Shown here: positions 1-64,000 of the stretch, one piece after another
Numbering within the stretch: the first letter of the stretch is position 1
Layout: the number at the start of each line of letters is the position of its first letter
Source: Nocardia fluminea
Lineage (GTDB): Bacteria > Actinomycetota > Actinomycetes > Mycobacteriales > Mycobacteriaceae
Direction: 5' to 3'
Assembly (NCBI RefSeq): GCF_002846365.1
Contig: NZ_PJMW01000003.1
Location: 62,001 to 126,000, forward strand
DNA length: 64,000 bases
The notes under the pieces: model-generated
Databases searched by the model: none
What the model saw: the letters and a program-made list of their open reading frames with translations, nothing else
What the model was told of the DNA's origin: nothing
Translations under genes and position numbers: made by a program

Positions 1-150
1 CAGATCGTCCCCATCGAAGTCGGTGGCCTGCGCTCGGCGAAGCTCATCGTCGGCGCCGAACTGAAGATCTACGAAGGCGCGGGTCACGCGCTTCCCGACA
101 CCGAAAGACACCGACTGTCCCAGGACTTGCTCGATTTCATCGAGTCCTGA
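1..150 (+). CDS. alpha/beta hydrolase, C-terminal part (cut by window edge)
   Basis: An open frame enters from the left edge and stops at 148-150. The 49 visible residues end with GAGHALPDTERHRLSQDLL, the usual C-terminus of haloperoxidase/arylesterase-type alpha/beta hydrolases, where the His of GAGH is the catalytic histidine. Nucleophile and acid lie outside the window. The next hydrolase gene starts 23 bases later on the same strand, so the two may be cotranscribed. The family call rests on this short tail; the substrate is unknown. Confidence 0.7.
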   Translation, partial: QIVPIEVGGLRSAKLIVGAELKIYEGAGHALPDTERHRLSQDLLDFIES

Positions 151-173
151 TCGCCGAAACGGAGCACATCGAA

Positions 174-1013
174 ATGAACCAGCCGAAACACACCGCCAAG
201 CCGCCCATCGTCCTCATCCACGGACTCTGGATGACACCACGGAGCTGGGACACCTGGGCCCAGCGATACCGCGACCTCGGACACCAGGTCGTCGTGCCAG
301 GTTGGCCCGGCATCGGCGATCGCGCCCCAGCCGATGTCAGGGCGGACCCGAGCGCGCTCGAAGGCGTCGGCATCCTGGAGATCGTCGACTTCTACGCCGA
401 CGTCATCGCATCGCTACCCGAACAGCCCGTGATCATGGGCCATTCGTTCGGCGGGATCTTCACCCAGATGCTGCTCGATCGCGGCCTCGGCATCGCCGGC
501 GTCGGCGTGGCGCCAGGGCAACCGGCCGGCGTTCTGGCACTGCCGTTCTCGACCTTGCGCACGGGACTACCGGTGTTGTCGAACCCGTTCCGTATCGGCA
601 AAGCCAGCCCGATCTCCAAGCGTCATTTCCACTACACGTTCGGCAATGACCTCAGTCGCGCCGAATCCGACCTGGAATGGGAAGCGAGCGCGGTGAATTC
701 GTCCAACCGGGTGTTCTTCGAGGGCGTGCTGTCACTGCCGAAGAAGAAGTCGGGCATCACCGCTGTCGATTTCCGCAAGCCCGACCGCGCACCGCTGTTG
801 CTCGTCTCCGGCGGAATCGACCACGTTGCCCCACCCGCCATCCAGAAAGCCGCACTACGTAAATACGCACAGGGCACCGCGCTGGTCGAGCGGGTGGAAT
901 TCCCTGATCGCACCCACCGGCTCGTGAGCCAGGACGGGTGGGAAGAAATCGCCGACTACGCCCTGGACTGGTCGCTGCGGCACGCCGCGACCCGATTCCC
1001 GCAGGCGACCTAG
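174..1013 (+). CDS. alpha/beta hydrolase
   Basis: This 279-aa protein has the alpha/beta hydrolase fold signature: a first strand and oxyanion loop at VLIHGLW (about 13-19), the nucleophile elbow GHSFGG with Ser91, a likely acid in GGIDHVAPP and a likely catalytic His in DRTHRLV near the C-terminus. No signal peptide is seen, so it is probably cytoplasmic. A GGAG about 12 bases upstream supports the ATG at 174. It is followed 8 bases later by the metallo-beta-lactamase-fold gene. Esterase or lipase-like activity on a small substrate is expected from the family; nothing here defines the substrate. Confidence 0.85.
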   Translation: MNQPKHTAKPPIVLIHGLWMTPRSWDTWAQRYRDLGHQVVVPGWPGIGDRAPADVRADPSALEGVGILEIVDFYADVIASLPEQPVIMGHSFGGIFTQMLLDRGLGIAGVGVAPGQPAGVLALPFSTLRTGLPVLSNPFRIGKASPISKRHFHYTFGNDLSRAESDLEWEASAVNSSNRVFFEGVLSLPKKKSGITAVDFRKPDRAPLLLVSGGIDHVAPPAIQKAALRKYAQGTALVERVEFPDRTHRLVSQDGWEEIADYALDWSLRHAATRFPQAT

Positions 1014-1021
1014 CGGCCACC

Positions 1022-1834
1022 GTGAGCGTCAGAATCACCCACATCGGCGGACCGACCGTGCTCATCGAGATCGACGGATGGAAGATCCTCACCGATCCGA
1101 CCTTCGACGAGCCGGGACAGCGCTACGACTTCGCCCTCGGAACCTCGTCGGTGAAGACCATCGGTCCGGCGATCCAGGTGACCGACCTGCCCGCGATCGA
1201 CGTCGTGTTGCTCTCCCACGACCACCACGCCGACAATCTCGACCACGGCGGCCGTGCACTGCTGCACACCGTGCCGCGGGTCATCACCACGTCGAACGGC
1301 AGTTGCCGGCTCGGACTCGCGCACGCCGAGGCGATGGTGCCCTGGCAGGAAACCGTCCTGAGCGCTCCCGGCCGAGCGTCGCTGCGGGTGACAGCGACGC
1401 CGAGCCGACATGGGCCACCACTGAGCCGCCTTCTGGTAGGCGAGAACCTCGGCTTCGCGATCCAGCGGCCGTCGCAAACGCAGGTGGCGGTGTGGATGTC
1501 GGGGGACTCGGTCTATTTCCGGGGACTCGAGCAGGTCGCTCGCCGTCTCGACGTCGATATCGCGTTGCTGCACATCGGCGCCGTCCGATTCGGACTCACC
1601 GGGCCGGTGAAATACACGATGGACGCCCGCGATGCCGCCCGGTTCATCCGGCTGCTCGAACCACGCATCGCACTTCCGGTGCACTACGAAGGCTGGTCCC
1701 ACTTCAGCGAAAGCCACGATCGCGCTCGCGTGCGATTGCTCGAGGAATCCGAGGGCGTGCACCACCGGGTGCAGTGGCTGCCGCTAGGACAGGCTGTCGA
1801 ATTTCCCTCTCCCACTACACCGCTCGCGCACTGA
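1022..1834 (+). CDS. metallo-beta-lactamase-fold metal-dependent hydrolase
   Basis: The 270-aa product starts at a GTG 8 bases after the preceding stop. It begins with the ITHIGGPTVLIE strand pattern and has the metal-binding signature LSHDHHADNLD, then a later SGDSVYF and the HYEGWSHF segment, all typical of UlaG-like MBL-fold hydrolases that bind two metals. It is probably cytoplasmic. The reading frame is open farther upstream to 938, but that would overlap the previous gene by 76 bases, so the GTG is preferred. Substrate unknown. It sits between two alpha/beta hydrolases, which suggests a small catabolic or detoxification cluster. Confidence 0.85.
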   Translation: MSVRITHIGGPTVLIEIDGWKILTDPTFDEPGQRYDFALGTSSVKTIGPAIQVTDLPAIDVVLLSHDHHADNLDHGGRALLHTVPRVITTSNGSCRLGLAHAEAMVPWQETVLSAPGRASLRVTATPSRHGPPLSRLLVGENLGFAIQRPSQTQVAVWMSGDSVYFRGLEQVARRLDVDIALLHIGAVRFGLTGPVKYTMDARDAARFIRLLEPRIALPVHYEGWSHFSESHDRARVRLLEESEGVHHRVQWLPLGQAVEFPSPTTPLAH

Positions 1835-1858
1835 GCGTTACCGAAAAGGTGATCGACC

Positions 1859-2689
1859 ATGTCGTCTCATATCCCGAATCCACGCCGCCGTCGGCTGCTG
1901 AGCGTCTTGGCCGCGACAGTCGTCGCCGCCAGTCCAGCGCTCCCGACGCTCGCGACCGCCGACCCCGGCGAGCCCACGCTAGTGCTGGTGCACGGCGCGT
2001 TCGCTGACGCAACGAGCTGGGACGGGGTCGCCGCCGAGCTGCGCTCGCGCGGCTATCCGGTTGTCGCAGTGAACAATCCGCTGCGCGGTCCGCACAACGA
2101 CGCGCAGGCGCTTCAAGATGTTCTCGACAGTATCGACGGGCCGGTCGTACTCGTCGGACATTCCTACGGCGGGGCCGTCATCACCAATACCCACAACCCC
2201 AAGGTCTTGGCCAACGTCTACATCGCCGCCTTCGCGCCCGCACAGGGTGAATTCGTGCAGGGCCTGCTCGACCCGATCCGCTTCCCCGGCAGCCAACTCC
2301 TGCCGCCCGCGCTACAGGTTCGGGTAGTGGACGACCCCACCGGCATCGCGGGCCGCAATGTCGACGGCTATATCGACGCGTCGTATTTCCACAAGATCTT
2401 CGCCCAGGATGTGAGTGCACAGACCGCTGCGGATATGTATGCCCATCAACAGTCGGCCGCGTTGAATGCCAACCTCGAACCCTCGGGCCCGCCGTCATGG
2501 GCGACCACGCCCAGCTGGTACCTGATCTCGGGCGAGGACAACGTCATTCCCGCTGCCGCCCAACGATTCATGGCAGGCCGCGCTGCCCCGGCCCACACCA
2601 GAGAAATCGGCGCGTCGCACGCATCGCTGGTCTCCCAGCCCGGCACCGTCGCCGACACCATCGTCGAGGCCACCAACTCGGTTCGATAG
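1859..2689 (+). CDS. exported alpha/beta hydrolase
   Basis: The 276-aa protein starts with an Arg-rich n-region (RRRRLL), a hydrophobic stretch and an Ala-X-Ala-like site near LATADP at about residue 35, so it is probably exported. The mature part has VLVHGAFADATSWDGV, the elbow GHSYGG (Ser102), and a C-terminal GASHASLVSQPGTVADTI that supplies the likely His. This pattern is usual in secreted actinobacterial hydrolases of the RutD/MhpC/EstC type. It lies 24 bases after the MBL-fold gene and is probably in the same operon. Substrate unknown. Confidence 0.85.
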   Translation: MSSHIPNPRRRRLLSVLAATVVAASPALPTLATADPGEPTLVLVHGAFADATSWDGVAAELRSRGYPVVAVNNPLRGPHNDAQALQDVLDSIDGPVVLVGHSYGGAVITNTHNPKVLANVYIAAFAPAQGEFVQGLLDPIRFPGSQLLPPALQVRVVDDPTGIAGRNVDGYIDASYFHKIFAQDVSAQTAADMYAHQQSAALNANLEPSGPPSWATTPSWYLISGEDNVIPAAAQRFMAGRAAPAHTREIGASHASLVSQPGTVADTIVEATNSVR

Positions 2690-2717
2690 CCGACCAGGCC
2701 GAATCTCGCACGGTGGC

Positions 2718-2835
2718 AGTGCGCGAGCATCGTGGTGTGCATGGCCTCGGACACGCCGGCGGCCTGCCAGTCTCGTAACCTGCGCCAGCAGGTCATGCCG
2801 GACCCGAATCCCAACTCATGGGGCAGGCCCTCCAT
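2718..2835 (-). pseudogene. IS5-family transposase remnant
   Basis: Read on the minus strand, about 38 codons encode HELGFGSGMTCWRRLRDWQ followed by AAGVSEAMHTTML, the highly recognisable N-terminal domain of IS5-family transposases. Directly upstream (2836-2880) bases resembling the start of such a gene are present but out of frame with a stop, and the DDE domain is missing. It is therefore a decayed relic and marks the border between the hydrolase cluster and the accessory region that follows. No terminal inverted repeats were found. Confidence 0.7.
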
Positions 2836-3680
2836 GCCTCAGGTTGGGCGCTGGTGTACAGCAATCCCCATGCCGGTCACGGGCAACCAGCTCCCATCGC
2901 CGGTGTTTCTACGAATTTTCTACGATTTTCAGACGGGTTTGCACAGGAGATTCTGGGAAGCGATGAATAGCTTCGGGCTGCTAGATAGTCATCTACCTGC
3001 GAAAACAGGGAAATCATGGGAAGAGTCGGGCGCGGCTGGGAATCTGCGGAAACGCCGTGCCGACTTCATGACCGACAAAGCCTATATCACCGTTGACCTG
3101 GTCATCTTCGGGGTCCACCCCTGCTTTCTACGATTTTTCTACGATTTACCCACGATCCACAACACGAGTGGCGGTGAAATATTCCCCGATTCCGGCTGTC
3201 CGGTGGTCTACGACCAGGCCCAGAGCAGGCACGGAGTCACCTCGCCGGAACCGCCGTCGCATCTCGGTCTGCCTCATCCGAACCATCACATCCGGGACCA
3301 TCTGCCGCCTTCACGCTCAAGCAACAACGGTTGGGCTCCTACTCGATTCACGATCACTGCCGGATCGAATTCGGCTACCTCGTTCCACTGCATCGCACCG
3401 GGTCGACGACCAACGACTTATCCGGACGGCTGACTCCCCTCGCCGCGCTGCGCGATGGTCAGGCTGGATCCCACCTGGGTGCCCACTGGACCAACCAAAT
3501 CCCGCTACAGCGGCTGCCAGGCCGTGATTCTCCACGTCAGTCCACCCCAACGGCACCGTAGCGATCGATGTTCGGAAATCGACTCTCTAACATCCGACGC
3601 ACCGGCCGCCGGTCGACTTCCGGCCACCCGCTCACGTCGGATTGCCACTAGGAATGCGGCACGGCGCGCCCACGATATAT
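2836..3680. other. 845 bases without a convincing gene
   Basis: Longer open frames here lack family-like sequence, show no good start context and overlap one another, so none is called. The stretch holds the degraded upstream part of the transposase relic, a pair of TTTCTACGATTT-type repeats (2906-3147) and an ATCTACCTGCG match to the element's intergenic motif at 2991-3001. It looks like decayed mobile DNA. Confidence 0.5.
2906..3147. repeat. two copies of a double TTTCTACGATTT motif
   Basis: At 2906-2930 and again at 3125-3147 the sequence carries two adjacent copies of TTTCTACGA followed by T-rich bases. The copies lie about 220 bases apart in the same orientation inside the gene-less stretch. 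They could be remnants of duplicated mobile-element DNA or old protein-binding sites. Function unknown. Confidence 0.5.
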
Positions 3681-3696
3681 TCGCACATACGTTCTA
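3681..3696 (+). promoter_or_regulatory. possible LexA (SOS) box
   Basis: TCGCACATACGTTCTA matches the actinobacterial SOS-box consensus TCGAAC-N4-GTTCGA at 10 of 12 fixed bases and ends 2 bases before the next ATG. By simple counting, a few two-mismatch matches are expected by chance in 64 kb, so position is the main argument. Weak call. Confidence 0.25.
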
Positions 3697-3698
3697 GT

Positions 3699-3875
3699 AT
3701 GCTCACATCAATGCAGCTAGGTGACTTAGTCCGGCTCGGCGCAAACGGCGTCAGTCAGTTCCGGGTGCTGGAGGTCGAGGACGCTCACGCGTTGATCGAG
3801 CCCACATCGGACGCACCCAGTGGTTTCCCGTTCCGCATGAGGCTGATCGACTTGGTCACCTGGACCGACGACTGA
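3699..3875 (+). CDS. small hypothetical protein (58 aa)
   Basis: The short frame encodes MLTSMQLGDLVRLGANG and continues to LIDLVTWTDD, a compact acidic beta-rich-looking protein. Neither the ATG at 3699 nor the one at 3711 has a good ribosome-binding site, so a leaderless transcript is possible; the N-terminal MQLGDLVRLG pattern makes 3711 a serious alternative. The next gene begins 22 bases downstream and is probably cotranscribed. No family recognised. Confidence 0.55.
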   Translation: MLTSMQLGDLVRLGANGVSQFRVLEVEDAHALIEPTSDAPSGFPFRMRLIDLVTWTDD

Positions 3876-3897
3876 CACCAGGGCGCTGGGAGGCACC

Positions 3898-4194
3898 GTG
3901 GAAGACGAGCACCTAATGTCGGCGGTCCAGCAACGTCTGGTCCTGGCCGTCGTCGACGCACTCAACAACGCCGCCGACTTCTACACCGCGGTGTGCGCGG
4001 CTATCACTCCCCCGCCTGCCTCCGCTGATGTCGACACGGTTCTGCGGATACTCGCGCTCGCCCCCATCGCCTACAAGCACGGCGAGCGTCCCGCCGCAGT
4101 ACTCGCGCGCATCCTGACCGCGATCGAGATCCACTCCGAAGGCGGCGAGCTCGTGCCTCACCGGCCGGTTGCCAGGATCGAGGACCGCTACTGA
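3898..4194 (+). CDS. hypothetical protein (98 aa)
   Basis: The frame starts at a GTG with a GGGAGG about 5 bases upstream, a good ribosome-binding site. The product is mostly helical, with AVQQRLVLAVVDALNNAADF followed by a proline-containing turn and a second helical half; it has no signal peptide or membrane segment. It follows the 58-aa gene by 22 bases and precedes the P-loop gene by 70. No family recognised, and no function can be assigned. Confidence 0.65.
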   Translation: MEDEHLMSAVQQRLVLAVVDALNNAADFYTAVCAAITPPPASADVDTVLRILALAPIAYKHGERPAAVLARILTAIEIHSEGGELVPHRPVARIEDRY

Positions 4195-4264
4195 CTCGCT
4201 GATCTGGTGATGCCGACACCGACAACGAGAGTTCTGCCGCAGCTCCCCCGCGTCGGCGGGGAAC

Positions 4265-4891
4265 ATGGTAGGGGTGACTGTCTCTGCGAATGCTCCACGA
4301 CCTCTACCGTTTTCATCCACCGCGCTGACCTCGCTGCAGCAGCTGGCGAAGGTGGCCACGAGCGGGGTGACGATCATCTGCGGGTTCCCAGCGGCGGGAA
4401 AGACCACTGCGGCACGGTTTCTGGCCGATCTCGTCGACCCTGTCGTGCTGGACAAGGACACCTTCGCGCCACAGCTCGAGGAATCGGTGATGTCGGAATT
4501 GAACGGCAACCCTTTCGACCGTGACAGCGACCTCTACCGCCGAGTGGTCTCTCCGAACATCTATGCCGCCCTGTTGAACCATGCGGTGAGGGTCGGGGCC
4601 CGCTGCCCCGTCCTCGTCGACGCCCCGTTCCTCGGTCACGTCCAGGCCGCCGCCGACAACGGCGTGCTGCTCACCGACCACATCCGCGCAGCCACCGCCG
4701 CCTCTGACGTCGAGATCCGAACGGTGTGGATCAACACCGACACCGCTCGGATCCGCGACAGGATGGTCGGGCGCGGCGCCGAACGCGATCAGCACAAGCT
4801 CATGGCCTGGGACGGCTACCGCACCGCGGTGTTGGACTCGGGGCTGGCTCAGGCGGGACCGGCAGTCGCTGATCACGTCGTAGCGAATTGA
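4265..4891 (+). CDS. P-loop kinase-like ATPase
   Basis: The 208-aa protein contains a Walker A motif GFPAAGKTT at about residues 39-47, followed by VVLDKDTFAPQLEE and, late, RDRMVGRGAERDQHKL, an Arg-rich lid. This is the architecture of the AAA_33/zeta-toxin-like kinase group, which phosphorylates small molecules, nucleotides or RNA ends. Alternative starts lie within 12 bases (GTG at 4274). No antitoxin-like gene overlaps it, so a toxin role is not supported; the two small genes upstream are the only candidate partners. Confidence 0.75.
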   Translation: MVGVTVSANAPRPLPFSSTALTSLQQLAKVATSGVTIICGFPAAGKTTAARFLADLVDPVVLDKDTFAPQLEESVMSELNGNPFDRDSDLYRRVVSPNIYAALLNHAVRVGARCPVLVDAPFLGHVQAAADNGVLLTDHIRAATAASDVEIRTVWINTDTARIRDRMVGRGAERDQHKLMAWDGYRTAVLDSGLAQAGPAVADHVVAN

Positions 4892-5203
4892 TCGCAACGG
4901 AAGCCACTCGTCGGCGACTCCCGTGAGTGGCTTGCTAGAGCCTTGCTCGGCAGGTCGGAATGATTGTGCGAACATTTGTGCGACACAATCTGTTGTGTTG
5001 TTCGGAGTTGTCACCCACTACGAGTAGTGTTCAGTGTGCCAAGACGTTCTGTAACCAGGACGAGCCTCACTCCGGGGCTACCGGCGTGAGGCTCGTTGGT
5101 GAGTGCACTTGTGGTGGGTGCCTTGCCAACGTACCTCAGGAAGGTGAACCGATCCGACATCGGGAATCCGCTGGTAGGGAAGTTGGCAGGGAGGAGTAGA
5201 CGC
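4892..5203. other. intergenic region with two inverted repeats
   Basis: No gene is called here. GATTGTG (4962-4968) and CACAATC (4984-4990) form a perfect 7-bp inverted repeat in AT-richer DNA, a possible operator or promoter region for the downstream small genes. ACGAGCCTCAC (5060-5070) and GTGAGGCTCGT (5086-5096) form a perfect 11-bp stem with a 15-base loop, which could be a terminator for the kinase-like gene or a leader structure. Confidence 0.55.
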
Positions 5204-5296
5204 ATGACGACACGCCGGATCACGATCCGCCCCGGTCAGACGAAGAAGATCACGTTGCCCGGGCCGGTTCGCAAGATCATCATCAAGCCCCGCTAG
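5204..5296 (+). CDS. 30-aa basic peptide
   Basis: ATG at 5204 follows a strong GGGAGGAG about 7 bases upstream. The peptide begins MTTRRITIRPGQTKKI and ends KIIIKPR; it has nine Arg/Lys residues and no Asp, Glu or Cys, with an alternating pattern that suggests beta strands. A terminator-like hairpin follows 18 bases after the stop, so it looks like a real one-gene transcript. No family recognised. It resembles a secreted or nucleic-acid-binding micropeptide only in charge. Confidence 0.6.
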   Translation: MTTRRITIRPGQTKKITLPGPVRKIIIKPR

Positions 5297-5314
5297 GTCG
5301 CGGAGCCGAAGTGT

Positions 5315-5345
5315 CGGAAGGGCCCGGTCGAACTGGGTCCTTCCG
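5315..5345 (+). terminator. terminator-like hairpin after the 30-aa gene
   Basis: CGGAAGGGCCC (5315-5325) pairs with GGGTCCTTCCG (5335-5345) with one G-T wobble and a 9-base loop. It sits between two small genes. There is no T run, as is common in actinobacteria. Confidence 0.6.
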
Positions 5346-5413
5346 AATGTCCATGCTGCTATTCAGCCACGTGAGCTCCTGCTGCGCGGCATCCACGTAA
5401 GGAGGTGGGCTCG

Positions 5414-5605
5414 ATGCCTACCAAACAACCACTGAAACCTGGCAACAAGGCACCGAACTCGGGGCAGTATCTCGAAGTCGGTCCGCGCGGTGGCAAGACC
5501 ACCGCCGAGATCACCGGGGTGAAGGGCAAGACTCTGCCCCCGACCTCGAAGCCGGGCAACGGCTACGTCCTCGTCGATCCCACGAAGAACGGGTCCGGCG
5601 GCTAG
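5414..5605 (+). CDS. YjzC-like small protein (63 aa)
   Basis: The ATG follows an almost perfect ribosome-binding site, TAAGGAGGT at 5397-5405. The sequence LKPGNKAPNSGQYLEVGPRG and the later LPPTSKPGNGYVLVDP match the pattern of the YjzC family, small proteins of unknown function that begin with a (K/R)PGxKAPxSGxYxE motif. The gene is bounded by two hairpins and so is probably transcribed alone or with the 30-aa gene. Probably soluble; no signal peptide. Confidence 0.7.
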   Translation: MPTKQPLKPGNKAPNSGQYLEVGPRGGKTTAEITGVKGKTLPPTSKPGNGYVLVDPTKNGSGG

Positions 5606-5628
5606 AAGCGGACTCTGGTCGTTGAGAG

Positions 5629-5660
5629 GGTGGCGGGCACTGTCATTGGTGCCCGCCACC
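5629..5660 (+). terminator. strong hairpin after the YjzC-like gene
   Basis: GGTGGCGGGCAC (5629-5640) and GTGCCCGCCACC (5649-5660) form a perfect 12-bp stem with an 8-base loop, 23 bases after the stop codon. It is a good terminator candidate, without a T tract. Confidence 0.7.
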
Positions 5661-5797
5661 TGTGGAGCGAGTGACGACCATCGCCGATGGAGACCTGTCG
5701 ACTAGAGCAGGCAGGGCTCGGGTAGGCGAAGCAGCGGACATTCACATCGCCTCCCGGAACCGGCCTGGCACCGGAGCCGTCGAAACTGGGTATGGGA

Positions 5798-5947
5798 ATG
5801 GACTCCGTTGACCGCCAAGCACTGATCGACGCCGGCCTCGATCCTGACGATCCGCAGGTCTGGGTTGTGCAGCGCAGGATCAGTGACCTGCTACGGCATC
5901 ACCCGCGCTACCCGCTGCCATTCCCACCCGATGCCTGGCCAGGGTGA
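5798..5947 (+). CDS. 49-aa hypothetical protein
   Basis: A short frame encodes MDSVDRQALIDAGLDPDDPQ and ends with a proline-rich PLPFPPDAWPG. The in-frame ATG at 5792 would add two residues. The pattern DRQxLxDAGLDPDDPxV is sensible protein and codon choice is typical of the neighbourhood. It ends 48 bases before the convergent 503-aa gene. Function unknown. Confidence 0.5.
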   Translation: MDSVDRQALIDAGLDPDDPQVWVVQRRISDLLRHHPRYPLPFPPDAWPG

Positions 5948-5995
5948 GAACACGCACGACACCGCGCGACGGGGCGAGTAAAGAAATAGTCCCGC

Positions 5996-7507
5996 TTACA
6001 CGACCCGGCCGTGAGCTGTCAGAAACCCATCAACCCTGACAAGCGGCGCGCTCTCGTCTAATCCGTCCACAACTACGACCGTGGCTGGTTCTCCTTCTTG
6101 TGCTCGAATGGAAGTGCGATCCAACTCTGCGGCGAAAGCCGCGGCGACATGACGTAGCTTGCCGAGAAACTCCTGCTCAGGGGGGTGATCCTGCGCGGCT
6201 GGGTCGCGACTAGCGCTGTCGATCGCATCGAATGCCGACGACAAAAACCCCTCGTACCTCGAGGTCGAAGTTATGAGAACAGCCTCCAGTAGGTTTATTT
6301 TCGCCATTGCCACGCCGTCGATTTCCGCAGGCAATCGCCAGCGATCAACCATTATTCTGAGCAAGCGGTTAAGTACTGACCGTGGCAGCTCAGCGCCGAT
6401 TGCTTGCGACTCGCTCAAGAACTTCAAACCGAAATCAAATGAACAACGTTTTCCGACATCGAGGTGGAATCTATGAGATGTCAAAATTGATTCAAGAATC
6501 GACCTGGATCGCTCGATATCGCGTGCATCCATAATCACTGAAACACGATGGACTATCCGCTCGTCGAGCAACGTTTTCGGTACCGATCGAGGTAGGTCTC
6601 TATCGGTGATCGCAGAGTCGATAGCGCTCAAGCATGTCATAAGTGGATGTTTCTCTTCTTCTGGCAGTTTGAAATCAACTAGCCAGGCAAGAGTGTCTGC
6701 TCGTGACTGGAAGAAGCGAGGTGGCCTGGTCAGGCGGTCGGTGAGAAACCACAGCTGCACGTGCTCTGCGATCGCACTTGCATCGGATTCGCTCGGAAAA
6801 TCAACGTGGTTATTCATCCGGCCGAACGGCAGCCTCATCGAGAGAATACGTGTAGAGGTGTGGAATACATCTCTACTGGTGTAGCAATCTACTTCCGTCC
6901 ATGGCAGTGCGGCGGGTTCGGCGAACAACGCTCGACTATGCGGCCCGTCACCATCCGTCCAGTACCGTGCGAGTATCCTTTTTATTCTATCTTCCCTGCC
7001 GCGAGTCTCGGTCAATGCGAGGTTCCACAACTGGATTAGTTTTCCGGTCTGTCGACCATGCGGCGCCGTGGAGTATTTGAGGATCAGGTCGAAAACGTCG
7101 TCGTCTGGTTCATAGGGTGAGGTGGGAAGGTCGACGAAATCCCTGCCTTCGTCGACCTCAAGCTTCGAGTAGGCAGGCTCGTACCTTGAGAAGGGCCGAT
7201 TGAGATCCAGGCGGTAGACCAGCGGCTTGGTGATAGGCAGAAGGTCGGCCCCACCGATGTCGGCGGCTATCTGCGGGGCCTGGCGCTCGAAGGGGCGCTG
7301 GTCGAGGACCGCGGCATTGCCGTCTATCCCCGCCTCCCGTTGGGCGATCAACTTCTTGATGCGGTTGCGGCGCTCCCGGGAAGTGCGGTTGCGCAGCGAG
7401 CGCGCGCCCTCCGTGCCGAGTGAAGACCGCTCGATCAGCGCGTCCATACGCGCGATCAGCTCAGCGTTCGCATCGTCGCTATCGGTTTCGATTCGGTTCA
7501 CGTTCAT
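5996..7507 (-). CDS. unknown 503-aa protein coupled to a sigma-like gene
   Basis: The gene reads leftward. Its ATG (7505-7507) overlaps the stop of the sigma-like gene as ATGA, which implies translational coupling; the frame is open farther upstream but would overlap that gene more. The N-terminus is a charged helix (RSLRNRTSRERRNRIKKLI), the rest mixed helical and acidic, with no membrane segment, P-loop or other motif I recognise. GC is visibly lower than in the hydrolase and transfer genes, a sign of separate origin. It probably works with the sigma-like protein, as partner, effector or anti-sigma, but that is inference from coupling only. Confidence 0.75.
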   Translation of the reverse strand: MNVNRIETDSDDANAELIARMDALIERSSLGTEGARSLRNRTSRERRNRIKKLIAQREAGIDGNAAVLDQRPFERQAPQIAADIGGADLLPITKPLVYRLDLNRPFSRYEPAYSKLEVDEGRDFVDLPTSPYEPDDDVFDLILKYSTAPHGRQTGKLIQLWNLALTETRGREDRIKRILARYWTDGDGPHSRALFAEPAALPWTEVDCYTSRDVFHTSTRILSMRLPFGRMNNHVDFPSESDASAIAEHVQLWFLTDRLTRPPRFFQSRADTLAWLVDFKLPEEEKHPLMTCLSAIDSAITDRDLPRSVPKTLLDERIVHRVSVIMDARDIERSRSILESILTSHRFHLDVGKRCSFDFGLKFLSESQAIGAELPRSVLNRLLRIMVDRWRLPAEIDGVAMAKINLLEAVLITSTSRYEGFLSSAFDAIDSASRDPAAQDHPPEQEFLGKLRHVAAAFAAELDRTSIRAQEGEPATVVVVDGLDESAPLVRVDGFLTAHGRVV

Positions 7508-8454
7508 GACGGGTTCCTCACTGAGGAGAGGGGGAGCCTGTTGATCCAGTCGTGCTTGAGTTTGAGACGGCACCATCTGTGCTCGATGGCCTTGATGGAC
7601 TTGCCGGTGAACTCGGCAATCTCACCGGCGGTGTAGTTGTTGACCTTCCACCACACAAGGTCTCGATCGGCCGGGTCGAGTGCACCCAAGTAGGCGCGGA
7701 TGATGTCGTTGTCGACCGCGCGCTGTTCTGGTGCGTCGAACAACAGGTGCTGGCGTAGCTCAGCTGATCGGGGCTCGGCGAGCTCCTCGAACAGATCGCC
7801 TGCGCCAGCATCGAAATCGCGCAGGCCGCCTTCCGATCGACGCCGCTCCCAGCGCAAACCTTTGACAAGTATGTCAGCGAAGGCGATGGCGCACTTGCCG
7901 ACGAAGTAGCTCGACAGTGACGCCCCGCCGGTAGGACTCCACCCCGTGCCGGTCAAGATCTCCGTGCGGAGCTTGACAACGGCGTCACCGATCGCGTTGT
8001 TGACGAGCTCTTCGCGGTAGTCCGCGTCGACGCTCAGGCGCTGTTTTTCGTCTTCATGAACGCGGAGGGGCACATTCAGTCGCCAGAGCTCCTGATAGAT
8101 CTTGCGGTTGGCCACCCAGACGTCCAGCACCTGCGGCGCGTATTCGAGCAGGGACTCGGTGAACCGGTCCCAGACCGGTCCTTTCACCCCGCAGGAGCGC
8201 AGCAGCTCGAGCATGTCGGCGTCAGCTGCACGGCGGCGCAGCATCTCGGCTGCTTCCTCGTCATCACCCTTGTCGGTATCGGCGGCCTCCGGCAGGTCGA
8301 AGCCGACTAAGGCGTCCAACGCTGTCTCACTGTCCAGGTCGACTGCGATTCCAGCATCGGTAGCGTCGCCGTAGATCAAGCTCTCGATGTCCTCGGTTGG
8401 AACATCGCCGCGCCCTCTCTCCGGGTTGGGTACCGCATCTTGCGATGCGCCCAT
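7504..8454 (-). CDS. sigma-70-like / ECF-type regulator
   Basis: The 316-aa protein starts at an ATG preceded by AGGAGG. Its first ~100 residues are acidic and unlike known sigma regions. Residues about 150-220 resemble a region-2-like helical block, and the C-terminus (ALDPADRDLVWWKVNNYTAG, then EIAEFTGKSIKAIEHRW) matches sigma region 4 with its helix-turn-helix. It is longer than ordinary ECF factors. It would direct RNA polymerase to specific promoters, possibly its own operon. The coupled downstream gene is unknown. The region 2 assignment is less certain than region 4. Confidence 0.7.
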   Translation of the reverse strand: MGASQDAVPNPERGRGDVPTEDIESLIYGDATDAGIAVDLDSETALDALVGFDLPEAADTDKGDDEEAAEMLRRRAADADMLELLRSCGVKGPVWDRFTESLLEYAPQVLDVWVANRKIYQELWRLNVPLRVHEDEKQRLSVDADYREELVNNAIGDAVVKLRTEILTGTGWSPTGGASLSSYFVGKCAIAFADILVKGLRWERRRSEGGLRDFDAGAGDLFEELAEPRSAELRQHLLFDAPEQRAVDNDIIRAYLGALDPADRDLVWWKVNNYTAGEIAEFTGKSIKAIEHRWCRLKLKHDWINRLPLSSVRNPS

Positions 8455-8564
8455 CTGTCCTCCTCGACTAAACCCACATCGTGACGAGCAAGGCGCCGCG
8501 GGCGCCCGGTTCAGACGCGATTCGTGAGCGCGCCGGTACAGACCGTTATAGGAGCCGCCGCGGT

Positions 8565-8618
8565 GAAAACCCCCGCCGCCGAGAAAGATTTTATTCTTGC
8601 TTCTAACAGGGGGTTTTC
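8565..8618. repeat. 10-bp perfect inverted repeat
   Basis: GAAAACCCCC at 8565-8574 and GGGGGTTTTC at 8609-8618 are perfect inverted copies separated by 34 AT-rich bases. The pair lies between the divergent sigma-like gene and the small membrane protein gene, so it may be an operator or a leader hairpin. Confidence 0.5.
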
Positions 8619-8676
8619 GGGAAGGCTCGGCCCTATGAGGTTCTGCGACAACTACATCGAGAGGACCTCATCCCCC

Positions 8677-9027
8677 ATGCCGAACACCCCCGACGTCGAT
8701 GTGCAGCTTCGCTGCCTCAAGTGCGGGTCACCCGCCTGTCTGGCGCTCGTGCGGGCCGCGACCCCGCCGGTGAACGTGATCGACCTGCTCGACCGGCAGT
8801 TCAAGCTGATGTCAAGTGGGCATTGGAGCTGGGACCACGTCGGCTACTTCGTCGTCGTCGCGGCCGTCGTCGCGGTGGTGGCCATCTCGTGCGTGATCGC
8901 CAGCCCCGGGTGGACGCTGGCGATCAGCGGCGGCCTGGTCACCAGTGCCGCCGGGCTCGGGTTGCTTCGCCGGCGGCGACAGGTCCGGCAGGCCCTTGCC
9001 GAACCCGCCACGGCCGAGAACATTTGA
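8677..9027 (+). CDS. small membrane protein with N-terminal cysteines (116 aa)
   Basis: From the ATG at 8677 the product has a Cys cluster LRCLKCGSPACL, then two membrane helices (VGYFVVVAAVVAVVAISCVI and TLAISGGLVTSAAGLGLL) and a basic tail RRRRQ. The N-terminus is probably cytoplasmic and could bind zinc. An upstream in-frame ATG at 8635 with GGGAAGG before it would add 14 residues. It is divergent from the sigma-like operon with the 10-bp inverted repeat between. No family recognised. Confidence 0.6.
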   Translation: MPNTPDVDVQLRCLKCGSPACLALVRAATPPVNVIDLLDRQFKLMSSGHWSWDHVGYFVVVAAVVAVVAISCVIASPGWTLAISGGLVTSAAGLGLLRRRRQVRQALAEPATAENI

Positions 9028-9384
9028 GCGCCAGATCCCCCTTGAAGTCGATGCTCAGGGCTGATTACGTTGTCTCGGTGCCTTTTCCGCTTGGAAGCTG
9101 TGCTTCTTCGCGGCTGAGCTGCCGACACCATCGGTGCCCCCGGCGTTCGCGCCGCTATCCGATAGCGACTGGCGTGAGTGGTTACGGTCTGAGTCCATCC
9201 CAGCGCGGACAACCCGATCCCACAGCCCGACAGGCAGATACGACAAGTCCGGTTCCCGGTCCCGACGATCAGATCTACTCGCAAGCGATGCTCGGTACAC
9301 CTCTACAGCGCCAAATCTCCTGGAGATCCGAACGAAGTCGAGGCAGACTGTCGAGATGCACGTCATCATCATCCCAGGATTGCA
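9028..9384. other. intergenic, nothing recognised
   Basis: This stretch of about 360 bases has only overlapping weak frames on both strands. No convincing gene, repeat or hairpin was found. It probably contains the promoter of the next gene. Confidence 0.4.
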
Positions 9385-10398
9385 ATGAACCGCATCGAAC
9401 AGTTAGCCATACAAATTTCCGAATCGAATCGACTTTTGCGTCAGGGAGGGGTCGCCCGATGGCGAATCAGCTTGATCCTGCTCGATAATACGGCCGAGTT
9501 GTTGATGAAGCAGCAGTGCGACTATCTAGTTCCGAGCGACGATTGGCCGCAGGCGCACCTAAAGTTGGTGCAAAATCAGATCGCCGACGGACATGAATTC
9601 GAGTCGGTGCCCGACTTTCTAGACGATGGAACTCCTCCCCGACGGCTTGCAGAAATCGAGCGGGAACTGCGCAACCAGATAGTGACTCCAGACGAAGCTA
9701 TCAGAATAACTGACGACTTCAATCGAAAAGTAGCTTATCTAATCAAGAACGATATCCTGAGTCAGAGTCATGCCGTGGTACTCAAAAGGCTCCATAAGTA
9801 TCGGAATGAAGCTCATCACGAAGGCCGAGTCCGCGATGCAACTGTCCTTCAGGCAGCGAAAATCTATACTTACGTTGCATGCTCAATGCTGAAAAACTTC
9901 CATTTGCGCGCCTATACGGTGACAATGCCGAAGGATCTCGCAGCCCTGCTTCCAGCAGGCACTCACCCGTCTTCGAGAGTTCCGATCGAAGTCGCCGACA
10001 CTCTGCTGGCGGAATCAATGGTGGGCTCGCCAGAGGCGCTTGCCGCGACTTTGTCCGAACATCTACAATGGAGACTCGACGAGTTGATCGGCGGTATAGA
10101 CTATCTCACATCAGGCATGCCTTTCCCCACCAGTGCGGCAATACAAGAAGAAACTCTGCGGTCGGTTCAAGAAAACCCCTGGACAACTCCCCCGAAGAAA
10201 GTTAGAACTTTACGAGATATAAACCGATGGCGAGCGACAGCCACAACAATCGCAAGAGCGACCGATTACATAAAGGCGTTCGAAAGGTTCGCGCTGCTTG
10301 AGATAGCTATCGAGCCACTCGAAGAGATGATCGCTACCGCAGTCGCCGCATTGGACGATTACATCGAGCAAGAAATCGACCGGCGCCGCGGCGTCTGA
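9385..10398 (+). CDS. low-GC gene with HEPN-like Rx4H motif (337 aa)
   Basis: The protein is almost entirely helical and its gene is clearly lower in GC than its flanks. Residues 137-150 read HKYRNEAHHEGRVR, giving Arg140-x4-His145, the RNase signature of HEPN domains, within a long helix following NRKVAYLIKNDIL. The N-terminal helix LLLDNTAELLMK-like segment and the RNEAHH helix together resemble HEPN-type four-helix bundles. HEPN proteins act as RNases in toxin-antitoxin and defence systems, but no minimal nucleotidyltransferase antitoxin lies next to it. HEPN assignment is by motif only. Confidence 0.6.
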   Translation: MNRIEQLAIQISESNRLLRQGGVARWRISLILLDNTAELLMKQQCDYLVPSDDWPQAHLKLVQNQIADGHEFESVPDFLDDGTPPRRLAEIERELRNQIVTPDEAIRITDDFNRKVAYLIKNDILSQSHAVVLKRLHKYRNEAHHEGRVRDATVLQAAKIYTYVACSMLKNFHLRAYTVTMPKDLAALLPAGTHPSSRVPIEVADTLLAESMVGSPEALAATLSEHLQWRLDELIGGIDYLTSGMPFPTSAAIQEETLRSVQENPWTTPPKKVRTLRDINRWRATATTIARATDYIKAFERFALLEIAIEPLEEMIATAVAALDDYIEQEIDRRRGV

Positions 10399-10532
10399 GA
10401 CCAAAAATGGGAGTTGCCCACGCCCGTTGTCGGCGACCAGCACGAAGGCGACCAGACCACCCTTTCTGAACAGAGTGCACTTTCACGCGCAGGGTCCTGA
10501 AGCTGCGCCAGCGCGGTGAAACGTGCTCGCGT

Positions 10533-10604
10533 GCAGGTAGTTCGGTGGGCCCGCGCAGGTAGTTCGGCGGCCGGAGATCGTGTCAGGATGGCACGATCTC
10601 CGGC
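10533..10604 (+). promoter_or_regulatory. direct repeats and hairpin before the start codon
   Basis: GCAGGTAGTTCGG occurs at 10533-10545 and 10555-10567, two direct copies 22 bases apart. Right after, a 13-bp perfect inverted repeat (10570-10582 with 10592-10604) ends at the base before the ATG at 10605. The 9-base loop holds AGGATG; the ATG at 10588 opens a six-codon frame whose TGA overlaps the gene's ATG as ATGA. This may be an operator or a leader that controls translation. Confidence 0.5.
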
Positions 10605-11144
10605 ATGAGACTTCTCGGGCTGGCCGTCGCCATATGGATCGCGGTGTCTGCGGGCCCGGCGACTGCCCAGGTGAGCACGACACCACCGGCCGCGCCCAGC
10701 TCGGTGCCGACGGCTACGAGCACGCCGTCCATCACATCGGGCACCACGGAGAGGATGCCCACCTCGGATCTGACCGGGTTGAGCCAGCCCGACTCGGTTC
10801 TCGCTGCCGGTGTCTTGGCGTTGGGGGCCGCGCTGCTCGCGTTTATCGGCGTGATGGCGACTCGCCGCCAGACCGGCCGGCACTTTGCTGCCACACATGA
10901 GCTGGATCAGATCAAGGCGCTGCGTGAGCGGTACACCACTTGTGCTGAGCAACTCGCCCACGATGATCCGGCGGTCCGCACTGCAGGGGTGTACGGACTG
11001 GGCGCTCTCGGCGACGACTGGTTCGCCCGAGCCATGACTCAAAAGCGCACTCTTCTGACCAGATTTTGGCGTGTAGATACTCGAAGGGCGCAGATTGATG
11101 CCGACGCGCAGCATCGGCATGAAGTGCAGGTGGCTATCCCGTGA
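10605..11144 (+). CDS. membrane-anchored protein with short HEAT-like tail
   Basis: The 179-aa protein begins with a signal-like segment (LLGLAVAIWIAVSAGPATAQ), a Thr/Ser/Pro-rich external stretch and a membrane helix near 70-87, then a cytoplasmic part with QIKALRERYTTCAEQLAHDD and PAVRTAGVYGLGALGDDW. That phrase is typical of actinobacterial membrane proteins whose HEAT- or pentapeptide-like regions run on much longer. Here it stops soon after and ends in an unrelated tail, so the gene looks truncated. It overlaps the next gene by 26 bases. Confidence 0.6.
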   Translation: MRLLGLAVAIWIAVSAGPATAQVSTTPPAAPSSVPTATSTPSITSGTTERMPTSDLTGLSQPDSVLAAGVLALGAALLAFIGVMATRRQTGRHFAATHELDQIKALRERYTTCAEQLAHDDPAVRTAGVYGLGALGDDWFARAMTQKRTLLTRFWRVDTRRAQIDADAQHRHEVQVAIP

Positions 11145-11595
11145 GAAGTTCGCCCTCATCATCGGTGATGGTCGGGTTATCGCCGTTGCCGAGATCCGCG
11201 GCCTGTCCGTTCATGAGGATCGCGTCGCGGTCGACGGCGCGGTGCTCACCGAGGGTCACCCGGTGCGCGACGAGTGGATCGGGCGACCGGACCCGGCGAT
11301 CAACGCCTCGCAGAACCCGGTCGGCTACTGCGACCTCCCGCAGGAGGCCGAGTTCCGGGAACGGCCCTGCGGATGCAAGTGCGGGGAGATCAGCACCCGC
11401 GACTTCCTACCCGGCCACGACGTACGCGCCTTCCAGGACCGGGTACGGCGGTTGTTCAACGGATCTCCGCTGGAGTTCTTCCGCTGGGTCGACCGCATGG
11501 CCGGCCAGCACGGCGTACCCGTCCTCGCCATCCGCTCACGACCGAACAGCGACGCCGCCGATGCTGTCGATCAGGGCGAACCGTCGAATCCGTGA
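11119..11595 (+). CDS. hypothetical protein with CGCKCG motif (158 aa)
   Basis: The start is taken at the ATG for MKCRWLSREKFALII; upstream in-frame starts at 11095-11098 would deepen the overlap with the preceding gene. The centre reads RPCGCKCGEI, a possible metal-binding cysteine cluster, followed by FLPGHDVRAFQDRVRR, a motif seen in hypothetical proteins of actinobacterial mobile elements. No signal peptide. A 14-bp hairpin follows 82 bases after the stop. Function unknown. Confidence 0.6.
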   Translation: MKCRWLSREKFALIIGDGRVIAVAEIRGLSVHEDRVAVDGAVLTEGHPVRDEWIGRPDPAINASQNPVGYCDLPQEAEFRERPCGCKCGEISTRDFLPGHDVRAFQDRVRRLFNGSPLEFFRWVDRMAGQHGVPVLAIRSRPNSDAADAVDQGEPSNP

Positions 11596-11676
11596 CGCGC
11601 CGATCGGCTGCCGTGCAACCTGAAAGCTATGCCGGTCTATGAAATTCGTTGTCCACACTGGATGTCGGTAGAGGTT

Positions 11677-11710
11677 GGTCGGGTTCGGTGCGGGAACACC
11701 GAACCCGACC
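11677..11710 (+). terminator. 14-bp perfect hairpin
   Basis: GGTCGGGTTCGGTG (11677-11690) and CACCGAACCCGACC (11697-11710) pair perfectly around a 6-base loop, downstream of the two overlapping genes. It is a strong terminator candidate. Confidence 0.7.
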
Positions 11711-12067
11711 CTTATGCCTGTGCGTGCTCGTCCGGACCAACAGACTGCGCGCAGACCTCTGCCGCCAAAACCTAAAGGGGTGTTGTCGGCAAGGTCGGGT
11801 TCATCGGCATGGCTTCTACTTTCGACAGGTTGGAGGCAACACGCCGAGAACTCCAATCGAATCCAACCAGGTCGGACAGGTGATGAAACACCGCCGGACA
11901 CCAGGGGCGGAAGGTTGCAACATGCTGGACATTGCCGTGGGCGGGGGTTTTCGGCAACGATTGCAGGCAGCTTCGTGTGGTCGGGTGCGGCGGGAATCGT
12001 GCTCGGGCTACAGCCATTCGAGGTCTTGTCAGTCTCGTCCGGACCACTTGTGCATAGGGAGTTCGTC
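11711..12067. other. intergenic, no convincing gene
   Basis: About 357 bases between the hairpin and the small membrane protein gene. Frames on both strands overlap and lack family-like sequence or start signals, and none is called. Confidence 0.4.
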
Positions 12068-12307
12068 ATGCGTCGTCGAATTTTGTCGCGTCTCGCGTTG
12101 GGGTTGCCGCCCTCGGTGCAGCCTCTGAGTCCGCGTCAGCGCGTGCTGGTGCTGGTGCTGGTGTTCGTGTTCTACATCGCGCTGATGGCGTCGGGGCTGT
12201 CCCCGGAGTTGGCGATCGGGGTGGTAACGGTCTTGGGCTTGGTGAGCGCCAGGATCGTGGCGATGCTCAATCGCGGCGACGATGTCACGGGCCTGGCCAG
12301 CGCCTGA
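12068..12307 (+). CDS. small two-helix membrane protein (79 aa)
   Basis: The ATG at 12068 follows AGGGAG by about 9 bases. The product has a basic start (MRRRILSRLALG), two membrane helices (VLVLVLVFVFYIALMA and LAIGVVTVLGLVSARIV) and a short tail. It overlaps the STAND gene by 26 bases, which suggests coupled translation and a shared role, such as membrane anchoring or sensing for the NTPase. No family recognised. Confidence 0.65.
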   Translation: MRRRILSRLALGLPPSVQPLSPRQRVLVLVLVFVFYIALMASGLSPELAIGVVTVLGLVSARIVAMLNRGDDVTGLASA

Positions 12308-14777
12308 AACACAGGACACCCGGCTCGCCGCGTTCCTAGCGGAGTTGCAGACGCTGCGCGGCGGTCTCCCGTACAGGGAGATCGCCGCAGGTGCGTACTA
12401 CTCGTCCACTACGTATTGGCGCGTGGCGAAAAAGGCTGTCCTGCACGACTGGGAGGTCACCGAGGCTTTCATCCTGTCCAGTCTGGACGCCCGCGACAGA
12501 CGCGACGGCGTGGAGCGCGACGAGCAGCGCCGCCAAGCGGAACTGAAGCGGTTGAAACGCCAGTACGACGAGGTCGCCCCTCTGATTCCGGCTGCGGGTG
12601 TGACAGCTGTATCTGGGTCCGCGCCGTTGCCGGACAGTGGTGATACGCCGCATTCGGCACTGCGAAGACTACGCAGCTGGTCACGTATGAGTGTGCGGGA
12701 TCTGGCCCGAGAAGGTCAGATCGCGCGAAGCACACTGGCGGACAAGCTGAGCGGGAAGTCGGTGCTGACCTCACAGGAGGTCTACAGCATCGCCTTCGCG
12801 TGCGTTCAAGCCCATCAGCCCGACGCGGCCGATGAAGTCGCCAATCGCTACGTCGAGCATCATCGTTCCCGTGGCGAAGAAACGCCGCGAGGGCCCCAAC
12901 TGCCGGCGCCACTGCTGGGTGACGAAGTGTGGCAGCGGGATAGCGGCGTAGCGATCACACCATCGCCGGAGGTAGCTCCACGGCAGACGCCCGGATCAGA
13001 CCGGGTTACAAAGAATCGGGCCTCGCTGTCGGCTCCTGTGCCGCCGGGTTTCGGCTCTGCTGCCGGTCGCGTGGCGAATGGTGTCTTCTCTGCGGTCTCC
13101 CGTGCGACGAGCGGTCGCACTGCAAGGAGTTCCAACCCGACCCAGGCGATGAATCCGGGCGACAGCACTGTAGATCCCGCGTTGTTCCGCACACGCAAAG
13201 ATTTCGCCGCCGAGCTGAACCAGCTACGTCTCCGCAATGGCGGAATGTCGATCAGAACGATCGCTACTCGCACGCGTACCCCGGCAGGAACGATTGCAGG
13301 GTGGTTTGCCGGGACGTCGCTGCCCCGGCCGGACAGCCCAGACTTCACACGGATCTTGACTGTGCTCGGCGAAGCCGACCGCTATACCGAATGGTGCAAG
13401 GCGGCGGCACGGCTTGTAAACGTACACAGGCAGGAAACCGGGCCATCACCGGCCGGTGGGCCGTCACCATATTCGGACAGTCGCGAGCGCGACGAATGGT
13501 CGACAGGTGAGTTCTTCGGTCGAGACGCGCTCGCCGACAGGTTGAGCCGCATCGTGATCACAGGTACTGATCGACCGACGGTTGTGGTGGTAAGCGGCGC
13601 TTCGGGCTCGGGGAAGACCTCTCTGGTACGCGGCGCTCTCCTGCCAGCGCTGGCCGGTCGAGCAGCGGCCGAGGTCGTCACCGTCCGCCCTCACGATCCA
13701 CATGGGTCCTTCGGCGAGGTCATCGATGCCCTGGCCATGCACACTGCGGCGACGGCGTCCGAAGATCGCGGTGTTCTCGTGATCGACCAATTCGAAATCC
13801 TCATGCAACGCCAGGACAAGGAGCCCGGCCAATGGGCCAGATTGGTCGAACACGTGCAAGATTGCGCATCGACTCCCGGGCGCATACTCGTGGTCGTGGT
13901 CCGGAGTGACTACACCCGGCGCTGGATGGAACAGTGTCCGGTGCGCTCGGTGGTGTTCGAGATCGAACCACCGACGAGCAGTGAACTCACCAACATCATC
14001 ACCGGCCCTGCTGCCCGCACCGGCGTTCAGGTCGATCCGGCGCTGGTAAGCCATCTGCTTGAAGAGCTACACAGCGCAACCGGATATGAAACCGCTGGAG
14101 TGGCGGTGGTGACGGTGCTCCTGCGACAGATGTGGCACGAGCGGTCCACAGAATCGATGCTCACCTTCGACGACTACATACGTCTCGGAGGTATCAGAGC
14201 CGTGCTCGCCCGGCGAGCTGAGCACACCTACGACCGGTTCGGTCCGCAGCAGCAGATCGCGGCGCGTCGGATCCTGTTGCGCACTATCGAGATCGGCGAG
14301 ACCTCGGCCATGCGTAGAACCGTCGCACGCGAAGAACTCCGATGGCCGGACCTATCCCACGATGTCGTCGAAGACGCTATATCGGCCTTGGCCAGGACCT
14401 ACATTCTGGTGGCCGGTGACAGCGGCATCCACCTCAGCAGCGAGGCGCTGATCCCCGGATGGAACAGACTCAACACCTGGATCTCCAGCGACCGCATGCA
14501 ACTGCGTCGCCTTCGGCGACTGATCGACGCAGCCACAGACTGGGAGAGCGGCGGACGTGAACCGACACACACACTCTCATCCGCTCAGGTCAGCGAGTTT
14601 GTTGCATTACCAGCGGAGATTCGAGCAAACTTCGGTGAACGAGAGATCGCGTTGCTGATCGCGAGCCAAGAGCAACACGAACGCTCCACAAACAACCGGA
14701 TCCGCCAGTGGATCAGCAAAGCGCGACCGAGCCACGACCACAGCGCACCAAATTCAGGATCCACTGATGGGCGCTGA
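12282..14777 (+). CDS. STAND NTPase (nSTAND1-like) with three HTH-like segments
   Basis: The 831-aa protein has three separate helix-turn-helix-like segments: LPYREIAAGAYYSSTTYWR (about 29-47), SVRDLAREGQIARSTLADKL (about 131-155) and SIRTIATRTRTPAGTIAGWF (about 322-341). An EFFGRDALADRL segment then introduces the NTPase with Walker A GASGSGKTS (about 441-449) and Walker B GVLVIDQFE (about 497-505), and a helical domain ends the protein. nSTAND1 proteins are switch ATPases in signalling or defence, often with WD40 repeats behind the NTPase; here the sensor is short. It overlaps the two-helix membrane gene by 26 bases. Confidence 0.8.
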   Translation: MSRAWPAPETQDTRLAAFLAELQTLRGGLPYREIAAGAYYSSTTYWRVAKKAVLHDWEVTEAFILSSLDARDRRDGVERDEQRRQAELKRLKRQYDEVAPLIPAAGVTAVSGSAPLPDSGDTPHSALRRLRSWSRMSVRDLAREGQIARSTLADKLSGKSVLTSQEVYSIAFACVQAHQPDAADEVANRYVEHHRSRGEETPRGPQLPAPLLGDEVWQRDSGVAITPSPEVAPRQTPGSDRVTKNRASLSAPVPPGFGSAAGRVANGVFSAVSRATSGRTARSSNPTQAMNPGDSTVDPALFRTRKDFAAELNQLRLRNGGMSIRTIATRTRTPAGTIAGWFAGTSLPRPDSPDFTRILTVLGEADRYTEWCKAAARLVNVHRQETGPSPAGGPSPYSDSRERDEWSTGEFFGRDALADRLSRIVITGTDRPTVVVVSGASGSGKTSLVRGALLPALAGRAAAEVVTVRPHDPHGSFGEVIDALAMHTAATASEDRGVLVIDQFEILMQRQDKEPGQWARLVEHVQDCASTPGRILVVVVRSDYTRRWMEQCPVRSVVFEIEPPTSSELTNIITGPAARTGVQVDPALVSHLLEELHSATGYETAGVAVVTVLLRQMWHERSTESMLTFDDYIRLGGIRAVLARRAEHTYDRFGPQQQIAARRILLRTIEIGETSAMRRTVAREELRWPDLSHDVVEDAISALARTYILVAGDSGIHLSSEALIPGWNRLNTWISSDRMQLRRLRRLIDAATDWESGGREPTHTLSSAQVSEFVALPAEIRANFGEREIALLIASQEQHERSTNNRIRQWISKARPSHDHSAPNSGSTDGR

Positions 14778-14857
14778 TTCGATTCAGCTTTGCTTATCCC
14801 GGTCAACCGGCGTCTGGAACCAGCAATGCAGACGACTCAAGACATCCGTGCAGATGA

Positions 14858-15193
14858 CTTCGGAAATCGACAGTCAAAGTCCTGCACGGCATCGCGGCCG
14901 GCGAGCACACCGAGCGCAGCCTCATCCTCGACCTGGCCCTCGCCCTGGCAGAGGACCGGCGCCGCGATATCGCCCGCAAGACCCGCGACGGCCTGGACGC
15001 CGCAGCCCGCCGTGGCCGCAAGGGTGGACGACCACGTGTGGTCGATGCCGACAAGCGCCGTGCGATCCTGGCCCGTCATGCCGAAGGCCAGTCGCTGCGC
15101 GAGATCTCGCGTGGTGTCGGGGTCAGCCTGGCTGTCGTTCATGGAGAAGTTAAAGCCGCGCAGGAGCCAGCAGCGTCGGCCGAGCCAGCGTGA
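14858..15193 (+). pseudogene. C-terminal fragment of a serine recombinase
   Basis: After a stop at 14855-14857 the frame reads VKVLHGIAAGEHTERSLIL, then DIARKTRDGLDAAARRGRKG and a C-terminal HTH with SLREISRGVGVSLAVVH. This is the end of a resolvase/invertase-type serine recombinase; the catalytic N-terminal domain is missing. It lies directly before the tRNA fragments, so it may be the scar of an old integration event. Confidence 0.75.
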
Positions 15194-15243
15194 GCGGCCT
15201 TCGATCTCGTTTGTCGGTGCCCCGGTGTACCGTTCGGGGCAAC

Positions 15244-15278
15244 TGCGAAGGTCGCGGGTTCGAGTCCCGTCACCTCCA
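15244..15278 (+). tRNA. 3' half of a tRNA gene (fragment)
   Basis: The bases give the 3' strand of an anticodon stem (TGCGA), a variable loop (AGGTC), a complete T arm (GCGGG, loop TTCGAGT, CCCGT) and the acceptor strand CACCTCC plus A. No matching 5' half lies upstream; instead a GC-rich hairpin precedes it. This kind of 3' fragment is what integration into a tRNA gene leaves at one end. Gene identity cannot be read without the anticodon. Confidence 0.7.
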
Positions 15279-15283
15279 CACAT

Positions 15284-15320
15284 GGGGGTGTAGCTCAGCC
15301 GGTAGAGCATCGCTGTGACC
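15284..15320 (+). tRNA. 5' half of a tRNA gene (fragment)
   Basis: GGGGGTGTAGCTCAGCCGGT and the following AGAGCATCGCTG give an acceptor strand, a full D arm and the 5' strand of an anticodon stem; after GTGACC the tRNA pattern ends. Its acceptor GGGGGTG pairs with CACCTCC of the 3' half five bases upstream with one wobble, and four of five anticodon-stem pairs also match. The halves are thus in reversed order, either a split attachment site or the junction of two tandem copies. Confidence 0.65.
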
Positions 15321-15343
15321 TCAGGGCCTAGCTGCCCGGTCAG

Positions 15344-15370
15344 AAGGCCCCGCCGGATCGGCGGGGCCTT
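15344..15370 (+). terminator. intrinsic terminator
   Basis: AAGGCCCCGCCG (15344-15355) pairs with CGGCGGGGCCTT (15359-15370) around a 3-base loop, followed by TTC. It lies just after the tRNA halves and could be the old tRNA terminator; it also ends the convergent gene at 15398. Confidence 0.75.
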
Positions 15371-15397
15371 TCGCGTAGCTCTATCCGCGCGAGACGG

Positions 15398-16333
15398 CTA
15401 TGCGTCCCAGAACCGAGGCGCCCACTCGGTGATGGTCGGACGCAGCCGGGCCGGAAGTTGGTCGTTTTGCCACTGCTCGCCAGGAACCAGCATCTGGGCC
15501 TCGAACAACGAGATCGCGGCTTCTGTCATCAGCACTGCGGTCATGAGCAGATCGGCTACCAACCCGTACAGCTCTTCTTCCGTGTCGATGACGTTCAGAG
15601 CCCAGCTGTAGCCATGGGCGAAGCTCGAACCGGCCGAGTACCACGCCTTCATCAAAAGCCCGAAAGGCTTCTCGTCGAGTAGCTCACGAGCGTGCCTTGG
15701 TGGGTTGGCGTCGATCCACTCAGCACCAGCAACCGTCATAGCGGTGTATCGGGGTATCTCTAGACCGCCGCTAGCTTCTTTCGCTTTCGCGATCGCCGCC
15801 TTCAATTTGGTTGCCGAGGCTTCGAATGTCCCCACATCCCGGCCCATCGCCGTGCCCGCATCGCGGTCCTGCCCGGCCCACTTCAGCATCTCCCCCAACT
15901 CGCTACGCGCCTCAGCCGCACACCGCTGCCGACGAACCTCCCGGTCGGAGTCACCGAGCAGCCATATTGTGCGCGCAGCGGATTCCATTGCAGACCTGCA
16001 CATCACCAGCACCGAGGACGGCCAGGATCTCGACATCGCCGGTGGGGGGACCGCACCGTTGAACCAATCAGAAACGAGCACCTCGGCGGCTGCCAGGTGC
16101 TCAGACGCTGCTGAGGTCGGGAACCTAGCATATCGAGCTACCGGGTAAGCCGTCCCGATCTCTTGCAGGAAACCCTCATCGTCGAGCTGCAGCGAGCTTC
16201 CTTGGGGAGGCGTTGTCAACGTCACCGCCCACTGACGGAACTCGGCGGCGCGCGCGGCGCGTTCCACGATCCGCGTTCGAGCGGGTGGCTTGAGGAGGGC
16301 CGCGAAGGCTGCCTCCATCTCCGGTGTACTCAC
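15398..16333 (-). CDS. hypothetical protein (311 aa)
   Basis: Reading leftward from a GTG (VSTPEMEAAFAALLK), the product is helical and soluble, with conserved-looking segments CRSAMESAARTIWLLGD and SAGSSFAHGYSW. The frame stays open for another 44 codons upstream, but those are basic and low-quality, so the internal start is preferred. Similar helical proteins with a SxFAHG motif occur as uncharacterised actinobacterial proteins. No catalytic motif. It converges on the terminator behind the tRNA fragments. Confidence 0.65.
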   Translation of the reverse strand: MSTPEMEAAFAALLKPPARTRIVERAARAAEFRQWAVTLTTPPQGSSLQLDDEGFLQEIGTAYPVARYARFPTSAASEHLAAAEVLVSDWFNGAVPPPAMSRSWPSSVLVMCRSAMESAARTIWLLGDSDREVRRQRCAAEARSELGEMLKWAGQDRDAGTAMGRDVGTFEASATKLKAAIAKAKEASGGLEIPRYTAMTVAGAEWIDANPPRHARELLDEKPFGLLMKAWYSAGSSFAHGYSWALNVIDTEEELYGLVADLLMTAVLMTEAAISLFEAQMLVPGEQWQNDQLPARLRPTITEWAPRFWDA

Positions 16334-16778
16334 TCGACCGATAATGCCTTCCCGCAGTCGATGCCGAATCTCGACACGATTTTTTGACACCCGGAGTCGT
16401 TCGTGCGACCGCGTCAGCAGACCTGTCGAGAACCGATCAATTCTTCGACACTCGTGCGGTCTCATACGCCGGCGAAGTCAAGGCGTCGCCGCGACGGGCG
16501 GCCAGTCCTGCGGTTCGACATTGCGCGACTTTCGCCCGGTGAATCCGATGGCGGACTGTGCCGGTCACCGAGGTCGGTTCCCCGCAGTGGGCGGCAGCGC
16601 GGCGGTCGCTGCTGGTGATCAACCGCGAGGATAACGCGGGCGTGGAGGACGAGATATCGACAGAGACGCGGAGCTGGGAAGCCGAGCGGGTCTCAGTGAT
16701 GGCCGTCCCGGCACGCTTGAACTGAAGGACCTGATCAGGCTGTTTGAGCGGATCGGGCAGATCACGGTGGGTGAATAA
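16334..16778. other. intergenic with a truncated frame abutting the IS
   Basis: No complete gene is seen. The last codons before the IS encode TLELKDLIRLFERIGQITVG then E and a stop at 16774-16776. They may be the end of a broken gene, or chance. They do not obviously continue in the frame behind the IS. Confidence 0.35.
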
Positions 16779-16824
16779 CCCCGGGTTTGGTGCTCACTCT
16801 CTTTCTTGAGAGGATGAGCAAGTT

Positions 16825-17136
16825 ATGCCAGCGAAGTACGACGAAGCGACGAAGGCCAAGGCAGTCCGGTTGGTTATCGACCACCGTGATGACTACGACA
16901 GCGAGTGGGCCGCGATCACCGCGGTCGCCGCCCGGTTGGGCATGACCGGGGAAACGCTGCGGAAGTGGATCCGGCAAGCCGCTGTAGACCAGGGCAACGC
17001 CGAGGGCGTCTCGACGGAGTCGGCGCGGATCATCCGGGAGCAGAAGCGCAAGATCGCCGAGTTGGAGCAGACGATCGAAATCCTTTCTGCGGCAACGTCT
17101 TTTTTCGCGCGGGCCAACGACCCGCGACACCGTTAG
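16825..17136 (+). CDS. IS3-family transposase OrfA
   Basis: The 103-aa protein (MPAKYDEATKAKAVRLVIDH) has an HTH in AARLGMTGETLRKWIRQ and a leucine-zipper-like helix IREQKRKIAELEQTIEIL. These bind the terminal repeats and oligomerise. Near the end the bases at 17099-17106 read C followed by six T and C, the usual slippery site for the -1 shift that makes the OrfAB transposase. Confidence 0.9.
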   Translation: MPAKYDEATKAKAVRLVIDHRDDYDSEWAAITAVAARLGMTGETLRKWIRQAAVDQGNAEGVSTESARIIREQKRKIAELEQTIEILSAATSFFARANDPRHR

Positions 17137-18092
17137 TGTGTGAGTTCCTCGCTGAGCACAAGGCCAAGTTTCCGATCGCGGCGATGTGTCGGGCGCTCTC
17201 GGCGCGTGGGATCGTGATCTCACGGCGCACGTTCCATGCGTGGGCGGTCCGGGCGCCGTCGAAGCGGGCGCTGTGGGACACCGCGGTCACCGAGATCCTC
17301 GCCGACCACTACGAGCCCGACGAGCAGGGCAAACGTCGACCGGAGTGCCTCTACGGGGCCGAGAAGATGTGGGCGCATCTGCAACGCCAGGGCATCCCGG
17401 TTGCCCGCTGCACGATCGAGCGGTTGATGCGTCGCAACGGCTGGAAAGGTGTGGTCCGGCGGAAGAAGGTCCGGACGACGATCGGTGATCCGGGCGCGGA
17501 ACGCGCACCGGATCTGGTGGACCGCCAGTTCCGGGTCCCGGCGCCGAACGTGCTGGTCGTGGCCGATTTCACCTATGTGCGTTTGGCGACCGGGGCATTC
17601 GTCTACACGGCGTTTGCAATCGATGCTTTTGCCGGGCGGATCCTGGGCTGGGAGTGCTCGACCAGCAAAGAGACAGCGTTCGTCGAGACGGTGATCCGTC
17701 AGTCGGCAGCGGTTCGGGCACGTGAGGGTAACCCGCTGGACGGCAACACGATTCACCATTCCGACGCGGGGTCGCAGTATACGTCGGTGCACTTCGGGCA
17801 AACATTGATGTTGTCCGGGCTGCGGCCCTCGATCGGCACGGTCGGCGATGCATACGATAATGCGTTGGCGGAGACCACAATTGGGCTCTATAAGACCGAG
17901 GCTGTCCGCGAGGATTCACCATTTCGGACCGGTCCGCTGCACCGGTTGGCTGATGTCGAGCAACTCACGTGCGACTGGGCGGACTGGTACAACCGGTCTC
18001 GTCTGATGCACCGACTCGGGCGCAAACCCCCGGTCGAGTACGAAGCCGATTACTATGCGACGGTGTCCCAACAGCGTGTTGGAGACAGATAA
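17136..18092 (+). CDS. IS3-family transposase OrfB (DDE integrase domain)
   Basis: The frame is -1 relative to OrfA and overlaps it. Alone it could start at the GTG at 17136 (318 aa); in the fused product it begins at the slip near 17100. The HTH_21-like part includes FPIAAMCRALSARGIVISRR. Catalytic residues are visible as D in VVADFTYV, D in HHSDAGSQYTS and E in NALAETTIG, with about 35 residues between the last two, as in IS3 elements. It cuts and joins the IS ends. No frameshift or stop interrupts it. Confidence 0.9.
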   Translation: MCEFLAEHKAKFPIAAMCRALSARGIVISRRTFHAWAVRAPSKRALWDTAVTEILADHYEPDEQGKRRPECLYGAEKMWAHLQRQGIPVARCTIERLMRRNGWKGVVRRKKVRTTIGDPGAERAPDLVDRQFRVPAPNVLVVADFTYVRLATGAFVYTAFAIDAFAGRILGWECSTSKETAFVETVIRQSAAVRAREGNPLDGNTIHHSDAGSQYTSVHFGQTLMLSGLRPSIGTVGDAYDNALAETTIGLYKTEAVREDSPFRTGPLHRLADVEQLTCDWADWYNRSRLMHRLGRKPPVEYEADYYATVSQQRVGDR

Positions 18093-18115
18093 CGGGGTGT
18101 GCAGCAAACCCGGGG

Positions 18116-18462
18116 CGATTCAGGGAGACGACTTTCTCAACTCTCACAACCTGGCCAAGCTGTGGGACAAACTCCGTCCGTCGGCAGAAGAATTGATCGG
18201 CGAGTTCGGGGTTCGCAAGGTCGAGGTCGACGCGATAACCCGGATCATCTGGCAGCTCACCATGATCGACCCGGACGGGCAGGAACTGCGGTACCACGTC
18301 CGCACGGACGGCAAACCGTCGCTGGCCAACCATAAGTACATCGACCCGCCGAAGTTCCAGGAAGCGATGTTGGGGGCTTCAGCCTTTCTCGATGGCTTGA
18401 CCGAGTACGCCTTTCAGCAGCTGGAGCTCAGGCGAGAAATAGCCGAAGAGTACGGTCCGTAG
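18116..18462 (+). pseudogene. 3' part of a gene cut by the IS3 element
   Basis: Immediately after the IS the frame encodes FLNSHNLAKLWDKLRPSAEE, EVDAITRIIWQLTMIDPDG and ASAFLDGLTEYAFQQLEL. The HNLxKLWD phrase is typical of HEPN-like helical proteins of unknown function in which the N-terminal half carries the first helices. No start codon with a ribosome site lies in this piece; its 5' part was removed or displaced by the insertion. Confidence 0.6.
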
Positions 18463-18671
18463 GGGCAACGTCGCGCGTGAGCCGACCGCCGCAGAGCTGC
18501 CGCGCCCGCTGTGCGAACTTGCCTCCGCAGCTACTTGCAAGGCTGCGCAGCGGGCCCAGCAGTACAGCAAGCCCGCCACTACAACTTGGCCAGGACCACA
18601 ACCGCCCATCCCAGAGCATCGCGTCTTCGGAGGGCCCACCGGAGAAGCATGTACCTGTGCGACCGGATGGA

Positions 18672-18712
18672 GAATCAGTGATCCTCGAATTCTCGTCGAG
18701 GATCACTGATTC
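18672..18712. repeat. 17-bp perfect inverted repeat
   Basis: GAATCAGTGATCCTCGA (18672-18688) and TCGAGGATCACTGATTC (18696-18712) pair perfectly around 7 bases. It lies between the broken rightward gene and the leftward two-gene operon, so it may be a bidirectional terminator. The stem is less GC-rich than the other terminators here and could also be a recombination or protein site. Confidence 0.6.
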
Positions 18713-18824
18713 ACTTTCCGCCCGTTAGGGTCTCGCAGTGTGAGGACCTGGCCCGACAACGCCCACATCCTGGCGTTGCGATCAGGTTGGAGCGCTAGGC
18801 GGGAACCCGGTCCGCCTTTCGTGA

Positions 18825-19007
18825 TCAGGTGGTCAGCCAGTTCACTACTGCTGATCCGATCTGGTACGCCGCACCGCTGAGGAAGGGGATCGCCAGCGTC
18901 GTGACCGCTGTGCGTGTGGCGGTACGGAGTTTCGGCCACGCCCGGCGGTCGGGGTCACCGTGCGGGGGAGGCTCCGGGGCGGACGCCGATGACACCGTGG
19001 TGCTCAT
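18825..19007 (-). CDS. 60-aa single-pass membrane protein
   Basis: The ATG overlaps the stop of the 417-aa gene as ATGA. The product begins MSTTVSSASAPEPPPHGDPD and has one likely membrane segment, TAVTTLAIPFLSGAAYQIGS, near the C-terminus. It may anchor or sense for the upstream protein. No family recognised. Confidence 0.6.
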   Translation of the reverse strand: MSTTVSSASAPEPPPHGDPDRRAWPKLRTATRTAVTTLAIPFLSGAAYQIGSAVVNWLTT

Positions 19008-20257
19008 ATCCGATTCCGGGTCGCCGCCGCGTTGCGTTGCCGCTCCTGGAATTGGAGGCCGCGGCGCTTGAGCTTCGTACGGACCGTCTCGCCGTATTCC
19101 GATGGCATGCCACACAGCTGTGCGGCCTCTTTCCATGTCGCGCCGTCGCTCCAGGCGAGAGCGACAGCCCGATCTTCGGGCGGGATGTTTCCCAGGATCT
19201 GTTCCAGTCGCGGGTCGTCGAACTCGCCGAGTATGACGTCCGGAGCTACGAGTGTGTCAGCGACGGTAACTTCTGCAAGCCCGGCGACGGGTGTGCTGAA
19301 CGACTGAATCGGTGCCCTACGTAGCGTTTGCTCGAACAGGTTCTTCTGCACACGGTGGTGGTCCGTAGTGAGCCTTCTGAGTTGATCACGCGGCGAGCTC
19401 TCGTCCAGCCAGTCGTCCTCCAGAAGTGCGGCCGATACCGCGTCGATGACCCAATCCAGTGCCTTGGCGAAACCCAGCCACACGACGGCGAACCTGCCCA
19501 CCGCCTTCTTTTTCCCTCGGAGAACTGCGCGGCGTGCCCGGAGGGCCGCCCGCATCGCCCGCCCCGCCTTGGGATGGCCTCTCCATGACAGCAAGTGCCA
19601 GCTGTTCAGCAGATCGGTGATCTGATCTATGGCGCTCGAGATCTGGAACGGGTAATCGCCGAGCAGATCGAGGCGGCGGAGGTCGGGCCAGAGGTCCAAC
19701 TTCGGGAGATTGCCGAACAGGTCGATGGTCGGTAGGTCCGGCCACAGATCGAACGTCGAAGAAGCACCGAGCAGATCGAGACTCCGAAAACCGGGCCACA
19801 GGTTCAGTTTCGAGAGATCGCCGAACAGGCCGGTGGTCGGGATGCTCAGCGTGGGCAGTTGCTGTGCGACCGTGTCATGCAGACCCGAGAACATCTCGGG
19901 CTCGATCACCGTCGAGTTCTCGGGCAGATACCTCTCGGTGAACTCTGGGGCCAGCGGTGTCTGATCGCCAGCCACCAGCGTGAGCGACCTCTGTGCTTCT
20001 GCGGACAGCGAGATGGGCTCGACCTGTGTCATAGCCGCTTGCGCGATCGTGTCGAACACCTCGTTATCGACCAGGCCCGCGGCGCGCAGGAGGCCGTCTA
20101 ACATACCGGGCGGCAGCATCTGTCGCGCTTGGAACCTGCTCAGCGGCACTTCGATGGTCTGATCCTCGGGATCCGGCTCTATCCGGACGTACGCGAACGT
20201 ATCGTGCAAGTCGCTGTCGTCATGCATGGCCCCGTTGTCGGTGCCCTCGGCGGTCAT
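19004..20257 (-). CDS. LDLLG-repeat protein with sigma-region-4-like C-terminus
   Basis: This 417-aa protein has an unusual centre (about 145-205) with alternating copies of LWPDL and LDLLG/LDLFG, for example LPKLDLWPDLRRLDLLGDYP. A basic segment with GRAMRAALRARRAVLRGKKK and a hydrophobic stretch follow (about 235-275). The C-terminus, ILGNIPPEDRAVALAWSDGA then WKEAAQLCGMPSEYGETVR, resembles sigma region 4 or a LuxR-type HTH. I know no family with this order. It is translationally coupled to a 60-aa membrane protein. A transcription factor or membrane-associated regulator is the best guess. Confidence 0.65.
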   Translation of the reverse strand: MTAEGTDNGAMHDDSDLHDTFAYVRIEPDPEDQTIEVPLSRFQARQMLPPGMLDGLLRAAGLVDNEVFDTIAQAAMTQVEPISLSAEAQRSLTLVAGDQTPLAPEFTERYLPENSTVIEPEMFSGLHDTVAQQLPTLSIPTTGLFGDLSKLNLWPGFRSLDLLGASSTFDLWPDLPTIDLFGNLPKLDLWPDLRRLDLLGDYPFQISSAIDQITDLLNSWHLLSWRGHPKAGRAMRAALRARRAVLRGKKKAVGRFAVVWLGFAKALDWVIDAVSAALLEDDWLDESSPRDQLRRLTTDHHRVQKNLFEQTLRRAPIQSFSTPVAGLAEVTVADTLVAPDVILGEFDDPRLEQILGNIPPEDRAVALAWSDGATWKEAAQLCGMPSEYGETVRTKLKRRGLQFQERQRNAAATRNRI

Positions 20258-20350
20258 GGTGTTCTTGCCCTTTCGGTCAGCTGGTAAGGGGGCTCGTGTT
20301 TCGGGCCCTCACCTTCTAGGCGTCTCGAACGAGGAAAACGGCAAAGAAGT

Positions 20351-21053
20351 TTATGTGACCTGAGTCACTGGCTGTGAAAGGCTGGTTATGCTGAGCTTGG
20401 GGACGTATTTGTAGATTGCCGACCGCGAGACGCGGAGCAGTCGCGCCACCGAGGACACGATCTCCTCGGGCCGGGTGAGAATTGCGCGGGCGTGCCGGAT
20501 CTGTTCCTCGGTCGCTGGTGGCGGCCGAGGCGTTGTCCACGGGCGCGCGCGGCGGCAAAGCCCTCGATGGTGCCCTGAACGATCAGCTCGCGGATGAACC
20601 CGGCCAGGGCGGCGAAGACGTGGAACACCAGGCGCCCGCCGGGAGTGGTCGTGTCAATTACGTCGTGCAGCGACCGGAATCCGATGTCGCGCATACGTAA
20701 TCCAGCGACGATCGCAATCAGGTCCTGCAACGAGCGGCCGAGCCGATCGAGTGACGGCACGACCAAAGTATCGCTGGCGCGCATGTACTCCAAGCACTCC
20801 CACAGCTCGGCCCACTCGGTATCCTTGCCGGATTTCTTGTCGGCGAAGACTTCTGGCACCCGGCCGCGGTGAGCGTGGCGAGCTGGGGGTCGAGCAGCTG
20901 GCCGGCGGTCGAGACCCGCCCGAACCCGACGAGCGCGCCCCCACCGCCGATCGGATCGAGCGCATCCCCGTCGAGGACAAGCGGTTCCGGGGTATCGAGC
21001 GCGTTCGGTTTGGCAGTCGACTGGGGCGGCCGAGCGTATTCAGAGCAGCTCAC
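20351..21053 (-). pseudogene. serine recombinase (resolvase) with two frameshifts
   Basis: Combined over three frames the sequence is a complete small resolvase: LVGFGRVSTAGQLLDPQLA (catalytic Ser), then VFADKKSGKDTEWAELW, LVVPSLDRLGRSLQDLIAIV, GGRLVFHVFAALAGFIREL and a C-terminal HTH ending VSRSAIYKYVPKLSITS. A single-base deletion near 20852 separates the N-terminal part and a second near 20545 the HTH. Both could be decay or sequencing errors. The GTG at 21053 overlaps the stop of the repeat-protein gene by four bases. Confidence 0.75.
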
Positions 21054-21478
21054 ATGCCGTAAACGCTTCGGATCAACTGCGCCTCGCTGTGATATCCGAT
21101 CTCATCGAGATACCGCAGCAACAGAGGAATCGGCGGCCAGTTCCTCCGAGGCGGATCGGCTTCCATGCCGGCATAGGCACCTCCGCCGATACCGGTGTAT
21201 AGGCCACCGCCGATACCGGTGTACAGCCCGCCGCCGACACCCGGGTACAGGCCGCCGCCGATACCCTTGTAGCAGCCACCTCCGATGCCGGTGTACAGGC
21301 CGCCCCCGATACCGGTGTAGGCGCCACCCCCGATACCTGCATAGGCGCCACCACCAATGCCCGTGTACGCGCCGCCACCGATGCCGGGATGCATGCCGCC
21401 ACCGATGCCCGTGTACAGCCCACCGCCGATACCGGCGTAGCGGTTGCGTGGCCACCCATTGGGATCGATCCAGTCCAT
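21050..21478 (-). CDS. octapeptide (GIGGGLYT) repeat protein
   Basis: The 142-aa protein starts MDWIDPNGWPRNRYAGIGGG, continues with eleven 8-residue units of the form GIGGG(A/L)YT, and ends with a non-repetitive domain RRNWPPIPLLLRYLDEIGYH and SEAQLIRSVYG. Related bacterial proteins with GPGGGLYTGPGG repeats and this N- and C-terminal pattern exist and have no known function. It has no signal peptide. The stop overlaps the resolvase start, and the two may be one transcript. Confidence 0.75.
   Translation of the reverse strand: MDWIDPNGWPRNRYAGIGGGLYTGIGGGMHPGIGGGAYTGIGGGAYAGIGGGAYTGIGGGLYTGIGGGCYKGIGGGLYPGVGGGLYTGIGGGLYTGIGGGAYAGMEADPPRRNWPPIPLLLRYLDEIGYHSEAQLIRSVYGM
21180..21443 (-). repeat. 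eleven 24-bp tandem repeats inside a gene
   Basis: Eleven in-frame 24-base units, each read on the plus strand like CCGCCGCCGATACCGGTGTA plus four bases, encode the octapeptides. Third-codon differences between units show that the array is old enough to have diverged while keeping the amino-acid pattern. Confidence 0.9.
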
Positions 21479-21630
21479 AGGGAGAGGCTATCTCCTGACT
21501 CCGACAGCCTTTTATGTGTAGATGAGCCGAAGCCCCGACCAGGCGCTGGGAGTGCGTGGACGTTTGGGAATCCAGGCGCCACTCAAGTCTTCTGATGCGG
21601 GCACGATGACGCTTCCCGCACGATGGGCAG

Positions 21631-21987
21631 GTGACCGAAGAACATTCCAAACCCGCATCCCTCGTCGGACCCATCCGCTACGACCTACACATCCGCATCC
21701 CCGCAGATGGCGAGAACGCTGACTCCATCGACTTCGCCGTCAACGCCCTCACGCTGCCGCGAGTCGGCGACCAACTCAGCTTCGAGTGCACTGATGGGTA
21801 CCTGATGGTCGAGGTGACGCACGTGAGTCACTACTTCTTCTCGGCGGCGGAAAAGCCACCGCGACGAACAATCACCGTGACCGCCCACCCCCTTCCGAAC
21901 TTCGACGAGCTGGCCCGAAGACTGCGCAAAAGCCCCGAACTCGACCGGTGGATCTCCCAGTTCACGATGCTCGACGCCGCGACTTGA
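21631..21987 (+). CDS. hypothetical protein (118 aa)
   Basis: It starts at a GTG after GCAGGT. The sequence SLVGPIRYDLHIRIPADGEN, LPRVGDQLSFECTDGYLMVE and VTHVSHYFF suggests a beta-barrel-like domain; the C-terminus LARRLRKSPELDRWISQF is helical. No membrane segment. No family recognised. It is divergent from the repeat-protein gene. Confidence 0.6.
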   Translation: MTEEHSKPASLVGPIRYDLHIRIPADGENADSIDFAVNALTLPRVGDQLSFECTDGYLMVEVTHVSHYFFSAAEKPPRRTITVTAHPLPNFDELARRLRKSPELDRWISQFTMLDAAT

Positions 21988-22146
21988 GATGGACCGCAAC
22001 GGGGGGAGCACCTACCGTTGCGGCACGAGTGAGCACGTCGGCCGAGCGATTCATCCCCCGGGAGCAGGACCGCTCCCGAGGAGTAGAGCGAGCACGCACT
22101 CGGAACGCTGAACTCGACTGCGAGACCAAGGTTTACGGTGAAGCGT

Positions 22147-22569
22147 ATGAGCGAGGCCGCCGCACCGAAAGATCTGGCAACAATCAAGTTGGGCACGATG
22201 TTCAGTCCTCGTGTGTCGAACGTGCTCGGGCGGGAGGGGATCTGCACCATCGGCGACCTGATGACCTACACCCACCTCGACCTGAACTGTCTTCCCGCCT
22301 TCGGCGTAGGCACGATGGCCAGTATCGACTCAGCGTTGGCCGAGCACGGCCTACGTTTGGACCGGCGCGAACCCGACCAGCCCACACTGCTCGAAGAGTT
22401 CCGCACGGTGCTCGAGCAGCGCGACCAACCCTTGGCTCTGATCGAGCGGATCACCGATACGGTCAGCACAGCCGAGGGGCTCCGCGACATCGACACGGCA
22501 GTGGGCGGCATGGACACCAAGCCCACCGTGCGCCAGGCTGCGACCCGCCGCCGCAACGACCGCCGCTGA
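22147..22569 (+). CDS. RNA polymerase alpha-CTD-like small protein (140 aa)
   Basis: Residues about 18-70 (FSPRVSNVLGREGICTIGDL, NCLPAFGVGTMASIDSALAE, HGLRLD) follow the helix-hairpin-helix pattern of the RpoA C-terminal domain: NxLxREGIxTIGDL, then FGxGTxxxIxxxLxxxGL. The rest of RpoA is absent; a helical tail with LLEEFRTVLEQRDQPLALIE follows. Such a domain could bind DNA upstream of promoters or contact activators and sigma. The GTG at 22138 would add three residues. It lies next to the integrase gene, which converges on it. Confidence 0.6.
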   Translation: MSEAAAPKDLATIKLGTMFSPRVSNVLGREGICTIGDLMTYTHLDLNCLPAFGVGTMASIDSALAEHGLRLDRREPDQPTLLEEFRTVLEQRDQPLALIERITDTVSTAEGLRDIDTAVGGMDTKPTVRQAATRRRNDRR

Positions 22570-22685
22570 CCAGGTTCTCGCGGCCCGCACCTCAGAGTTC
22601 CAAGGCAGAGAAGCATGGGGGACGGCCCCGTCGCGCGAGTCGCGTGGGGCGGTGACGAACGTGCCCACTGGACACGGGAACAGCC

Positions 22686-23966
22686 CTAAGGATCGCCGAC
22701 GATCCGCATCCCGTTCGCCGCCTTCCGGTAGTCCCGCAGCCCCCGCCGAAGAGCTTGCCCGATAGTTTGCGCCGCGTCACGCTGCCCATCCACCAGATGG
22801 GTGTAGATGTCGAGAGTGGTCGTGTTGTTCTTGTGGCGCATGCGCCGGGTCACGTCCGCCAGGCTGTAGGCGCCGTCCGCCAACAGCGACCCGTACAGGT
22901 GGCGAAGCGAGTGAAAGCCCATCTGCTGGCGCATCTTTCCGTCGGGCCCCCACGGCACCAACTTCGCTGGCTCCCCACCCAGTTCCGACACTGCGGCGTA
23001 AACACGGCCCCGTAACGCCTTTTGGGACATGCGCCCGCCTGAACGACTCGCTTCGAACTCGATGAACTTGCCGGTGGTCCGTCCATCGAGCTGACCTACC
23101 AGCCAGTCCACGACCCAGGGATCGACGGGGATCTGTGTCCCCGATGTTTCGGTCTTCAGGGGACCGTCGTGGCTGCCGATCCTCTTGCCGTCGACTCGCC
23201 GGGATGGTTTGTATTGGGTGACAGGCTGATAGGTGCACGCCTCGACGTCGAGGTCCTCGATGTTCGCGCCGAGAGCCTCGCTGAGACGAAGCCCGACGCC
23301 GACACCGAGTGCGACCGCGATCCGTGTCTCCTCGGGCATCAGGTGGAAGAAGGTCCAGAACTCGGTCACCGTTGGGCAGTAGGCAGCGATTGTCGGGCGA
23401 TCCCGGTTCGGTTTGGCGTAGGTCTCGATCGAGCACGGCATCACCACAGTGAGTTCGGCTCTTTTCGCTGCGGCCATGATCCGGGTGAGCAGGCGGTGGA
23501 TATCGACGCGGTAGTCGAACGAATAGCCGCTGCGATGCAGTCCGGTCATCAGCTTCAAGACGTGCGGTTCGCGCACTTCATGGACCGCGAGTCTGTCGAG
23601 ATACTTGAGGATGAGCCTGATCTTGCTCTGATAGCCACCGAAGGTGCTTGGATCGATCGCTTGGAGATCGAGCCATTCCCAGCACCATTCGCCCATCATG
23701 ACCCGAGAGGCACCTTTGGTGATGTGTTGCCCGGCTTTGATCGCGGATACCTGGTTCTGGGCCCACGTTTCGGCTTCCCTTGCCGTATCGAACCCGCGCG
23801 TGTGCGGGGTGTGGCGAATTCCGTCCTGGTATGCACCGCGCCATTGCCTGGCTTTGCCGTAACTGGCCGATTTCAGCTTCCGACGGTTCGCGTCGCGCCC
23901 CTGACGATGCCAGGTGTCATACGCCTTCAACGCTCGTGCGGCAGGGACAGGATTCCGGCGAAGCAC
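22686..23966 (-). CDS. int: tyrosine recombinase (phage-type integrase)
   Basis: The 426-aa protein has an N-terminal arm-binding-like part (ARQWRGAYQDGIRHTPHT), a SAM-like core-binding domain (about 90-170) and the catalytic domain. Catalytic residues are Arg227 in GVGLRLSEAL, His352 and Arg355 in FHSLRHLYGS, His378 in RRMRHKN and the nucleophile Tyr388 in TLDIYTHL. It would integrate and excise the element at a site-specific attachment site, helped by the excisionase encoded upstream on the same strand. The start is a GTG. No intact tRNA or att duplication was found nearby. Confidence 0.9.
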   Translation of the reverse strand: MLRRNPVPAARALKAYDTWHRQGRDANRRKLKSASYGKARQWRGAYQDGIRHTPHTRGFDTAREAETWAQNQVSAIKAGQHITKGASRVMMGEWCWEWLDLQAIDPSTFGGYQSKIRLILKYLDRLAVHEVREPHVLKLMTGLHRSGYSFDYRVDIHRLLTRIMAAAKRAELTVVMPCSIETYAKPNRDRPTIAAYCPTVTEFWTFFHLMPEETRIAVALGVGVGLRLSEALGANIEDLDVEACTYQPVTQYKPSRRVDGKRIGSHDGPLKTETSGTQIPVDPWVVDWLVGQLDGRTTGKFIEFEASRSGGRMSQKALRGRVYAAVSELGGEPAKLVPWGPDGKMRQQMGFHSLRHLYGSLLADGAYSLADVTRRMRHKNNTTTLDIYTHLVDGQRDAAQTIGQALRRGLRDYRKAANGMRIVGDP

Positions 23967-24060
23967 TGGCTATTTCCTCACCGTGCCACCGGCGGCGCAT
24001 GCCGATGAAGGTTCTCGCCACCGAACCAAGTACGACACACCGATCACTATTGCGTCTCTG

Positions 24061-24291
24061 TCACGCGGCATCTCGACGCTCGACCCCTCGAAAATTATGG
24101 CCACCGCCCTGCTCGAGCATCATCTGTTCCCAGGCGACCAAGTCCTCCAGCCGGTACCTCCGATGGCGGCCGATTCGGGCGAAACGGGGCCCCTTGCCCA
24201 GGTACGCCCAGTTGGCCAATGTCTTCGGCGGTATCTTCAATCGGCTAGCTACATCAGCAGTCGTCAGCCAACCAGAAAAGCGATCAACCAT
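24061..24291 (-). CDS. xis: excisionase-like MerR-type HTH protein
   Basis: The 76-aa protein SGWLTTADVASRLKIPPKTL followed by LGKGPRFARIGRHRRYRLED matches the winged-helix fold of excisionases and MerR-like helix_turn_helix_17 proteins. AGGAGAGA precedes the start. It lies 94 bases upstream of the integrase gene on the same strand, the usual xis-int order, and so probably controls the direction of recombination. Confidence 0.85.
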   Translation of the reverse strand: MVDRFSGWLTTADVASRLKIPPKTLANWAYLGKGPRFARIGRHRRYRLEDLVAWEQMMLEQGGGHNFRGVERRDAA

Positions 24292-24600
24292 GCCATTCTC
24301 TCCTGATTAAAATAGAAATTATCTTCAAATTCCGATTTCAACCCCGCATACGAATATTCGCTACCGACATATCAACGCTCCATTCACACCGAATTGTCAA
24401 GCGCCGCTATAGAGTTCCGTCTACAAAATTCACATGGGCAGAGATAGCGGCTGCCCAACCTGATACTTCCCTCATTTGAATACCGCTTTCGATTCAGAGC
24501 GGGATATCCCGCAGCCATGCCATTGGCGACGCGATAGGTGCAGGATCGGGTCTCGGGTGACGAGACGAACGGCACCAGTTGCGGATGCGTCGAATCCGGT
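24292..24600. other. AT-rich intergenic region, candidate attP/promoter
   Basis: This 309-base stretch is much lower in GC than its flanks. It contains GCCGCTAT (24403-24410) and ATAGCGGC (24444-24451), an 8-bp inverted repeat, and a GAATATTC palindrome. Its place between xis and the end of the VirB4 gene makes it a candidate attachment site and int/xis promoter; no tRNA end was found in it. Confidence 0.4.
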
Positions 24601-27564
24601 TCAGGCCGGGCGATGTTGAGCTTCACTCCCCTCTTCACCAGCAGCGTGGACTGCCTCCGTGCCATGCCCGAGGATGGTCCCAGGACCGTCCGGGGCACCG
24701 GTTCCGGTCAGCGCGGGCGCCGGCTCCGTCGCGTCGATGTAGATGTCGGTGTCGAGTTCGGCGGTCCCAGCGGCGAGTTCGCCGGGGTCAGTGGTGATGA
24801 GCGCGTTCTCGGTGTGCGAGGCCAGAGACCCGAAGACCGCGCGGTCGGTGCCGCCGACCGCCAACAGCCCCGAACCGCGTGAGGCCGAGAGCAGGAACTG
24901 CTGCTCGCCGTCGGAGAGGTGGAACGCGGTAGCGACCTCGTCGATGGCTTGGGGTGCCTGGCGCAACAGGATCTGCGTCGCCGCGTTGGACACGATCGCG
25001 CGCCCCAGCTCGGTCGAGCACACATCCGCGCAGTCCTGTGTAGCGACGGTCAACCCCGCCCAATGCTTGCGGAAGCTCTTCGCTGCCCGGAACAAGAACT
25101 GGGCCCCGGCGGGCTGGCGCATGAGCAACCACGCCTCGTCCACAGTGATCATCCGGGGCCGCCGCTGTCCCGGATTCGACACCCGCCGCCACGTCGCATC
25201 CAACACCAGCAGCGTGCCAATGGTTTTCAGCTCCTCGGGCAGCTCCCGCAGCGAGAACACGATCAGCCCACCCTCGGGCTCGGTCGTGGTCGGCCCGTCG
25301 ATCAGCCCCGCGTAGGCACCTTCACCGACGTAGGGGTGCAGCCCGGCGGCCAGCTCGGTCGCGGCGGTCGAGCCGAGCCGGTCGAGTTGGTCGCGTAACC
25401 CGCTCAGCGTGGGCGCGGGCCGGGTCCAGGTGGCGGGGTCGTCGGTGACCCCGGCGGCGGCGTAGGTGGTGGCCAGGGCGGCGTCCAGCGCCGACCGTTG
25501 CGCGGCGGTCTGATCCCTCAGTAGCACCTGGATCAGGGTGTGCAGGAAGAGTTTCCGTCGTGTGAGCGCGTCGGTTGGAGCGCTGCGGCGACCGTCAGCT
25601 TGGGTGTGGACTTCCAGATCGAACGGGTTGAGCCGTACGCCCGGTGCGCCGAGACGGATGTTGGCACCACCCACGGACTCACACAAGCGACGGTATTCGT
25701 CCTCGGGATCGATCACGACCTGCTCGATCCCGCGATACAACGCCCGCAGGATCTCGGTCTTGACCAGGTAGGACTTGCCCGCACCCGAGCGGCCCAGCAC
25801 GACGAGGTTGTGGTTGTGGGCCTCGGGCCCGAACCGGTCCACGAACAACAGCCCCGACGCGGCGTCTCGTCCGTAGAGAACACCTTGCGGGCGAGCGGCC
25901 TGGGCGGGATCGGCGGCGGGCAGCTGCGGTGAGTCGAATGGGAATGCCGCGGCGAGGGCGGTGGTGTCGAAAGTCCGCTGCACCCCGATCAGATCGAGCC
26001 CGAGCGGCAAGGTGGTCGCCCAGGCTTGGGCAGCGCGATAGGACAGGGTGCAGGTGTCCACGAGCAGGCTCGCGGCCAGGGCGCGGACGGCGGCGACCTC
26101 GTCGGCCAGTTCGGTTTCGGATTCGGCGTGCACGGTGAGATACACCCCGACCCGGAAAAGGCGCGCTTCGGCGCGGGCGACCCGCGCGGACAGATCGGCG
26201 GCGTCCTCGACCGCGACATCGATCTGCGGGTCGGTCAGGCGGCCCCGCCCGAGGTCCTGCATCCGCGAGGACTCGAGGCGTGCCTGCTGGCGACGCAACC
26301 GGGTGGCGGCGGTTGCCGGGTCGACAGGCTCGATGTGCACCGCGACCTCGACCCGACCGGGGTGTGAGAGCAGGGGCGCGAGCCAGCCAGCGGTCACCTC
26401 GCGCGGGTAGCCGGTGACCGCCAGCGTCGCGGTCCAATCGGACCCGATTTCGAGATGCCGGGTGCCGATCGTGAGGGATTCCGGGGCGAACCGTTCGAGG
26501 CCCTCACTGGCAAACGGGTCCGGTACATGGCTGTCGGGGTCGGTGGTGATGACCGTGTCGGCGGCGGCGATGTCGGCGGCAGCCGACACAAGCCCTTCGG
26601 GATTGGTGCAGCTGATCAGGACGGCGGCAGCTGCGGCGGTGTCGAGGGCGGTGACCGAGATACCCAGTGGGGAAAGGACATCCGCGGCCTCGCTCATCCG
26701 ACGCAGCAGCCGGGACTCCGCCGCTCGGCGCGCGCCAGTCGACAACGCCCGCCGTGCCCGGCTGCGGCCGGGCAGGCGGGCGCGCAACCCGGTGGCGGCC
26801 AGGGTCTCGGTGTGTTCGCGCCAGATCAGCAGCACCTGTCGGTGGGTCGGGTCCTCCCGAGCGGTCAATTCGGCGAGGTGGTCGGCGTGGTCGAGCGCGG
26901 CGGCGGCCAGGTCGGGTGACATCTGCTCGGCGGCGGCGTGCAGGCCGGCGATGTGCTCGGTCAGGTCCAGCCGCGCCGAGCGGACCAGGATCTGCACGGG
27001 CTGGCGCAGGGTGTGCAGCCAGCCCGCGAGCTGACCGACGAGGCTGTCCTGTTCGGCCGGGGTCCGCAGACTCAGGTTGAGGGTTCCGGCGACGGCGATG
27101 ACAGCGAGGCCATCGGCGCCGAGGTCGATCACCCCGACACCGCCACCCGCGCCACCACTGGCACTCACCGACTCCGGTAGCCGTGCCGCTCGCGCGGTCA
27201 ACCCGGCCACCTCCGGCGAGCGCGACTGGGTCCTGGTGGCGCGGCGGGTGATCCACCTCGGGAACCGCTGCACACCGGTCCTGACGAGGTGGCGCGGCCG
27301 GAGCCGGTGGCCGATGGCGGCCACGAGCAGCAGATCGGCGGAGAGGCCGTCGCGGCGGGTGAGGACCGCGACCGCGATAACGACGAACACCGGGGCCGCG
27401 ACGGCGGCGAACACCGCTGGGGGGATCAAGGTTCTGGTTGCGGCCCAGGCCGAGTACAGCAGTAGGGCGATGGTGGCGAGAACGGCGAGCTGGCGGGCAG
27501 TGAACGGCCCCAACAGCCGGTCGGAGCGGTCGACGTCGGCGGGGATACGCACGATGGTGCTCAT
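24601..27564 (-). CDS. PrgI-VirB4 fusion, conjugation ATPase
   Basis: The 987-aa protein starts STIVRIPADVDRSDRLLGPF with two membrane helices (about 24-68), as in PrgI, and then a VirB4/TraE body with a Walker A VVLGRSGAGKSYLVK (about 588-600) and a Walker B RMITVDEAWLLMRQ (about 803-813), followed by a FRKHWAGLTVATQD segment. VirB4 ATPases energise type IV secretion at the inner face of the membrane. The ATG overlaps the stop of the VirB6-like gene as ATGA. The frame stays open far upstream through that gene, but only as an antisense-like high-GC shadow. Confidence 0.9.
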   Translation of the reverse strand: MSTIVRIPADVDRSDRLLGPFTARQLAVLATIALLLYSAWAATRTLIPPAVFAAVAAPVFVVIAVAVLTRRDGLSADLLLVAAIGHRLRPRHLVRTGVQRFPRWITRRATRTQSRSPEVAGLTARAARLPESVSASGGAGGGVGVIDLGADGLAVIAVAGTLNLSLRTPAEQDSLVGQLAGWLHTLRQPVQILVRSARLDLTEHIAGLHAAAEQMSPDLAAAALDHADHLAELTAREDPTHRQVLLIWREHTETLAATGLRARLPGRSRARRALSTGARRAAESRLLRRMSEAADVLSPLGISVTALDTAAAAAVLISCTNPEGLVSAAADIAAADTVITTDPDSHVPDPFASEGLERFAPESLTIGTRHLEIGSDWTATLAVTGYPREVTAGWLAPLLSHPGRVEVAVHIEPVDPATAATRLRRQQARLESSRMQDLGRGRLTDPQIDVAVEDAADLSARVARAEARLFRVGVYLTVHAESETELADEVAAVRALAASLLVDTCTLSYRAAQAWATTLPLGLDLIGVQRTFDTTALAAAFPFDSPQLPAADPAQAARPQGVLYGRDAASGLLFVDRFGPEAHNHNLVVLGRSGAGKSYLVKTEILRALYRGIEQVVIDPEDEYRRLCESVGGANIRLGAPGVRLNPFDLEVHTQADGRRSAPTDALTRRKLFLHTLIQVLLRDQTAAQRSALDAALATTYAAAGVTDDPATWTRPAPTLSGLRDQLDRLGSTAATELAAGLHPYVGEGAYAGLIDGPTTTEPEGGLIVFSLRELPEELKTIGTLLVLDATWRRVSNPGQRRPRMITVDEAWLLMRQPAGAQFLFRAAKSFRKHWAGLTVATQDCADVCSTELGRAIVSNAATQILLRQAPQAIDEVATAFHLSDGEQQFLLSASRGSGLLAVGGTDRAVFGSLASHTENALITTDPGELAAGTAELDTDIYIDATEPAPALTGTGAPDGPGTILGHGTEAVHAAGEEGSEAQHRPA

Positions 27565-29444
27565 CGCAGGGTGCCTCCTCTCGGAGCGCGTGATGCGCGG
27601 CGGCGCACGGGCAGGTCGGGCATGGGTAGATGCAGTTGCCGCCCCGCCGGACGCGCCGGTGCGGGTGCGGGTGGCTGTGGTGGGTTCTGTGGCGGTGGAA
27701 CGGGTTTGACCCGGGTCACCGGGAACGGCAGCGGGTACTGCCCGCTGCGGGTCGGCCGAAGACGGGCGTAAGGGTCGGCCGGGGCGGGCTCGGTGAAATC
27801 GAAGGCGAGCTGTTGAGGTGTCGCGCGGCGGCCGGGACGCTTGGGTGGTGGCGGGACCGGTGGTGTCGTGCGGACCCGGCGGACCGGGATCGGGAGCGGG
27901 TACTGGCCCCCGGCCCCGGCTCGGATGCCCCGGTACGGGTCCGGTGTGGTGAAGTCGAACGCGAGCTGGCGTCCCCTCGGTGTCCGGGCAGGGCGCGGCG
28001 GCGGGGTGCCCGTGGCCTCGGCGGGTGTCGGGCCGAGTTGGCGGGGGACGCGGCGCACCCCTTCCAGGGGCAGCATCAGCTGCCCGTCTCGCGTCGCGCG
28101 GACCCGTGCGAACGGATCGGAAGGCCCCGCAGGCGTTCGAGGCGCTCGCGGGGCGCGAGCGGCTCGCGGGGTTCGCGGGGTTCGCGGTCCAGAGGCTGCC
28201 GAGGCGGCGGTCCGGGTGCTGCTCGACGTGGTCCCTTTGAGCAGGCCGAGGGTCTTGTAGGCGATGAATCCCCGCACGATCGACCCGGCGAACGAACGAC
28301 CTTGCCCGATCTTGAGCACGGACAGCAGCCAGAACGGGGTCTTGATCAACACGAACATCAGCGCCAACGCGACGATCATGTTCACGATCTCGTTCGCGTC
28401 CGGGCCGAACAGATACCACCCGCCCGGGCCGAGCAGTACCCGCAGCACGATCACCAAGATCATCGACTGCACGACCTGGATCCCCAAGCACGCGGCGAAC
28501 GAGCGCCACCACCACCGCGCTACGCCGTCGATGCCGGGCAGTGCGTGGCACATCAACGCCAGGGGTGCGGCCACGATCAGCAAGATCGTGATGGTGACTC
28601 GCACGATGTAGCTGATGAGCAGTACGAGCAGCATCACCACGAACGCGAGATAGAGCATCAGCGCGAAACCTTGGCTCTGCAGCCCGTTGGTCGCGAGCTC
28701 GGTCAGCGCGGCAGCGGCAGAGCTGGAGTCGACGCCGTCTCCGGCCACTGCGGCGGCGAGGGCGTTGGCGAAGCTGATCGCCGCCGTGGCGATCGCCATG
28801 CTCAGTCCCCCGGCCACGAACCCGACGACCAGGCGGGGAGCGAGTTCGCGGATCGACCATTGGGTTTGCAGGGTCTCGCGTGCCATCAGCAGCACCCCGG
28901 CCGCCATCACGACGAGCACGTAGAGGGCGGTGACGATCTGCCAGGACTGGTTCCACAGCACACCGATCTGTGGGATCTCGCTGGGTTCGGGTGTGGTGAG
29001 CAGAGTTTCTGACAGCAGCTCGAGAAGCGGGTTGAGCGCGGACTCGACGATGCGCCGGAAGAACCCGTCGATCGCGTTCTCCACGCACCCGTTGATGTTG
29101 GTGACCCCACACTCGGCCGACCCCGACCCCGACCCCGACCCGGGAGTCGGGGTTGTCGTGCCCGGTGTTGTAGGGGCGGGTGTGGCCGGGCTCAAGGTAG
29201 TGGAAGGCGGAGTCACCCAGCGGCTCGGCGGAGTGGTCGTAGTCGGTGGGGTGGTCGTCGGGGCGGGTGTGGCCGGTGTCGGGGTGACCGGCACGGTCGG
29301 TGTCGCGGGCTGGGCTGCGGCACCGGCTGCGCCGATGAAGACGATCAGCAGCGCGGCGAGCACCGCCGCTGCGCCGGTGGCAGCGGTGCGTGTGGTCGGT
29401 GACGACCGGGCGGGTGCGGGTGGGGCCTGGGCCGAGGTGGTCAC
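27561..29444 (-). CDS. VirB6/TrbL-like polytopic membrane protein
   Basis: The 627-aa protein starts at a GTG two bases after the pilin-like stop. It has a signal-like helix, a Pro/Thr-rich exposed stretch, then at least six membrane segments (about 165-400), with IRVTITILLIVAAPLALMCH-like and GIDGVARWWWRSFAACLGIQ segments typical of Gram-positive VirB6/TrbL proteins. The tail is Pro/Arg-rich with repeated phrases GQYPLPIPVRRV, GQYPLPFPVTRV and two copies of QLAFDFT. It would form the membrane channel of the transfer apparatus; the repeats may bind a partner such as VirB4. Confidence 0.8.
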   Translation of the reverse strand: MTTSAQAPPAPARSSPTTRTAATGAAAVLAALLIVFIGAAGAAAQPATPTVPVTPTPATPAPTTTPPTTTTPPSRWVTPPSTTLSPATPAPTTPGTTTPTPGSGSGSGSAECGVTNINGCVENAIDGFFRRIVESALNPLLELLSETLLTTPEPSEIPQIGVLWNQSWQIVTALYVLVVMAAGVLLMARETLQTQWSIRELAPRLVVGFVAGGLSMAIATAAISFANALAAAVAGDGVDSSSAAAALTELATNGLQSQGFALMLYLAFVVMLLVLLISYIVRVTITILLIVAAPLALMCHALPGIDGVARWWWRSFAACLGIQVVQSMILVIVLRVLLGPGGWYLFGPDANEIVNMIVALALMFVLIKTPFWLLSVLKIGQGRSFAGSIVRGFIAYKTLGLLKGTTSSSTRTAASAASGPRTPRTPRAARAPRAPRTPAGPSDPFARVRATRDGQLMLPLEGVRRVPRQLGPTPAEATGTPPPRPARTPRGRQLAFDFTTPDPYRGIRAGAGGQYPLPIPVRRVRTTPPVPPPPKRPGRRATPQQLAFDFTEPAPADPYARLRPTRSGQYPLPFPVTRVKPVPPPQNPPQPPAPAPARPAGRQLHLPMPDLPVRRRASRAPRGGTLR

Positions 29445-29446
29445 GG

Positions 29447-29851
29447 TCAGGCTCCGACGATGGACTTGAGCACGGCGACTATGACCGGTGCCAGCATCGC
29501 CAGCGCGTAACCCAGGCACGCGGCACGGAACGCGGTCTTGGCCTTCTCGATCTCGGAAGGATCGCCGCCGCCGAGCAGATATCGTGCCCCGGCAATGGTC
29601 AAGAACAGGGTCGCGAGCCCCGCGAGGATCCCCATGATCCAGTTGCGTGCGTTGTCGATGACCTCCCCCAGCGACGAGGCGATCGCCAGGATTTCGGTGT
29701 GCGGTGGTGTGGCTGAGGCCGATCCGACGAGCAGCACCAGCAGCGCCACGGTCGTGCCCGCGACCGCGAGCGCTCGAGTCCAGCGCCGCTGATGGCGAGC
29801 CGATGCCGATGCCTCTGGCGCCACTCTGAGATTTGTCCGGTCGGTGCTCAT
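29447..29851 (-). CDS. pilin-like (VirB2-type) membrane protein
   Basis: The 134-aa protein has a basic start, a hydrophobic signal-like helix (ALAVAGTTVALLVLLVG), a short loop and two further helices (WIMGILAGLATLFLTIAGAR and a C-terminal YALAMLAPVIVAVLKSIV) joined by GGGDPSEIEKAKTAFRAACL. That order and the GGGDPxEIEKAK loop are usual in VirB2/pilin-like proteins of Gram-positive conjugation systems. Its ATG overlaps the stop of the HTH gene as ATGA. Confidence 0.75.
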   Translation of the reverse strand: MSTDRTNLRVAPEASASARHQRRWTRALAVAGTTVALLVLLVGSASATPPHTEILAIASSLGEVIDNARNWIMGILAGLATLFLTIAGARYLLGGGDPSEIEKAKTAFRAACLGYALAMLAPVIVAVLKSIVGA

Positions 29852-30774
29852 GCCGCCACCTGCCCGTCCTCGGTGCTCGACTGCGCCGAGACCACCGAGT
29901 GCGGGTTCGGACGGCAACCTCGCCGCGGTAACCGTGAGGTCGACGCGAGGGCGGTGACCGCCTCGGCTTCGACCGTGCTGGTGCGCTCGGGGTCGAGGTC
30001 GCGGGCGCGCTCGGACAGCCACGCCAGCAGAGCGCGTTCGGCGCGGGGTCGCTGCTTGCGCAGCTTGCTCAGCGACACGCCACGCTCGGCCGCCAGCGAA
30101 GTCAAGGAGCGGCCTTCCCACCGCGACGCTGCGATGAGTTCGGCGGCGGCGGCGGAGATCACTCCGGCGGCCACGGCGTGGGCCAGGATCGTCTCGGGAT
30201 GGCCCGGTTGCGACACCATCGCCTGCACCCGCTCGCCCAACGGGGCCAGGTCGCGGTCGAGGTCCCCGACCACCGTTGCGGCGGTTCGCTGTTGGGTTGC
30301 CGCTTTGAGGACGGCGCGGTAGGCCCCCCACCGCAGCCGATGCCACACCCCCGGGGCTTCCAGGCCCACACGTGGCAGGTGGCCCAGGAACGCGGTCAGC
30401 ACTTCGGACTCGATGTCGTGGCGGGCGGTGGTGCTCGATGTCGCGTACTCGTTGGCAGTCCGGGACAGCATCGGCGCGGCCAGTCCCGCGCAGCCCAGCA
30501 TCGCGCCCTTGTCGTTGGCGCGGACTCGTTCGAGCAGCCAGACCCAGATCGCGTCGACCTCGGCCATCGGGGTCGCCCGATCCCACAGCCGCTCGCGCAG
30601 CTGCCCCCACGTCCGCACCGGACCGGCGGGGCCGGTCCCCGGTGTGGGCACCGGGCGCGGGTCCGTGGGCAGCGCCTGCTCGGCGACCCTCTCGAAACCG
30701 GAGCGCACCACGGCCAGCGGCGAGCCCGATTTTTCGAGTTGTCCCGCATATTTCGCAGGGCGTGTATTCGTCAC
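29848..30774 (-). CDS. HTH (sigma-region-4-like) protein at head of the transfer operon
   Basis: The 308-aa protein starts at a GTG 7 bases after AAGGAG; an upstream GTG at 30813 lacks such a site. The middle is helical (PMAEVDAIWVWLLERVRAND), and the C-terminus has AAAAELIAASRWEGRSLTSL and AAERGVSLSKLRKQRPRAER, an HTH of sigma-4/Trp-repressor type. It is the first gene of the leftward transfer operon and faces the iteron arrays (first unit 57 bases upstream), so it is the leading candidate for the protein that binds them. That is inference. Confidence 0.65.
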   Translation of the reverse strand: MTNTRPAKYAGQLEKSGSPLAVVRSGFERVAEQALPTDPRPVPTPGTGPAGPVRTWGQLRERLWDRATPMAEVDAIWVWLLERVRANDKGAMLGCAGLAAPMLSRTANEYATSSTTARHDIESEVLTAFLGHLPRVGLEAPGVWHRLRWGAYRAVLKAATQQRTAATVVGDLDRDLAPLGERVQAMVSQPGHPETILAHAVAAGVISAAAAELIAASRWEGRSLTSLAAERGVSLSKLRKQRPRAERALLAWLSERARDLDPERTSTVEAEAVTALASTSRLPRRGCRPNPHSVVSAQSSTEDGQVAA

Positions 30775-30830
30775 AACAGTTCTCCTTGTTCGATCGAAAA
30801 CTTTCGACCTCACAAGGACACCGAACGGCT

Positions 30831-30907
30831 CTATCCCGGATCTATCCGAAATCTATCCCGACCCTATCCAAAACCTATCCGGAACATATCCGAGTCATAT
30901 CCTGGGC
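30831..30907 (+). repeat. left iteron array: seven 11-bp TATCC repeats
   Basis: Seven consecutive 11-base units begin (C/A)TATCC, at 30831, 30842, 30853, 30864, 30875, 30886 and 30897. Spacing is exactly one helical turn with no slip, and units differ in their last five bases. The array lies 57-133 bases before the start of the leftward transfer operon. Such phasing suits cooperative binding of one protein along one face of the DNA. Confidence 0.9.
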
Positions 30908-30997
30908 AAGCTGGCGAACATTTCGCTATCACTTCGACCGAGTCCTGACCACCCACTCATACCCGGATTGATATGCCAATCTACCTGCGGAGGTGAA

Positions 30998-31052
30998 TGC
31001 GCGGATAGATCCAGGATATGACTCGGATATGTTTCAGATAGATTCGGGATAG
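30998..31052 (-). repeat. right iteron array: five 11-bp repeats, inverted
   Basis: Five 11-base units end in GGATAG or GGATAT (one AGATAG), which is the TATCC motif on the other strand. They occur at 30998, 31009, 31020, 31031 and 31042 with the same exact 11-base phase. The array faces the left one across about 90 bases and lies about 200 bases before the rightward operon. Confidence 0.9.
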
Positions 31053-31249
31053 ACCCCTCACCGGCATCGGCAACCTTCGGAAAAGTTTCTCAAAAAATTT
31101 CGATCGCAACCTCGCGGCGAGTGGTGCCTCCGGTCGCAATTTTTGGGATCATGAAATTCTCAGAAAATAGTTTTGAAAGTCGTGTCCCGATTTCGGCTTT
31201 TTGGCGGAAGTAAGCGAGTACACACCGCTCTCTCGCTCAGGAGGCCGTC
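31053..31249. promoter_or_regulatory. AT-rich leader between iterons and rightward operon
   Basis: Bases 31078-31200 contain runs of A and T (for example CTCAAAAAATTTCG) in otherwise GC-rich DNA. This could hold the promoter of the rightward operon or an easily melted region of an origin. AGGAGG at 31239-31244 is the ribosome-binding site of the next gene. Confidence 0.45.
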
Positions 31250-31897
31250 TTGTCCGCCAGTTCCCGCCGTCCTCGTTCCACCTCCGCCGCCGTGCGGGTC
31301 CCCTCGACCCTATGGGCGCTCGGGCCCGAACCGCTCGATCCCGACGACCGCTGGCCAGACCCAGTCCTGTCCCACGCGATCACTGAGTTCTCCGAACCAG
31401 CCTCACAAGTAATGCTGCTGGGCTGGCCCACCCCCGCCGCCCGAGGCGCGCTGCGAATCATCGAGCCCGACACCGCCGCCGCGCTGGCCGCGATCGGTGA
31501 TCTGGACCGCCACGGCCTCGATGCCCCCACCGACCGGAGCTGGTCCGGGGAGCAGGTGGATCTGGTTATCGCGAGCCTGCTGACCGAGCACGTCGACCCG
31601 AACGCCGCCGCCGACCATGTCACCTCGCTCGCGACCGAAGTGCTGACGATGGGCGGTTTGCTGGTCGTTCTCTCCCGCTGCCGACACAGCGACTCCGGGG
31701 TCCTGCTGGACCCTGCCGGTTCGGTCGTCGCCGCCGCCCAAGCCGCCGATCTGCTCTACCTCCAGCACATCATCGCCGCCCCGATCAGCGGCACCACCAT
31801 CACCGCCGCACCCGCCGAACCGGGCTCGTCTGCCGTCGCACGCCACAACGTCGCGCACACCGATGTCTTCGTGTTCCTCCAGCCCGCCCATGGCTGA
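31250..31897 (+). CDS. hypothetical protein upstream of the methyltransferase (215 aa)
   Basis: AGGAGG lies 5 bases before a TTG start. The product reads like an alpha/beta protein: SQVMLLGWPTPAARGALRII, EVLTMGGLLVVLSRCRHSDS and ADLLYLQHIIAAP. The segment VLTMGGLLVVLSRC resembles the strand-helix end of SAM-methyltransferase folds, and the next gene is a methyltransferase, so it could be a partner subunit or a decayed duplicate; no SAM motif is present. It begins the rightward transfer operon. Confidence 0.65.
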   Translation: MSASSRRPRSTSAAVRVPSTLWALGPEPLDPDDRWPDPVLSHAITEFSEPASQVMLLGWPTPAARGALRIIEPDTAAALAAIGDLDRHGLDAPTDRSWSGEQVDLVIASLLTEHVDPNAAADHVTSLATEVLTMGGLLVVLSRCRHSDSGVLLDPAGSVVAAAQAADLLYLQHIIAAPISGTTITAAPAEPGSSAVARHNVAHTDVFVFLQPAHG

Positions 31898-31943
31898 CCA
31901 ACACCCCTCGCCCCGCCCGAATCCTCACGCGAAGGACACCCGA

Positions 31944-32960
31944 ATGACTCTCGACGCCAACGCCACCCACACCCCCGACCTCGACTCCGCGACCGCCGTA
32001 CAGAACGACCTGGCCGCCCTGCCGGTGTCAGTGTGGGCGACCGCTCAGAACGCCCCCGCCGCGCAACGACGGGGCCGCTATCACCCCGACAGCACCGCGC
32101 ACCCGGCCAAGATGTTCCCCGCGATCGTCCAACACGCGGTCGAGACCTACACCCGCCCCGGCGACCTCGTGCTGGACCCGATGTGCGGGATCGGTACCAC
32201 CCTCGTCGAGTCCCTGCACCTGGGCCGCCGCGCGGTCGGCGTCGAATACGAGGCACGGTGGGCCGAGCTGGCCCGCACCAACATCGAGCTCGCACGCGAG
32301 ACCGGGATCGATCTCGACGCCAAGGTCTACACCGGCGACGCTCGCAAACTGCCCGACCTCATCCCCGCCGAATTGCGGGGCCAGGCGAGTCTGGTCATCA
32401 CCTCCCCGCCCTACGGCGACTCCCTGCACGGCCACGTCCGCGCCAACGGCGCTGACCCGGTACGCAAGACCAACCACCGCTACGGGGCAGTGCTCGACCG
32501 AGGCAACCTCGCCAACGTCGGCCTGGGCCGCCTGCTCTCAGGGTTCACCAAGATCCTCGCCGGGGCCGCCGAATACCTCGCCCCCGGCGGACATGTCGTG
32601 ATCACCGCGCGGCCATGGCGGCAGCACGCCGAACTGGTACCGCTGCCCGGCCACCTCTACACCTGTGGCGAGCTGGCCGGGCTCGTCCCGGTGGAGCGAT
32701 GTGTAGCACTGCTGGGCCGCCTCACCGAGGGCGAACTCGTCGCCCGGTCGAGCTTCTTCCAACGCGACTTCGTCGTCAAACAGCGCGCCGCCGGGCTGCC
32801 GATGCACCTCATCGCCCACGAGGACGTCGTGATTTTGCGCAAGCCTGAAGCCTCCAGCGCCGCGTCCGAGCGCCGCCGCGCGAGCGGAGGTTTCCCTTTC
32901 GGTACCTCCGCGTCGCTGCCGACTCTCGATACGACTGGCCCGGGTTCGGTGGCCGCGTGA
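31944..32960 (+). CDS. TRM11-like DNA/RNA methyltransferase
   Basis: The 338-aa protein has SAM motif I LDPMCGIGTTLVE (about 76-88) followed by a GRRAVGVEYEARW strand and catalytic motif IV TSPPYGDS (about 153-160), the pattern of TRM11/N6-N4 methylases, here preceded by GRYHPDSTAHPAKMFP. GAAGGA supports the ATG at 31944; an ATG at 31890 is also possible. Encoded in the transfer operon before the coupling protein, it may modify element DNA against host restriction, though an RNA substrate cannot be excluded. Confidence 0.8.
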   Translation: MTLDANATHTPDLDSATAVQNDLAALPVSVWATAQNAPAAQRRGRYHPDSTAHPAKMFPAIVQHAVETYTRPGDLVLDPMCGIGTTLVESLHLGRRAVGVEYEARWAELARTNIELARETGIDLDAKVYTGDARKLPDLIPAELRGQASLVITSPPYGDSLHGHVRANGADPVRKTNHRYGAVLDRGNLANVGLGRLLSGFTKILAGAAEYLAPGGHVVITARPWRQHAELVPLPGHLYTCGELAGLVPVERCVALLGRLTEGELVARSSFFQRDFVVKQRAAGLPMHLIAHEDVVILRKPEASSAASERRRASGGFPFGTSASLPTLDTTGPGSVAA

Positions 32961-35440
32961 ATCCCGAACAGGGGTGGCTGGGCCGGGCGCTTCTCGCGCC
33001 CGGCACGACCCTGCGGGATGTCACCGAGACGGTCGAGCAGGCCCTCGGATCGGTGTCCGGGCTGGGCGTGGTCGCCGCCGTGCTCGGAGTGCTCGCCGCG
33101 GTGCGGTCTCTGGCCGAGTGGCGTCGGCGCCGGCTGAGTGCGCGTGCTCGCCAGATCACCGTGCTCACCCCACCCGAGGTCGACGCCAAAGGCGCACTCG
33201 CCTTCTGGGCCCACCTGATCGGGCAACTCCGCCCCGCCTGGGCACGAGTCCTGTGGGGGCAGCCGCATCTCGGGTTCGAGTACACCGTCACTCCCGAGGA
33301 GGGGGCCGCGATCCGGCTCTGGGTGCCCGGCGCGATCCCACCCGGACTCATCGAACGCGCCATCGCCTCGGCGTGGCCCGGCGCGCACACCGACACCCTC
33401 ACCCCCGCCCGGCCGCCGCTACCGGCCGCGGCCGAAGGTGTCCGGCGGATCGTGGCCGGAGGCGAACTGAGGCTCGGGCGCCGCGAGGGTTTGCCGTTGA
33501 GTACCGATCACTCAGGTGATCTCGTGCGTGACCTGATCACCGCCGCCGACGATCTCGGCCCTGGCCAGGCCGCCTGTGTGCAGATCCTCGCCCGCCCGGT
33601 CACCGGCCGCAGAGTCGCGCGAGCTACCCGTGCCGCGGCGAGCACCGGTGCCTCGGCAGGCGTCGTGGTCGGGTTGCTGCGCGAGGCGCTGAATCTGCTC
33701 ACCCTCGGCACGACCACCGCCCGGCCGACCCGGGCCGGACGTGTCAGCGAGGGCAGGGGCAGCGACCGGCAATCGGTGATGGAGTACAGCGCCGCCGCCC
33801 GCGCGGCGGCAGCGAAAGCACGTGGCGCGCACTGGGAAACCGTGGTCCGCTACGCCACCTCGATCCCAGTCTCCGACAACCCTGACGACGCCAACCCGAT
33901 CGCGCAGGCGCGGGCGGTGGCACGCGGGCGGGCAGACGCCCTGGCCACGGTGTTCGGGGCGTGCACCGACCACAACTATTACCGGCGGCGTCGTCGCCTG
34001 CGCCTGGGGTGGTTGATCCGGCAGCGGCGGCTCGGACGCGGGGACGTGCTGTCGGTACCGGAGCTGGCCACGATCGCGCACCTGCCCACCGACACCGGCC
34101 TACCTGGTCTGCAACGGGCCGGAGCCCGCGCCTTGTCCCCGGCCCCGGAGATCCCTGTCGGCGGCGAGCACACGAAACCCCTCGGGATGGCCGACACCGG
34201 GACTCGCCGCCCGGTCGCAGTCAAGATCTCCGACGCCCGACACCATCTCCACATCCTCGGCCCGACCGGTGTCGGCAAGTCCACCCTGCTCGCGCGCACG
34301 ATCCTCGATGACGCCGACGCCGAACGCGGGGTGATCGTCATCGACCCCAAAGGCGACCTCGTCACCGACGTGTTGTCCCGGCTGCCTTCCCGCATGGCCG
34401 ATCGAGTGGTCCTGTTCGATGCCGACTCCTCCGCCCCGCCGCCGTGTGTGAACCCCCTCGATATCGACCGGATCGGGCGCGCGGGAATGGATCTCGCCGT
34501 CGACAACCTCGTCACCGTGTTCCACCGGATCTTCCACCAATGGTGGGGCCCGCGCACCGACGACATCATGCGCGCGAGCCTGCTCACCCTCTGCGCACAA
34601 CCAGGCACCGCCACCCTCGCTGACCTACCACGGCTGCTCACTGAGCCCGCCTTCCGCGCCCGGGTCACCCGCACCACCAAAGACCCCGTCCTGCGCGGGT
34701 TCTGGGACAGCTACGAGACCCTCTCCGACACCAGCCGCGCCCAGCTCACCGGCCCCTTGCTGAACAAACTGCGAGCGTTCCTGTTGAGGCCGTTCGTGCG
34801 TTCGGCCATCGCGGGCGGGCCCAGCACCGTCGAGTTCGCCGACATCCTCGACAACGGCGGCATCTGCCTGGCCCGCCTGCCGAAAGGTTCCCTCGGAGAG
34901 GAAACCTCACGCCTGGTCGGGTCACTGCTTGTAGCCCGCACCTGGCAGGCGGTAACCGCGCGGGCCCGAGTGCCCGCCGCCGACCGGCCTGATGCCGCGC
35001 TGGTTCTGGATGAAGCCCAGAACTTCCTCAACCTCTCGACCCCGATCGAGGACATGCTCGCCGAAGCCCGAGGACTGCGCCTCTCTCTGCTGCTCGCGCA
35101 CCAGAACCTCGGCCAGCTCTCCCGGGAGCTGCGTGACGGCATCTCGGCCAATGCCCGCAACAAGATCGTCTTCGCCGTCAGTCCCGATGACGCCCGCGAC
35201 CTCGCGCGTCACACCCACCCGTGGTTGTCCGAGCACGACCTGTCGCACCTGGACGCCTTCCACGCCGCCGCCCGCCTGCTGGTCGACGGCCGCAACGCCC
35301 GACCCTTCACCCTCACCACCCGGCCCCTGGACCCGCCGATCCCCGGGCGCGCCCGTGAGATCGCTGCCGCTGCCCGCGCCCGCCTCACCGCCTCAACTCC
35401 GCACGCCCCTAACCCCTGCCACGCCCGAGAAAGGCTCTAG
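32957..35440 (+). CDS. VirD4/TraG-like coupling protein ATPase
   Basis: The 827-aa protein has an N-terminal membrane-like helix (LGVVAAVLGVLAAV, about 36-50), a long middle part, Walker A HILGPTGVGKSTLLAR (about 432-446), GVIVIDPKGDLVTDVL and Walker B ALVLDEAQNFLN (about 680-692), then LLLAHQNLGQLS. This is a coupling-type ATPase that delivers DNA to the type IV channel. Its GTG overlaps the methyltransferase stop as GTGA. The C-terminal GAR/NARPFTLTTRP part is usual in actinobacterial homologues. Confidence 0.85.
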   Translation: MNPEQGWLGRALLAPGTTLRDVTETVEQALGSVSGLGVVAAVLGVLAAVRSLAEWRRRRLSARARQITVLTPPEVDAKGALAFWAHLIGQLRPAWARVLWGQPHLGFEYTVTPEEGAAIRLWVPGAIPPGLIERAIASAWPGAHTDTLTPARPPLPAAAEGVRRIVAGGELRLGRREGLPLSTDHSGDLVRDLITAADDLGPGQAACVQILARPVTGRRVARATRAAASTGASAGVVVGLLREALNLLTLGTTTARPTRAGRVSEGRGSDRQSVMEYSAAARAAAAKARGAHWETVVRYATSIPVSDNPDDANPIAQARAVARGRADALATVFGACTDHNYYRRRRRLRLGWLIRQRRLGRGDVLSVPELATIAHLPTDTGLPGLQRAGARALSPAPEIPVGGEHTKPLGMADTGTRRPVAVKISDARHHLHILGPTGVGKSTLLARTILDDADAERGVIVIDPKGDLVTDVLSRLPSRMADRVVLFDADSSAPPPCVNPLDIDRIGRAGMDLAVDNLVTVFHRIFHQWWGPRTDDIMRASLLTLCAQPGTATLADLPRLLTEPAFRARVTRTTKDPVLRGFWDSYETLSDTSRAQLTGPLLNKLRAFLLRPFVRSAIAGGPSTVEFADILDNGGICLARLPKGSLGEETSRLVGSLLVARTWQAVTARARVPAADRPDAALVLDEAQNFLNLSTPIEDMLAEARGLRLSLLLAHQNLGQLSRELRDGISANARNKIVFAVSPDDARDLARHTHPWLSEHDLSHLDAFHAAARLLVDGRNARPFTLTTRPLDPPIPGRAREIAAAARARLTASTPHAPNPCHARERL

Positions 35441-35445
35441 TACCG

Positions 35446-36447
35446 ATGATTTCGCGTCCCGACAGGCAAGCCGATACCCGGGCCCCGCGCCCGGCCTGGT
35501 CACCGACCACCGTCCTGGAGCAGAGGTCGGTGGTGCGGGCGTTGACCGGGCGCGACCGCTGGGTCCTGCGCATGGTCTACGAGCACCGGGTCCTGACCAC
35601 CGACCAGCTCGCCGACCTGGCGTTCCCGACCGCCAAGATCGCTCGCCGCCGCCTGGCGATTCTGCACACCTACCAGGTCCTGGAGCGGTTCCGGCCCATG
35701 CGTGTTCGCGGCACCGCCCCCCACCACTGGACCCTCGCCCCCGCCGGAGCAGCGATCCTCGCCGCGGAAGCCGGGGTGAGCGTGCGCGAGCTCGGCTACA
35801 ACCACCAAACCACCCTCTCGGTCGCCCACAGCCTGCACCTGACCCACACCCTCGGCGTGAACGAGTGGTTCACCAGCCTCACCACCGGCCCCGCCAACAG
35901 TGGACGGGTGTCGCGGTGGTGGTCGCAGACCCGCTGCCAACGCCTCTGGGGCGACCTCGCACGACCCGACGCCTACGGCCGCTATACCCACGGCGAGACA
36001 GTGTTCGACTTCTTCCTCGAATACGACCTCGATACCACCTCCTTGCCCCGGGTCGGGGCCAAGCTGCACGGATTCGCCGAGCTGGCCCGCACCACCGGGG
36101 CCACCGTCCCGGTCCTGTTCTGGGTGCCGACCACCATGCGCGAAGCCAATGCGCGGGTGGTGCTACGACGGACCTGGGAACGGTTGCCCGATCCCGAGGC
36201 GGTGCCGGTCGCCACCGCCGCCGCCGAATTCCTCGGCTCGATCTCCGGGACCAGCCCGGCCGACCCGGTATGGCTGCCGCTACACACCGACTCCGGCCGC
36301 AAGCACCTGCACGAACTCGGCACCGTTTGGCCGCGACGGACCGCACCGGAAGAGGGCGTCGATGCGGAGTCGACCTGGGCACCGCTGAGCGGAACCGTCG
36401 CTCTCGCTCCTCCGCCGCCGAGCCCTCCGGCTTCTGAGTTCTGGTGA
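35446..36447 (+). CDS. replication-relaxation family protein
   Basis: The 333-aa protein has RDRWVLRMVYEHRVLTTDQL followed by ADLAFPTAKIARRRLAIL, a winged helix, and then APHHWTLAPAGAAILA, which match the actinobacterial Replic_Relax family (PF13814). Later parts (HGETVFDFFLEYDLDT) resemble a nuclease-like core. Such genes sit beside coupling proteins in mobile elements and are thought to act at the origin. No HUH or Tyr relaxase motif is seen, so nicking is unproven. It starts 5 bases after the VirD4-like gene. Confidence 0.8.
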   Translation: MISRPDRQADTRAPRPAWSPTTVLEQRSVVRALTGRDRWVLRMVYEHRVLTTDQLADLAFPTAKIARRRLAILHTYQVLERFRPMRVRGTAPHHWTLAPAGAAILAAEAGVSVRELGYNHQTTLSVAHSLHLTHTLGVNEWFTSLTTGPANSGRVSRWWSQTRCQRLWGDLARPDAYGRYTHGETVFDFFLEYDLDTTSLPRVGAKLHGFAELARTTGATVPVLFWVPTTMREANARVVLRRTWERLPDPEAVPVATAAAEFLGSISGTSPADPVWLPLHTDSGRKHLHELGTVWPRRTAPEEGVDAESTWAPLSGTVALAPPPPSPPASEFW

Positions 36448-36454
36448 GGTAGCG

Positions 36455-37462
36455 ATGCTGGTCAAGGCGCTCGCAGCGGGATTCGCCGGGTTCGTGTTCC
36501 TCACCGTCGTCATCGCGACAGTGGTCACCACAGTCGTCGTGTTCGATCACGCGCTCACCGCACCCGCCCCGGGTGCCTCGACTGGCACCGGTACGGCCCC
36601 GAGCACCGAAGCCCAACAAGACATCCCGGCCGAGATGCTCGTGCTCTATCAGGCCGCTGCCGGGGACTGCCCCGGTCTGGACTGGTCGGTTCTCGCCGCG
36701 ATCGGCAAGATCGAAACCGACCACGGCCGGTCCACGCTGCCGGGAGTGTCGCAGGGCGAGAACAGCTCCGGGGCGGGTGGGCCGATGCAGTTCCTGGCCC
36801 CGACCTTCGACTCGGTCACCGCACGGCACCCTCTTCCGGCTGGTGGTGCGAGTCCGCCCTCTCGCTACAACCCCTCCGACGCCATCCACGCCGCCGCGTT
36901 CTACCTGTGCGACTCCGGCGCACCCGAGGACATGTACGCGGCGATATGGGGTTACAACCACGCCGACTGGTACGTCAACGACGTCCTCGCCCAGGCAGCC
37001 CGCTACCGCGCCACCGGTACCGACACCTCCGGCGGCGACTGCCACACCGCCTCACCACCGAACCCGACTGCCGCGCAGGTGATCTCCTTCGCCTGCGCCC
37101 AGCTCGGGCTGCCCTATGTGTGGGGCGGCAACGGGCCCGACGTCAACGGCGGTTGGGACTGCTCCGGACTCACCCAGGCCGCCTACCGGGCCGCCGGGAT
37201 CTCGATACCCCGCACCACCTACGACCAGGTCCACACCGGCACTCCGGTGGCCGAGAACCTGCTCGCCCCCGGCGATCTCGTGTTCTACGGCACCGCCGCC
37301 GACGTTCACCACGTCGGGATCTATCTCGGCGGCGGGCAGATGGTGCACGCCCCCACCTTCAACGAGCCGGTCCAGGTCTCGGCCTACCGCTGGGGAGGTG
37401 ACGACTACTACACCGCGATGCGGCCCTCGCCCGCCCAGGACGACTCCCGCGGCACCTCCTGA
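36455..37462 (+). CDS. lytic transglycosylase-NlpC/P60 peptidoglycan hydrolase
   Basis: The 335-aa protein has an N-terminal membrane anchor (ALAAGFAGFVFLTVVIATVV). A transglycosylase-like domain with Glu in IGKIETDHGRS (about 87) and GPMQFLAPTFDSV follows. The NlpC/P60 part has Cys in WDCSGLTQAAYR (about 235), His in VHHVGIYLGGG (about 288) and a third polar residue (MVHAP). It opens the wall for the channel, the VirB1 role of Gram-positive systems. It lies 7 bases after the previous gene. Confidence 0.85.
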   Translation: MLVKALAAGFAGFVFLTVVIATVVTTVVVFDHALTAPAPGASTGTGTAPSTEAQQDIPAEMLVLYQAAAGDCPGLDWSVLAAIGKIETDHGRSTLPGVSQGENSSGAGGPMQFLAPTFDSVTARHPLPAGGASPPSRYNPSDAIHAAAFYLCDSGAPEDMYAAIWGYNHADWYVNDVLAQAARYRATGTDTSGGDCHTASPPNPTAAQVISFACAQLGLPYVWGGNGPDVNGGWDCSGLTQAAYRAAGISIPRTTYDQVHTGTPVAENLLAPGDLVFYGTAADVHHVGIYLGGGQMVHAPTFNEPVQVSAYRWGGDDYYTAMRPSPAQDDSRGTS

Positions 37463-37488
37463 TCACCCTGCACGAACGGAGAACACTC

Positions 37489-38931
37489 ATGCACCGCAAC
37501 CACACTCGGACCACCCGCCGCATCGCACACTTGGCGCTGTGCGCGGCCGTCGCCGCGACCACCGTGACGGCGGGTGTCGCCGCCGCAGAACCCACACCCG
37601 GCCGCGCCAGGGCGCAGTGCCCGCGCTGGACCGCGCTGCTGGCACCGGGCAGCTATGAGACAACATCCACCACCGTGCAAGCCATGCCCGGGATTCTCAC
37701 TCAGCTCGGGCAATCACTGAGTGCCCGCTACGGCAGCGATATCGAGGTCCGCACGCTCGCCGCGCCGACGAGCGGTGCCGGTTCCGTGAGCGGAGTCGAA
37801 CTCACCGCGGTGGCCTCTGGGTTGTGCTCGGATACGCAAGTCGTTTTGGCCGGCTACGGCCAAGGCGCCGACGTGACCGGCGACCTCGCCGCCAGCATCG
37901 GCAACGGCAAGGGCCCGATTCCCGCCTCCCGCGTCGTGGCTGTCGCGCTCGTTACCGATCCGCGCCGAGACCCCACGACCGCCCAGCTCGGCACGCCTGT
38001 CTCCGGGCAAGGAGTCACCGGCCCGCGTGCACAGACCTTCGGGGAACTGACCGAGCGGGTTCGCACGCTCTGCCTCGACGGCGACAGCTACTGCTCGACC
38101 ACCGCCGAGTCGTCACCGGTCCTCGCCGCGGTGAGCCGTGCCTTCGCCACCGCCACCTCGGCCACCTCCACCTCCACCCCAGCCCAGACCGCCACCGCTT
38201 CCCCCACGACCACAGCGAAGGCCCCCACCACGACGACCGCGCCGACCACGACCACCGGTACGGCCTCGACCGGGCAACTCAGCGCGTCCCAGGTGCTCGC
38301 CCAAGTGGTCACCGTCCTCAACGGGCTCGCGAGCTTCACCGCGAACGTGCCCGCCATCATCAACGACCTCGCCCAGCTGCCCGGCCTGATCGCCGCCTCG
38401 GACGTGGTTGGCCTGCACCGAGTCTCCGGGGACCTCAACAACCAGTTCAACCCCCTGATCACGATGGCCGATGGACTCGACCTGCGCCTCGTCGCCCGCG
38501 CGTTGAAGCTGGCCGCACCCTTGGACACCACCGGGGCCGCCCTGATCGCCGCCGAGATCGTCGGTGTCCTAGCCGGTCTCGACATCTCCCGCATCGCCAC
38601 CGACATCGGCCAAGCCCAAGAGATCGCCTGGACCGCCGCCGAAAGCCTCGACAAAGGCGACCCCGTCGCCGCCTTCCTGGCAATAACCGGGCTGGCACCG
38701 ATCGCCGCCGATCTCCTCTCGGCCACCGCCACCGCGTTCACCGGGACCGGGTTCCCCACGCTCACCCAGACCTACAACACCGCCACCACCACCGGGGCGG
38801 GCACCACTACCGGCACAGGCGTTCCGGCCCCCCAGAACGGCGACACGGCCGTGTTCGACGCCACCGGCTACGACACCGCCGCCCCCGCGCTGACCGACTG
38901 GATCGCCGGGGCCATCGACCGCACCAAGTAG
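37489..38931 (+). CDS. cutinase-like protein lacking the catalytic serine
   Basis: The 480-aa protein has a signal peptide (IAHLALCAAVAATTVTAGVA, then AAAEP) and a cutinase-type first half. The nucleophile elbow, normally GYSQG, reads GYGQG (about 122-126); the codon is GGC where AGC would give Ser. A Cys-Asp pattern LCLDGDSYCS keeps the acid. A Thr/Ser/Pro-rich linker and a helical C-terminal half follow. It is probably an inactive binding or structural protein of the transfer apparatus. It ends the rightward operon, 18 bases before a long hairpin region. Confidence 0.75.
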   Translation: MHRNHTRTTRRIAHLALCAAVAATTVTAGVAAAEPTPGRARAQCPRWTALLAPGSYETTSTTVQAMPGILTQLGQSLSARYGSDIEVRTLAAPTSGAGSVSGVELTAVASGLCSDTQVVLAGYGQGADVTGDLAASIGNGKGPIPASRVVAVALVTDPRRDPTTAQLGTPVSGQGVTGPRAQTFGELTERVRTLCLDGDSYCSTTAESSPVLAAVSRAFATATSATSTSTPAQTATASPTTTAKAPTTTTAPTTTTGTASTGQLSASQVLAQVVTVLNGLASFTANVPAIINDLAQLPGLIAASDVVGLHRVSGDLNNQFNPLITMADGLDLRLVARALKLAAPLDTTGAALIAAEIVGVLAGLDISRIATDIGQAQEIAWTAAESLDKGDPVAAFLAITGLAPIAADLLSATATAFTGTGFPTLTQTYNTATTTGAGTTTGTGVPAPQNGDTAVFDATGYDTAAPALTDWIAGAIDRTK

Positions 38932-38958
38932 GCCCGCCCGTCCCCTACAGCGCACAGA

Positions 38959-39007
38959 GAAACGGCCGGTGGTGCCGAGCGAATCGCTCGGCACCACTGG
39001 CCGTTTC
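38959..39007. terminator. bidirectional 23-bp hairpin
   Basis: Bases 38959-38981 and 38985-39007 pair along 23 bp with a single G-T wobble and a 3-base loop. The stem begins GAAACGG and ends CCGTTTC, so A and T runs lie at both feet. It separates convergent genes and should terminate both. Confidence 0.9.
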
Positions 39008-39022
39008 AGTCGGTAGGCGGGG

Positions 39023-39439
39023 TCAGGAGATCAGGGGCGGCACTGCGCGCGGGGTGAACGCGCCCGGGGAGCCGGTAGTGCGGAACCGCCACAACGGCAA
39101 CACATTCCGCATCGCGTCGGCGGCCGGGGCAGGGGTCGCCTCGACAACCTCCCGCGCGGCGCTGTCGGCATCGGCGAAGGTGTTGCCGACCAGCGGCCCC
39201 GACAGGATCCGCAGCGAACCGGTGAACGGGAAGAAATCGCCCTCGGTTCGGTGAAGGCGGTAACGCAGAACCACCGGCACCCACGGCACCAGAGCAGGCT
39301 GCACCGGCGAGCTGAGCTCACGCACGGCCTCCTCCGCGATGTTGATCCACAGCGCCAGGCTGTCGGGGGCGTGTGTGGATTTGGCGTACACCTTGTGCAG
39401 GGCAGAGGCCAGGATGTTCGGGGTGGGAGTGATGTACAT
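39023..39439 (-). CDS. hypothetical protein (138 aa)
   Basis: An AAAGG lies 10 bases before the ATG. The product begins YITPTPNILASALHKVYAKS and is alpha-beta mixed, with WVPVVLRYRLHRTEGDFFPF, and ends in PRAVPPLIS. No signal peptide or catalytic motif. No family recognised. It is the first leftward gene after the large hairpin and lies 93 bases from the following two-wHTH gene. Confidence 0.6.
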   Translation of the reverse strand: MYITPTPNILASALHKVYAKSTHAPDSLALWINIAEEAVRELSSPVQPALVPWVPVVLRYRLHRTEGDFFPFTGSLRILSGPLVGNTFADADSAAREVVEATPAPAADAMRNVLPLWRFRTTGSPGAFTPRAVPPLIS

Positions 39440-39532
39440 GGTCGAGCACCTTTCTCAGCAGATACATTGAGAGGCGCGGTGTCGGACTCCCCGGAGCTAG
39501 TCCCTCCGGGGATTCCGGCATCGCCCCATTTG

Positions 39533-40441
39533 TCAGGACGCGAGGGTGAATTTCTTGGGGGCCGTGCTGGTTTGGCGGGCGGTCTCGTCCTTGGTCAGCT
39601 TGACCAGGGCGTTGTGGACCGCGCCGCTGGACCGTTCGAGGGCTTTTCCGATCTGGTGTGGGGTGAACTCCTTTCCTGGGTTGTCGCGCAGGTAGTCCTC
39701 GACCTGTCCGCGCAGCGCACCGGCGGGCAGGCGTTCGGCGGTCGACTCCGCGTTCGCCGCTGCCGTGGCATCGGCCGGGACCGGGGTGTCGGGGGCCGGG
39801 TCGGTGGAATCGTCGCCCGTGGGGGCCGCCAGCGCCGTCTCCGCCGTGGTGTCGGGTTCCGGGTCGGCGGGCGCGTCCGGGCCGGGGGACGCCACCTCCG
39901 GGTCCGGTGCGGTGGCCGGGGTGACGGGATCGGCCTCCACCGAGGTAACCGGCTCAGCCGAAACAAGTTCCGGCGTCTCGGGTTCGGCCGGGGCGGGTTC
40001 GGTGGCGGGGATGATGGGTTGCGGTTCCGCCGAGGTAGCCACGTGATCCGAAACCGGTCCCGGGGTCACGGGTTCGGGCGTCGCCGGTTCGGCCGGGGCC
40101 GGGTCGGCGGGCGCGGGGGCGGTGTCGGGTTCGGTGGTGGTGGGTGCGCCCCCACCGGTATTCCAGATTTTCGGGGCCCGGGGCGAATCGGACTCCGTGC
40201 GCGATTGTGCGCACCCGGCGGTTTCCCACTGGGCCAACAGCCGCCGCGCGGTCGACTGCCCGATCCCGGCGATGTGGGCCAGCGCGGCGGTGGTCCGGTC
40301 GGGATGGGTGCGCAGCGCCGCCCACAGTGCGCGGGCGGTGTCATTGCCCAGCACCGGCACAGGCCCGGACTGCGAATTACGCTCCGGGGCAGGCACGGCC
40401 GTTTCTGCAGCCGTGTCGGTGGTGTTCTTCTTTTTGGACAT
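39533..40441 (-). CDS. two winged-helix domains joined by a Pro/Ala linker
   Basis: The 302-aa protein starts MSKKKNTTDTAAE. An N-terminal HTH reads RTTAALAHIAGIGQSTARRL, a Pro/Glu/Thr/Ala-rich linker of about 140 residues follows, and the C-terminus has AGALRGQVEDYLRDNPGKEF and HQIGKALERSSGAVHNALVK, a wHTH that clearly resembles the N-terminal domain of the MoxR-type gene at 48495-49673. It is probably DNA-binding and could compete for or bridge sites. The linker resembles nucleoid-associated proteins. Confidence 0.7.
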   Translation of the reverse strand: MSKKKNTTDTAAETAVPAPERNSQSGPVPVLGNDTARALWAALRTHPDRTTAALAHIAGIGQSTARRLLAQWETAGCAQSRTESDSPRAPKIWNTGGGAPTTTEPDTAPAPADPAPAEPATPEPVTPGPVSDHVATSAEPQPIIPATEPAPAEPETPELVSAEPVTSVEADPVTPATAPDPEVASPGPDAPADPEPDTTAETALAAPTGDDSTDPAPDTPVPADATAAANAESTAERLPAGALRGQVEDYLRDNPGKEFTPHQIGKALERSSGAVHNALVKLTKDETARQTSTAPKKFTLAS

Positions 40442-40902
40442 GGGGTTCCTTCCATCATTGTTTCGGCGAATTCGGTGATGTCCCGGTCGGCATGGAAACA
40501 ACACCGCGCAGGGCGAATTACGCTGGGGTCGGTGCACGTTCCGGTTCCATGGACGCTTGATACGGTGTGTGATGTCAAGCAGAACGTGGAATAAAATTCT
40601 GTTTCCGAATTTTTCTCGACTATTTCTGGAATACGAACGGCACGAGAGGAATTCGACTCGCGGTCACTGGCACGCGCAAAAGGTCGGACGACTTGGGTCG
40701 ACGGCCTCGCCGCGGGCCCGCCGCCACCGACATCGGTTCGGGCACAGCCATGTGCCGAGCGGCGCTATCCGGAGTGCTCGATCGGCAAGGGCCGATTCGC
40801 AGGAGACCACTGAGAAGCACTACCGGTGGGCTCCTGTCGGTCGCCTCTCCTATGCTTGGTCTGCCGCGGAGGGACGCGTCTAACACGAGGAGTTCTGACC
40901 TG
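40442..40902. other. 461-base intergenic region, mixed content
   Basis: No gene is called. AT-rich bases at 40588-40640 probably contain divergent promoters. An ACGAGGAG just before 40903 is the ribosome-binding site of the GmrSD-like gene. No TATCC iteron array was seen here. Confidence 0.4.
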
Positions 40903-42780
40903 ATGAAAGCCGACGCGCTACCACCGCGAGCACTGTTCGACGGACGGGTGCACTTTGAGATCCCGGTCTTCCAGCGGCCCTACGTCTGGTCAGAGGACGA
41001 TCAGTGGGAACCGTTGTGGCAGGACGTTGTTCGGGTTGCTGAGCAGCTGGTCGTGGCCGGGAGCGACGAGGATGCGCTCGCCGCGGTCAGCGTGCATTTC
41101 CTCGGTGCCATCGTCTTCAAGGCTCGGACGGCACATTCCGGCGACGTCACGCGGTACGAGGTGATCGATGGCCAGCAGCGTACGACGACGCTGCAGCTGC
41201 TGCTTGATGCGGCTCAGAGGGTTTTCGCGGACCTCGACTATGTCGATCAGGTTGAGGCGATGGAGGAGCTGACCACCAACAGTGCCAATCGCTTTCAGGG
41301 CAAGGCCGAACAGCTCAAGTTGCGACCTTCCCGGGTCGATCTGGGTGCGTTCACGGCAGTCATGACCGGCGGCTCCCTGAACGGGTACGCCGATCACCGG
41401 ATTGCCGAGGCTCACGGGTTCTTCTGCGGTCGTATCGCGTCGTGGGTCGGAAAAGATAGCCCTTCGGATGATGTTCGGCTGCAGCGAGCCCAGGCGCTGA
41501 CCGGTGTTCTTCAGTCCAGACTGATGGTAGTTGCGATCGATCTCTCCCAGCATGACGACGATCAGTTGATATTCGAGACGCTCAACGATCGCGGGACGCC
41601 GCTGCTGAAAGCCGACTTGATCAAGAACTGGGTATTTCAACAAGGCGAGAAGCTTCGCGCCGATATCGATACTTGGCCGGACCGCTATTGGTTGGAGTTC
41701 GATGACCCGTGGTGGCGCGAGGAGATCCCTCAGGGTCGGCGGAACCGTGCCCGCATCGACATATTTCTCCAATATTGGCTGACGATGCGGACGCGTGCTG
41801 AGGTTCTCATCGACGACACATTCCGAAGCTTCATGCAGCATGCCGTTGGACACTGCACATCCGTCGGCAGTGCCGAAGACTTCTTGACCGCACTGGTCAA
41901 CGATGCCAGCACCTTCCGAGGGCTGGCAACGATGCCGCAGGACACCATCGTGGGTCGGTTCTATCACCGAGTTGTTCAAGAGTTCGAGCTTGCTGCGACT
42001 ACACCGTTGTTGATGTGGCTAGCTTCCGACAATCATGCCTACCCGGAAGATCAAGTCGCCCTTGCGCTTTCATCTTTGGAGAGCTGGGTGGTCCGCCGGA
42101 CGCTGCTTCGTCTGTCGCCGAGCGACGTCAACCGATTCATGGTGTCAGCTCTGACGATGCTCGACGGCGTTGAAGCCGACAACGTCGGAAATGTGCTCAA
42201 GGAGTACTTGTCGAATCAGCATGCAGAATCACGGCGTTGGCCGACCGATGACGAAATCAAGACCGAGCTGCCCGAGTTACGACTGTATGGTCGCGTCAAG
42301 CAGAACCGGCTGCGGGTAGTGCTGCTCGCTCTGGAACAGTTGCTCCGTACCAAACGGAACGAGACCGTCACAATTACCGGCGATCTTCAGGTCGAACACG
42401 TCATGCCCCGAAAGTGGAAGCAACACTGGGACTCACAGCCACCACTGGACGAGACCGCCACTCGGGCACGCGATCGCCGCGTAGACAGCATCGGGAACCT
42501 GACGCTGGTGACACCACAACTCAACGGCGGACTGTCGAATCGGCCGTGGACAGACAGCGAAGCGAAACTCGTGGCGTCGAAGGGCAAAGCGGCCGGCAAG
42601 GGGAAGCATTCGCTGCTGAACCAGTACAGCCTCCTTGCCTTGACGAAGGACCTCCTGAACGGAAATCAAGACGGCTGGACCGAAGCTGGCATCCAGGCCA
42701 GGTCTGTGCAGCTGACTGACAGTATCTGCCAGGTGTGGCCTGGTCCCCTGCCGACTCCGGCTCAATCGAGTACGACATGA
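40903..42780 (+). CDS. GmrSD-type restriction protein (DUF262-DUF1524)
   Basis: The 625-aa protein starts with the DUF262 domain: VHFEIPVFQRPYVWSEDDQW, VIDGQQRTTTLQLLL (DGQQR at about 89) and FETLNDRGTPLLKADLIKNW. The C-terminal DUF1524 part has the His nuclease motif VEHVMPRKWKQHW (about 498) and SIGNLTLVTPQLNGGLSNRP with two Asn. In E. coli GmrSD such proteins cut glycosylated phage DNA in an NTP-dependent manner; homologues also act against other modified DNA. It is single-chain. Low overlap (ATGA) couples it to the next gene. Confidence 0.85.
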   Translation: MKADALPPRALFDGRVHFEIPVFQRPYVWSEDDQWEPLWQDVVRVAEQLVVAGSDEDALAAVSVHFLGAIVFKARTAHSGDVTRYEVIDGQQRTTTLQLLLDAAQRVFADLDYVDQVEAMEELTTNSANRFQGKAEQLKLRPSRVDLGAFTAVMTGGSLNGYADHRIAEAHGFFCGRIASWVGKDSPSDDVRLQRAQALTGVLQSRLMVVAIDLSQHDDDQLIFETLNDRGTPLLKADLIKNWVFQQGEKLRADIDTWPDRYWLEFDDPWWREEIPQGRRNRARIDIFLQYWLTMRTRAEVLIDDTFRSFMQHAVGHCTSVGSAEDFLTALVNDASTFRGLATMPQDTIVGRFYHRVVQEFELAATTPLLMWLASDNHAYPEDQVALALSSLESWVVRRTLLRLSPSDVNRFMVSALTMLDGVEADNVGNVLKEYLSNQHAESRRWPTDDEIKTELPELRLYGRVKQNRLRVVLLALEQLLRTKRNETVTITGDLQVEHVMPRKWKQHWDSQPPLDETATRARDRRVDSIGNLTLVTPQLNGGLSNRPWTDSEAKLVASKGKAAGKGKHSLLNQYSLLALTKDLLNGNQDGWTEAGIQARSVQLTDSICQVWPGPLPTPAQSSTT

Positions 42781-43136
42781 TCGGCCGATCGCACCGCGAA
42801 GCAAAACGCGCGGCCTACTGGCGTGACGGCGACCAGACTGTCACGGTCGACACGGGCATCGTCGAGTACGGGGCAATGATGATCGGCCCTGGTCGGTGGG
42901 GTGTGTTGGAGGTTGACGGCGTGCGTCACGGGATCGTCTGGACCGACGATAAGGGCAACCTCTGTGTTACCGGCATCGAGGGTATGGACACGGCCGGTCA
43001 TCGGCGCGCGCTCGATGCGACCCGTGCGATGGCCGCCGCGAAGATCCTGACCACCACAGCGTTCGAACAGATGGTACAGGACTACGGTGTCGAGACGATC
43101 TACTCCGGGCTGCTCGAAGACCTCTACGCCAGCTAA
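42777..43136 (+). CDS. hypothetical partner of the GmrSD-like gene (119 aa)
   Basis: Its ATG overlaps the preceding stop as ATGA. The product contains RREAKRAAYWRDGDQTVTVD-like basic sequence, then a beta segment MMIGPGRWGVLEVDGVRHGI and a helical end with YSGLLEDLY. No family or catalytic residues recognised. Tight coupling to the restriction gene suggests a specificity or inhibitor role, but that is inference from position alone. Confidence 0.6.
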   Translation: MIGRSHREAKRAAYWRDGDQTVTVDTGIVEYGAMMIGPGRWGVLEVDGVRHGIVWTDDKGNLCVTGIEGMDTAGHRRALDATRAMAAAKILTTTAFEQMVQDYGVETIYSGLLEDLYAS

Positions 43137-43515
43137 TCCCGCAGCTGCCCAACACCCCCACGTCAGGCACCGACCCCCGGTAGTGGGGCGCTTGGCTACT
43201 CAGATTGACGTCGAGTCCGACTGAGTTGGTCGCCTGCCGAGACCGCACCGACTCAGTCCGCCACGGAAGTCCATCTCCATACGGCTGTAGGGCCCGGAAC
43301 GCGCTGTTGTCGGTTCCTGTTTCCGTTGGGGCGCTTGATGGTTGGAACGCGGCTGCATCTCGATACTGATCGGCACAGCGGGTGCGGGACTACGAAGGCG
43401 CCGTTCAGTAGGGGAAGATCGCCGTGCACCAACATATCTCGGCCGATCAAGCCAGAATATGGGGGGTATTCGTGGTACGGCACTCCGCTGGCACGGAATC
43501 GGGAGTAGGTGGTTG
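43137..43515. other. intergenic, nothing recognised
   Basis: About 379 bases. Frames on both strands are weak and no strong hairpin or repeat was found. It probably holds the promoter for the membrane protein gene that follows. Confidence 0.4.
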
Positions 43516-44520
43516 ATGTCGATCAAGGGAAGAGCGGCTGGAGCGGCGGCTGTCGCAGCGGTGACTTGCCTCGTAATCTGGTTCATCGTCGGATTCGGAG
43601 GGCTACCAACTTCCAGCGATCACGAGCCCGACCAGACCTACTATCCGGACGGCTGGTATCTGGCCACCATTGTCTCCCTCGCTGCCGCGCTCGTTACGAC
43701 CGTCGTCATCGACAGGGCCGTCGGTGTCGTATCGAGCAAGGCCACGGCGGGGTTCTTCCTCGGCTTCATGCTCGGAATTGTGGTGTTCCTGATCAGATTT
43801 CCTTGGGGGAACCTTGATTTGGGGGGCGGGCAGGCATTCAGCTTGCTGGACTGGTGGTTGGCACCGATTCTCGCAGTCGCCTTCTACCTGGGAGGTGCCC
43901 TGTTGGATCGGCCCCAGCCGACTCCAGCCGCACCGCCCTCTAGCTCACCTAGGGCCGGTGGCGTGACGCACTCGTCAGGCTCTGGTAATGCCTTCGATAC
44001 GGTCGTGGCGCGGGTCGCCGCACAGAAGCAGCAGGCTACTCGCGAGACGCAGGCAGCGCAGTCCGCGCGACTGACCGAGGCACACCAGGTGGCCGACGAA
44101 CTGTCAGCGTTGCTGCGTACTCTCGCCGAACACGTAAATCAATATGTAGGTCCGGAAACCTTTCAGGTGGGCCCCAGAGGTCGAAAGGCTGAGCGTCGGT
44201 CACCTGCGGGATGGCCTCTGACGGGAGGGGAACGGTCCTCGGCTGCCGGGTACCATCTGGCAACCTTCCTGGCCGCCGACGGCCGCGTTTGGCAGTACTC
44301 CTATTCAGGCCCAGGTAGCCCCGTCAATGCGGAGTACATCGACCTTCGGGCGATGTTCGAAATGAGCTCGTCCTACAGGCTCAGCGGAGTGACGTTTTCG
44401 AAGCGGGTCGGCGGCGGACTCGGCGCCTCAATCGGCAAGGATCCTAGCCAGCCGGTGGATCCGACTGAGGCAGTGGCTCGTATGGCAGTAGAGATCATCG
44501 AGGGCGGACACCAAGCGTAG
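43516..44520 (+). CDS. membrane protein with cytoplasmic coiled segment (334 aa)
   Basis: It begins MSIKGRAAGAAAVAAVTCLV with membrane segments near 10-28, 48-68, 75-92 and 108-125. A Pro/Ser linker, a helix AQKQQATRETQAAQSARLTE and a C-terminal domain with FLAADGRVWQYSYSGPGSPV and AEYIDLRAMFEMSSSYRLSG follow. No family recognised; GC is normal. It is separated from the restriction pair by 379 bases. Confidence 0.6.
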   Translation: MSIKGRAAGAAAVAAVTCLVIWFIVGFGGLPTSSDHEPDQTYYPDGWYLATIVSLAAALVTTVVIDRAVGVVSSKATAGFFLGFMLGIVVFLIRFPWGNLDLGGGQAFSLLDWWLAPILAVAFYLGGALLDRPQPTPAAPPSSSPRAGGVTHSSGSGNAFDTVVARVAAQKQQATRETQAAQSARLTEAHQVADELSALLRTLAEHVNQYVGPETFQVGPRGRKAERRSPAGWPLTGGERSSAAGYHLATFLAADGRVWQYSYSGPGSPVNAEYIDLRAMFEMSSSYRLSGVTFSKRVGGGLGASIGKDPSQPVDPTEAVARMAVEIIEGGHQA

Positions 44521-44622
44521 GAAGCTAAAGGCCGGCGCGGCAATACGCGGATCGTGTGGCACGCTGACCGGCCTCGCCGCTGGGAATCCCCGGAGTCCCC
44601 GGTTGGCGACGAACGCAAACGG

Positions 44623-44643
44623 GCCGATCCTTGCTGGATCGGC
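44623..44643. terminator. hairpin between convergent genes
   Basis: GCCGATCC (44623-44630) and GGATCGGC (44636-44643) form an 8-bp stem with a 5-base loop. GAACG upstream and CGTTC downstream can extend it imperfectly. It lies between the ends of the convergent genes at 44520 and 44710. Confidence 0.65.
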
Positions 44644-44709
44644 TCGTTCGGCTCGGCTCTATTTGTTTGCGTGAGCACGGTTCGTTGCGCTGGCAGGCCG
44701 CGCCGCGGG

Positions 44710-45060
44710 TCACTGTCGGTACGAGTCGGCCTCGATGGTGCCCGGCTCAGTGGAGTCGACCTTGGCAGGATGGGCGTTGTCGGCGGCGGGGTGCTGCGCG
44801 TTGAGGGCCTCGCGTAGCCGTCGCCCACCGCCGGTCTGCTGGTAGTGCACGTGGTGGTCGAGTTCCCAGCTCTCAGCGCACTCGACGCAGATGGTGCAGC
44901 CGTGGATGCAGCGGAAGCCTTTCCGCACCAGCAGGATCCGGCCGGAGGGGTCACCGCTGTCGCGCAGCGTCACCAACACGTAGTCGTTGCCGCTGAGTTT
45001 GGCCCCGGGTTTGATCACGCCGTCCTCGTCGTGACTCTGGGTGTTCTTCATCTCGCGCAT
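44710..45060 (-). CDS. hypothetical protein with Cys/His cluster (116 aa)
   Basis: AGGAGA lies before the ATG. It starts MREMKNTQSHDEDGVIKPGA, has a beta-like part and the segment CIHGCTICVECAESWELDHH, four cysteines and two histidines that could bind zinc. It ends the leftward MoxR operon. No family recognised. Confidence 0.6.
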   Translation of the reverse strand: MREMKNTQSHDEDGVIKPGAKLSGNDYVLVTLRDSGDPSGRILLVRKGFRCIHGCTICVECAESWELDHHVHYQQTGGGRRLREALNAQHPAADNAHPAKVDSTEPGTIEADSYRQ

Positions 45061-45113
45061 GAATGTCTCCTGTTCGCGGTGCGGGATCGGGTTCGGTTGT
45101 GTCGCTGGCGGGT

Positions 45114-45425
45114 TCATCGAGGCAGATGCTCGTGGAGGGGCCCGGTGGTGCGGTTGAGCCACACGCTCACCGTCCACCCGGCGTGGCGGTCCCGCAGCCG
45201 GTTCACCGCGCCGGTGGCGTAGGCGGCGATGTCGTCAGGGTGCACGAGGTGAACGCGCGGGATGGCAACCCGGTCCGTGGGCCCGGTCACGTGCGCGACG
45301 GTGTACATGCCGCGTTCGTCGTGACCGCCGGGGGCGTAGATGACGAACTGGTCGCCGCTGACGGGGTTGGCGGCGGCGTAGAGGGTGTCGAGGGCGGCGG
45401 TGGTGGGGATCGCGGGATCGGTCAC
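45114..45425 (-). CDS. hypothetical protein (103 aa)
   Basis: Starts at a GTG after AGGAGA. The product has DQFVIYAPGGHDERGMYTVA, AIPRVHLVHPDDIAAYATGA and VNRLRDRHAGWTVSVWLNRT. Soluble, mixed alpha-beta. No family recognised. In the MoxR operon. Confidence 0.6.
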   Translation of the reverse strand: MTDPAIPTTAALDTLYAAANPVSGDQFVIYAPGGHDERGMYTVAHVTGPTDRVAIPRVHLVHPDDIAAYATGAVNRLRDRHAGWTVSVWLNRTTGPLHEHLPR

Positions 45426-45431
45426 GGGGTT

Positions 45432-46318
45432 GTCTCCTGTCGATGCCGCCCCGGGCGGGGCGGGTTGGGGGGTTGGTGGTGATGGTTAGGCCGCGCCGGT
45501 GGCGGGCCTGTCCGGGTGCCCGGAGGTTTAGGTGGCGCGTACGGCGGCGGGTCGTGGGGGGTCGAGTCGAGCCAGCGGGTTGATTCGCCAGCGCTGGTGC
45601 TAGCCGTCGAGCGATGACCGGTTCAGTCGATGTCGAGGTGCTGCCGGATCTCCGGGGGTGAGAGCAGGCCGCTGTCGATGAGGTTGTACCGGGTTTCGGC
45701 GAGGTGGCCGAGACCGTCATCGATGCTGGTGCCCTCGTGCTCGATGGGGTCCTCGTCATCAGGGTCACGGAAGCGGCCCGCGCGCAGCGTGGCCGCGATC
45801 TCAGTCAGGCGCTCGGCGAGGGTTTCCGCCTTTTCGGCGAGTTCGTCCTGGTCACTGCGAAGCCGGTCGAGCGCCTCGTCGCGTTTGGCATCCCGGTAGG
45901 CGCGCATCCGGTCGAGCCACTGCGGCGAGCATTCCTGGTGTGCGGGCACAAGCAACCACGGGGCCACGAGACCTCGCCCGCCGGTATCGGTTTCGATCAC
46001 ACACTCGGGAACGTGGTTGTCGAATACCTGGAGCACAACGCCGCGCCAGGTGCGGTTGGTGAGGCCGGTTACCTCGTCGCCGATCGCGATCGGGCAGACC
46101 ACCTCGCCTCGGGTGTGGGTGTCGGCGGGAGTCTGGTCCGTAGCGGTGTTGTCGGTCATGGTGTGTCTCCTGTCGTTGCCGCTCCGGTCAGGGGGCGGGG
46201 GTGGTGGTGATGGTTGGGCCGCGCCGGTCGCCGGTGGCGGCCCGATCCGGGTGCCCCGGGCGCGGGTGCGCGCCCGGGGCATCACGGGGCCTAGGTGCCG
46301 CGTACGGCGGCTGTAGCG
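45432..46318 (-). repeat. two diverged copies of a ~130-base intergenic/gene-end segment
   Basis: Bases 45432-45560 and 46166-46318 share blocks such as TGGTGGTGATGGTT, GGCCGCGCCGGT and GGTG/CCGCGTACGGCGGC in the same order, including the last codons of the metallopeptidase-VWA gene. The second copy has no gene. It looks like a tandem duplication followed by loss of the repeated gene end. Confidence 0.55.
45623..46159 (-). CDS. hypothetical protein with coiled-coil (178 aa)
   Basis: GGAGAC precedes the ATG. The N-terminus is beta-rich (GDEVTGLTNRTWRGVVLQVF), followed by a helical charged part with ALDRLRSDQDELAEKAETLA, likely a coiled coil, and an acidic tail EHEGTSIDDGLGHL. No family recognised. 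In the MoxR operon. Confidence 0.6.
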   Translation of the reverse strand: MTDNTATDQTPADTHTRGEVVCPIAIGDEVTGLTNRTWRGVVLQVFDNHVPECVIETDTGGRGLVAPWLLVPAHQECSPQWLDRMRAYRDAKRDEALDRLRSDQDELAEKAETLAERLTEIAATLRAGRFRDPDDEDPIEHEGTSIDDGLGHLAETRYNLIDSGLLSPPEIRQHLDID

Positions 46319-48105
46319 GCGCGGCCGATAGCGGCGGCGGTAGTGGCGGGGTGGGTGATGAGGTGCACGTTCGCCCCGTTGAGCGGGTTGGGGCCGCTGT
46401 CGGCCGGTGCCAGCCACAGCACCGCGCACCCGGCGGCGCGCAACTTGTCGAGGTGTTGCTGGGCGCGGCGGCGTTCGCTGCCGGTGTAGTGGCCGTCGGA
46501 GATGATCACCAACAGCCGGGTCGCGCCCGGGTAGGCCAGATCGAGGCCACCGTTGAGGGCCTCGACCGCGATGTCGAGGGCGTGGTAGCCATCCGGGCAA
46601 CTGAATTCGGTCACTCGCGCGGGCGCGGTGCCCGGGTAGGTGATCGGTTTGACCGAGGCCCCGAACGTCACGGTCGCGGTCGTCGCGGGCATCGTCGCCA
46701 GCTCGGCCGCGCGGGCGATGATCCACGCGGCCGAGGCCACCGGGGCGGCGTAGTCGCCCATCGACGAGGACACGTCGCAGGCGATACCGACTCGCAACGG
46801 AGGCAGCGGAACGGTTTTGCGGGTGACACGGGTGAACGGTTCGGCGGTCGGCATCGCCCCGGCCGCGCGTTGGGCTTCCCGGGCGAGCGCACCCCGCATC
46901 CGCAACCGGCCCGGCGGCAACGCGGAGGTCGTTTTCACGGTGGCCCGTTCGCGGGTGGCGGCGGTGTTGAGGGCGCGCGCCAGCACCCGGGCGGCGGTGT
47001 GCTCCCCGGGGCGGGCCTCGCGGGTCCGTCGTCTGCTCGCGGTCCAGGCCCGGCGCGCCCCGGAACCGAACACCCTTTGTGCTTGCGCGGCAGCATCTTT
47101 CGCCTGCTGTTCGGCGGCCTGCCGCGCGGCCTCGGCGACCTCGGCAGGGTCTGGCGCTACCGGGGCGGCGGCGACCGCTTTGCCGACGTTGGTCACGGTC
47201 GCATCGATCGCGGCCCCCAGTGGCGAGGACGGTTCGGGGTCGGCGTGGGGGTCGGGGCCCACGAGGTCGAGCCAGCGCGCCCCGAGGTCGAGCATGGCGG
47301 CGGCGTCGGTGTCGGCCACCGTATGCGCCTCGCGCCAGATCGCCCGCAATTTCTCGAGGGTGTCGATGCCCAGGATCGCCTCGATCTCGGTTGCGGCAGG
47401 CGCACACTCGGCCGCCTCGAGGATGCCGCCGTCCAGCCGGGCAAGGATGAGCGCGGCATTGCGAGCCGCGTGGTAGGGCACCGGGGGAATCTGGGCGGCG
47501 GCGCTCGCGCCGCCGTTGTCGCCGATCACGATCTCGGTGGTGCAGGCACGCAACCAATGCCGGTCATCGGGGCGGCGGCGGATCTGGGCGGCCTCGATGC
47601 GCGATTCCTCGAGCAACGTCGCGGCCTCGAGGACTCCGGGGTGCGCTACCGGCGGCGCGGTCCACACCGAGTGTTGGGCGTGGGCGCACTCGTGGACCAA
47701 CGCACCCCACACCGCCGGGTAGCGGTTGCGGTCGCTGGTGCGTTCCGGGCGGGCAGTAGCCGGGTCGATCTTGAGGCGGGTGCCATCGATCTCGATGGCA
47801 CCCCAACTCGGCACGAACGCCGCCGGGCTCCCGAAACCGGCACCCGGGGCAATGGTGACGGTCAGGTCGTCCCGGTCAGCGATCGGCGGGACTTCGGCGG
47901 TCATCGCCGCCGAGAACGTGGCCCACCCACCGGTGACAGGCACCGAGGCCGAGGCGGGCGTGGCGGCCGTAGCCGGGGCGGCGGTAGCGGCGGCGGGGGC
48001 GGGGGTAGCGGGGGCGGCCGTAGCCGGGGGGCTGGTCGGCGTGGCAGGGGGCGGGGGTGTTGTCGTGGCGGCGGGGGCTGGTGCGGTGATCACGTGGCCG
48101 GTCAT
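46291..48105 (-). CDS. metallopeptidase-VWA protein (DUF2201-like)
   Basis: The 604-aa protein has an Ala/Pro-rich N-terminus, a zinc-peptidase-like motif HECAH (138-142) in WGALVHECAHAQHSVW, a long helical middle, and a C-terminal VWA domain with the MIDAS-type DVSSSMG (about 444-450) and VIISDGHYTGS. This order is that of DUF2201 proteins (metallopeptidase-like N-domain plus VWA), which pair with MoxR ATPases. The MoxR gene is in the same operon, two genes upstream. The pair may remodel or activate another complex; the target is unknown. Confidence 0.8.
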   Translation of the reverse strand: MTGHVITAPAPAATTTPPPPATPTSPPATAAPATPAPAAATAAPATAATPASASVPVTGGWATFSAAMTAEVPPIADRDDLTVTIAPGAGFGSPAAFVPSWGAIEIDGTRLKIDPATARPERTSDRNRYPAVWGALVHECAHAQHSVWTAPPVAHPGVLEAATLLEESRIEAAQIRRRPDDRHWLRACTTEIVIGDNGGASAAAQIPPVPYHAARNAALILARLDGGILEAAECAPAATEIEAILGIDTLEKLRAIWREAHTVADTDAAAMLDLGARWLDLVGPDPHADPEPSSPLGAAIDATVTNVGKAVAAAPVAPDPAEVAEAARQAAEQQAKDAAAQAQRVFGSGARRAWTASRRRTREARPGEHTAARVLARALNTAATRERATVKTTSALPPGRLRMRGALAREAQRAAGAMPTAEPFTRVTRKTVPLPPLRVGIACDVSSSMGDYAAPVASAAWIIARAAELATMPATTATVTFGASVKPITYPGTAPARVTEFSCPDGYHALDIAVEALNGGLDLAYPGATRLLVIISDGHYTGSERRRAQQHLDKLRAAGCAVLWLAPADSGPNPLNGANVHLITHPATTAAAIGRAATAAVRGT

Positions 48106-48138
48106 GGCGGGCAGTGCCTTTCGTGGGCGGGCGGGTAG

Positions 48139-48435
48139 TCAGCGTCGAGGGCGCAGGGGCATCGGTTCGAACGTGTCCGGGTCCGCGTGCAGTGCAAGGA
48201 ATCGCGCCTCGTCACCGATCGCGCGCCGGGCGATCGGCGCGAGGGCGGTGACCTTGCTGATCGCCATCGAGACCCGTTCACCGCGAGGTGGGTCCTGTAG
48301 CTGTAGTCCGGCGGCGAGGTTGAGTTGTGCGTGTTCTGTCTGTCGGGCCAGCACGGCCAGCTCGTCGCGGAGGTCGCGCACGGCGACGATGTAGTCGTGA
48401 ATCGCGAGGGCCTCGGTGAGGGTGCGTTCGGTCAT
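48139..48435 (-). CDS. hypothetical protein between MoxR and VWA genes (98 aa)
   Basis: The ATG follows AAAGGACCCCCGAC. It is a helical soluble protein starting MTERTLTEALAIHDYIVAVR with LRDELAVLARQTEHAQLNLA and a basic tail PMPLRPRR. Placement between the ATPase and its VWA partner suggests an adaptor. No family recognised. Confidence 0.6.
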   Translation of the reverse strand: MTERTLTEALAIHDYIVAVRDLRDELAVLARQTEHAQLNLAAGLQLQDPPRGERVSMAISKVTALAPIARRAIGDEARFLALHADPDTFEPMPLRPRR

Positions 48436-48494
48436 GTCGGGGGTCCTTTCCCGGGATCAGTGGCGGTGGTGCTGGATCGGGGCGGGTTGGCAGG

Positions 48495-49673
48495 TCAGAA
48501 ACGGGGGCCCAACGAAAGGGGCTCGTGGCTACGGCCGCACACGGTTTTCACCACGGCGGCTACGACGTCGCGGTCCTCTTCCGGCGCGGCCCCTACGAGG
48601 TTGGCCAGGGCGGTGGCCTGATCGGTGGCGGCGGCGATCTTGCGGAACGCCAACAACTCACGCAGCTGCGGGGCCCACCCGACCTCGCCCTTGGCCTGCC
48701 GGGCAGCCAGCTCACGGGCCACTTTCACCGCGCGCCGTTCCACCCCCAGCTGGGCGGCGAGGTCGTAGTCGCTGCCCACCTGCACCTGGAACGCGAACCG
48801 CGAGGCGAGCGCGTCCGACAGGATGGCCCCGTGCACACCGGGGTTATGGCCTGCCACCACGAAAAAGCCGGGCTCAGCTTTGATGACCTCGCCGCCGTTG
48901 GCTTTGATCACGATCTCTTTGCGCCCGTCCATCGCGGGATACACCGCCGAGAGCACAGTCGGCGGGATGAGGGTCGCGTCGTCGATGAACAACACCCGAC
49001 CCTCTTTCATCGCCCGGACCATGGGCCCGTGCACGAAAACGAAAGTGCCATCCGGTTTTTGGGTGTACTCGCCCACGAGATCGGCGACCGTGGTGTCCCC
49101 GTCGCCCTGCACTGTCAGCAGGTCCCCGTAGGCGGCCTCGATCAGCGAGGTCTTACCCGTTCCGGGCGGCCCGTACAGCAGTACCGGCACCTCGGCGGTG
49201 CGCATGGTCACCAACACATCCACATCGGCGCGCCCGGCCAGCTTGCGCACGTGGTAGTCCTGCCCATTCGGCCGGGCCACCGTGTTAGCCGTGCGCGCCG
49301 GGGTAGCCGTGGCGGCGGCAGTGACCGGGGCCGGTTTGGCCGCTTTCGGTGCCCGGGGGCGGCGCGTGGCCGGTTTCGCCGCTGTACCCGCCGCCGGGGT
49401 TGCCGGGGCCGGGGCGGTGGCAGCGGCGGCGGTGTCGGCATTGGCGCGGTAGCGGCGGGGTGTGGCCGATGTGCGGTCGGCGTGCCCGGCGGCGGTCAGT
49501 GCCTCGAGGGCGTTGCCGACTGCCCCGGAGGACCGGTTGAGCCCGTTGGCGATTTCACGGGGCGACATGTCGCGGCCCGGGTCGGCGGCCAGTGCGGCGG
49601 CGACCATGCGCCGCAATTCCCCGTTGGGCAGACGACCGGCGGCCGGTGCAGTGGTGGCGGGTGTGGTGGGCAT
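48495..49673 (-). CDS. MoxR-type AAA+ ATPase with N-terminal winged helix
   Basis: The 392-aa protein begins at an ATG after AGGAG. An N-terminal wHTH, ELRRMVAAALAADPGRDMSP then NGLNRSSGAVGNALEALTAA, is followed by an Ala/Pro linker and a MoxR/CbbQ-like ATPase: Walker A LLYGPPGTGKTSLIEAA (about 165-180), Walker B RVLFIDDATLIPP (about 226-236) and the sensor segment PGFFVVAGHNPG. MoxR ATPases act with VWA proteins as chaperones or activators. The wHTH suggests DNA or operator binding and is shared with the protein at 39533-40441. Confidence 0.85.
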   Translation of the reverse strand: MPTTPATTAPAAGRLPNGELRRMVAAALAADPGRDMSPREIANGLNRSSGAVGNALEALTAAGHADRTSATPRRYRANADTAAAATAPAPATPAAGTAAKPATRRPRAPKAAKPAPVTAAATATPARTANTVARPNGQDYHVRKLAGRADVDVLVTMRTAEVPVLLYGPPGTGKTSLIEAAYGDLLTVQGDGDTTVADLVGEYTQKPDGTFVFVHGPMVRAMKEGRVLFIDDATLIPPTVLSAVYPAMDGRKEIVIKANGGEVIKAEPGFFVVAGHNPGVHGAILSDALASRFAFQVQVGSDYDLAAQLGVERRAVKVARELAARQAKGEVGWAPQLRELLAFRKIAAATDQATALANLVGAAPEEDRDVVAAVVKTVCGRSHEPLSLGPRF

Positions 49674-50398
49674 TGCAACTCCTGGAAAATCAGTTCCGAA
49701 TTCGTGCGCCTTTTCGGCACAGGTGCGGCGGGGCCGCCATTCGGATTTCTGCGAATTCCCCGGCGAATTCCGGGAACGGTTCGACGCTAGCTCGACCTCG
49801 AACAGGCTCGCAACCCCAAAAGTGCGCGAATTTCCCGGAATTTTTCCGGACAACGGCGAGCCTCACAGCGCAAATACAGATATGCAACGCGCACAGCAAT
49901 ACTCAAACGCGACGACCAGTGGCCGACGAAATGAACGGGAAGGGATAGAAAGATAAAAGAAGAATGAGAAGGGGGAGCAAGAAGACGGATAGGGAACGCA
50001 GACGACAGGAGATAAATAGAGACCAGAGATGAGCGAATACGGACCGGCGACGCATGTCTATATAGCTTTGTATATAGACAATCCTGGATGCTATCCGCGC
50101 GGATATACACCCGTCTACCTGCGGATACGACCGCAACGGGTGGGGCCATTTGAGCGCCCCACGTATTTCCGCACGTATTTCTCCACGTATTTCCCCACGT
50201 ATCGACCGAAATGCATCGCAGCATATTTTCGCGGGGTGAATTTCGGAAGTTTCCGAAGCGATTCGACGTGACAGATTCCGGAGGACGCTGCCCGTCGAAC
50301 CGATTCTCAGAGCGCCGATTGCGGGTGAATAGCCCAGCAGATCCGGCCGTTTCCGGCAATAGCCTACCTCCTGTTTCCGCATTTCAGACCTACATTAG
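49674..50398. promoter_or_regulatory. 725-base intergenic region with operator-like repeats
   Basis: This AT-rich region separates two leftward operons. It contains the 9-bp inverted repeat GTCTATATA/TATATAGAC (50056-50064, 50071-50079), the perfect palindrome TATCCGCGCGGATA (50092-50105), a GGATA at 50123 two 11-base turns from that at 50101, and four 12-base ACGTATTTCC-type repeats. It also has TCTACCTGCGG (50114-50124), which occurs in the 30.9-kb iteron region. Confidence 0.65.
50161..50208 (-). repeat. four 12-bp ACGTATTTCC repeats
   Basis: Units begin at 50161, 50173, 50185 and 50197: ACGTATTTCCGC, ACGTATTTCTCC, ACGTATTTCCCC and ACGTATCGACCG. They sit about 190 bases before the MoxR-like side's neighbour and 190 bases downstream of the ParA-SARP gene's end, so they are not in a coding frame. 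They look like binding sites. Confidence 0.75.
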
Positions 50399-52222
50399 TC
50401 ACCGATTGCCGTCCGACCGATCCGGGTTCGAACCGGAACGGATTCGGCCTTCTCCTCGGCGGAGGCGTTCGAGGAGTTCTCGGGTTTCTCGACTCGGGGT
50501 TTCGCCGATCTCGGCGAGTTTGCGGGTCATGAGTGTGTAGGTGCGGGCGAGGGCGGCGTATTCGCCCAGGCGTGCGTGCTGGCGTAAGAGATCGCGCCAG
50601 ACGGTCTCGTTGTAGGGGTCGGTCTCGGCGGTCATCTCGAGCAGTCCAAGGGTTGTGCGCGGGTCGTGGTCGGCGTCGTGGGTGGCCAGCCAGTTCAGCG
50701 CGTTGTGGGCGTCACGGCGGGCTGATTCGCGTAGCGGTTCGACCCAGGAGCCGGTGATGTCGGTGGCCAGGTCGCTGGTGGCGAGGGCGGTGATGGCCCG
50801 GCACGCGGCACTGTGGTCGGTGTCGCTGCTGGCGCGGCGGCGCGCGTCGACCGCGGCGAGGTAGTCCCAGTAGTCGGCACTCGCCGCGGTGGCCGACAGG
50901 CGGCAGTGCAGCCGGTCATCGGTGAGCATTCCGGTGATCTGCCCGCCGGTGGCGGTCGTGATCGAGGCACGCAGCCGCGCGAGGGCGTTGCTGAAGGCGG
51001 CCGAACGCTCGTGTGATTGCCCGCCCCAGATCAGATCGATCAGCCGAGATCGGCTCAGCCCATCCGGATGCAGCGCCAGCAGGGCGACTATCTCGCGGCT
51101 GCGCGGCTGGAAGTAGCTCGTGATGTCGGTCTGCTCGCCGGTGGACGGTGCCCGCCAGAAGATCCTCGTTGCCCCGAAGACGAACACCGCGAGGGCGGGC
51201 GAGTCGAACTCTGGCGCAGCGCTGGCCGGTCGGGGCTCCGGCGGAGCGCTGGCCGGGGTGGACTCCGGCACCACTGCGAGGTCGTCGGCGTCCGGGTGGC
51301 CGGCATCCTCGGCCTCGCTGGCGAGGACAGATATCGGAGCTGGTGGCCGTTCGCTGAGTACCTCAGGTTCCGCGATCACGGGCTCCGGCGCAGGCGGTGG
51401 CGGCGGTAGGTCGATGCTGTAGATCGTCGGTCCGGCGTCGGCACGGCGGTGCGGGCGTTCCTGGCGGGCAGCGCGTGGCGCGGACCGGGTTCGGCGGGTG
51501 GCCGCACGCAACTGCAGTTCCACGGCGTTGGTGATGAGCCGAGCAGGCGGGAGCAACTGCGAGGACCGCCGGACGCGGCGAGGAGTCAGGAGCGAGCGGG
51601 CACCGCCGTGGGTCGCGGGCAGAGTACCTACAACCGGGACACCGAGGGCGATGGCGTAGTCGCGGCTGCCGCCGACGAGAACGATGCCCCGAGGGCAGTC
51701 GGGGCGGGTGAGGGCACGGATCCGCGTGAGGGCGGGCTCGGGGTCGATGTGCTCGGCGCGCAGGACGAACAAGCAGGCGTCGGCGGCGGCGATGATCGGG
51801 TGCGGGTCCGAGTCCGGCTCGGGCACACCGCAGTCGGCGAGCACACTCGCCCCGAGACCCCGCCAGTCCGAGTCTGGATCGGTGAGCAGTTCTGCGGCCG
51901 GGACAGCGCGCACAGGGTCATGCTCCGGTGGCGCGGCCAGCAGCGCCTCTCCGCCGGGCAGGAACTGCACGTGCTGCGCCAATAGATCCGGGGTGATGAG
52001 CTGGCCGGAGTTGGTTCGGCGGGCCAGGCTCGCCAGCCCGAGATACGGGTCCGCGCCGACCATGTCGGCGAGCTGCCCGCCTGCGGGGTCGGCTTCCACG
52101 ATCAGGGCGGTCTCCGGGCCGGGCCAGGTGTGGGCGAGGGCGACGGTGGTTGTGGTGGTTCCGGCGCGAGGGCTCAGTCCGACGACCGCGATCAGTAATG
52201 GCGCCTGCGAGCCCGTCCTCAT
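50399..52222 (-). CDS. ParA-like P-loop domain fused to SARP/BTAD regulator
   Basis: The 607-aa protein starts with a deviant Walker A of ParA/MinD type in VVGLSPRAGTTTTTVALAH (about 13-31) and ALIVEADPAGGQL. A Pro-rich linker follows, then about 340-600 with FGATRIFWRAPSTGEQTDIT, SRSRLIDLIWGGQSHERSAA and ALARTYTLMTRKLAEIGETP, which match the wHTH and BTAD parts of SARP regulators. Combined ParA-SARP architecture is unusual and suggests a regulator that reads a nucleotide-bound state. It ends the envelope operon, 8 bases after the VirB8-like gene. Confidence 0.75.
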   Translation of the reverse strand: MRTGSQAPLLIAVVGLSPRAGTTTTTVALAHTWPGPETALIVEADPAGGQLADMVGADPYLGLASLARRTNSGQLITPDLLAQHVQFLPGGEALLAAPPEHDPVRAVPAAELLTDPDSDWRGLGASVLADCGVPEPDSDPHPIIAAADACLFVLRAEHIDPEPALTRIRALTRPDCPRGIVLVGGSRDYAIALGVPVVGTLPATHGGARSLLTPRRVRRSSQLLPPARLITNAVELQLRAATRRTRSAPRAARQERPHRRADAGPTIYSIDLPPPPPAPEPVIAEPEVLSERPPAPISVLASEAEDAGHPDADDLAVVPESTPASAPPEPRPASAAPEFDSPALAVFVFGATRIFWRAPSTGEQTDITSYFQPRSREIVALLALHPDGLSRSRLIDLIWGGQSHERSAAFSNALARLRASITTATGGQITGMLTDDRLHCRLSATAASADYWDYLAAVDARRRASSDTDHSAACRAITALATSDLATDITGSWVEPLRESARRDAHNALNWLATHDADHDPRTTLGLLEMTAETDPYNETVWRDLLRQHARLGEYAALARTYTLMTRKLAEIGETPSRETRELLERLRRGEGRIRSGSNPDRSDGNR

Positions 52223-52230
52223 CCCGATTC

Positions 52231-52977
52231 CTATCCCTGCTTCTGGAAGTTCGAGATCAACAGCGCCCCATTGGTGTCGGCGGGGCGGGTGTTGATCAGC
52301 TGGAGGTAGTCGACGCGTTTGCGGTCCGGGTGCACTTCGGCGATGTGAACGGTCGCGGTGCCCGGTGCGATCGGGGTGATCGCCACGCAGTGCCGGGTGC
52401 CTGGCGGGATGCTCGCGATGCCCGCGGCGAGGCCCTCAACGGTGATCCCGGTCTCGGGCGCGAGCACCGCCATCGCCTTGGCGGCGTCGCGATCGATGTA
52501 ATAAGCGGCCTCGAACGAGGCGATCACCCCTTCCAGAGTCTTCGGATCCCCGGCGCGGTCGGTGACCACGGCGCCTGCGAGCCCGGCGCACGGGCCCTGC
52601 AGGGTGGTGGGGCTCGGCGGCGCGGCGGTGGCCGGCACTTGTTGGCCGGTGTCACCGGTGTCGTCGGTCGAGACCGCCAGGAGTCCGGCCAGGATGGCGA
52701 TGGTGGCCGCCAGGGCGGCCCAGGCAGGGCCCGGCATCCGGTACCGGATGCCGGGCCACCATCGGGAAAATCCGCCCGTGTCGGCGGTGTCGGGAGCGTC
52801 GCTGTCGCGCAGCGGGGCGATCCAGACCTCCTCCCGCGAGGACGAATGATAGGGCTCGTCGAGGGCGGGGCCGGTGCCGTTTCCGGCGACGACGTGATGC
52901 TCCGGCGGGGTCTGAGGCAGGTCGACCCATACTTGTGCGTCGTCGTCATCGGATGGGTTGTGGGGATACCTCGTCAT
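52231..52977 (-). CDS. single-pass protein, VirB8/TcpC-like candidate (248 aa)
   Basis: An acidic cytoplasmic N-terminus, one membrane helix WAALAATIAILAGLLAV (about 88-104), then an external domain with EGVIASFEAAYYIDRDAAKA, and LINTRPADTNGALLISNF. FEAAYYxRDxxKxMAxLxP resembles the NTF2-like folds of TcpC/VirB8 assembly proteins. The assignment is by topology and short pattern, not a clear match. The neighbour at 8 bases is the ParA-SARP fusion. Confidence 0.55.
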   Translation of the reverse strand: MTRYPHNPSDDDDAQVWVDLPQTPPEHHVVAGNGTGPALDEPYHSSSREEVWIAPLRDSDAPDTADTGGFSRWWPGIRYRMPGPAWAALAATIAILAGLLAVSTDDTGDTGQQVPATAAPPSPTTLQGPCAGLAGAVVTDRAGDPKTLEGVIASFEAAYYIDRDAAKAMAVLAPETGITVEGLAAGIASIPPGTRHCVAITPIAPGTATVHIAEVHPDRKRVDYLQLINTRPADTNGALLISNFQKQG

Positions 52978-53067
52978 TCATCTCGCCTCGGATCGGTCGA
53001 TGCTCCGGGCCCGCCCGCATCCCGGGGGAAGGGGGGTCGCGGGATGCGGGCAGGTTCCCCGGAGGGG

Positions 53068-54234
53068 TCAGGGGCGGCTCGTGTGCTCGGCCGCCGAAGA
53101 GGTGGTCGGTTGGTGTCGAGGCGGATTCGTGACGTCCACCGTGAGCTTGGCCAGAACGTCGGAGATCGCCAGATGCGCGGTGCTGCGGTGGTCGGCGTCG
53201 TACTCGCGCCAGTCGACCTGCGCACCTCGCTGCCGGTAAGCGATCAGAGTGCGCCGACCAGCCTGCACGGGGACAACGATGTCGAGTTCACCGTGGTAAA
53301 GATGCAGCGGCACTTCAGGTTTGACGTGGGCCAGCGATTCCAGCGCTAGGACCCGCCGCCACCAGTGGTCGTTCCACGGATCCGGCTGACGGCACCAATG
53401 CGCGAGCGATTGCGGGAAGCGTTGCAGCAGTTCCAGACCGGTGAGGTGACGGGCCTCGGCGGCAGCGACGAGACCGTCCTCGTTCAACACGTGACGCAAC
53501 GGGAGCTGGTCATAGGCACGAGACAGCCCGATCAGCCCAGCCAAGCCCAGACCCGCCAAACCCTGACCCTCCAGGCCCGCACCCAGATCCGCGCCGGTGC
53601 CCCCGCTGATCACCGGTGCCATGGCCGCCAAATCCGACACCACAGCCCCAGCGGCTATTCCACGCAGATCCATCTCCGGTGCGTACCAAGGCTGCAGTTC
53701 CCCGGCCGCCGCGACGACCCGCCCGCCGTCCGCGTAACCCCAGGCCACGACCGGCGCGACAGGAAGGTCGAGGTCGGAGGCCCGGTAGATCGCGCGAGCC
53801 AGATCAAGCACAACCTTGGCACCGGCGGCGCGAGCGGCCAGGAACGTATGCGGGCCGGTGCCCGCGCCGAGTCCTTGCCCATCAGGGATGGCGACCACCC
53901 AGCCTCGCGCGAGTGCACGGTCGATGCCGGCCAAGTCGTACTCGCTGCCTGTGGCCAGCAGTTGCGAGGGCGTGCAGACACCACCCAAGCCGCGAAAAGG
54001 CGGGCAATACAACAGGATCGCCATCGACCCCGGTTCGGCGATCGGCTCGGGCAGGAGCATGATCGCCGAGGCCGCTATCGGCTGGGACCGTGTATCGGTG
54101 GAGACGTAGACGATCTGCCACGCCCCGGCCGCTCCGGCCAGCTGCGGTACGAACACCGGGCGAAGGCGCACGATGTCACCCGGGCGCGCGCCTTCGCGCA
54201 GGATGGGTGTGGAGTAGAAGTCGGTGATGGTCAT
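53068..54234 (-). CDS. secretory-lipase-like protein lacking the catalytic serine
   Basis: The 388-aa protein has the hallmarks of the secretory lipase (LIP) family: WQIVYVSTDTRSQPIAASAI, LARGWVVAIPDGQGLGAGTG and VVAWGYADGGRVVAAAGELQ followed by PWYAPEMDLRGIAAGAVVSD. The elbow GYSQG is replaced by GYADG (about 166-170), coded GCG where TCG gives Ser. The acid (GELDIVVP) and His (DADHRSTAHL) remain. No signal peptide. It is probably non-catalytic. Its ATG overlaps the cutinase gene as ATGA. Confidence 0.75.
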   Translation of the reverse strand: MTITDFYSTPILREGARPGDIVRLRPVFVPQLAGAAGAWQIVYVSTDTRSQPIAASAIMLLPEPIAEPGSMAILLYCPPFRGLGGVCTPSQLLATGSEYDLAGIDRALARGWVVAIPDGQGLGAGTGPHTFLAARAAGAKVVLDLARAIYRASDLDLPVAPVVAWGYADGGRVVAAAGELQPWYAPEMDLRGIAAGAVVSDLAAMAPVISGGTGADLGAGLEGQGLAGLGLAGLIGLSRAYDQLPLRHVLNEDGLVAAAEARHLTGLELLQRFPQSLAHWCRQPDPWNDHWWRRVLALESLAHVKPEVPLHLYHGELDIVVPVQAGRRTLIAYRQRGAQVDWREYDADHRSTAHLAISDVLAKLTVDVTNPPRHQPTTSSAAEHTSRP

Positions 54235-55469
54235 GATTGGCTCCCGGCGAGATCGTGGGCCAGAGCGGTCAGCCACGCGACCCCGCTGGCGAGCTGCCCG
54301 TTCACGGCGTAGCCGGTGTGGCGGGCGGGAATGTCGCTGTAGCGCAGCCACACCGACGGGTCGATGAGGTCGGCGTTGTCGGTCACCAGTTGCCCCCACG
54401 CCGCCGACAAACTCCCCGCCAGCGACGGAAGGGTGGTCAGTGGGTTCGCGGCGACCGTGGCGGTGATCTGCGCCCAGCGAGCCTCGGCGGCGGACGTCTC
54501 GTTCGGGCCCGGGGCCGGTGTGCGGGAGTCGGCGGCATCGGTGAGCCGTTGAGCCAAACTCGCCGCGGGCACATACGCCACCGAGCCCGGCCCGATCTGG
54601 AAGTCATTGAGCACCACCGTGGTCCAGGCGTCACCCAGCGCACCCGACAACAGACCCTGGACCGAATTGATCGCCGCGATCGGGTCGCGCAGGTCGGCCT
54701 GGGCGGCGAGCTGCGCGGCCACCCGCAGTAACACTGCGCGGTCGGGTGCCGCGCAGCTGAGGTCGCCCTCAACACAGATATCGGCGACTCTGCCCGTCAG
54801 CGCCCCGAAATCGACTCCCGAGGTCGTAGCGATCCCACCCCCGGAGGCGACGGCGGTGCTCAGGGCGATCTGGGAGACAGCCGCCCCCGCTGTGCCCGGT
54901 GCCGGGTCCGGAGTCAGCTGACCGGGACGGCCTGCGATGACCGGCGAGCCCGGAGCGCGATCGGGATCGGAGTACAACGCCACAGCGGCGACTCGCTCAG
55001 GCGCCACCGGCCCTCCCCCAGCCCCGACGATCTGGGCGAACCCCGAAGCGACCTGTGCGCCTTGGGAATACCCGACCACCGCCTGTGAGGTCGCGGGGCA
55101 GGACGTGGCGATGTCTTCGGACGCGGCAAGCAGGGCATTCAGACCGGTATTGGCCGAAACCGTGTAGGGATCGGTACCGGCACCTGTACCCGGTGCTCCA
55201 CCGAACGAAGCGGGATATTGGATGTAGGTGCGCGCCAGCAAGTTCGGGGCGACGGCGGAGACCGGGCCGAGCAGGTGGCCGAGCATCCCGGTGTCTGTGG
55301 TCGCGGAAGCGCCCGGGGAGGACTCGCTGGTGCCCTGCACCCCGAGGACCCACAGCGCCGGGCAGCTCGGCCCCGCCGGAGATGGTTGCGCGGCAACGGT
55401 GCCCGGCGTGCAGAGGCTCCCGGCGAAGGTGGCCAGGACGGCCGCGGTGAGGACCCGGCTTGCGGTCAC
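54231..55469 (-). CDS. cutinase-like secreted protein with intact Ser elbow
   Basis: The 412-aa protein starts at a GTG with a signal peptide (RVLTAAVLATFAGSLCTPGT, VAAQ). It has SQAVVGYSQGAQVASGFAQ with Ser in GYSQG (133-137), and the acid in CVEGDLSCAAPD; a His in the usual position is not evident. The C-terminal 150 residues have no known family, as in the related 480-aa protein at 37489. The start overlaps the upstream stop as GTGA. Esterase activity is likely but unproven. Confidence 0.75.
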   Translation of the reverse strand: MTASRVLTAAVLATFAGSLCTPGTVAAQPSPAGPSCPALWVLGVQGTSESSPGASATTDTGMLGHLLGPVSAVAPNLLARTYIQYPASFGGAPGTGAGTDPYTVSANTGLNALLAASEDIATSCPATSQAVVGYSQGAQVASGFAQIVGAGGGPVAPERVAAVALYSDPDRAPGSPVIAGRPGQLTPDPAPGTAGAAVSQIALSTAVASGGGIATTSGVDFGALTGRVADICVEGDLSCAAPDRAVLLRVAAQLAAQADLRDPIAAINSVQGLLSGALGDAWTTVVLNDFQIGPGSVAYVPAASLAQRLTDAADSRTPAPGPNETSAAEARWAQITATVAANPLTTLPSLAGSLSAAWGQLVTDNADLIDPSVWLRYSDIPARHTGYAVNGQLASGVAWLTALAHDLAGSQS

Positions 55470-56368
55470 GGCTGTCCCACCCCCGCGCCCGCACCGAACC
55501 CCGCACCGACCGTGCCGCCGACCAACGCGCCCACGGCGGCGGCAGGCACCCCGGCCACGACCGCACCCGCGATCGCACCGGCCGCCGCGCCCAGTGCCGT
55601 ACCAGCGACACCGCTTGTGATCGTGCCGATGACCGGGATCGCCACCACAGTTCCAATCGCGGCCCCGGCGATTCCGCCGATCGTGCCACCGGCCAGCGCG
55701 CCCACGGCCGCGCCTACTGCCGCTACCGGGGCACCGGTCACCGTGCCGCCGACCGCGCCACCGACCCCAGCACCGGCGACCGTAGCCCCAGCCACCCGAT
55801 CCGAACGTCCGGCCGGGAGCCCGACCGAGTCCAGGAACGTCGCAGCCTGGGCTTCGAGGTCGGCGCTGACGTTGTTGACGGTGTCGCCGATCTCCGGGGG
55901 CAGCCACTCCGGCTCGGCGAACTGAGCTTGGCCGATCCGGATCGTGTCCGGCGGTGGCTCGATCGGCGCGACAGGCTCCACCGGTTCAGGTGAATGCAAC
56001 TCGATCACGTACACCGGCGGGACGGGCTCGGGTGAGGGAGCTGGACGCGGAGCCGGACCGTTGCGGATCTCCGGCGGCTGCTCGACATACACCGGCGGCT
56101 CAGGTTCCGGCGCTGGAGGCGGTGCGGGAGCGTCGGTTCCGGGTTGCGCGGGGGCAGTGACGCCGGGCTGGTCAGCGATCGGGGCCAGCGGCGCCATCGC
56201 GCTCGCGGGCTGAGCGGCCAGCATCATCAGCACCGGCACCGCACCGGCGGCCACTATGCGGCCACTCCACAGCATCCGCCCTCCGTAGCGCAGGCCAGGG
56301 CTGAGGGCCGAGTCGCAGTCCTGCCCCGACAGCGGGACAGCAGGCGAAGTATTCCCATTCTTGGGCAT
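55466..56368 (-). CDS. Pro-rich, glycine-zipper membrane protein (300 aa)
   Basis: It starts MPKNGNTSPAVPLSGQDCDS, has a hydrophobic signal-like segment (IVAAGAVPVLMMLAAQPASA), a Pro-rich exposed region with EPEPPVYVEQPPEIRNGPAP, and a long Gly/Ala-rich C-terminus (VAGAGVGGAVGGTVTGAPVA and similar) like glycine-zipper membrane proteins. It probably inserts in the envelope, perhaps as a scaffold. Overlaps the next gene as GTGA. Confidence 0.65.
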   Translation of the reverse strand: MPKNGNTSPAVPLSGQDCDSALSPGLRYGGRMLWSGRIVAAGAVPVLMMLAAQPASAMAPLAPIADQPGVTAPAQPGTDAPAPPPAPEPEPPVYVEQPPEIRNGPAPRPAPSPEPVPPVYVIELHSPEPVEPVAPIEPPPDTIRIGQAQFAEPEWLPPEIGDTVNNVSADLEAQAATFLDSVGLPAGRSDRVAGATVAGAGVGGAVGGTVTGAPVAAVGAAVGALAGGTIGGIAGAAIGTVVAIPVIGTITSGVAGTALGAAAGAIAGAVVAGVPAAAVGALVGGTVGAGFGAGAGVGQP

Positions 56369-56543
56369 GACAAATAACCCTTCGATGAAGGTGGAAAAGG
56401 ACCGGGAAAAATGCCAGGAAGAATGCCTGGAAAAACATAGGGAATGCGCATGTTCGCGAATAATTCCCGTGCCTCCGGCTGCGGATCGCAGCCGGGAGAG
56501 TCGGGCTCTCGATTCTTCTAACCAGTGAGAACCGGGCGGCCGA

Positions 56544-56639
56544 TCAGAAGAACGGCAGCACCTGCACCGCGATCGCCAGCGCATTCGAGACCAGTGACGC
56601 ACCGGCACTGAGCACCGACAAAACCGTGTAGAGATCCAT
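56544..56639 (-). CDS. 31-aa hydrophobic peptide
   Basis: AAAGGG precedes the ATG by about 6 bases. The peptide MDLYTVLSVLSAGASLVSNA then LAIAVQVLPFF is one membrane helix with no charge but one Asp. It is the first gene of the leftward envelope operon, 175 bases upstream of the next. Too short for family recognition; start signals and position make it plausible. Confidence 0.55.
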   Translation of the reverse strand: MDLYTVLSVLSAGASLVSNALAIAVQVLPFF

Positions 56640-57025
56640 GATTTCCCTTTCGGAGGAGGTTGGTGTACCTCACCATCACAGCCCCGAAAACCAGTGCAGC
56701 GCTACCCCTTCGACTGGTAAATGTTTTACTGCCGATTTGATTACCACCCCGCCGACGGGGGGTGACCTGCGCCGATCGGCGAAAGTGGTAAGGAAAGTGT
56801 CAGACAGGAATTTTTCCGGGGCCTGTCCCCCGCCAAAAGGACACTCCGAATACCCGACACGCCCGACGCGGCGATGGTAGCTAATTGTCAGCGAGGTCAC
56901 AGCGAATTTTTTGTGGCCGGACCGGCCTGTTTCTGGTACGAATTAATCAACTCCGGGGGGAGTTAACCCTTCAACGTAACCGACGGTGAAGGGGCAACGG
57001 AAGACTGAAATAGGAGGGGCTTGAC
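56640..57025. promoter_or_regulatory. divergent promoter region with palindrome
   Basis: Between the leftward envelope operon and the rightward MmyB regulator. AACTCC (56949-56954) and GGAGTT (56959-56964) form a 6-bp inverted repeat around GGGG, 62 bases before the regulator's ATG, a likely operator. CACCCC/GGGGTG-type pairing occurs near 56745-56765. Confidence 0.5.
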
Positions 57026-57868
57026 ATGAACCGGAGGAACCCACCGACCAACGACCCGCGGCGAGGCCGAGGCCACGACCTCGAACCCGAGCTACCTGAT
57101 CTGGGCCGATGGGTCCGCAGGGTCCGCGAGGCCCGCGGGCTCTCCCGGCCCGAGGCGGCCGGCCTGCTCACCATCAGCTACGAGCTGCTGCGCAAGATCG
57201 AGTACGGCACGACGCCGTGCACCCTGCCGGTGCTCGAGCAGATGATCACTACCTACGAACTGGGTCCGGCGCAAGCCCGTCACACCCGCGACCTGGCCCG
57301 GCCGTCTGTCTCGCTGACCCCGGTCGAGGAGCTGCGCACCCATCACAGCGCTCGCGAGCGTCTCACAAAACTGAGCGAGCTCGACGAGCGCGGACTCGTC
57401 GGCGCCTACATCGACCCCTTGTGGTCGTTGGTCCACGCCAACAAACGATTTCGCGCCGAACTGCCCGGCATCGACCGCTACGACGACAACGCCGCCTTGT
57501 GGTTCTTCCACCCCGGCACCACCACACACACCGCCGAAACCCTTGTCGTGCACTGGGAAGCCGCCGCCGCCTACCTCGTCGCGTCCCTGCGCGCCGCGCT
57601 CGGTACTCACCGCCACAACCCACAAGCACGGTCCCTGTTCCAGAAGCTCTGCGGCTCACACACTTTCACCGAATTGTGGAACACCAGACTCGAGGTTGCC
57701 TACGGCTACCCGACCGACGAACCCCTCGAACTCCGCGAGCCCGACACCGGGCACCTGTACTCCGTCAGGATCCATCTCGGTGCCAGAGTTCGTACACACC
57801 TCGATACCCCTGAGCTGCGATTCTTCATCGGCTACCGCGACCCCCGCGACCACTCGACCCAGTCCTGA
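57026..57868 (+). CDS. XRE regulator with MmyB-like ligand domain (first copy)
   Basis: The 280-aa protein has an HTH (WVRRVREARGLSRPEAAGLL, TISYELLRKIEYG) and a MmyB-like C-terminal domain with ERGLVGAYIDPLWSLVHANK, ALWFFHPGTTTHTAETLVVH and HWEAAAAYLVASLRAALG. MmyB-like domains bind a small hydrophobic ligand such as a fatty acid or antibiotic. The ATG follows TAGGAGGGGC. It may control the envelope operon divergent from it. A 35-aa gene and a second MmyB-like regulator follow. Confidence 0.85.
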   Translation: MNRRNPPTNDPRRGRGHDLEPELPDLGRWVRRVREARGLSRPEAAGLLTISYELLRKIEYGTTPCTLPVLEQMITTYELGPAQARHTRDLARPSVSLTPVEELRTHHSARERLTKLSELDERGLVGAYIDPLWSLVHANKRFRAELPGIDRYDDNAALWFFHPGTTTHTAETLVVHWEAAAAYLVASLRAALGTHRHNPQARSLFQKLCGSHTFTELWNTRLEVAYGYPTDEPLELREPDTGHLYSVRIHLGARVRTHLDTPELRFFIGYRDPRDHSTQS

Positions 57869-57941
57869 CACACACCTGCACAACACAACCCGCCTCACCG
57901 AACACGCGGCGGGACAACCGAACACCGACACAGGAGCACGC

Positions 57942-58049
57942 ATGACCGCCATCCCCGCCCACACCAATCATCGCGATGCTAAACCCGGACCTCGCGCCCC
58001 GCGCGAGGTCCGTATCGTGCTCATCCCGCCGCAGATGCGAGGCCACTGA
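57942..58049 (+). CDS. 35-aa hypothetical peptide
   Basis: ATG at 57942 after CAGGAG. The peptide TAIPAHTNHRDAKPGPRAPR ends REVRIVLIPPQMRGH. It lies between the two MmyB-like regulators, one base before the next start, and is probably cotranscribed with them. No family. Confidence 0.5.
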   Translation: MTAIPAHTNHRDAKPGPRAPREVRIVLIPPQMRGH

Positions 58050-58050
58050 C

Positions 58051-58839
58051 ATGATCCGACCGGACTGGTTCAACCCGCCCCTGCTACCAGGGATGCCCGA
58101 CTTCCACGACTCGGTGGAATACCTGCGCTACAGCCGCAACCTATCGCGCGAATCCATCGCCCATGAGGCTGGAATCAGCGTTTCTCGCCTCAATCAGCTC
58201 ATTTTGCAACGCCAGATTCCCGGCCCCAAGGTGTTCGACAGACTCGTCCGGTTCCACGGCCTCAGTCCCGCACAGCGGCGACACTGGGAAGACCTGCTGC
58301 AGCCCTCCCGTCCTCTCGTTTCCGCCGGCGAACTTCGCCGCCGACTCACCGCCCACCGGGTCCAAGACCACCTCGACGTTCTCGACCAGCACGAGATCCT
58401 CGGCGGATACCTCGACCCACTCCAGACCGTCCTGATGGGCAACGAGGTACTCCACCGGATGATGCCCGGCCTCGACCAGGCGGACTACAACATCATTCGC
58501 TGGATGCTGACCCCCGCCGCCCGCGACCGCGTCCACGGCTGGCACGGCGAACTACTCGGCCTCGCACGTAACCTGCGCACAGTGCTGGGCCGCTACCGAG
58601 ACGATCCCCGAGCACAAGAACTGTTCCACACGCTGCGCAAAGACATCGCCTTCCGCAGCGCCTGGGACGGCACCCCCATGCAGGTCACCTACGACTTGCC
58701 TCGCACAACACCGATGTACCTGCGCATATCCGGTACCAGCAAACCGCTCGCGCTCAATCTCGAAATCAACGAGTACGGGGCATGCCCGGAAGTCGTTGTC
58801 GTCCACGGTCTCTACAGCACATCCGCGATCGCCTGCTGA
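58051..58839 (+). CDS. XRE regulator with MmyB-like domain (second copy)
   Basis: The 262-aa protein begins MIRPDWFNPPLLPGMPDFHD, has an HTH YLRYSRNLSRESIAHEAGIS and the MmyB-like GGYLDPLQTVLMGNEVLHRM, WMLTPAARDRVHGWHGELLG and ARNLRTVLGRYRDDPRA. It is a diverged relative of the gene at 57026, with a different HTH. Tandem copies suggest a switch or heteromeric regulator. The start is one base after the 35-aa gene. Confidence 0.8.
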   Translation: MIRPDWFNPPLLPGMPDFHDSVEYLRYSRNLSRESIAHEAGISVSRLNQLILQRQIPGPKVFDRLVRFHGLSPAQRRHWEDLLQPSRPLVSAGELRRRLTAHRVQDHLDVLDQHEILGGYLDPLQTVLMGNEVLHRMMPGLDQADYNIIRWMLTPAARDRVHGWHGELLGLARNLRTVLGRYRDDPRAQELFHTLRKDIAFRSAWDGTPMQVTYDLPRTTPMYLRISGTSKPLALNLEINEYGACPEVVVVHGLYSTSAIAC

Positions 58840-59004
58840 CAAATCCACGGTACGAACGATGGCGCCCACGCCGTCATCCGCGCGGCATGTGCTCCGCCTG
58901 ATCCGAGACCCATGCGACCTGGGCCAGGCAATTTCGCGCCGCACTGACCGACGATTAGGGTTGCTAACAGGCCTTTCCGACACAAACGAACAGGACGCAG
59001 AGCC

Positions 59005-59355
59005 ATGGCGCGCAAGGTAGTTGTCACCCTCGTCGACGACTTCGACGGCACCTCGGTCGCCGAAGAGACCGTCAACTTCGAAATCGACGGTGCGGCTTTC
59101 GAAATCGACCTGTCCGGCACCAACGCCGCCAAACTGCGCGAAACATTCGACCAATGGCTGCCCTACGCCCGCCGCGTCGGACGCATCAAGTCCGCCAACC
59201 GCCGGTCCTCCGCCTCACCGGCCCCGGGGACCTCCGCTCGGCGCAGCGATCTCGCAGCGATCCGGACATGGGCGGGCGAAAACGGCCACACCGTGTCCAG
59301 CCGAGGCAGGATCTCCTCCGAAGTCATCGCCGCCTACGACTCAGCGTCTGCATAA
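59005..59355 (+). CDS. lsr2: Lsr2-family nucleoid-associated protein
   Basis: The 116-aa protein starts ARKVVVTLVDDFDGTSVAEE and has the dimerisation part (NFEIDGAAFEIDLSGTNAAK) and a C-terminal DNA-binding part RTWAGENGHTVSSRGRISSE with the RGR minor-groove motif. Lsr2 silences AT-rich and foreign genes. An element-borne copy could alter silencing of the host or of the element itself. Confidence 0.9.
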   Translation: MARKVVVTLVDDFDGTSVAEETVNFEIDGAAFEIDLSGTNAAKLRETFDQWLPYARRVGRIKSANRRSSASPAPGTSARRSDLAAIRTWAGENGHTVSSRGRISSEVIAAYDSASA

Positions 59356-59456
59356 CTCACGCGACCAGCCAGGACAGCACGCCACTGAACGATCGAGCGC
59401 GACTGAGCAGCGAGAGGACTGCGGCGGGTGTCTCCCCTGACAGCTATCATTGCCCC

Positions 59457-59855
59457 ATGCACGGCGTCGCGCTCGAATCCCTCCGCCGGGCCGTCGAGGC
59501 CGCCTGGTCAGCAGAGACGAGCGCGGCGAGCGACTGGACGGACAGCAACCCTTCCAAGGGGCAGTGCGCGGTGACGGCATGCGTGGTTCAGGACTACCTG
59601 GGTGGCGATATCGTCAACACGATCGCCACCTTGCCCGGCGGAAGAACTGTCTCGCACTACTTCAACGTCATCGCCGGACGCCCACACGATCTCACTGCAT
59701 CACAGTTCCCGGAACGCACCCAATTTTCTCCGCCGACCCCGAAAACCAAGGGGTTTCCCACAACTCGCGACTACTGCCTGTCCTATGAGAACACAAGGCA
59801 TCGATACGAGGGGTTGAGGTCACGCGTCGCGGAGCTACTCGGTACTCAGTCTTGA
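59457..59855 (+). CDS. YunG-like protein (132 aa)
   Basis: The sequence WTDSNPSKGQCAVTACVVQD then YLGGDIVNTIATLPGGRTVS, HYFNVIAG and HDLTASQFPER matches the YunG family of small proteins of unknown function (papain-like fold suspected from Cys-Asn-His pattern). The tail overlaps the end of the convergent TPR gene by 10 bases. Confidence 0.7.
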   Translation: MHGVALESLRRAVEAAWSAETSAASDWTDSNPSKGQCAVTACVVQDYLGGDIVNTIATLPGGRTVSHYFNVIAGRPHDLTASQFPERTQFSPPTPKTKGFPTTRDYCLSYENTRHRYEGLRSRVAELLGTQS

Positions 59856-61135
59856 GCCCGGTCATCCCACAAGTCCAAGAACTCGCGCACTTCTTGCACT
59901 CCATGTTGAGCCCGCAGAGCGGCGGCGATGCCGGTAAGAGTTGTCTGCAGCCGAGCCGAAGCGACGTCGCTGATCTCCGTGAAGTTCTCGACGAGCAGAC
60001 CGCAGCCATCGGCGAAATCCTCGTTCCTAACACTGTTCTGAGCTAGACGGATCTGCCAGGCAGTCCGTTCACGTGGGTAGGCCGACGAGCTGTCGATGGC
60101 GGACCGCAGATACCTCGCCGCTTGGTCGTGATCACTGACCCGCATGAATGCCAGACCGGTCAGCCCCCCGAGCTGCGCTTCCGAAAGGTGGGCGAGGTAG
60201 GCGGGATCGTGGCCTCTGTCCGATTCAAATGCTCGGCGGGCCCGTTTGACAGCCCTGACCACCGCAGGACGGTCGCCGATTACGCTGTGCGCCTCGGCCT
60301 CTCGAATCGCTGCCAAGGCCCGCAGTTTCGGTCCACCTTCCCGCTTGGCGGCGTGCTGAGCTGCTTGCGCGAGCCGCACTCCGTCCTCCGGCCGCGAGCC
60401 TTCCCGATACGACAACAGGCATGTGTTGATCCAGGCGTGAGATGTGGCGATGCCGTCGCCGCTGGCGGTAGCAGCTTGCACCGCGTCGGCGTAGTAGCGT
60501 TTCGCCTCCTTCCACCGCCTAGCGTCGTAGTGGACCCATCCCGCCGCTGTCATCATCTCGGCGGCGGCACTGGTAAGGGCTTCGCCTACCTTGTCGCTGT
60601 AGCTTCCCCCATCGAGCAACTGCTCGACGTAGCGCACTTCGTTTGCCGCGATCTCGCACAGCCGGTCTCCACCAGCAAGCAGTTGTAGTTCATGAATCCT
60701 GTTGATGCTCAGGTTAATTCGTTCAACATCGGCCGCTCCGACTCGGATAGCAGTCCGAACCGATCCACCATGAGGTTCTGCCCCTGATGACGCCGACTCG
60801 TGCGAGACACCGCCGCTGATTGTCGGGGCGTTGCCCATCGATCCGGTGAGCACAGATCGGCAGCCCTTTCCGGAGCGCTCGCGCCACGCATCCTCACCTT
60901 CCAACACAATCTGCGCGAACCGTTCCCTGTCGTCCGGGGTCGCGTGGCGCGCGTACGTCGTGTCCAGGATCGCCTGGGTCTCGGGTCGGAGTTTCACCGC
61001 GCCGAGTCTCGAGCGCCAGTTGTTGATCGTCGTTGTCTCCACGCCCAGCAAGCCCGCGAACTGGCGGTTCGACTGACGCATCGCTTCCTGCAGCGCCACC
61101 GCTTCGAAGCCGGTCCAGCTCCGCCCTCGTACCAT
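59846..61135 (-). CDS. XRE-HTH and TPR regulator (429 aa)
   Basis: The HTH near the N-terminus reads ALQEAMRQSNRQFAGLLGVE then TTTINNWRSRLG; TPR-like helices follow (AGWVHYDARRWKEAKRYYAD, AVQAATASGDGIATSHAWIN, HDQAARYLRSAIDSSSAYPR). This is a typical actinobacterial regulator that senses peptides through TPRs. The start is the ATG at 61135; the frame extends but without a start context. Its target is unknown. Confidence 0.8.
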   Translation of the reverse strand: MVRGRSWTGFEAVALQEAMRQSNRQFAGLLGVETTTINNWRSRLGAVKLRPETQAILDTTYARHATPDDRERFAQIVLEGEDAWRERSGKGCRSVLTGSMGNAPTISGGVSHESASSGAEPHGGSVRTAIRVGAADVERINLSINRIHELQLLAGGDRLCEIAANEVRYVEQLLDGGSYSDKVGEALTSAAAEMMTAAGWVHYDARRWKEAKRYYADAVQAATASGDGIATSHAWINTCLLSYREGSRPEDGVRLAQAAQHAAKREGGPKLRALAAIREAEAHSVIGDRPAVVRAVKRARRAFESDRGHDPAYLAHLSEAQLGGLTGLAFMRVSDHDQAARYLRSAIDSSSAYPRERTAWQIRLAQNSVRNEDFADGCGLLVENFTEISDVASARLQTTLTGIAAALRAQHGVQEVREFLDLWDDRAQD

Positions 61136-61315
61136 CACCGCTCCCGCAATTAGGACCTGACCTGGGAATTTCACGCGATACGCCCCCAGTATGCCACCAC
61201 TGTGCGGTTCCTGCCGATGCGGTGATCGGGCCACGATATGAACCCAGAACCTGCTGCTGGAACCCAAAGCGCAACTGCCGGAGGAGTTTCCGCAAATCCC
61301 ATGGGAGGGCCCGAG

Positions 61316-61513
61316 ATGAGACGTTCCGCCACACTCACCGATGTCGAGCGCCTGGTGCTCGACGTCTTGACGCCAGGCGGGCTCCTCACCCTCGAGACTC
61401 TGGCACGACGAACCGGCCGGCCAGTGCGAGACGTGCGCCGAGCCACCGACGGGCTCTTGACCAAGAACCTCGCGTGGGCCAACCACCGCGGCCAATGGAG
61501 CACACGCGGATGA
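61316..61513 (+). CDS. small winged-helix protein (65 aa)
   Basis: GGGAGG lies 7 bases before the ATG. Sequence RRSATLTDVERLVLDVLTPG and LLTLETLARRTGRPVRDVRR is a compact wHTH. First of four overlapping genes; possible autoregulator. Confidence 0.65.
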   Translation: MRRSATLTDVERLVLDVLTPGGLLTLETLARRTGRPVRDVRRATDGLLTKNLAWANHRGQWSTRG

Positions 61514-61665
61514 CCCACGGCCACAACGATTCTGACGACACCTACACCGCCGACTCGACACGCGCCGAGCTATCCGAGATTCTCGACGCCATGACCACCG
61601 CTGGGTGGATCACCCCGACGATCGACGAGCCACCAACGGTCGCCCGGCCCGAGGACCACCGATGA
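61510..61665 (+). CDS. 51-aa acidic protein
   Basis: Overlaps the preceding gene as ATGA. Sequence THGHNDSDDTYTADSTRAEL then SEILDAMTTAGWITPTIDEP; acidic and helical. May partner with the wHTH protein. No family. Confidence 0.55.
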   Translation: MTHGHNDSDDTYTADSTRAELSEILDAMTTAGWITPTIDEPPTVARPEDHR

Positions 61666-62141
61666 CGCCTCTCGATTCCTCCGGCCCGGTCTACTCCGAA
61701 ACCCCTCGTTCACGGTGTGAGTTCTACCGGCGCGTGTGCTCCCTACCTACCGTGATCGACCCGGCCACCGGGCGCATCACGATGCGAGCGGGGCTGGTCG
61801 GCGCGGTCATGATGCCGACCGCGCTTGCGCACCGGGTGAAGACCATCCTCGATGTTCGTGGTGTCGCGCCGTTGCCAATCATCGGACACCCTCGTGCCAC
61901 GATGTGGACCTTCTTGGTAAGGGGCGACATCGTGCCGATTGGTGACCCTGCCCAGGTGGCCCGGTTGTGGGCAGCACGGGTGGTGGTGATCCGGGACGGA
62001 GATATCGCGTTGCCGTCCCCGGCGCCGGACCCGCTGATGGTCCGCACGTGGATATCTCCGGCAATCAGCGCGTTTCGGCCTTCAGGAGCCGTCGTGCTCG
62101 AGTGCGCACGCCAGTGCCTCGCTGGACAGACAGGGCGATGA
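61662..62141 (+). CDS. hypothetical protein (159 aa)
   Basis: Overlaps the preceding gene as ATGA. Includes CEFYRRVCSLPTVIDPATGR, GLVGAVMMPTALAHRVKTIL and PRATMWTFLVRGDIVPIGDP. Similar proteins sit beside regulators in actinobacterial mobile DNA; function unknown. Confidence 0.65.
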   Translation: MTPLDSSGPVYSETPRSRCEFYRRVCSLPTVIDPATGRITMRAGLVGAVMMPTALAHRVKTILDVRGVAPLPIIGHPRATMWTFLVRGDIVPIGDPAQVARLWAARVVVIRDGDIALPSPAPDPLMVRTWISPAISAFRPSGAVVLECARQCLAGQTGR

Positions 62142-62356
62142 GCGGCAGTCGACGATCCCCATGTCCGGGCGAGCCCGACGTCCGCCTCACAGTCCAATTA
62201 ACAGACGTGCGAGTATATTTCGCTGCCTGCCTGACCGCCGCGCTGGTGTTCGTCTGCGAGTTCGCTGCCCGCCGCCCTGGCAGCGTCACCGTCCGTCCCG
62301 GCCACTGCACCGGGTTGCCGCGCCTCCCAGCCGAGCGCCTCTACCTACAGCCCTGA
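62138..62356 (+). CDS. hypothetical protein (72 aa), possible membrane segment
   Basis: Overlaps the preceding gene as ATGA. A hydrophobic stretch VRVYFAACLTAALVFVCEFA could cross the membrane; basic flanks. Ends the four-gene operon before a strong hairpin. No family. Confidence 0.5.
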   Translation: MSGSRRSPCPGEPDVRLTVQLTDVRVYFAACLTAALVFVCEFAARRPGSVTVRPGHCTGLPRLPAERLYLQP

Positions 62357-62446
62357 CCCGCGCGAAACATCGCGCAATTCCGACCAACCGAATGCCCTCG
62401 ACGTGCCCGGTGAGGCCTCCACCTCACCCCAGCGCCCGACGGGGGC

Positions 62447-62480
62447 GGCCCCGGAATCGTTTCCCGGCGATTCCGGGGCC
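62447..62480. terminator. 13-bp perfect hairpin
   Basis: GGCCCCGGAATCG (62447-62459) and CGATTCCGGGGCC (62468-62480) pair perfectly with an 8-base loop between convergent genes. Terminator for the four-gene operon and probably for the EspG-like gene. Confidence 0.8.
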
Positions 62481-62561
62481 ACACCCATAACAGCAATCCA
62501 GAGAAGGCCCGCAACCCTTGCGCACCGAACTTCAGCAGCGGACCTCGCCGTAGGTGGCCGA

Positions 62562-63335
62562 TCACGGTAAATATGTGGCCAGGTCCTCGGCGATTTCCTT
62601 GTACTGCTCCAACGCCCGGCCGATCTCGACACCGACTTGATGAGCCAGCGTTGCCGAGTTCGCGCCGACGACGGTACGGGCCCGGGTACCGGTCTCGAGG
62701 TAGCGACCGTCGTGGCGGTCGTGCCATTGGATCGCCGCCACTCGGTGCGGTGGCTTTCCGCCGGTTGTGCGCGGTCCCCGGAAAATCTGGATCACCCCCG
62801 CCGAAGTGCACGGCTCCTCCCGCAGGCGACGGTACTGCTCGCGTGGGTTCGGTCCGTCGATAATGGTGACCACGTCCGGGTCCTCTGCCCGCAGATCGTG
62901 ATCGTCGAACCGTTGCCGTGGCCGTTTCCCGGCCTCGGCGTCCGGAAGCATCCCGACCGTGCGACGAGCGAGACTGTCCGCGGCGAAGATACTCACCCGA
63001 ACCCGCCCGCCGTCAGTGGACTGCTCGGCGATCGCCCCCTGCTTGTCATGGCGCGCGCCGACCGCCCGCATGGGCCGGAGCTGTCGGTGACCATGGACCT
63101 CGACCCAGACCTCGGGGCCGGTCAACACGTCGAAAGCCCGGCGCAGTTGCTCGGCGGCGTCCCAGTCGAGCCGACCGTGCTCAGACCACTGCTCACGGAC
63201 GGTAGACCTGTACTGCTCGAGCGCGTTCATGTGGGAAAATCGGCTCGTGTAGTGCAGAGGGAACACCATGCGGTCGGCAGCGGGGCCGAACCACAGCGCG
63301 GCGAACTCCTCGATTTCGAGAACCCACGACGTCAT
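62562..63335 (-). CDS. EspG-like ESX secretion-associated protein
   Basis: The 257-aa protein begins SWVLEIEEFAALWFGPAADR and MVFPLHYTSRFSHMNALEQY, and ends with SATLAHQVGVEIGRALEQYK, which match the EspG/ESX-associated family (PF14011). EspG binds PE-PPE proteins in the cytoplasm for type VII secretion. Its ATG overlaps the preceding gene as ATGA, so the two are coupled. Confidence 0.75.
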   Translation of the reverse strand: MTSWVLEIEEFAALWFGPAADRMVFPLHYTSRFSHMNALEQYRSTVREQWSEHGRLDWDAAEQLRRAFDVLTGPEVWVEVHGHRQLRPMRAVGARHDKQGAIAEQSTDGGRVRVSIFAADSLARRTVGMLPDAEAGKRPRQRFDDHDLRAEDPDVVTIIDGPNPREQYRRLREEPCTSAGVIQIFRGPRTTGGKPPHRVAAIQWHDRHDGRYLETGTRARTVVGANSATLAHQVGVEIGRALEQYKEIAEDLATYLP

Positions 63336-64000
63336 CGATCACCAATCACCGGCGGAACATGCTTGATCACGCCCAGCAACTCGGTCGTGTTGTCCCCATG
63401 GGTCAAGCTGACCTTCTTGTCAGTCTTGTCCTGGTCATCGCCACGACCGCCACCACGACCCGCCGCACCGGGCATGCCGTGCATCCCTGACCCGCCAGCA
63501 TGGGCAGCAGCGGGCAAACCACCACGTGCACCCGGCGACGATCCGGCACCAGCCGATCCCGGCGGCTGCGCGGCACCGGGAGACGGAACCGGAGAACCAC
63601 CTCCTGGTCCTCCAGGCGCACCCGCTCCACCGCCCGAGCTACCCGCGCCGCCGCCATACGGTGTGGCGGTGCGAGGGGAATCGCCCGGCACCGACGTCGT
63701 CGGCGTGGAGCCGGTGGGTGCCGACGATGGAGCGGTCGATGCTGCTTGCGTCGAATCGTCCTGTCCGCCAGTGTCAGTCGATCCATCCGACGATGGGCCC
63801 GCGGATTCCGAATCAGTGCCGACCGGTGCGTCTGTGCTCGGCTCGGTGCCCGGGTCAGTGGAAGGCTGGGGCTGGGGCTCTGTGCCAATCGGCTCTGTCG
63901 AGGCCGGGCTTTGCGGCGAGGCGGACTGGCTCAGACTCCCCGAACTGCTGGCACCAGGCTGGCCAGTCTGCGGTGCCTGATCCTCGCTGATCGCCATCGC
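63332..64000 (-). CDS. low-complexity Pro/Ser/Gly-rich protein, partial
   Basis: The frame enters from the right edge; an ATG at 63997 may be internal. The visible 222 residues are Ser/Pro/Thr/Gly-rich (for example GAGSSGGGAGAPGGPGGGSP), ending in a more ordered DKKVSLTHGDNTTELLGVIK. Coupling to an EspG-like gene suggests an ESX-associated substrate such as a PPE-like protein whose N-terminal domain lies outside the window. Confidence 0.6.
   Translation of the reverse strand, partial: AMAISEDQAPQTGQPGASSSGSLSQSASPQSPASTEPIGTEPQPQPSTDPGTEPSTDAPVGTDSESAGPSSDGSTDTGGQDDSTQAASTAPSSAPTGSTPTTSVPGDSPRTATPYGGGAGSSGGGAGAPGGPGGGSPVPSPGAAQPPGSAGAGSSPGARGGLPAAAHAGGSGMHGMPGAAGRGGGRGDDQDKTDKKVSLTHGDNTTELLGVIKHVPPVIGDR

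Follow-up and report, generated by a model that had tools for sequence, protein, structure and literature searches.

The two facing arrays of 11-bp repeats described here are best explained as the operator region of a mobile element's transfer switch, bound by the element's ParA-SARP protein and activating its leftward T4SS operon, a reading to which a probability of roughly three in four may be assigned. It is based on the arrays themselves, their phasing, the change of their core from lineage to lineage, the SARP fold of the protein, a covariation involving two of its residues and the promoter spacing; from these we infer both binding by ParA-SARP and activation. The arrays would thus be a SARP-type operator/promoter in a novel setting, larger than the SARP sites described in PMC10972967 and paired with a protein of novel domain order.

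The window, i.e. the whole 64-kb stretch analysed (C3:62001-126000 of an 8.06-Mb genome), contains a rightward-reading array of seven units on the plus strand (30831-30907; in order CTATCCCGGAT, CTATCCGAAAT, CTATCCCGACC, CTATCCAAAAC, CTATCCGGAAC, ATATCCGAGTC and ATATCCTGGGC, the last being nearest the centre) and a leftward-reading array of five units on the minus strand (in order from 31052 to 30998: CTATCCCGAAT, CTATCTGAAAC, ATATCCGAGTC, ATATCCTGGAT and CTATCCGCGCA), with ATATCCGAGTC common to both. The initial annotation had described seven and five facing units with an exact 11-bp period, about 90 bases apart; direct reading bears this out, the intervening stretch being exactly 90 bases (30908-30997), and the pattern is absent from shuffled sequence, with three in-phase TATCC giving six matches in the window versus none in 100 dinucleotide shuffles. 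The accompanying description of all twelve units as (C/A)TATCC holds for eleven, the remaining one, in the leftward-reading array, being CTATCT. An exact 21-bp inverted repeat has one arm in each array (30885-30905 on the plus strand, 31011-31031 on the minus strand), and a scan of the 64-kb window revealed no TATCY pairs 11 bp apart elsewhere. A four-unit pattern, searched for in 150 genomes of the genus, has 26 matches in 12 of them, and its reversed control has none.

As had been proposed, the arrays are located between divergent transfer operons, with T4SS genes flanking them on both sides. The leftward operon, on the minus strand, begins with the gene for an all-helical protein (29848-30774; below, the neighbour protein), and includes those for a T4SS pilin (PF18895; 29447-29851), a TrbL-like membrane protein (PF19597, TrbL_4; 27561-29519 as the open frame was scanned, the true start probably lying further left) and a PrgI domain fused to a VirB4-type ATPase (24601-27564). 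The rightward operon, on the plus strand, begins with a gene giving no family match (31250-31897), with a DNA methylase (PF01555; 31947-32960, in a frame scanned from 31863), a TraG/TraD-like coupling ATPase (32957-35440) and a Replic_Relax protein that is a candidate relaxase (PF13814; 35446-36447); the ParA-SARP and MmyB genes are found further to the right. A tyrosine-type integrase gene (PF00589; 22686-23966, minus strand) is present to the left of the transfer genes, and, when the Replic_Relax protein is taken as the relaxase, the ICE-with-T4SS set of integrase, relaxase, coupling protein and VirB4 is complete. No tRNA genes were found in the window. Two further elements of the same genome, on C1 and at C2:3.74 Mb, keep most of the same genes, C3:1-40000 holds a portion of yet another, and the neighbour protein has a fourth copy, encoded at C2:5962020; the genome has four copies of ParA-SARP. 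The C3:1-40000 element has an MmyB that is 94% identical to that of the window and a ParA-SARP that is only 60% identical, which points to exchange among the elements. The 17 named loci retrieved via the neighbour protein are all from Nocardia, as are the named ParA-SARP relatives among the matches listed. In the 150 genomes, the neighbour protein (E<=1e-3) and ParA-SARP (E<=1e-20) occur together in 43, the former only in 2, the latter only in 4 and neither in 101.

Comparison with relatives is informative as to what is conserved in the arrays. The 150 genomes yielded 40 control regions paired with a ParA-SARP, including one from the window's own genome, and three further own-genome pairs (window, C1 and C2:3.74 Mb) were added. 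The resulting 43 pairs, out of 68 neighbour-protein places, are those to which a ParA-SARP partner could be assigned; in 29 pairs array and gene are on one contig, and in 14 they are on two, matched by exclusion or identity. With lags of 4-40 tried, and the window included, the strongest lag is 11 in 34 of the 43 control regions and 11, 22 or 33 in 40, so that the period is conserved in homologous elements, a check that the initial annotation had put forward. The phasing survives despite change in the core, which reads TATCC in the clade of the window and elsewhere CACCC, CATCC, CCCCC, CCTCC, CCACC, TACACG or others, in agreement with the earlier suggestion of selection on one protein face; change of the core by lineage points to a single co-evolving binding protein. 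The 38 loci that could be anchored on a GGTAG-like motif (picked by eye among motif matches, some with variant letters; L083, L099, L101, L111 and L115 are without an anchor) have units that hold register to this motif, the core being one base off in L093 and L119. Across three units, the core columns, five in number, are identical in 61-79% of these 38 loci, and the remaining six columns in 8-24%. The plus-type array has five to nine units per locus, five being the floor of the method, and the other array two to five. Because the plus-type array was located here through its similarity to the other array, the within-locus likeness of the two rests on a separate comparison in which each was picked independently; it is weak in some cases, e.g. 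L097, L105 and L119. Arrays of the TAT type are impure, 10 of 15 loci having one or more C-type units among five in the plus array; the window has none among its five.

The proposed binding protein, ParA-SARP, is encoded about 19 kb from the arrays (50399-52222, minus strand), and comprises a ParA-like region (residues 6-246), a disordered linker, a winged helix (344-442) and a BTAD region (450-596). BTAD (PF03704) is present in all 49 members of the family, and Trans_reg_C (PF00486) in 46 of them at E<=0.01; the domain scan of the window's own protein gives BTAD only, its winged helix being assigned by fold and profile. The best PDB profile match is AfsR (E 7.9e-6), PDB searches with the single sequence having given nothing useful, and the best matches of the structure model are AfsR and EmbR. 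As judged from sequence and model, ParA-SARP is a SARP protein, in that an OmpR-type winged helix is predicted to be followed by a BTAD. Its SARP domain is C-terminal and its ParA-like domain N-terminal, unlike the small, medium, large and SARP-LAL classes, in which the SARP domain is N-terminal according to PMC10972967; an N-terminal SARP domain is, however, the layout of the known classes rather than a criterion of fold. The N-terminal half shares the fold of the ParA/MinD/FleN-type ATPases and differs from them in being fused to a SARP and in the Walker-A stretch (residues 15-27), where none of 43 aligned rows, two of them misaligned, has a lysine; it may be, therefore, that the ParA-like domain does not hydrolyse ATP.

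SARP sites consist of direct repeats spaced by 11 or 22 bp, with the last repeat 8 bp from the -10 element (PMC10936776). The leftward array would fit this arrangement: its repeats are direct and 11 bp apart, as in a SARP operator, and a repeat-like sixth unit, TTCACC (30992-30997, minus strand), is 8 bp from TAGATT (30978-30983, minus strand), which is the predicted -10 of the leftward promoter and part of the recurring GGTAG motif. The unit beside this motif is TACACA or TTCACA in 19 of the 38 loci, with variants elsewhere, whatever the core. The units had earlier been measured against known iterons of 18-22 bp; this was the wrong yardstick, the precedent that matches being SARP sites with their direct repeats of 11 bp (PMC10936776).

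In the mechanism that we propose, several copies of ParA-SARP would line up along the array, each on its own 11-bp unit, i.e. one per helical turn, with an AfsR-type recognition helix (residues 404-425, including 411 and 419; codons at 50948-51013, minus strand) reading the core. On the minus strand the last protomer of the row would sit on the repeat-like TTCACC unit, at 8 bp from TAGATT, and the row would recruit RNA polymerase, as AfsR does at afsS, leading to transcription of the leftward T4SS operon; the plus-strand array may serve the rightward operon, either similarly or repressively. The likeness to the AfsR-afsS system of Streptomyces extends to the 11-bp direct repeats, the winged helix with BTAD and the 8 bp to the -10, here a predicted one (PMC10936776). 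By contrast, the SARP sites described in PMC10972967 have two or three repeats, rather than two facing arrays of many units, and SARP targets elsewhere are antibiotic clusters, rather than, as predicted here, conjugation genes. The SARP-LAL protein PimR is similar in that its sites have repeats with 4-bp spacers, to which at least two monomers bind cooperatively, and dissimilar in that there are three repeats and a secondary pair, and in that it is not a ParA-SARP (PMC5930380).

The role of the plus array is less clearly defined, in that no -10-like hexamer was found at SARP distance from it. An alternative, which is possible though not the more probable account, is that only the leftward array is an activator site, the plus array being a repressive or loop-forming site within the 5' leader of the leftward transcript, and kept in helical phase with the other array by ParA-SARP. 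In addition to the missing -10, the geometry of the loci argues for this: in 36 of the 38 loci the two inner core ends are separated by a distance equal to 1, 2 or 3 modulo 11, with steps near 79, 90, 101 and 112, and of the 20 loci with TTCGC the spacing from GGTAG to it is 66-68 in 11 and 55-56 in 6, but 46 in 3. The TTCGC belongs to a GCGAA...TTCGC dyad between the arrays (GCGAACATTTCGC, 30914-30926, assigned to neither strand), this half of which recurs in the centres of 20 of 38 relatives and is absent from 18; the dyad or its half stands at the -10 place of the plus array in part of the relatives. In several relatives the spacing between the dyad and the plus array is fixed. The inter-array phase may reflect looping or joint binding, or else common descent. 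Against such an arrangement, the loci share kinship, the inner array end was set by a score that can add whole units, and no Walker-A lysine aligns in the ParA-like domain, which makes ATP-driven pairing of the arrays doubtful.

The proposal that ParA-SARP binds the arrays draws on residues that vary with the core. Among 476 variable columns in 26 elements, residues 411 and 419 are the only ones to separate the TAT from the C type by disjoint residue sets, core types having been set by the author, with L093 (CATATC) as TAT and L091 and L133 (CCCCC) as C; residue 411 is Ala or Ser with all 16 TAT cores and Thr with all 10 C cores. When L093, L091 and L133 are left out, four columns separate the types, half of these being outside the DNA-binding domain. 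In five label swaps the number of separating columns was 2, 2, 5, 3 and 3, with one column at 404 and none at 408-419; since swaps also yield two to five columns, the evidence is in the place of the columns, not in their number. In a profile alignment, residues 411 and 419 correspond to R87 and K95 in the recognition helix of AfsR, which contact the DNA backbone and not the bases, the base-reading positions being R92 and T88 (PMC10936776). The residue equivalent to R92 (416) is invariant in the 49 aligned proteins, and that equivalent to T88 (412) does not separate the core types. In a tree made without the DNA-binding domain (and without L111, for which the ParA-SARP frame was not picked), the CACCC rows L083, L141 and L018 nest inside the TATCC clade and again carry Thr at 411, the sole column at which these three match all other C rows and no TAT row. 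A Mantel-like test of distance covariation, employing 32 of 38 rows with near-copies removed, gave the recognition helix no advantage (partial r -0.04) and at that level counts against the proposal. The distance of about 19 kb from gene to arrays, the C-terminal place of the SARP domain and the missing -10 of the plus array also weigh against it. The backbone-contact nature of the two residues, and the C-type units in TAT arrays, slightly lower the odds of ParA-SARP and raise those of another binder.

Even so, it is improbable that the binder is either the adjacent neighbour protein or the MmyB-type regulator (57026-57868), both of which the initial annotation had named as candidates together with ParA-SARP. 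The neighbour protein gene adjoins the arrays, and both genes recur in the C1 and C2:3.74 Mb elements, which both have paired facing arrays; however, only ParA-SARP tracks the core. Across 19 rows of the neighbour protein, with types assigned by eye, not one of 239 variable columns distinguishes the core types, and the copies of L027 and L030, which have C cores, are nearer to that of the window (74 and 73%) than is the copy of L010 with its TATCC core (67%). Likewise, the MmyB of a CACCC element is nearer to that of the window (74%) than is that of the C1 TATCC element (62%), and, in the only four copies compared, the MmyB HTH hardly varies. The neighbour protein, named an HTH protein in the initial annotation, has only weak fold matches, of sigma-factor-like kind (best E 3.2e-3, from a model with mean pLDDT 64.5). 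It has no family in Pfam, NCBIfam or PHROGs, and its 17 aligned relatives give chance-like Pfam matches in single members, the best being DUF4630 (0.0079).

The initial annotation had left three roles open, i.e. oriT, replication origin or main switch operator; the last is supported, and for the repeats neither an oriT nor a replication origin has support. That the arrays are all or part of an origin of transfer nicked by the relaxase is very unlikely. They do sit between the relaxase and T4SS operons, inverted repeats are present, and ATATCCTG resembles a MOBP nic motif; but the core changes wholesale among lineages, the ATATCCTG stretch is missing from the CACCC-type loci inspected, and a block at 31182-31234 (plus strand, upstream of the rightward operon) is better conserved, occurring, as an oriT could, in the serine-recombinase elements L009, L183 and L184. 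The block is, as judged by eye, among the best-conserved noncoding stretches in an alignment of 18 loci, and a strict pattern of it has 26 matches in 21 of the 150 genomes, 25 of them, by coordinates, beside a neighbour-protein gene; the 26th is in L184, where no array was found in 20 kb. It is thus a better candidate oriT than are the repeats; since it is upstream of a gene in the cases inspected, a rightward promoter is equally possible. Folded as DNA, 31170-31249 is no stronger than its shuffles. Least probable of all is that the units are replication-origin iterons bound by a Rep protein, for, although iteron origins share rows of direct repeats and a Replic_Relax protein is encoded nearby, such origins have longer units than the short ones here and employ Rep proteins, whereas the present arrays have an exact helical-turn period and a promoter-type register to GGTAG, no iteron-type initiator was recognised in the subset of window proteins scanned, and nothing similar was found among 72,556 plasmid records.

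Arrays also occur apart from the putative activator. In the window's own genome, L009 (C2:2414000-2433999) encodes a serine recombinase and a Replic_Relax protein, and has seven TATCY units at about 10350-10420 reading toward Replic_Relax, with no ParA-SARP, VirB4, TraG or MmyB within 20 kb; by its gene content it appears to be a mobilizable-like element. Opposite this array, at about 10189, is a CACCC-like row, so that the two arrays of L009 differ in core. The element L183 similarly has a serine recombinase, a Replic_Relax protein, five units and two copies of the 31182-31234 block, its array lying at a contig end beyond which nothing can be seen. The activator AcaCD and SGI1, in which the regulator family is unrelated to ParA-SARP, offer a precedent for comparison with L009, which likewise lacks a T4SS and has an array with no activator in 20 kb.

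A broader proposal, which we advance tentatively and consider less probable than its negation, is that genus-wide elements of Nocardia have private ParA-SARPs, each of which would read its own operator 'word' in a facing, phased, many-unit operator, that the words diverge so as to insulate co-resident elements, and that satellites without activator or T4SS copy the word of a helper for its switching. The known role of SARPs is to activate antibiotic clusters (PMC10936776 and PMC10972967). A literature search covering titles and abstract openings, with most subscription papers outside its scope, revealed neither a SARP controlling conjugation nor a ParA-SARP fusion. If a SARP does act as a conjugation switch, the role of the family extends to horizontal transfer, and, if the natural activator/operator pairs do differ in their words, the specificity code of SARPs becomes directly testable.

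Tandem Repeats Finder also located other short repeats in the window, i.e. two short 11-bp tandem repeats of TTTCTACGAWT (2906-2930 and 3125-3147) and a 12-bp tandem repeat, CCCCACGTATTT, present in 3.8 copies between the ParA-SARP and AAA genes (50157-50202).
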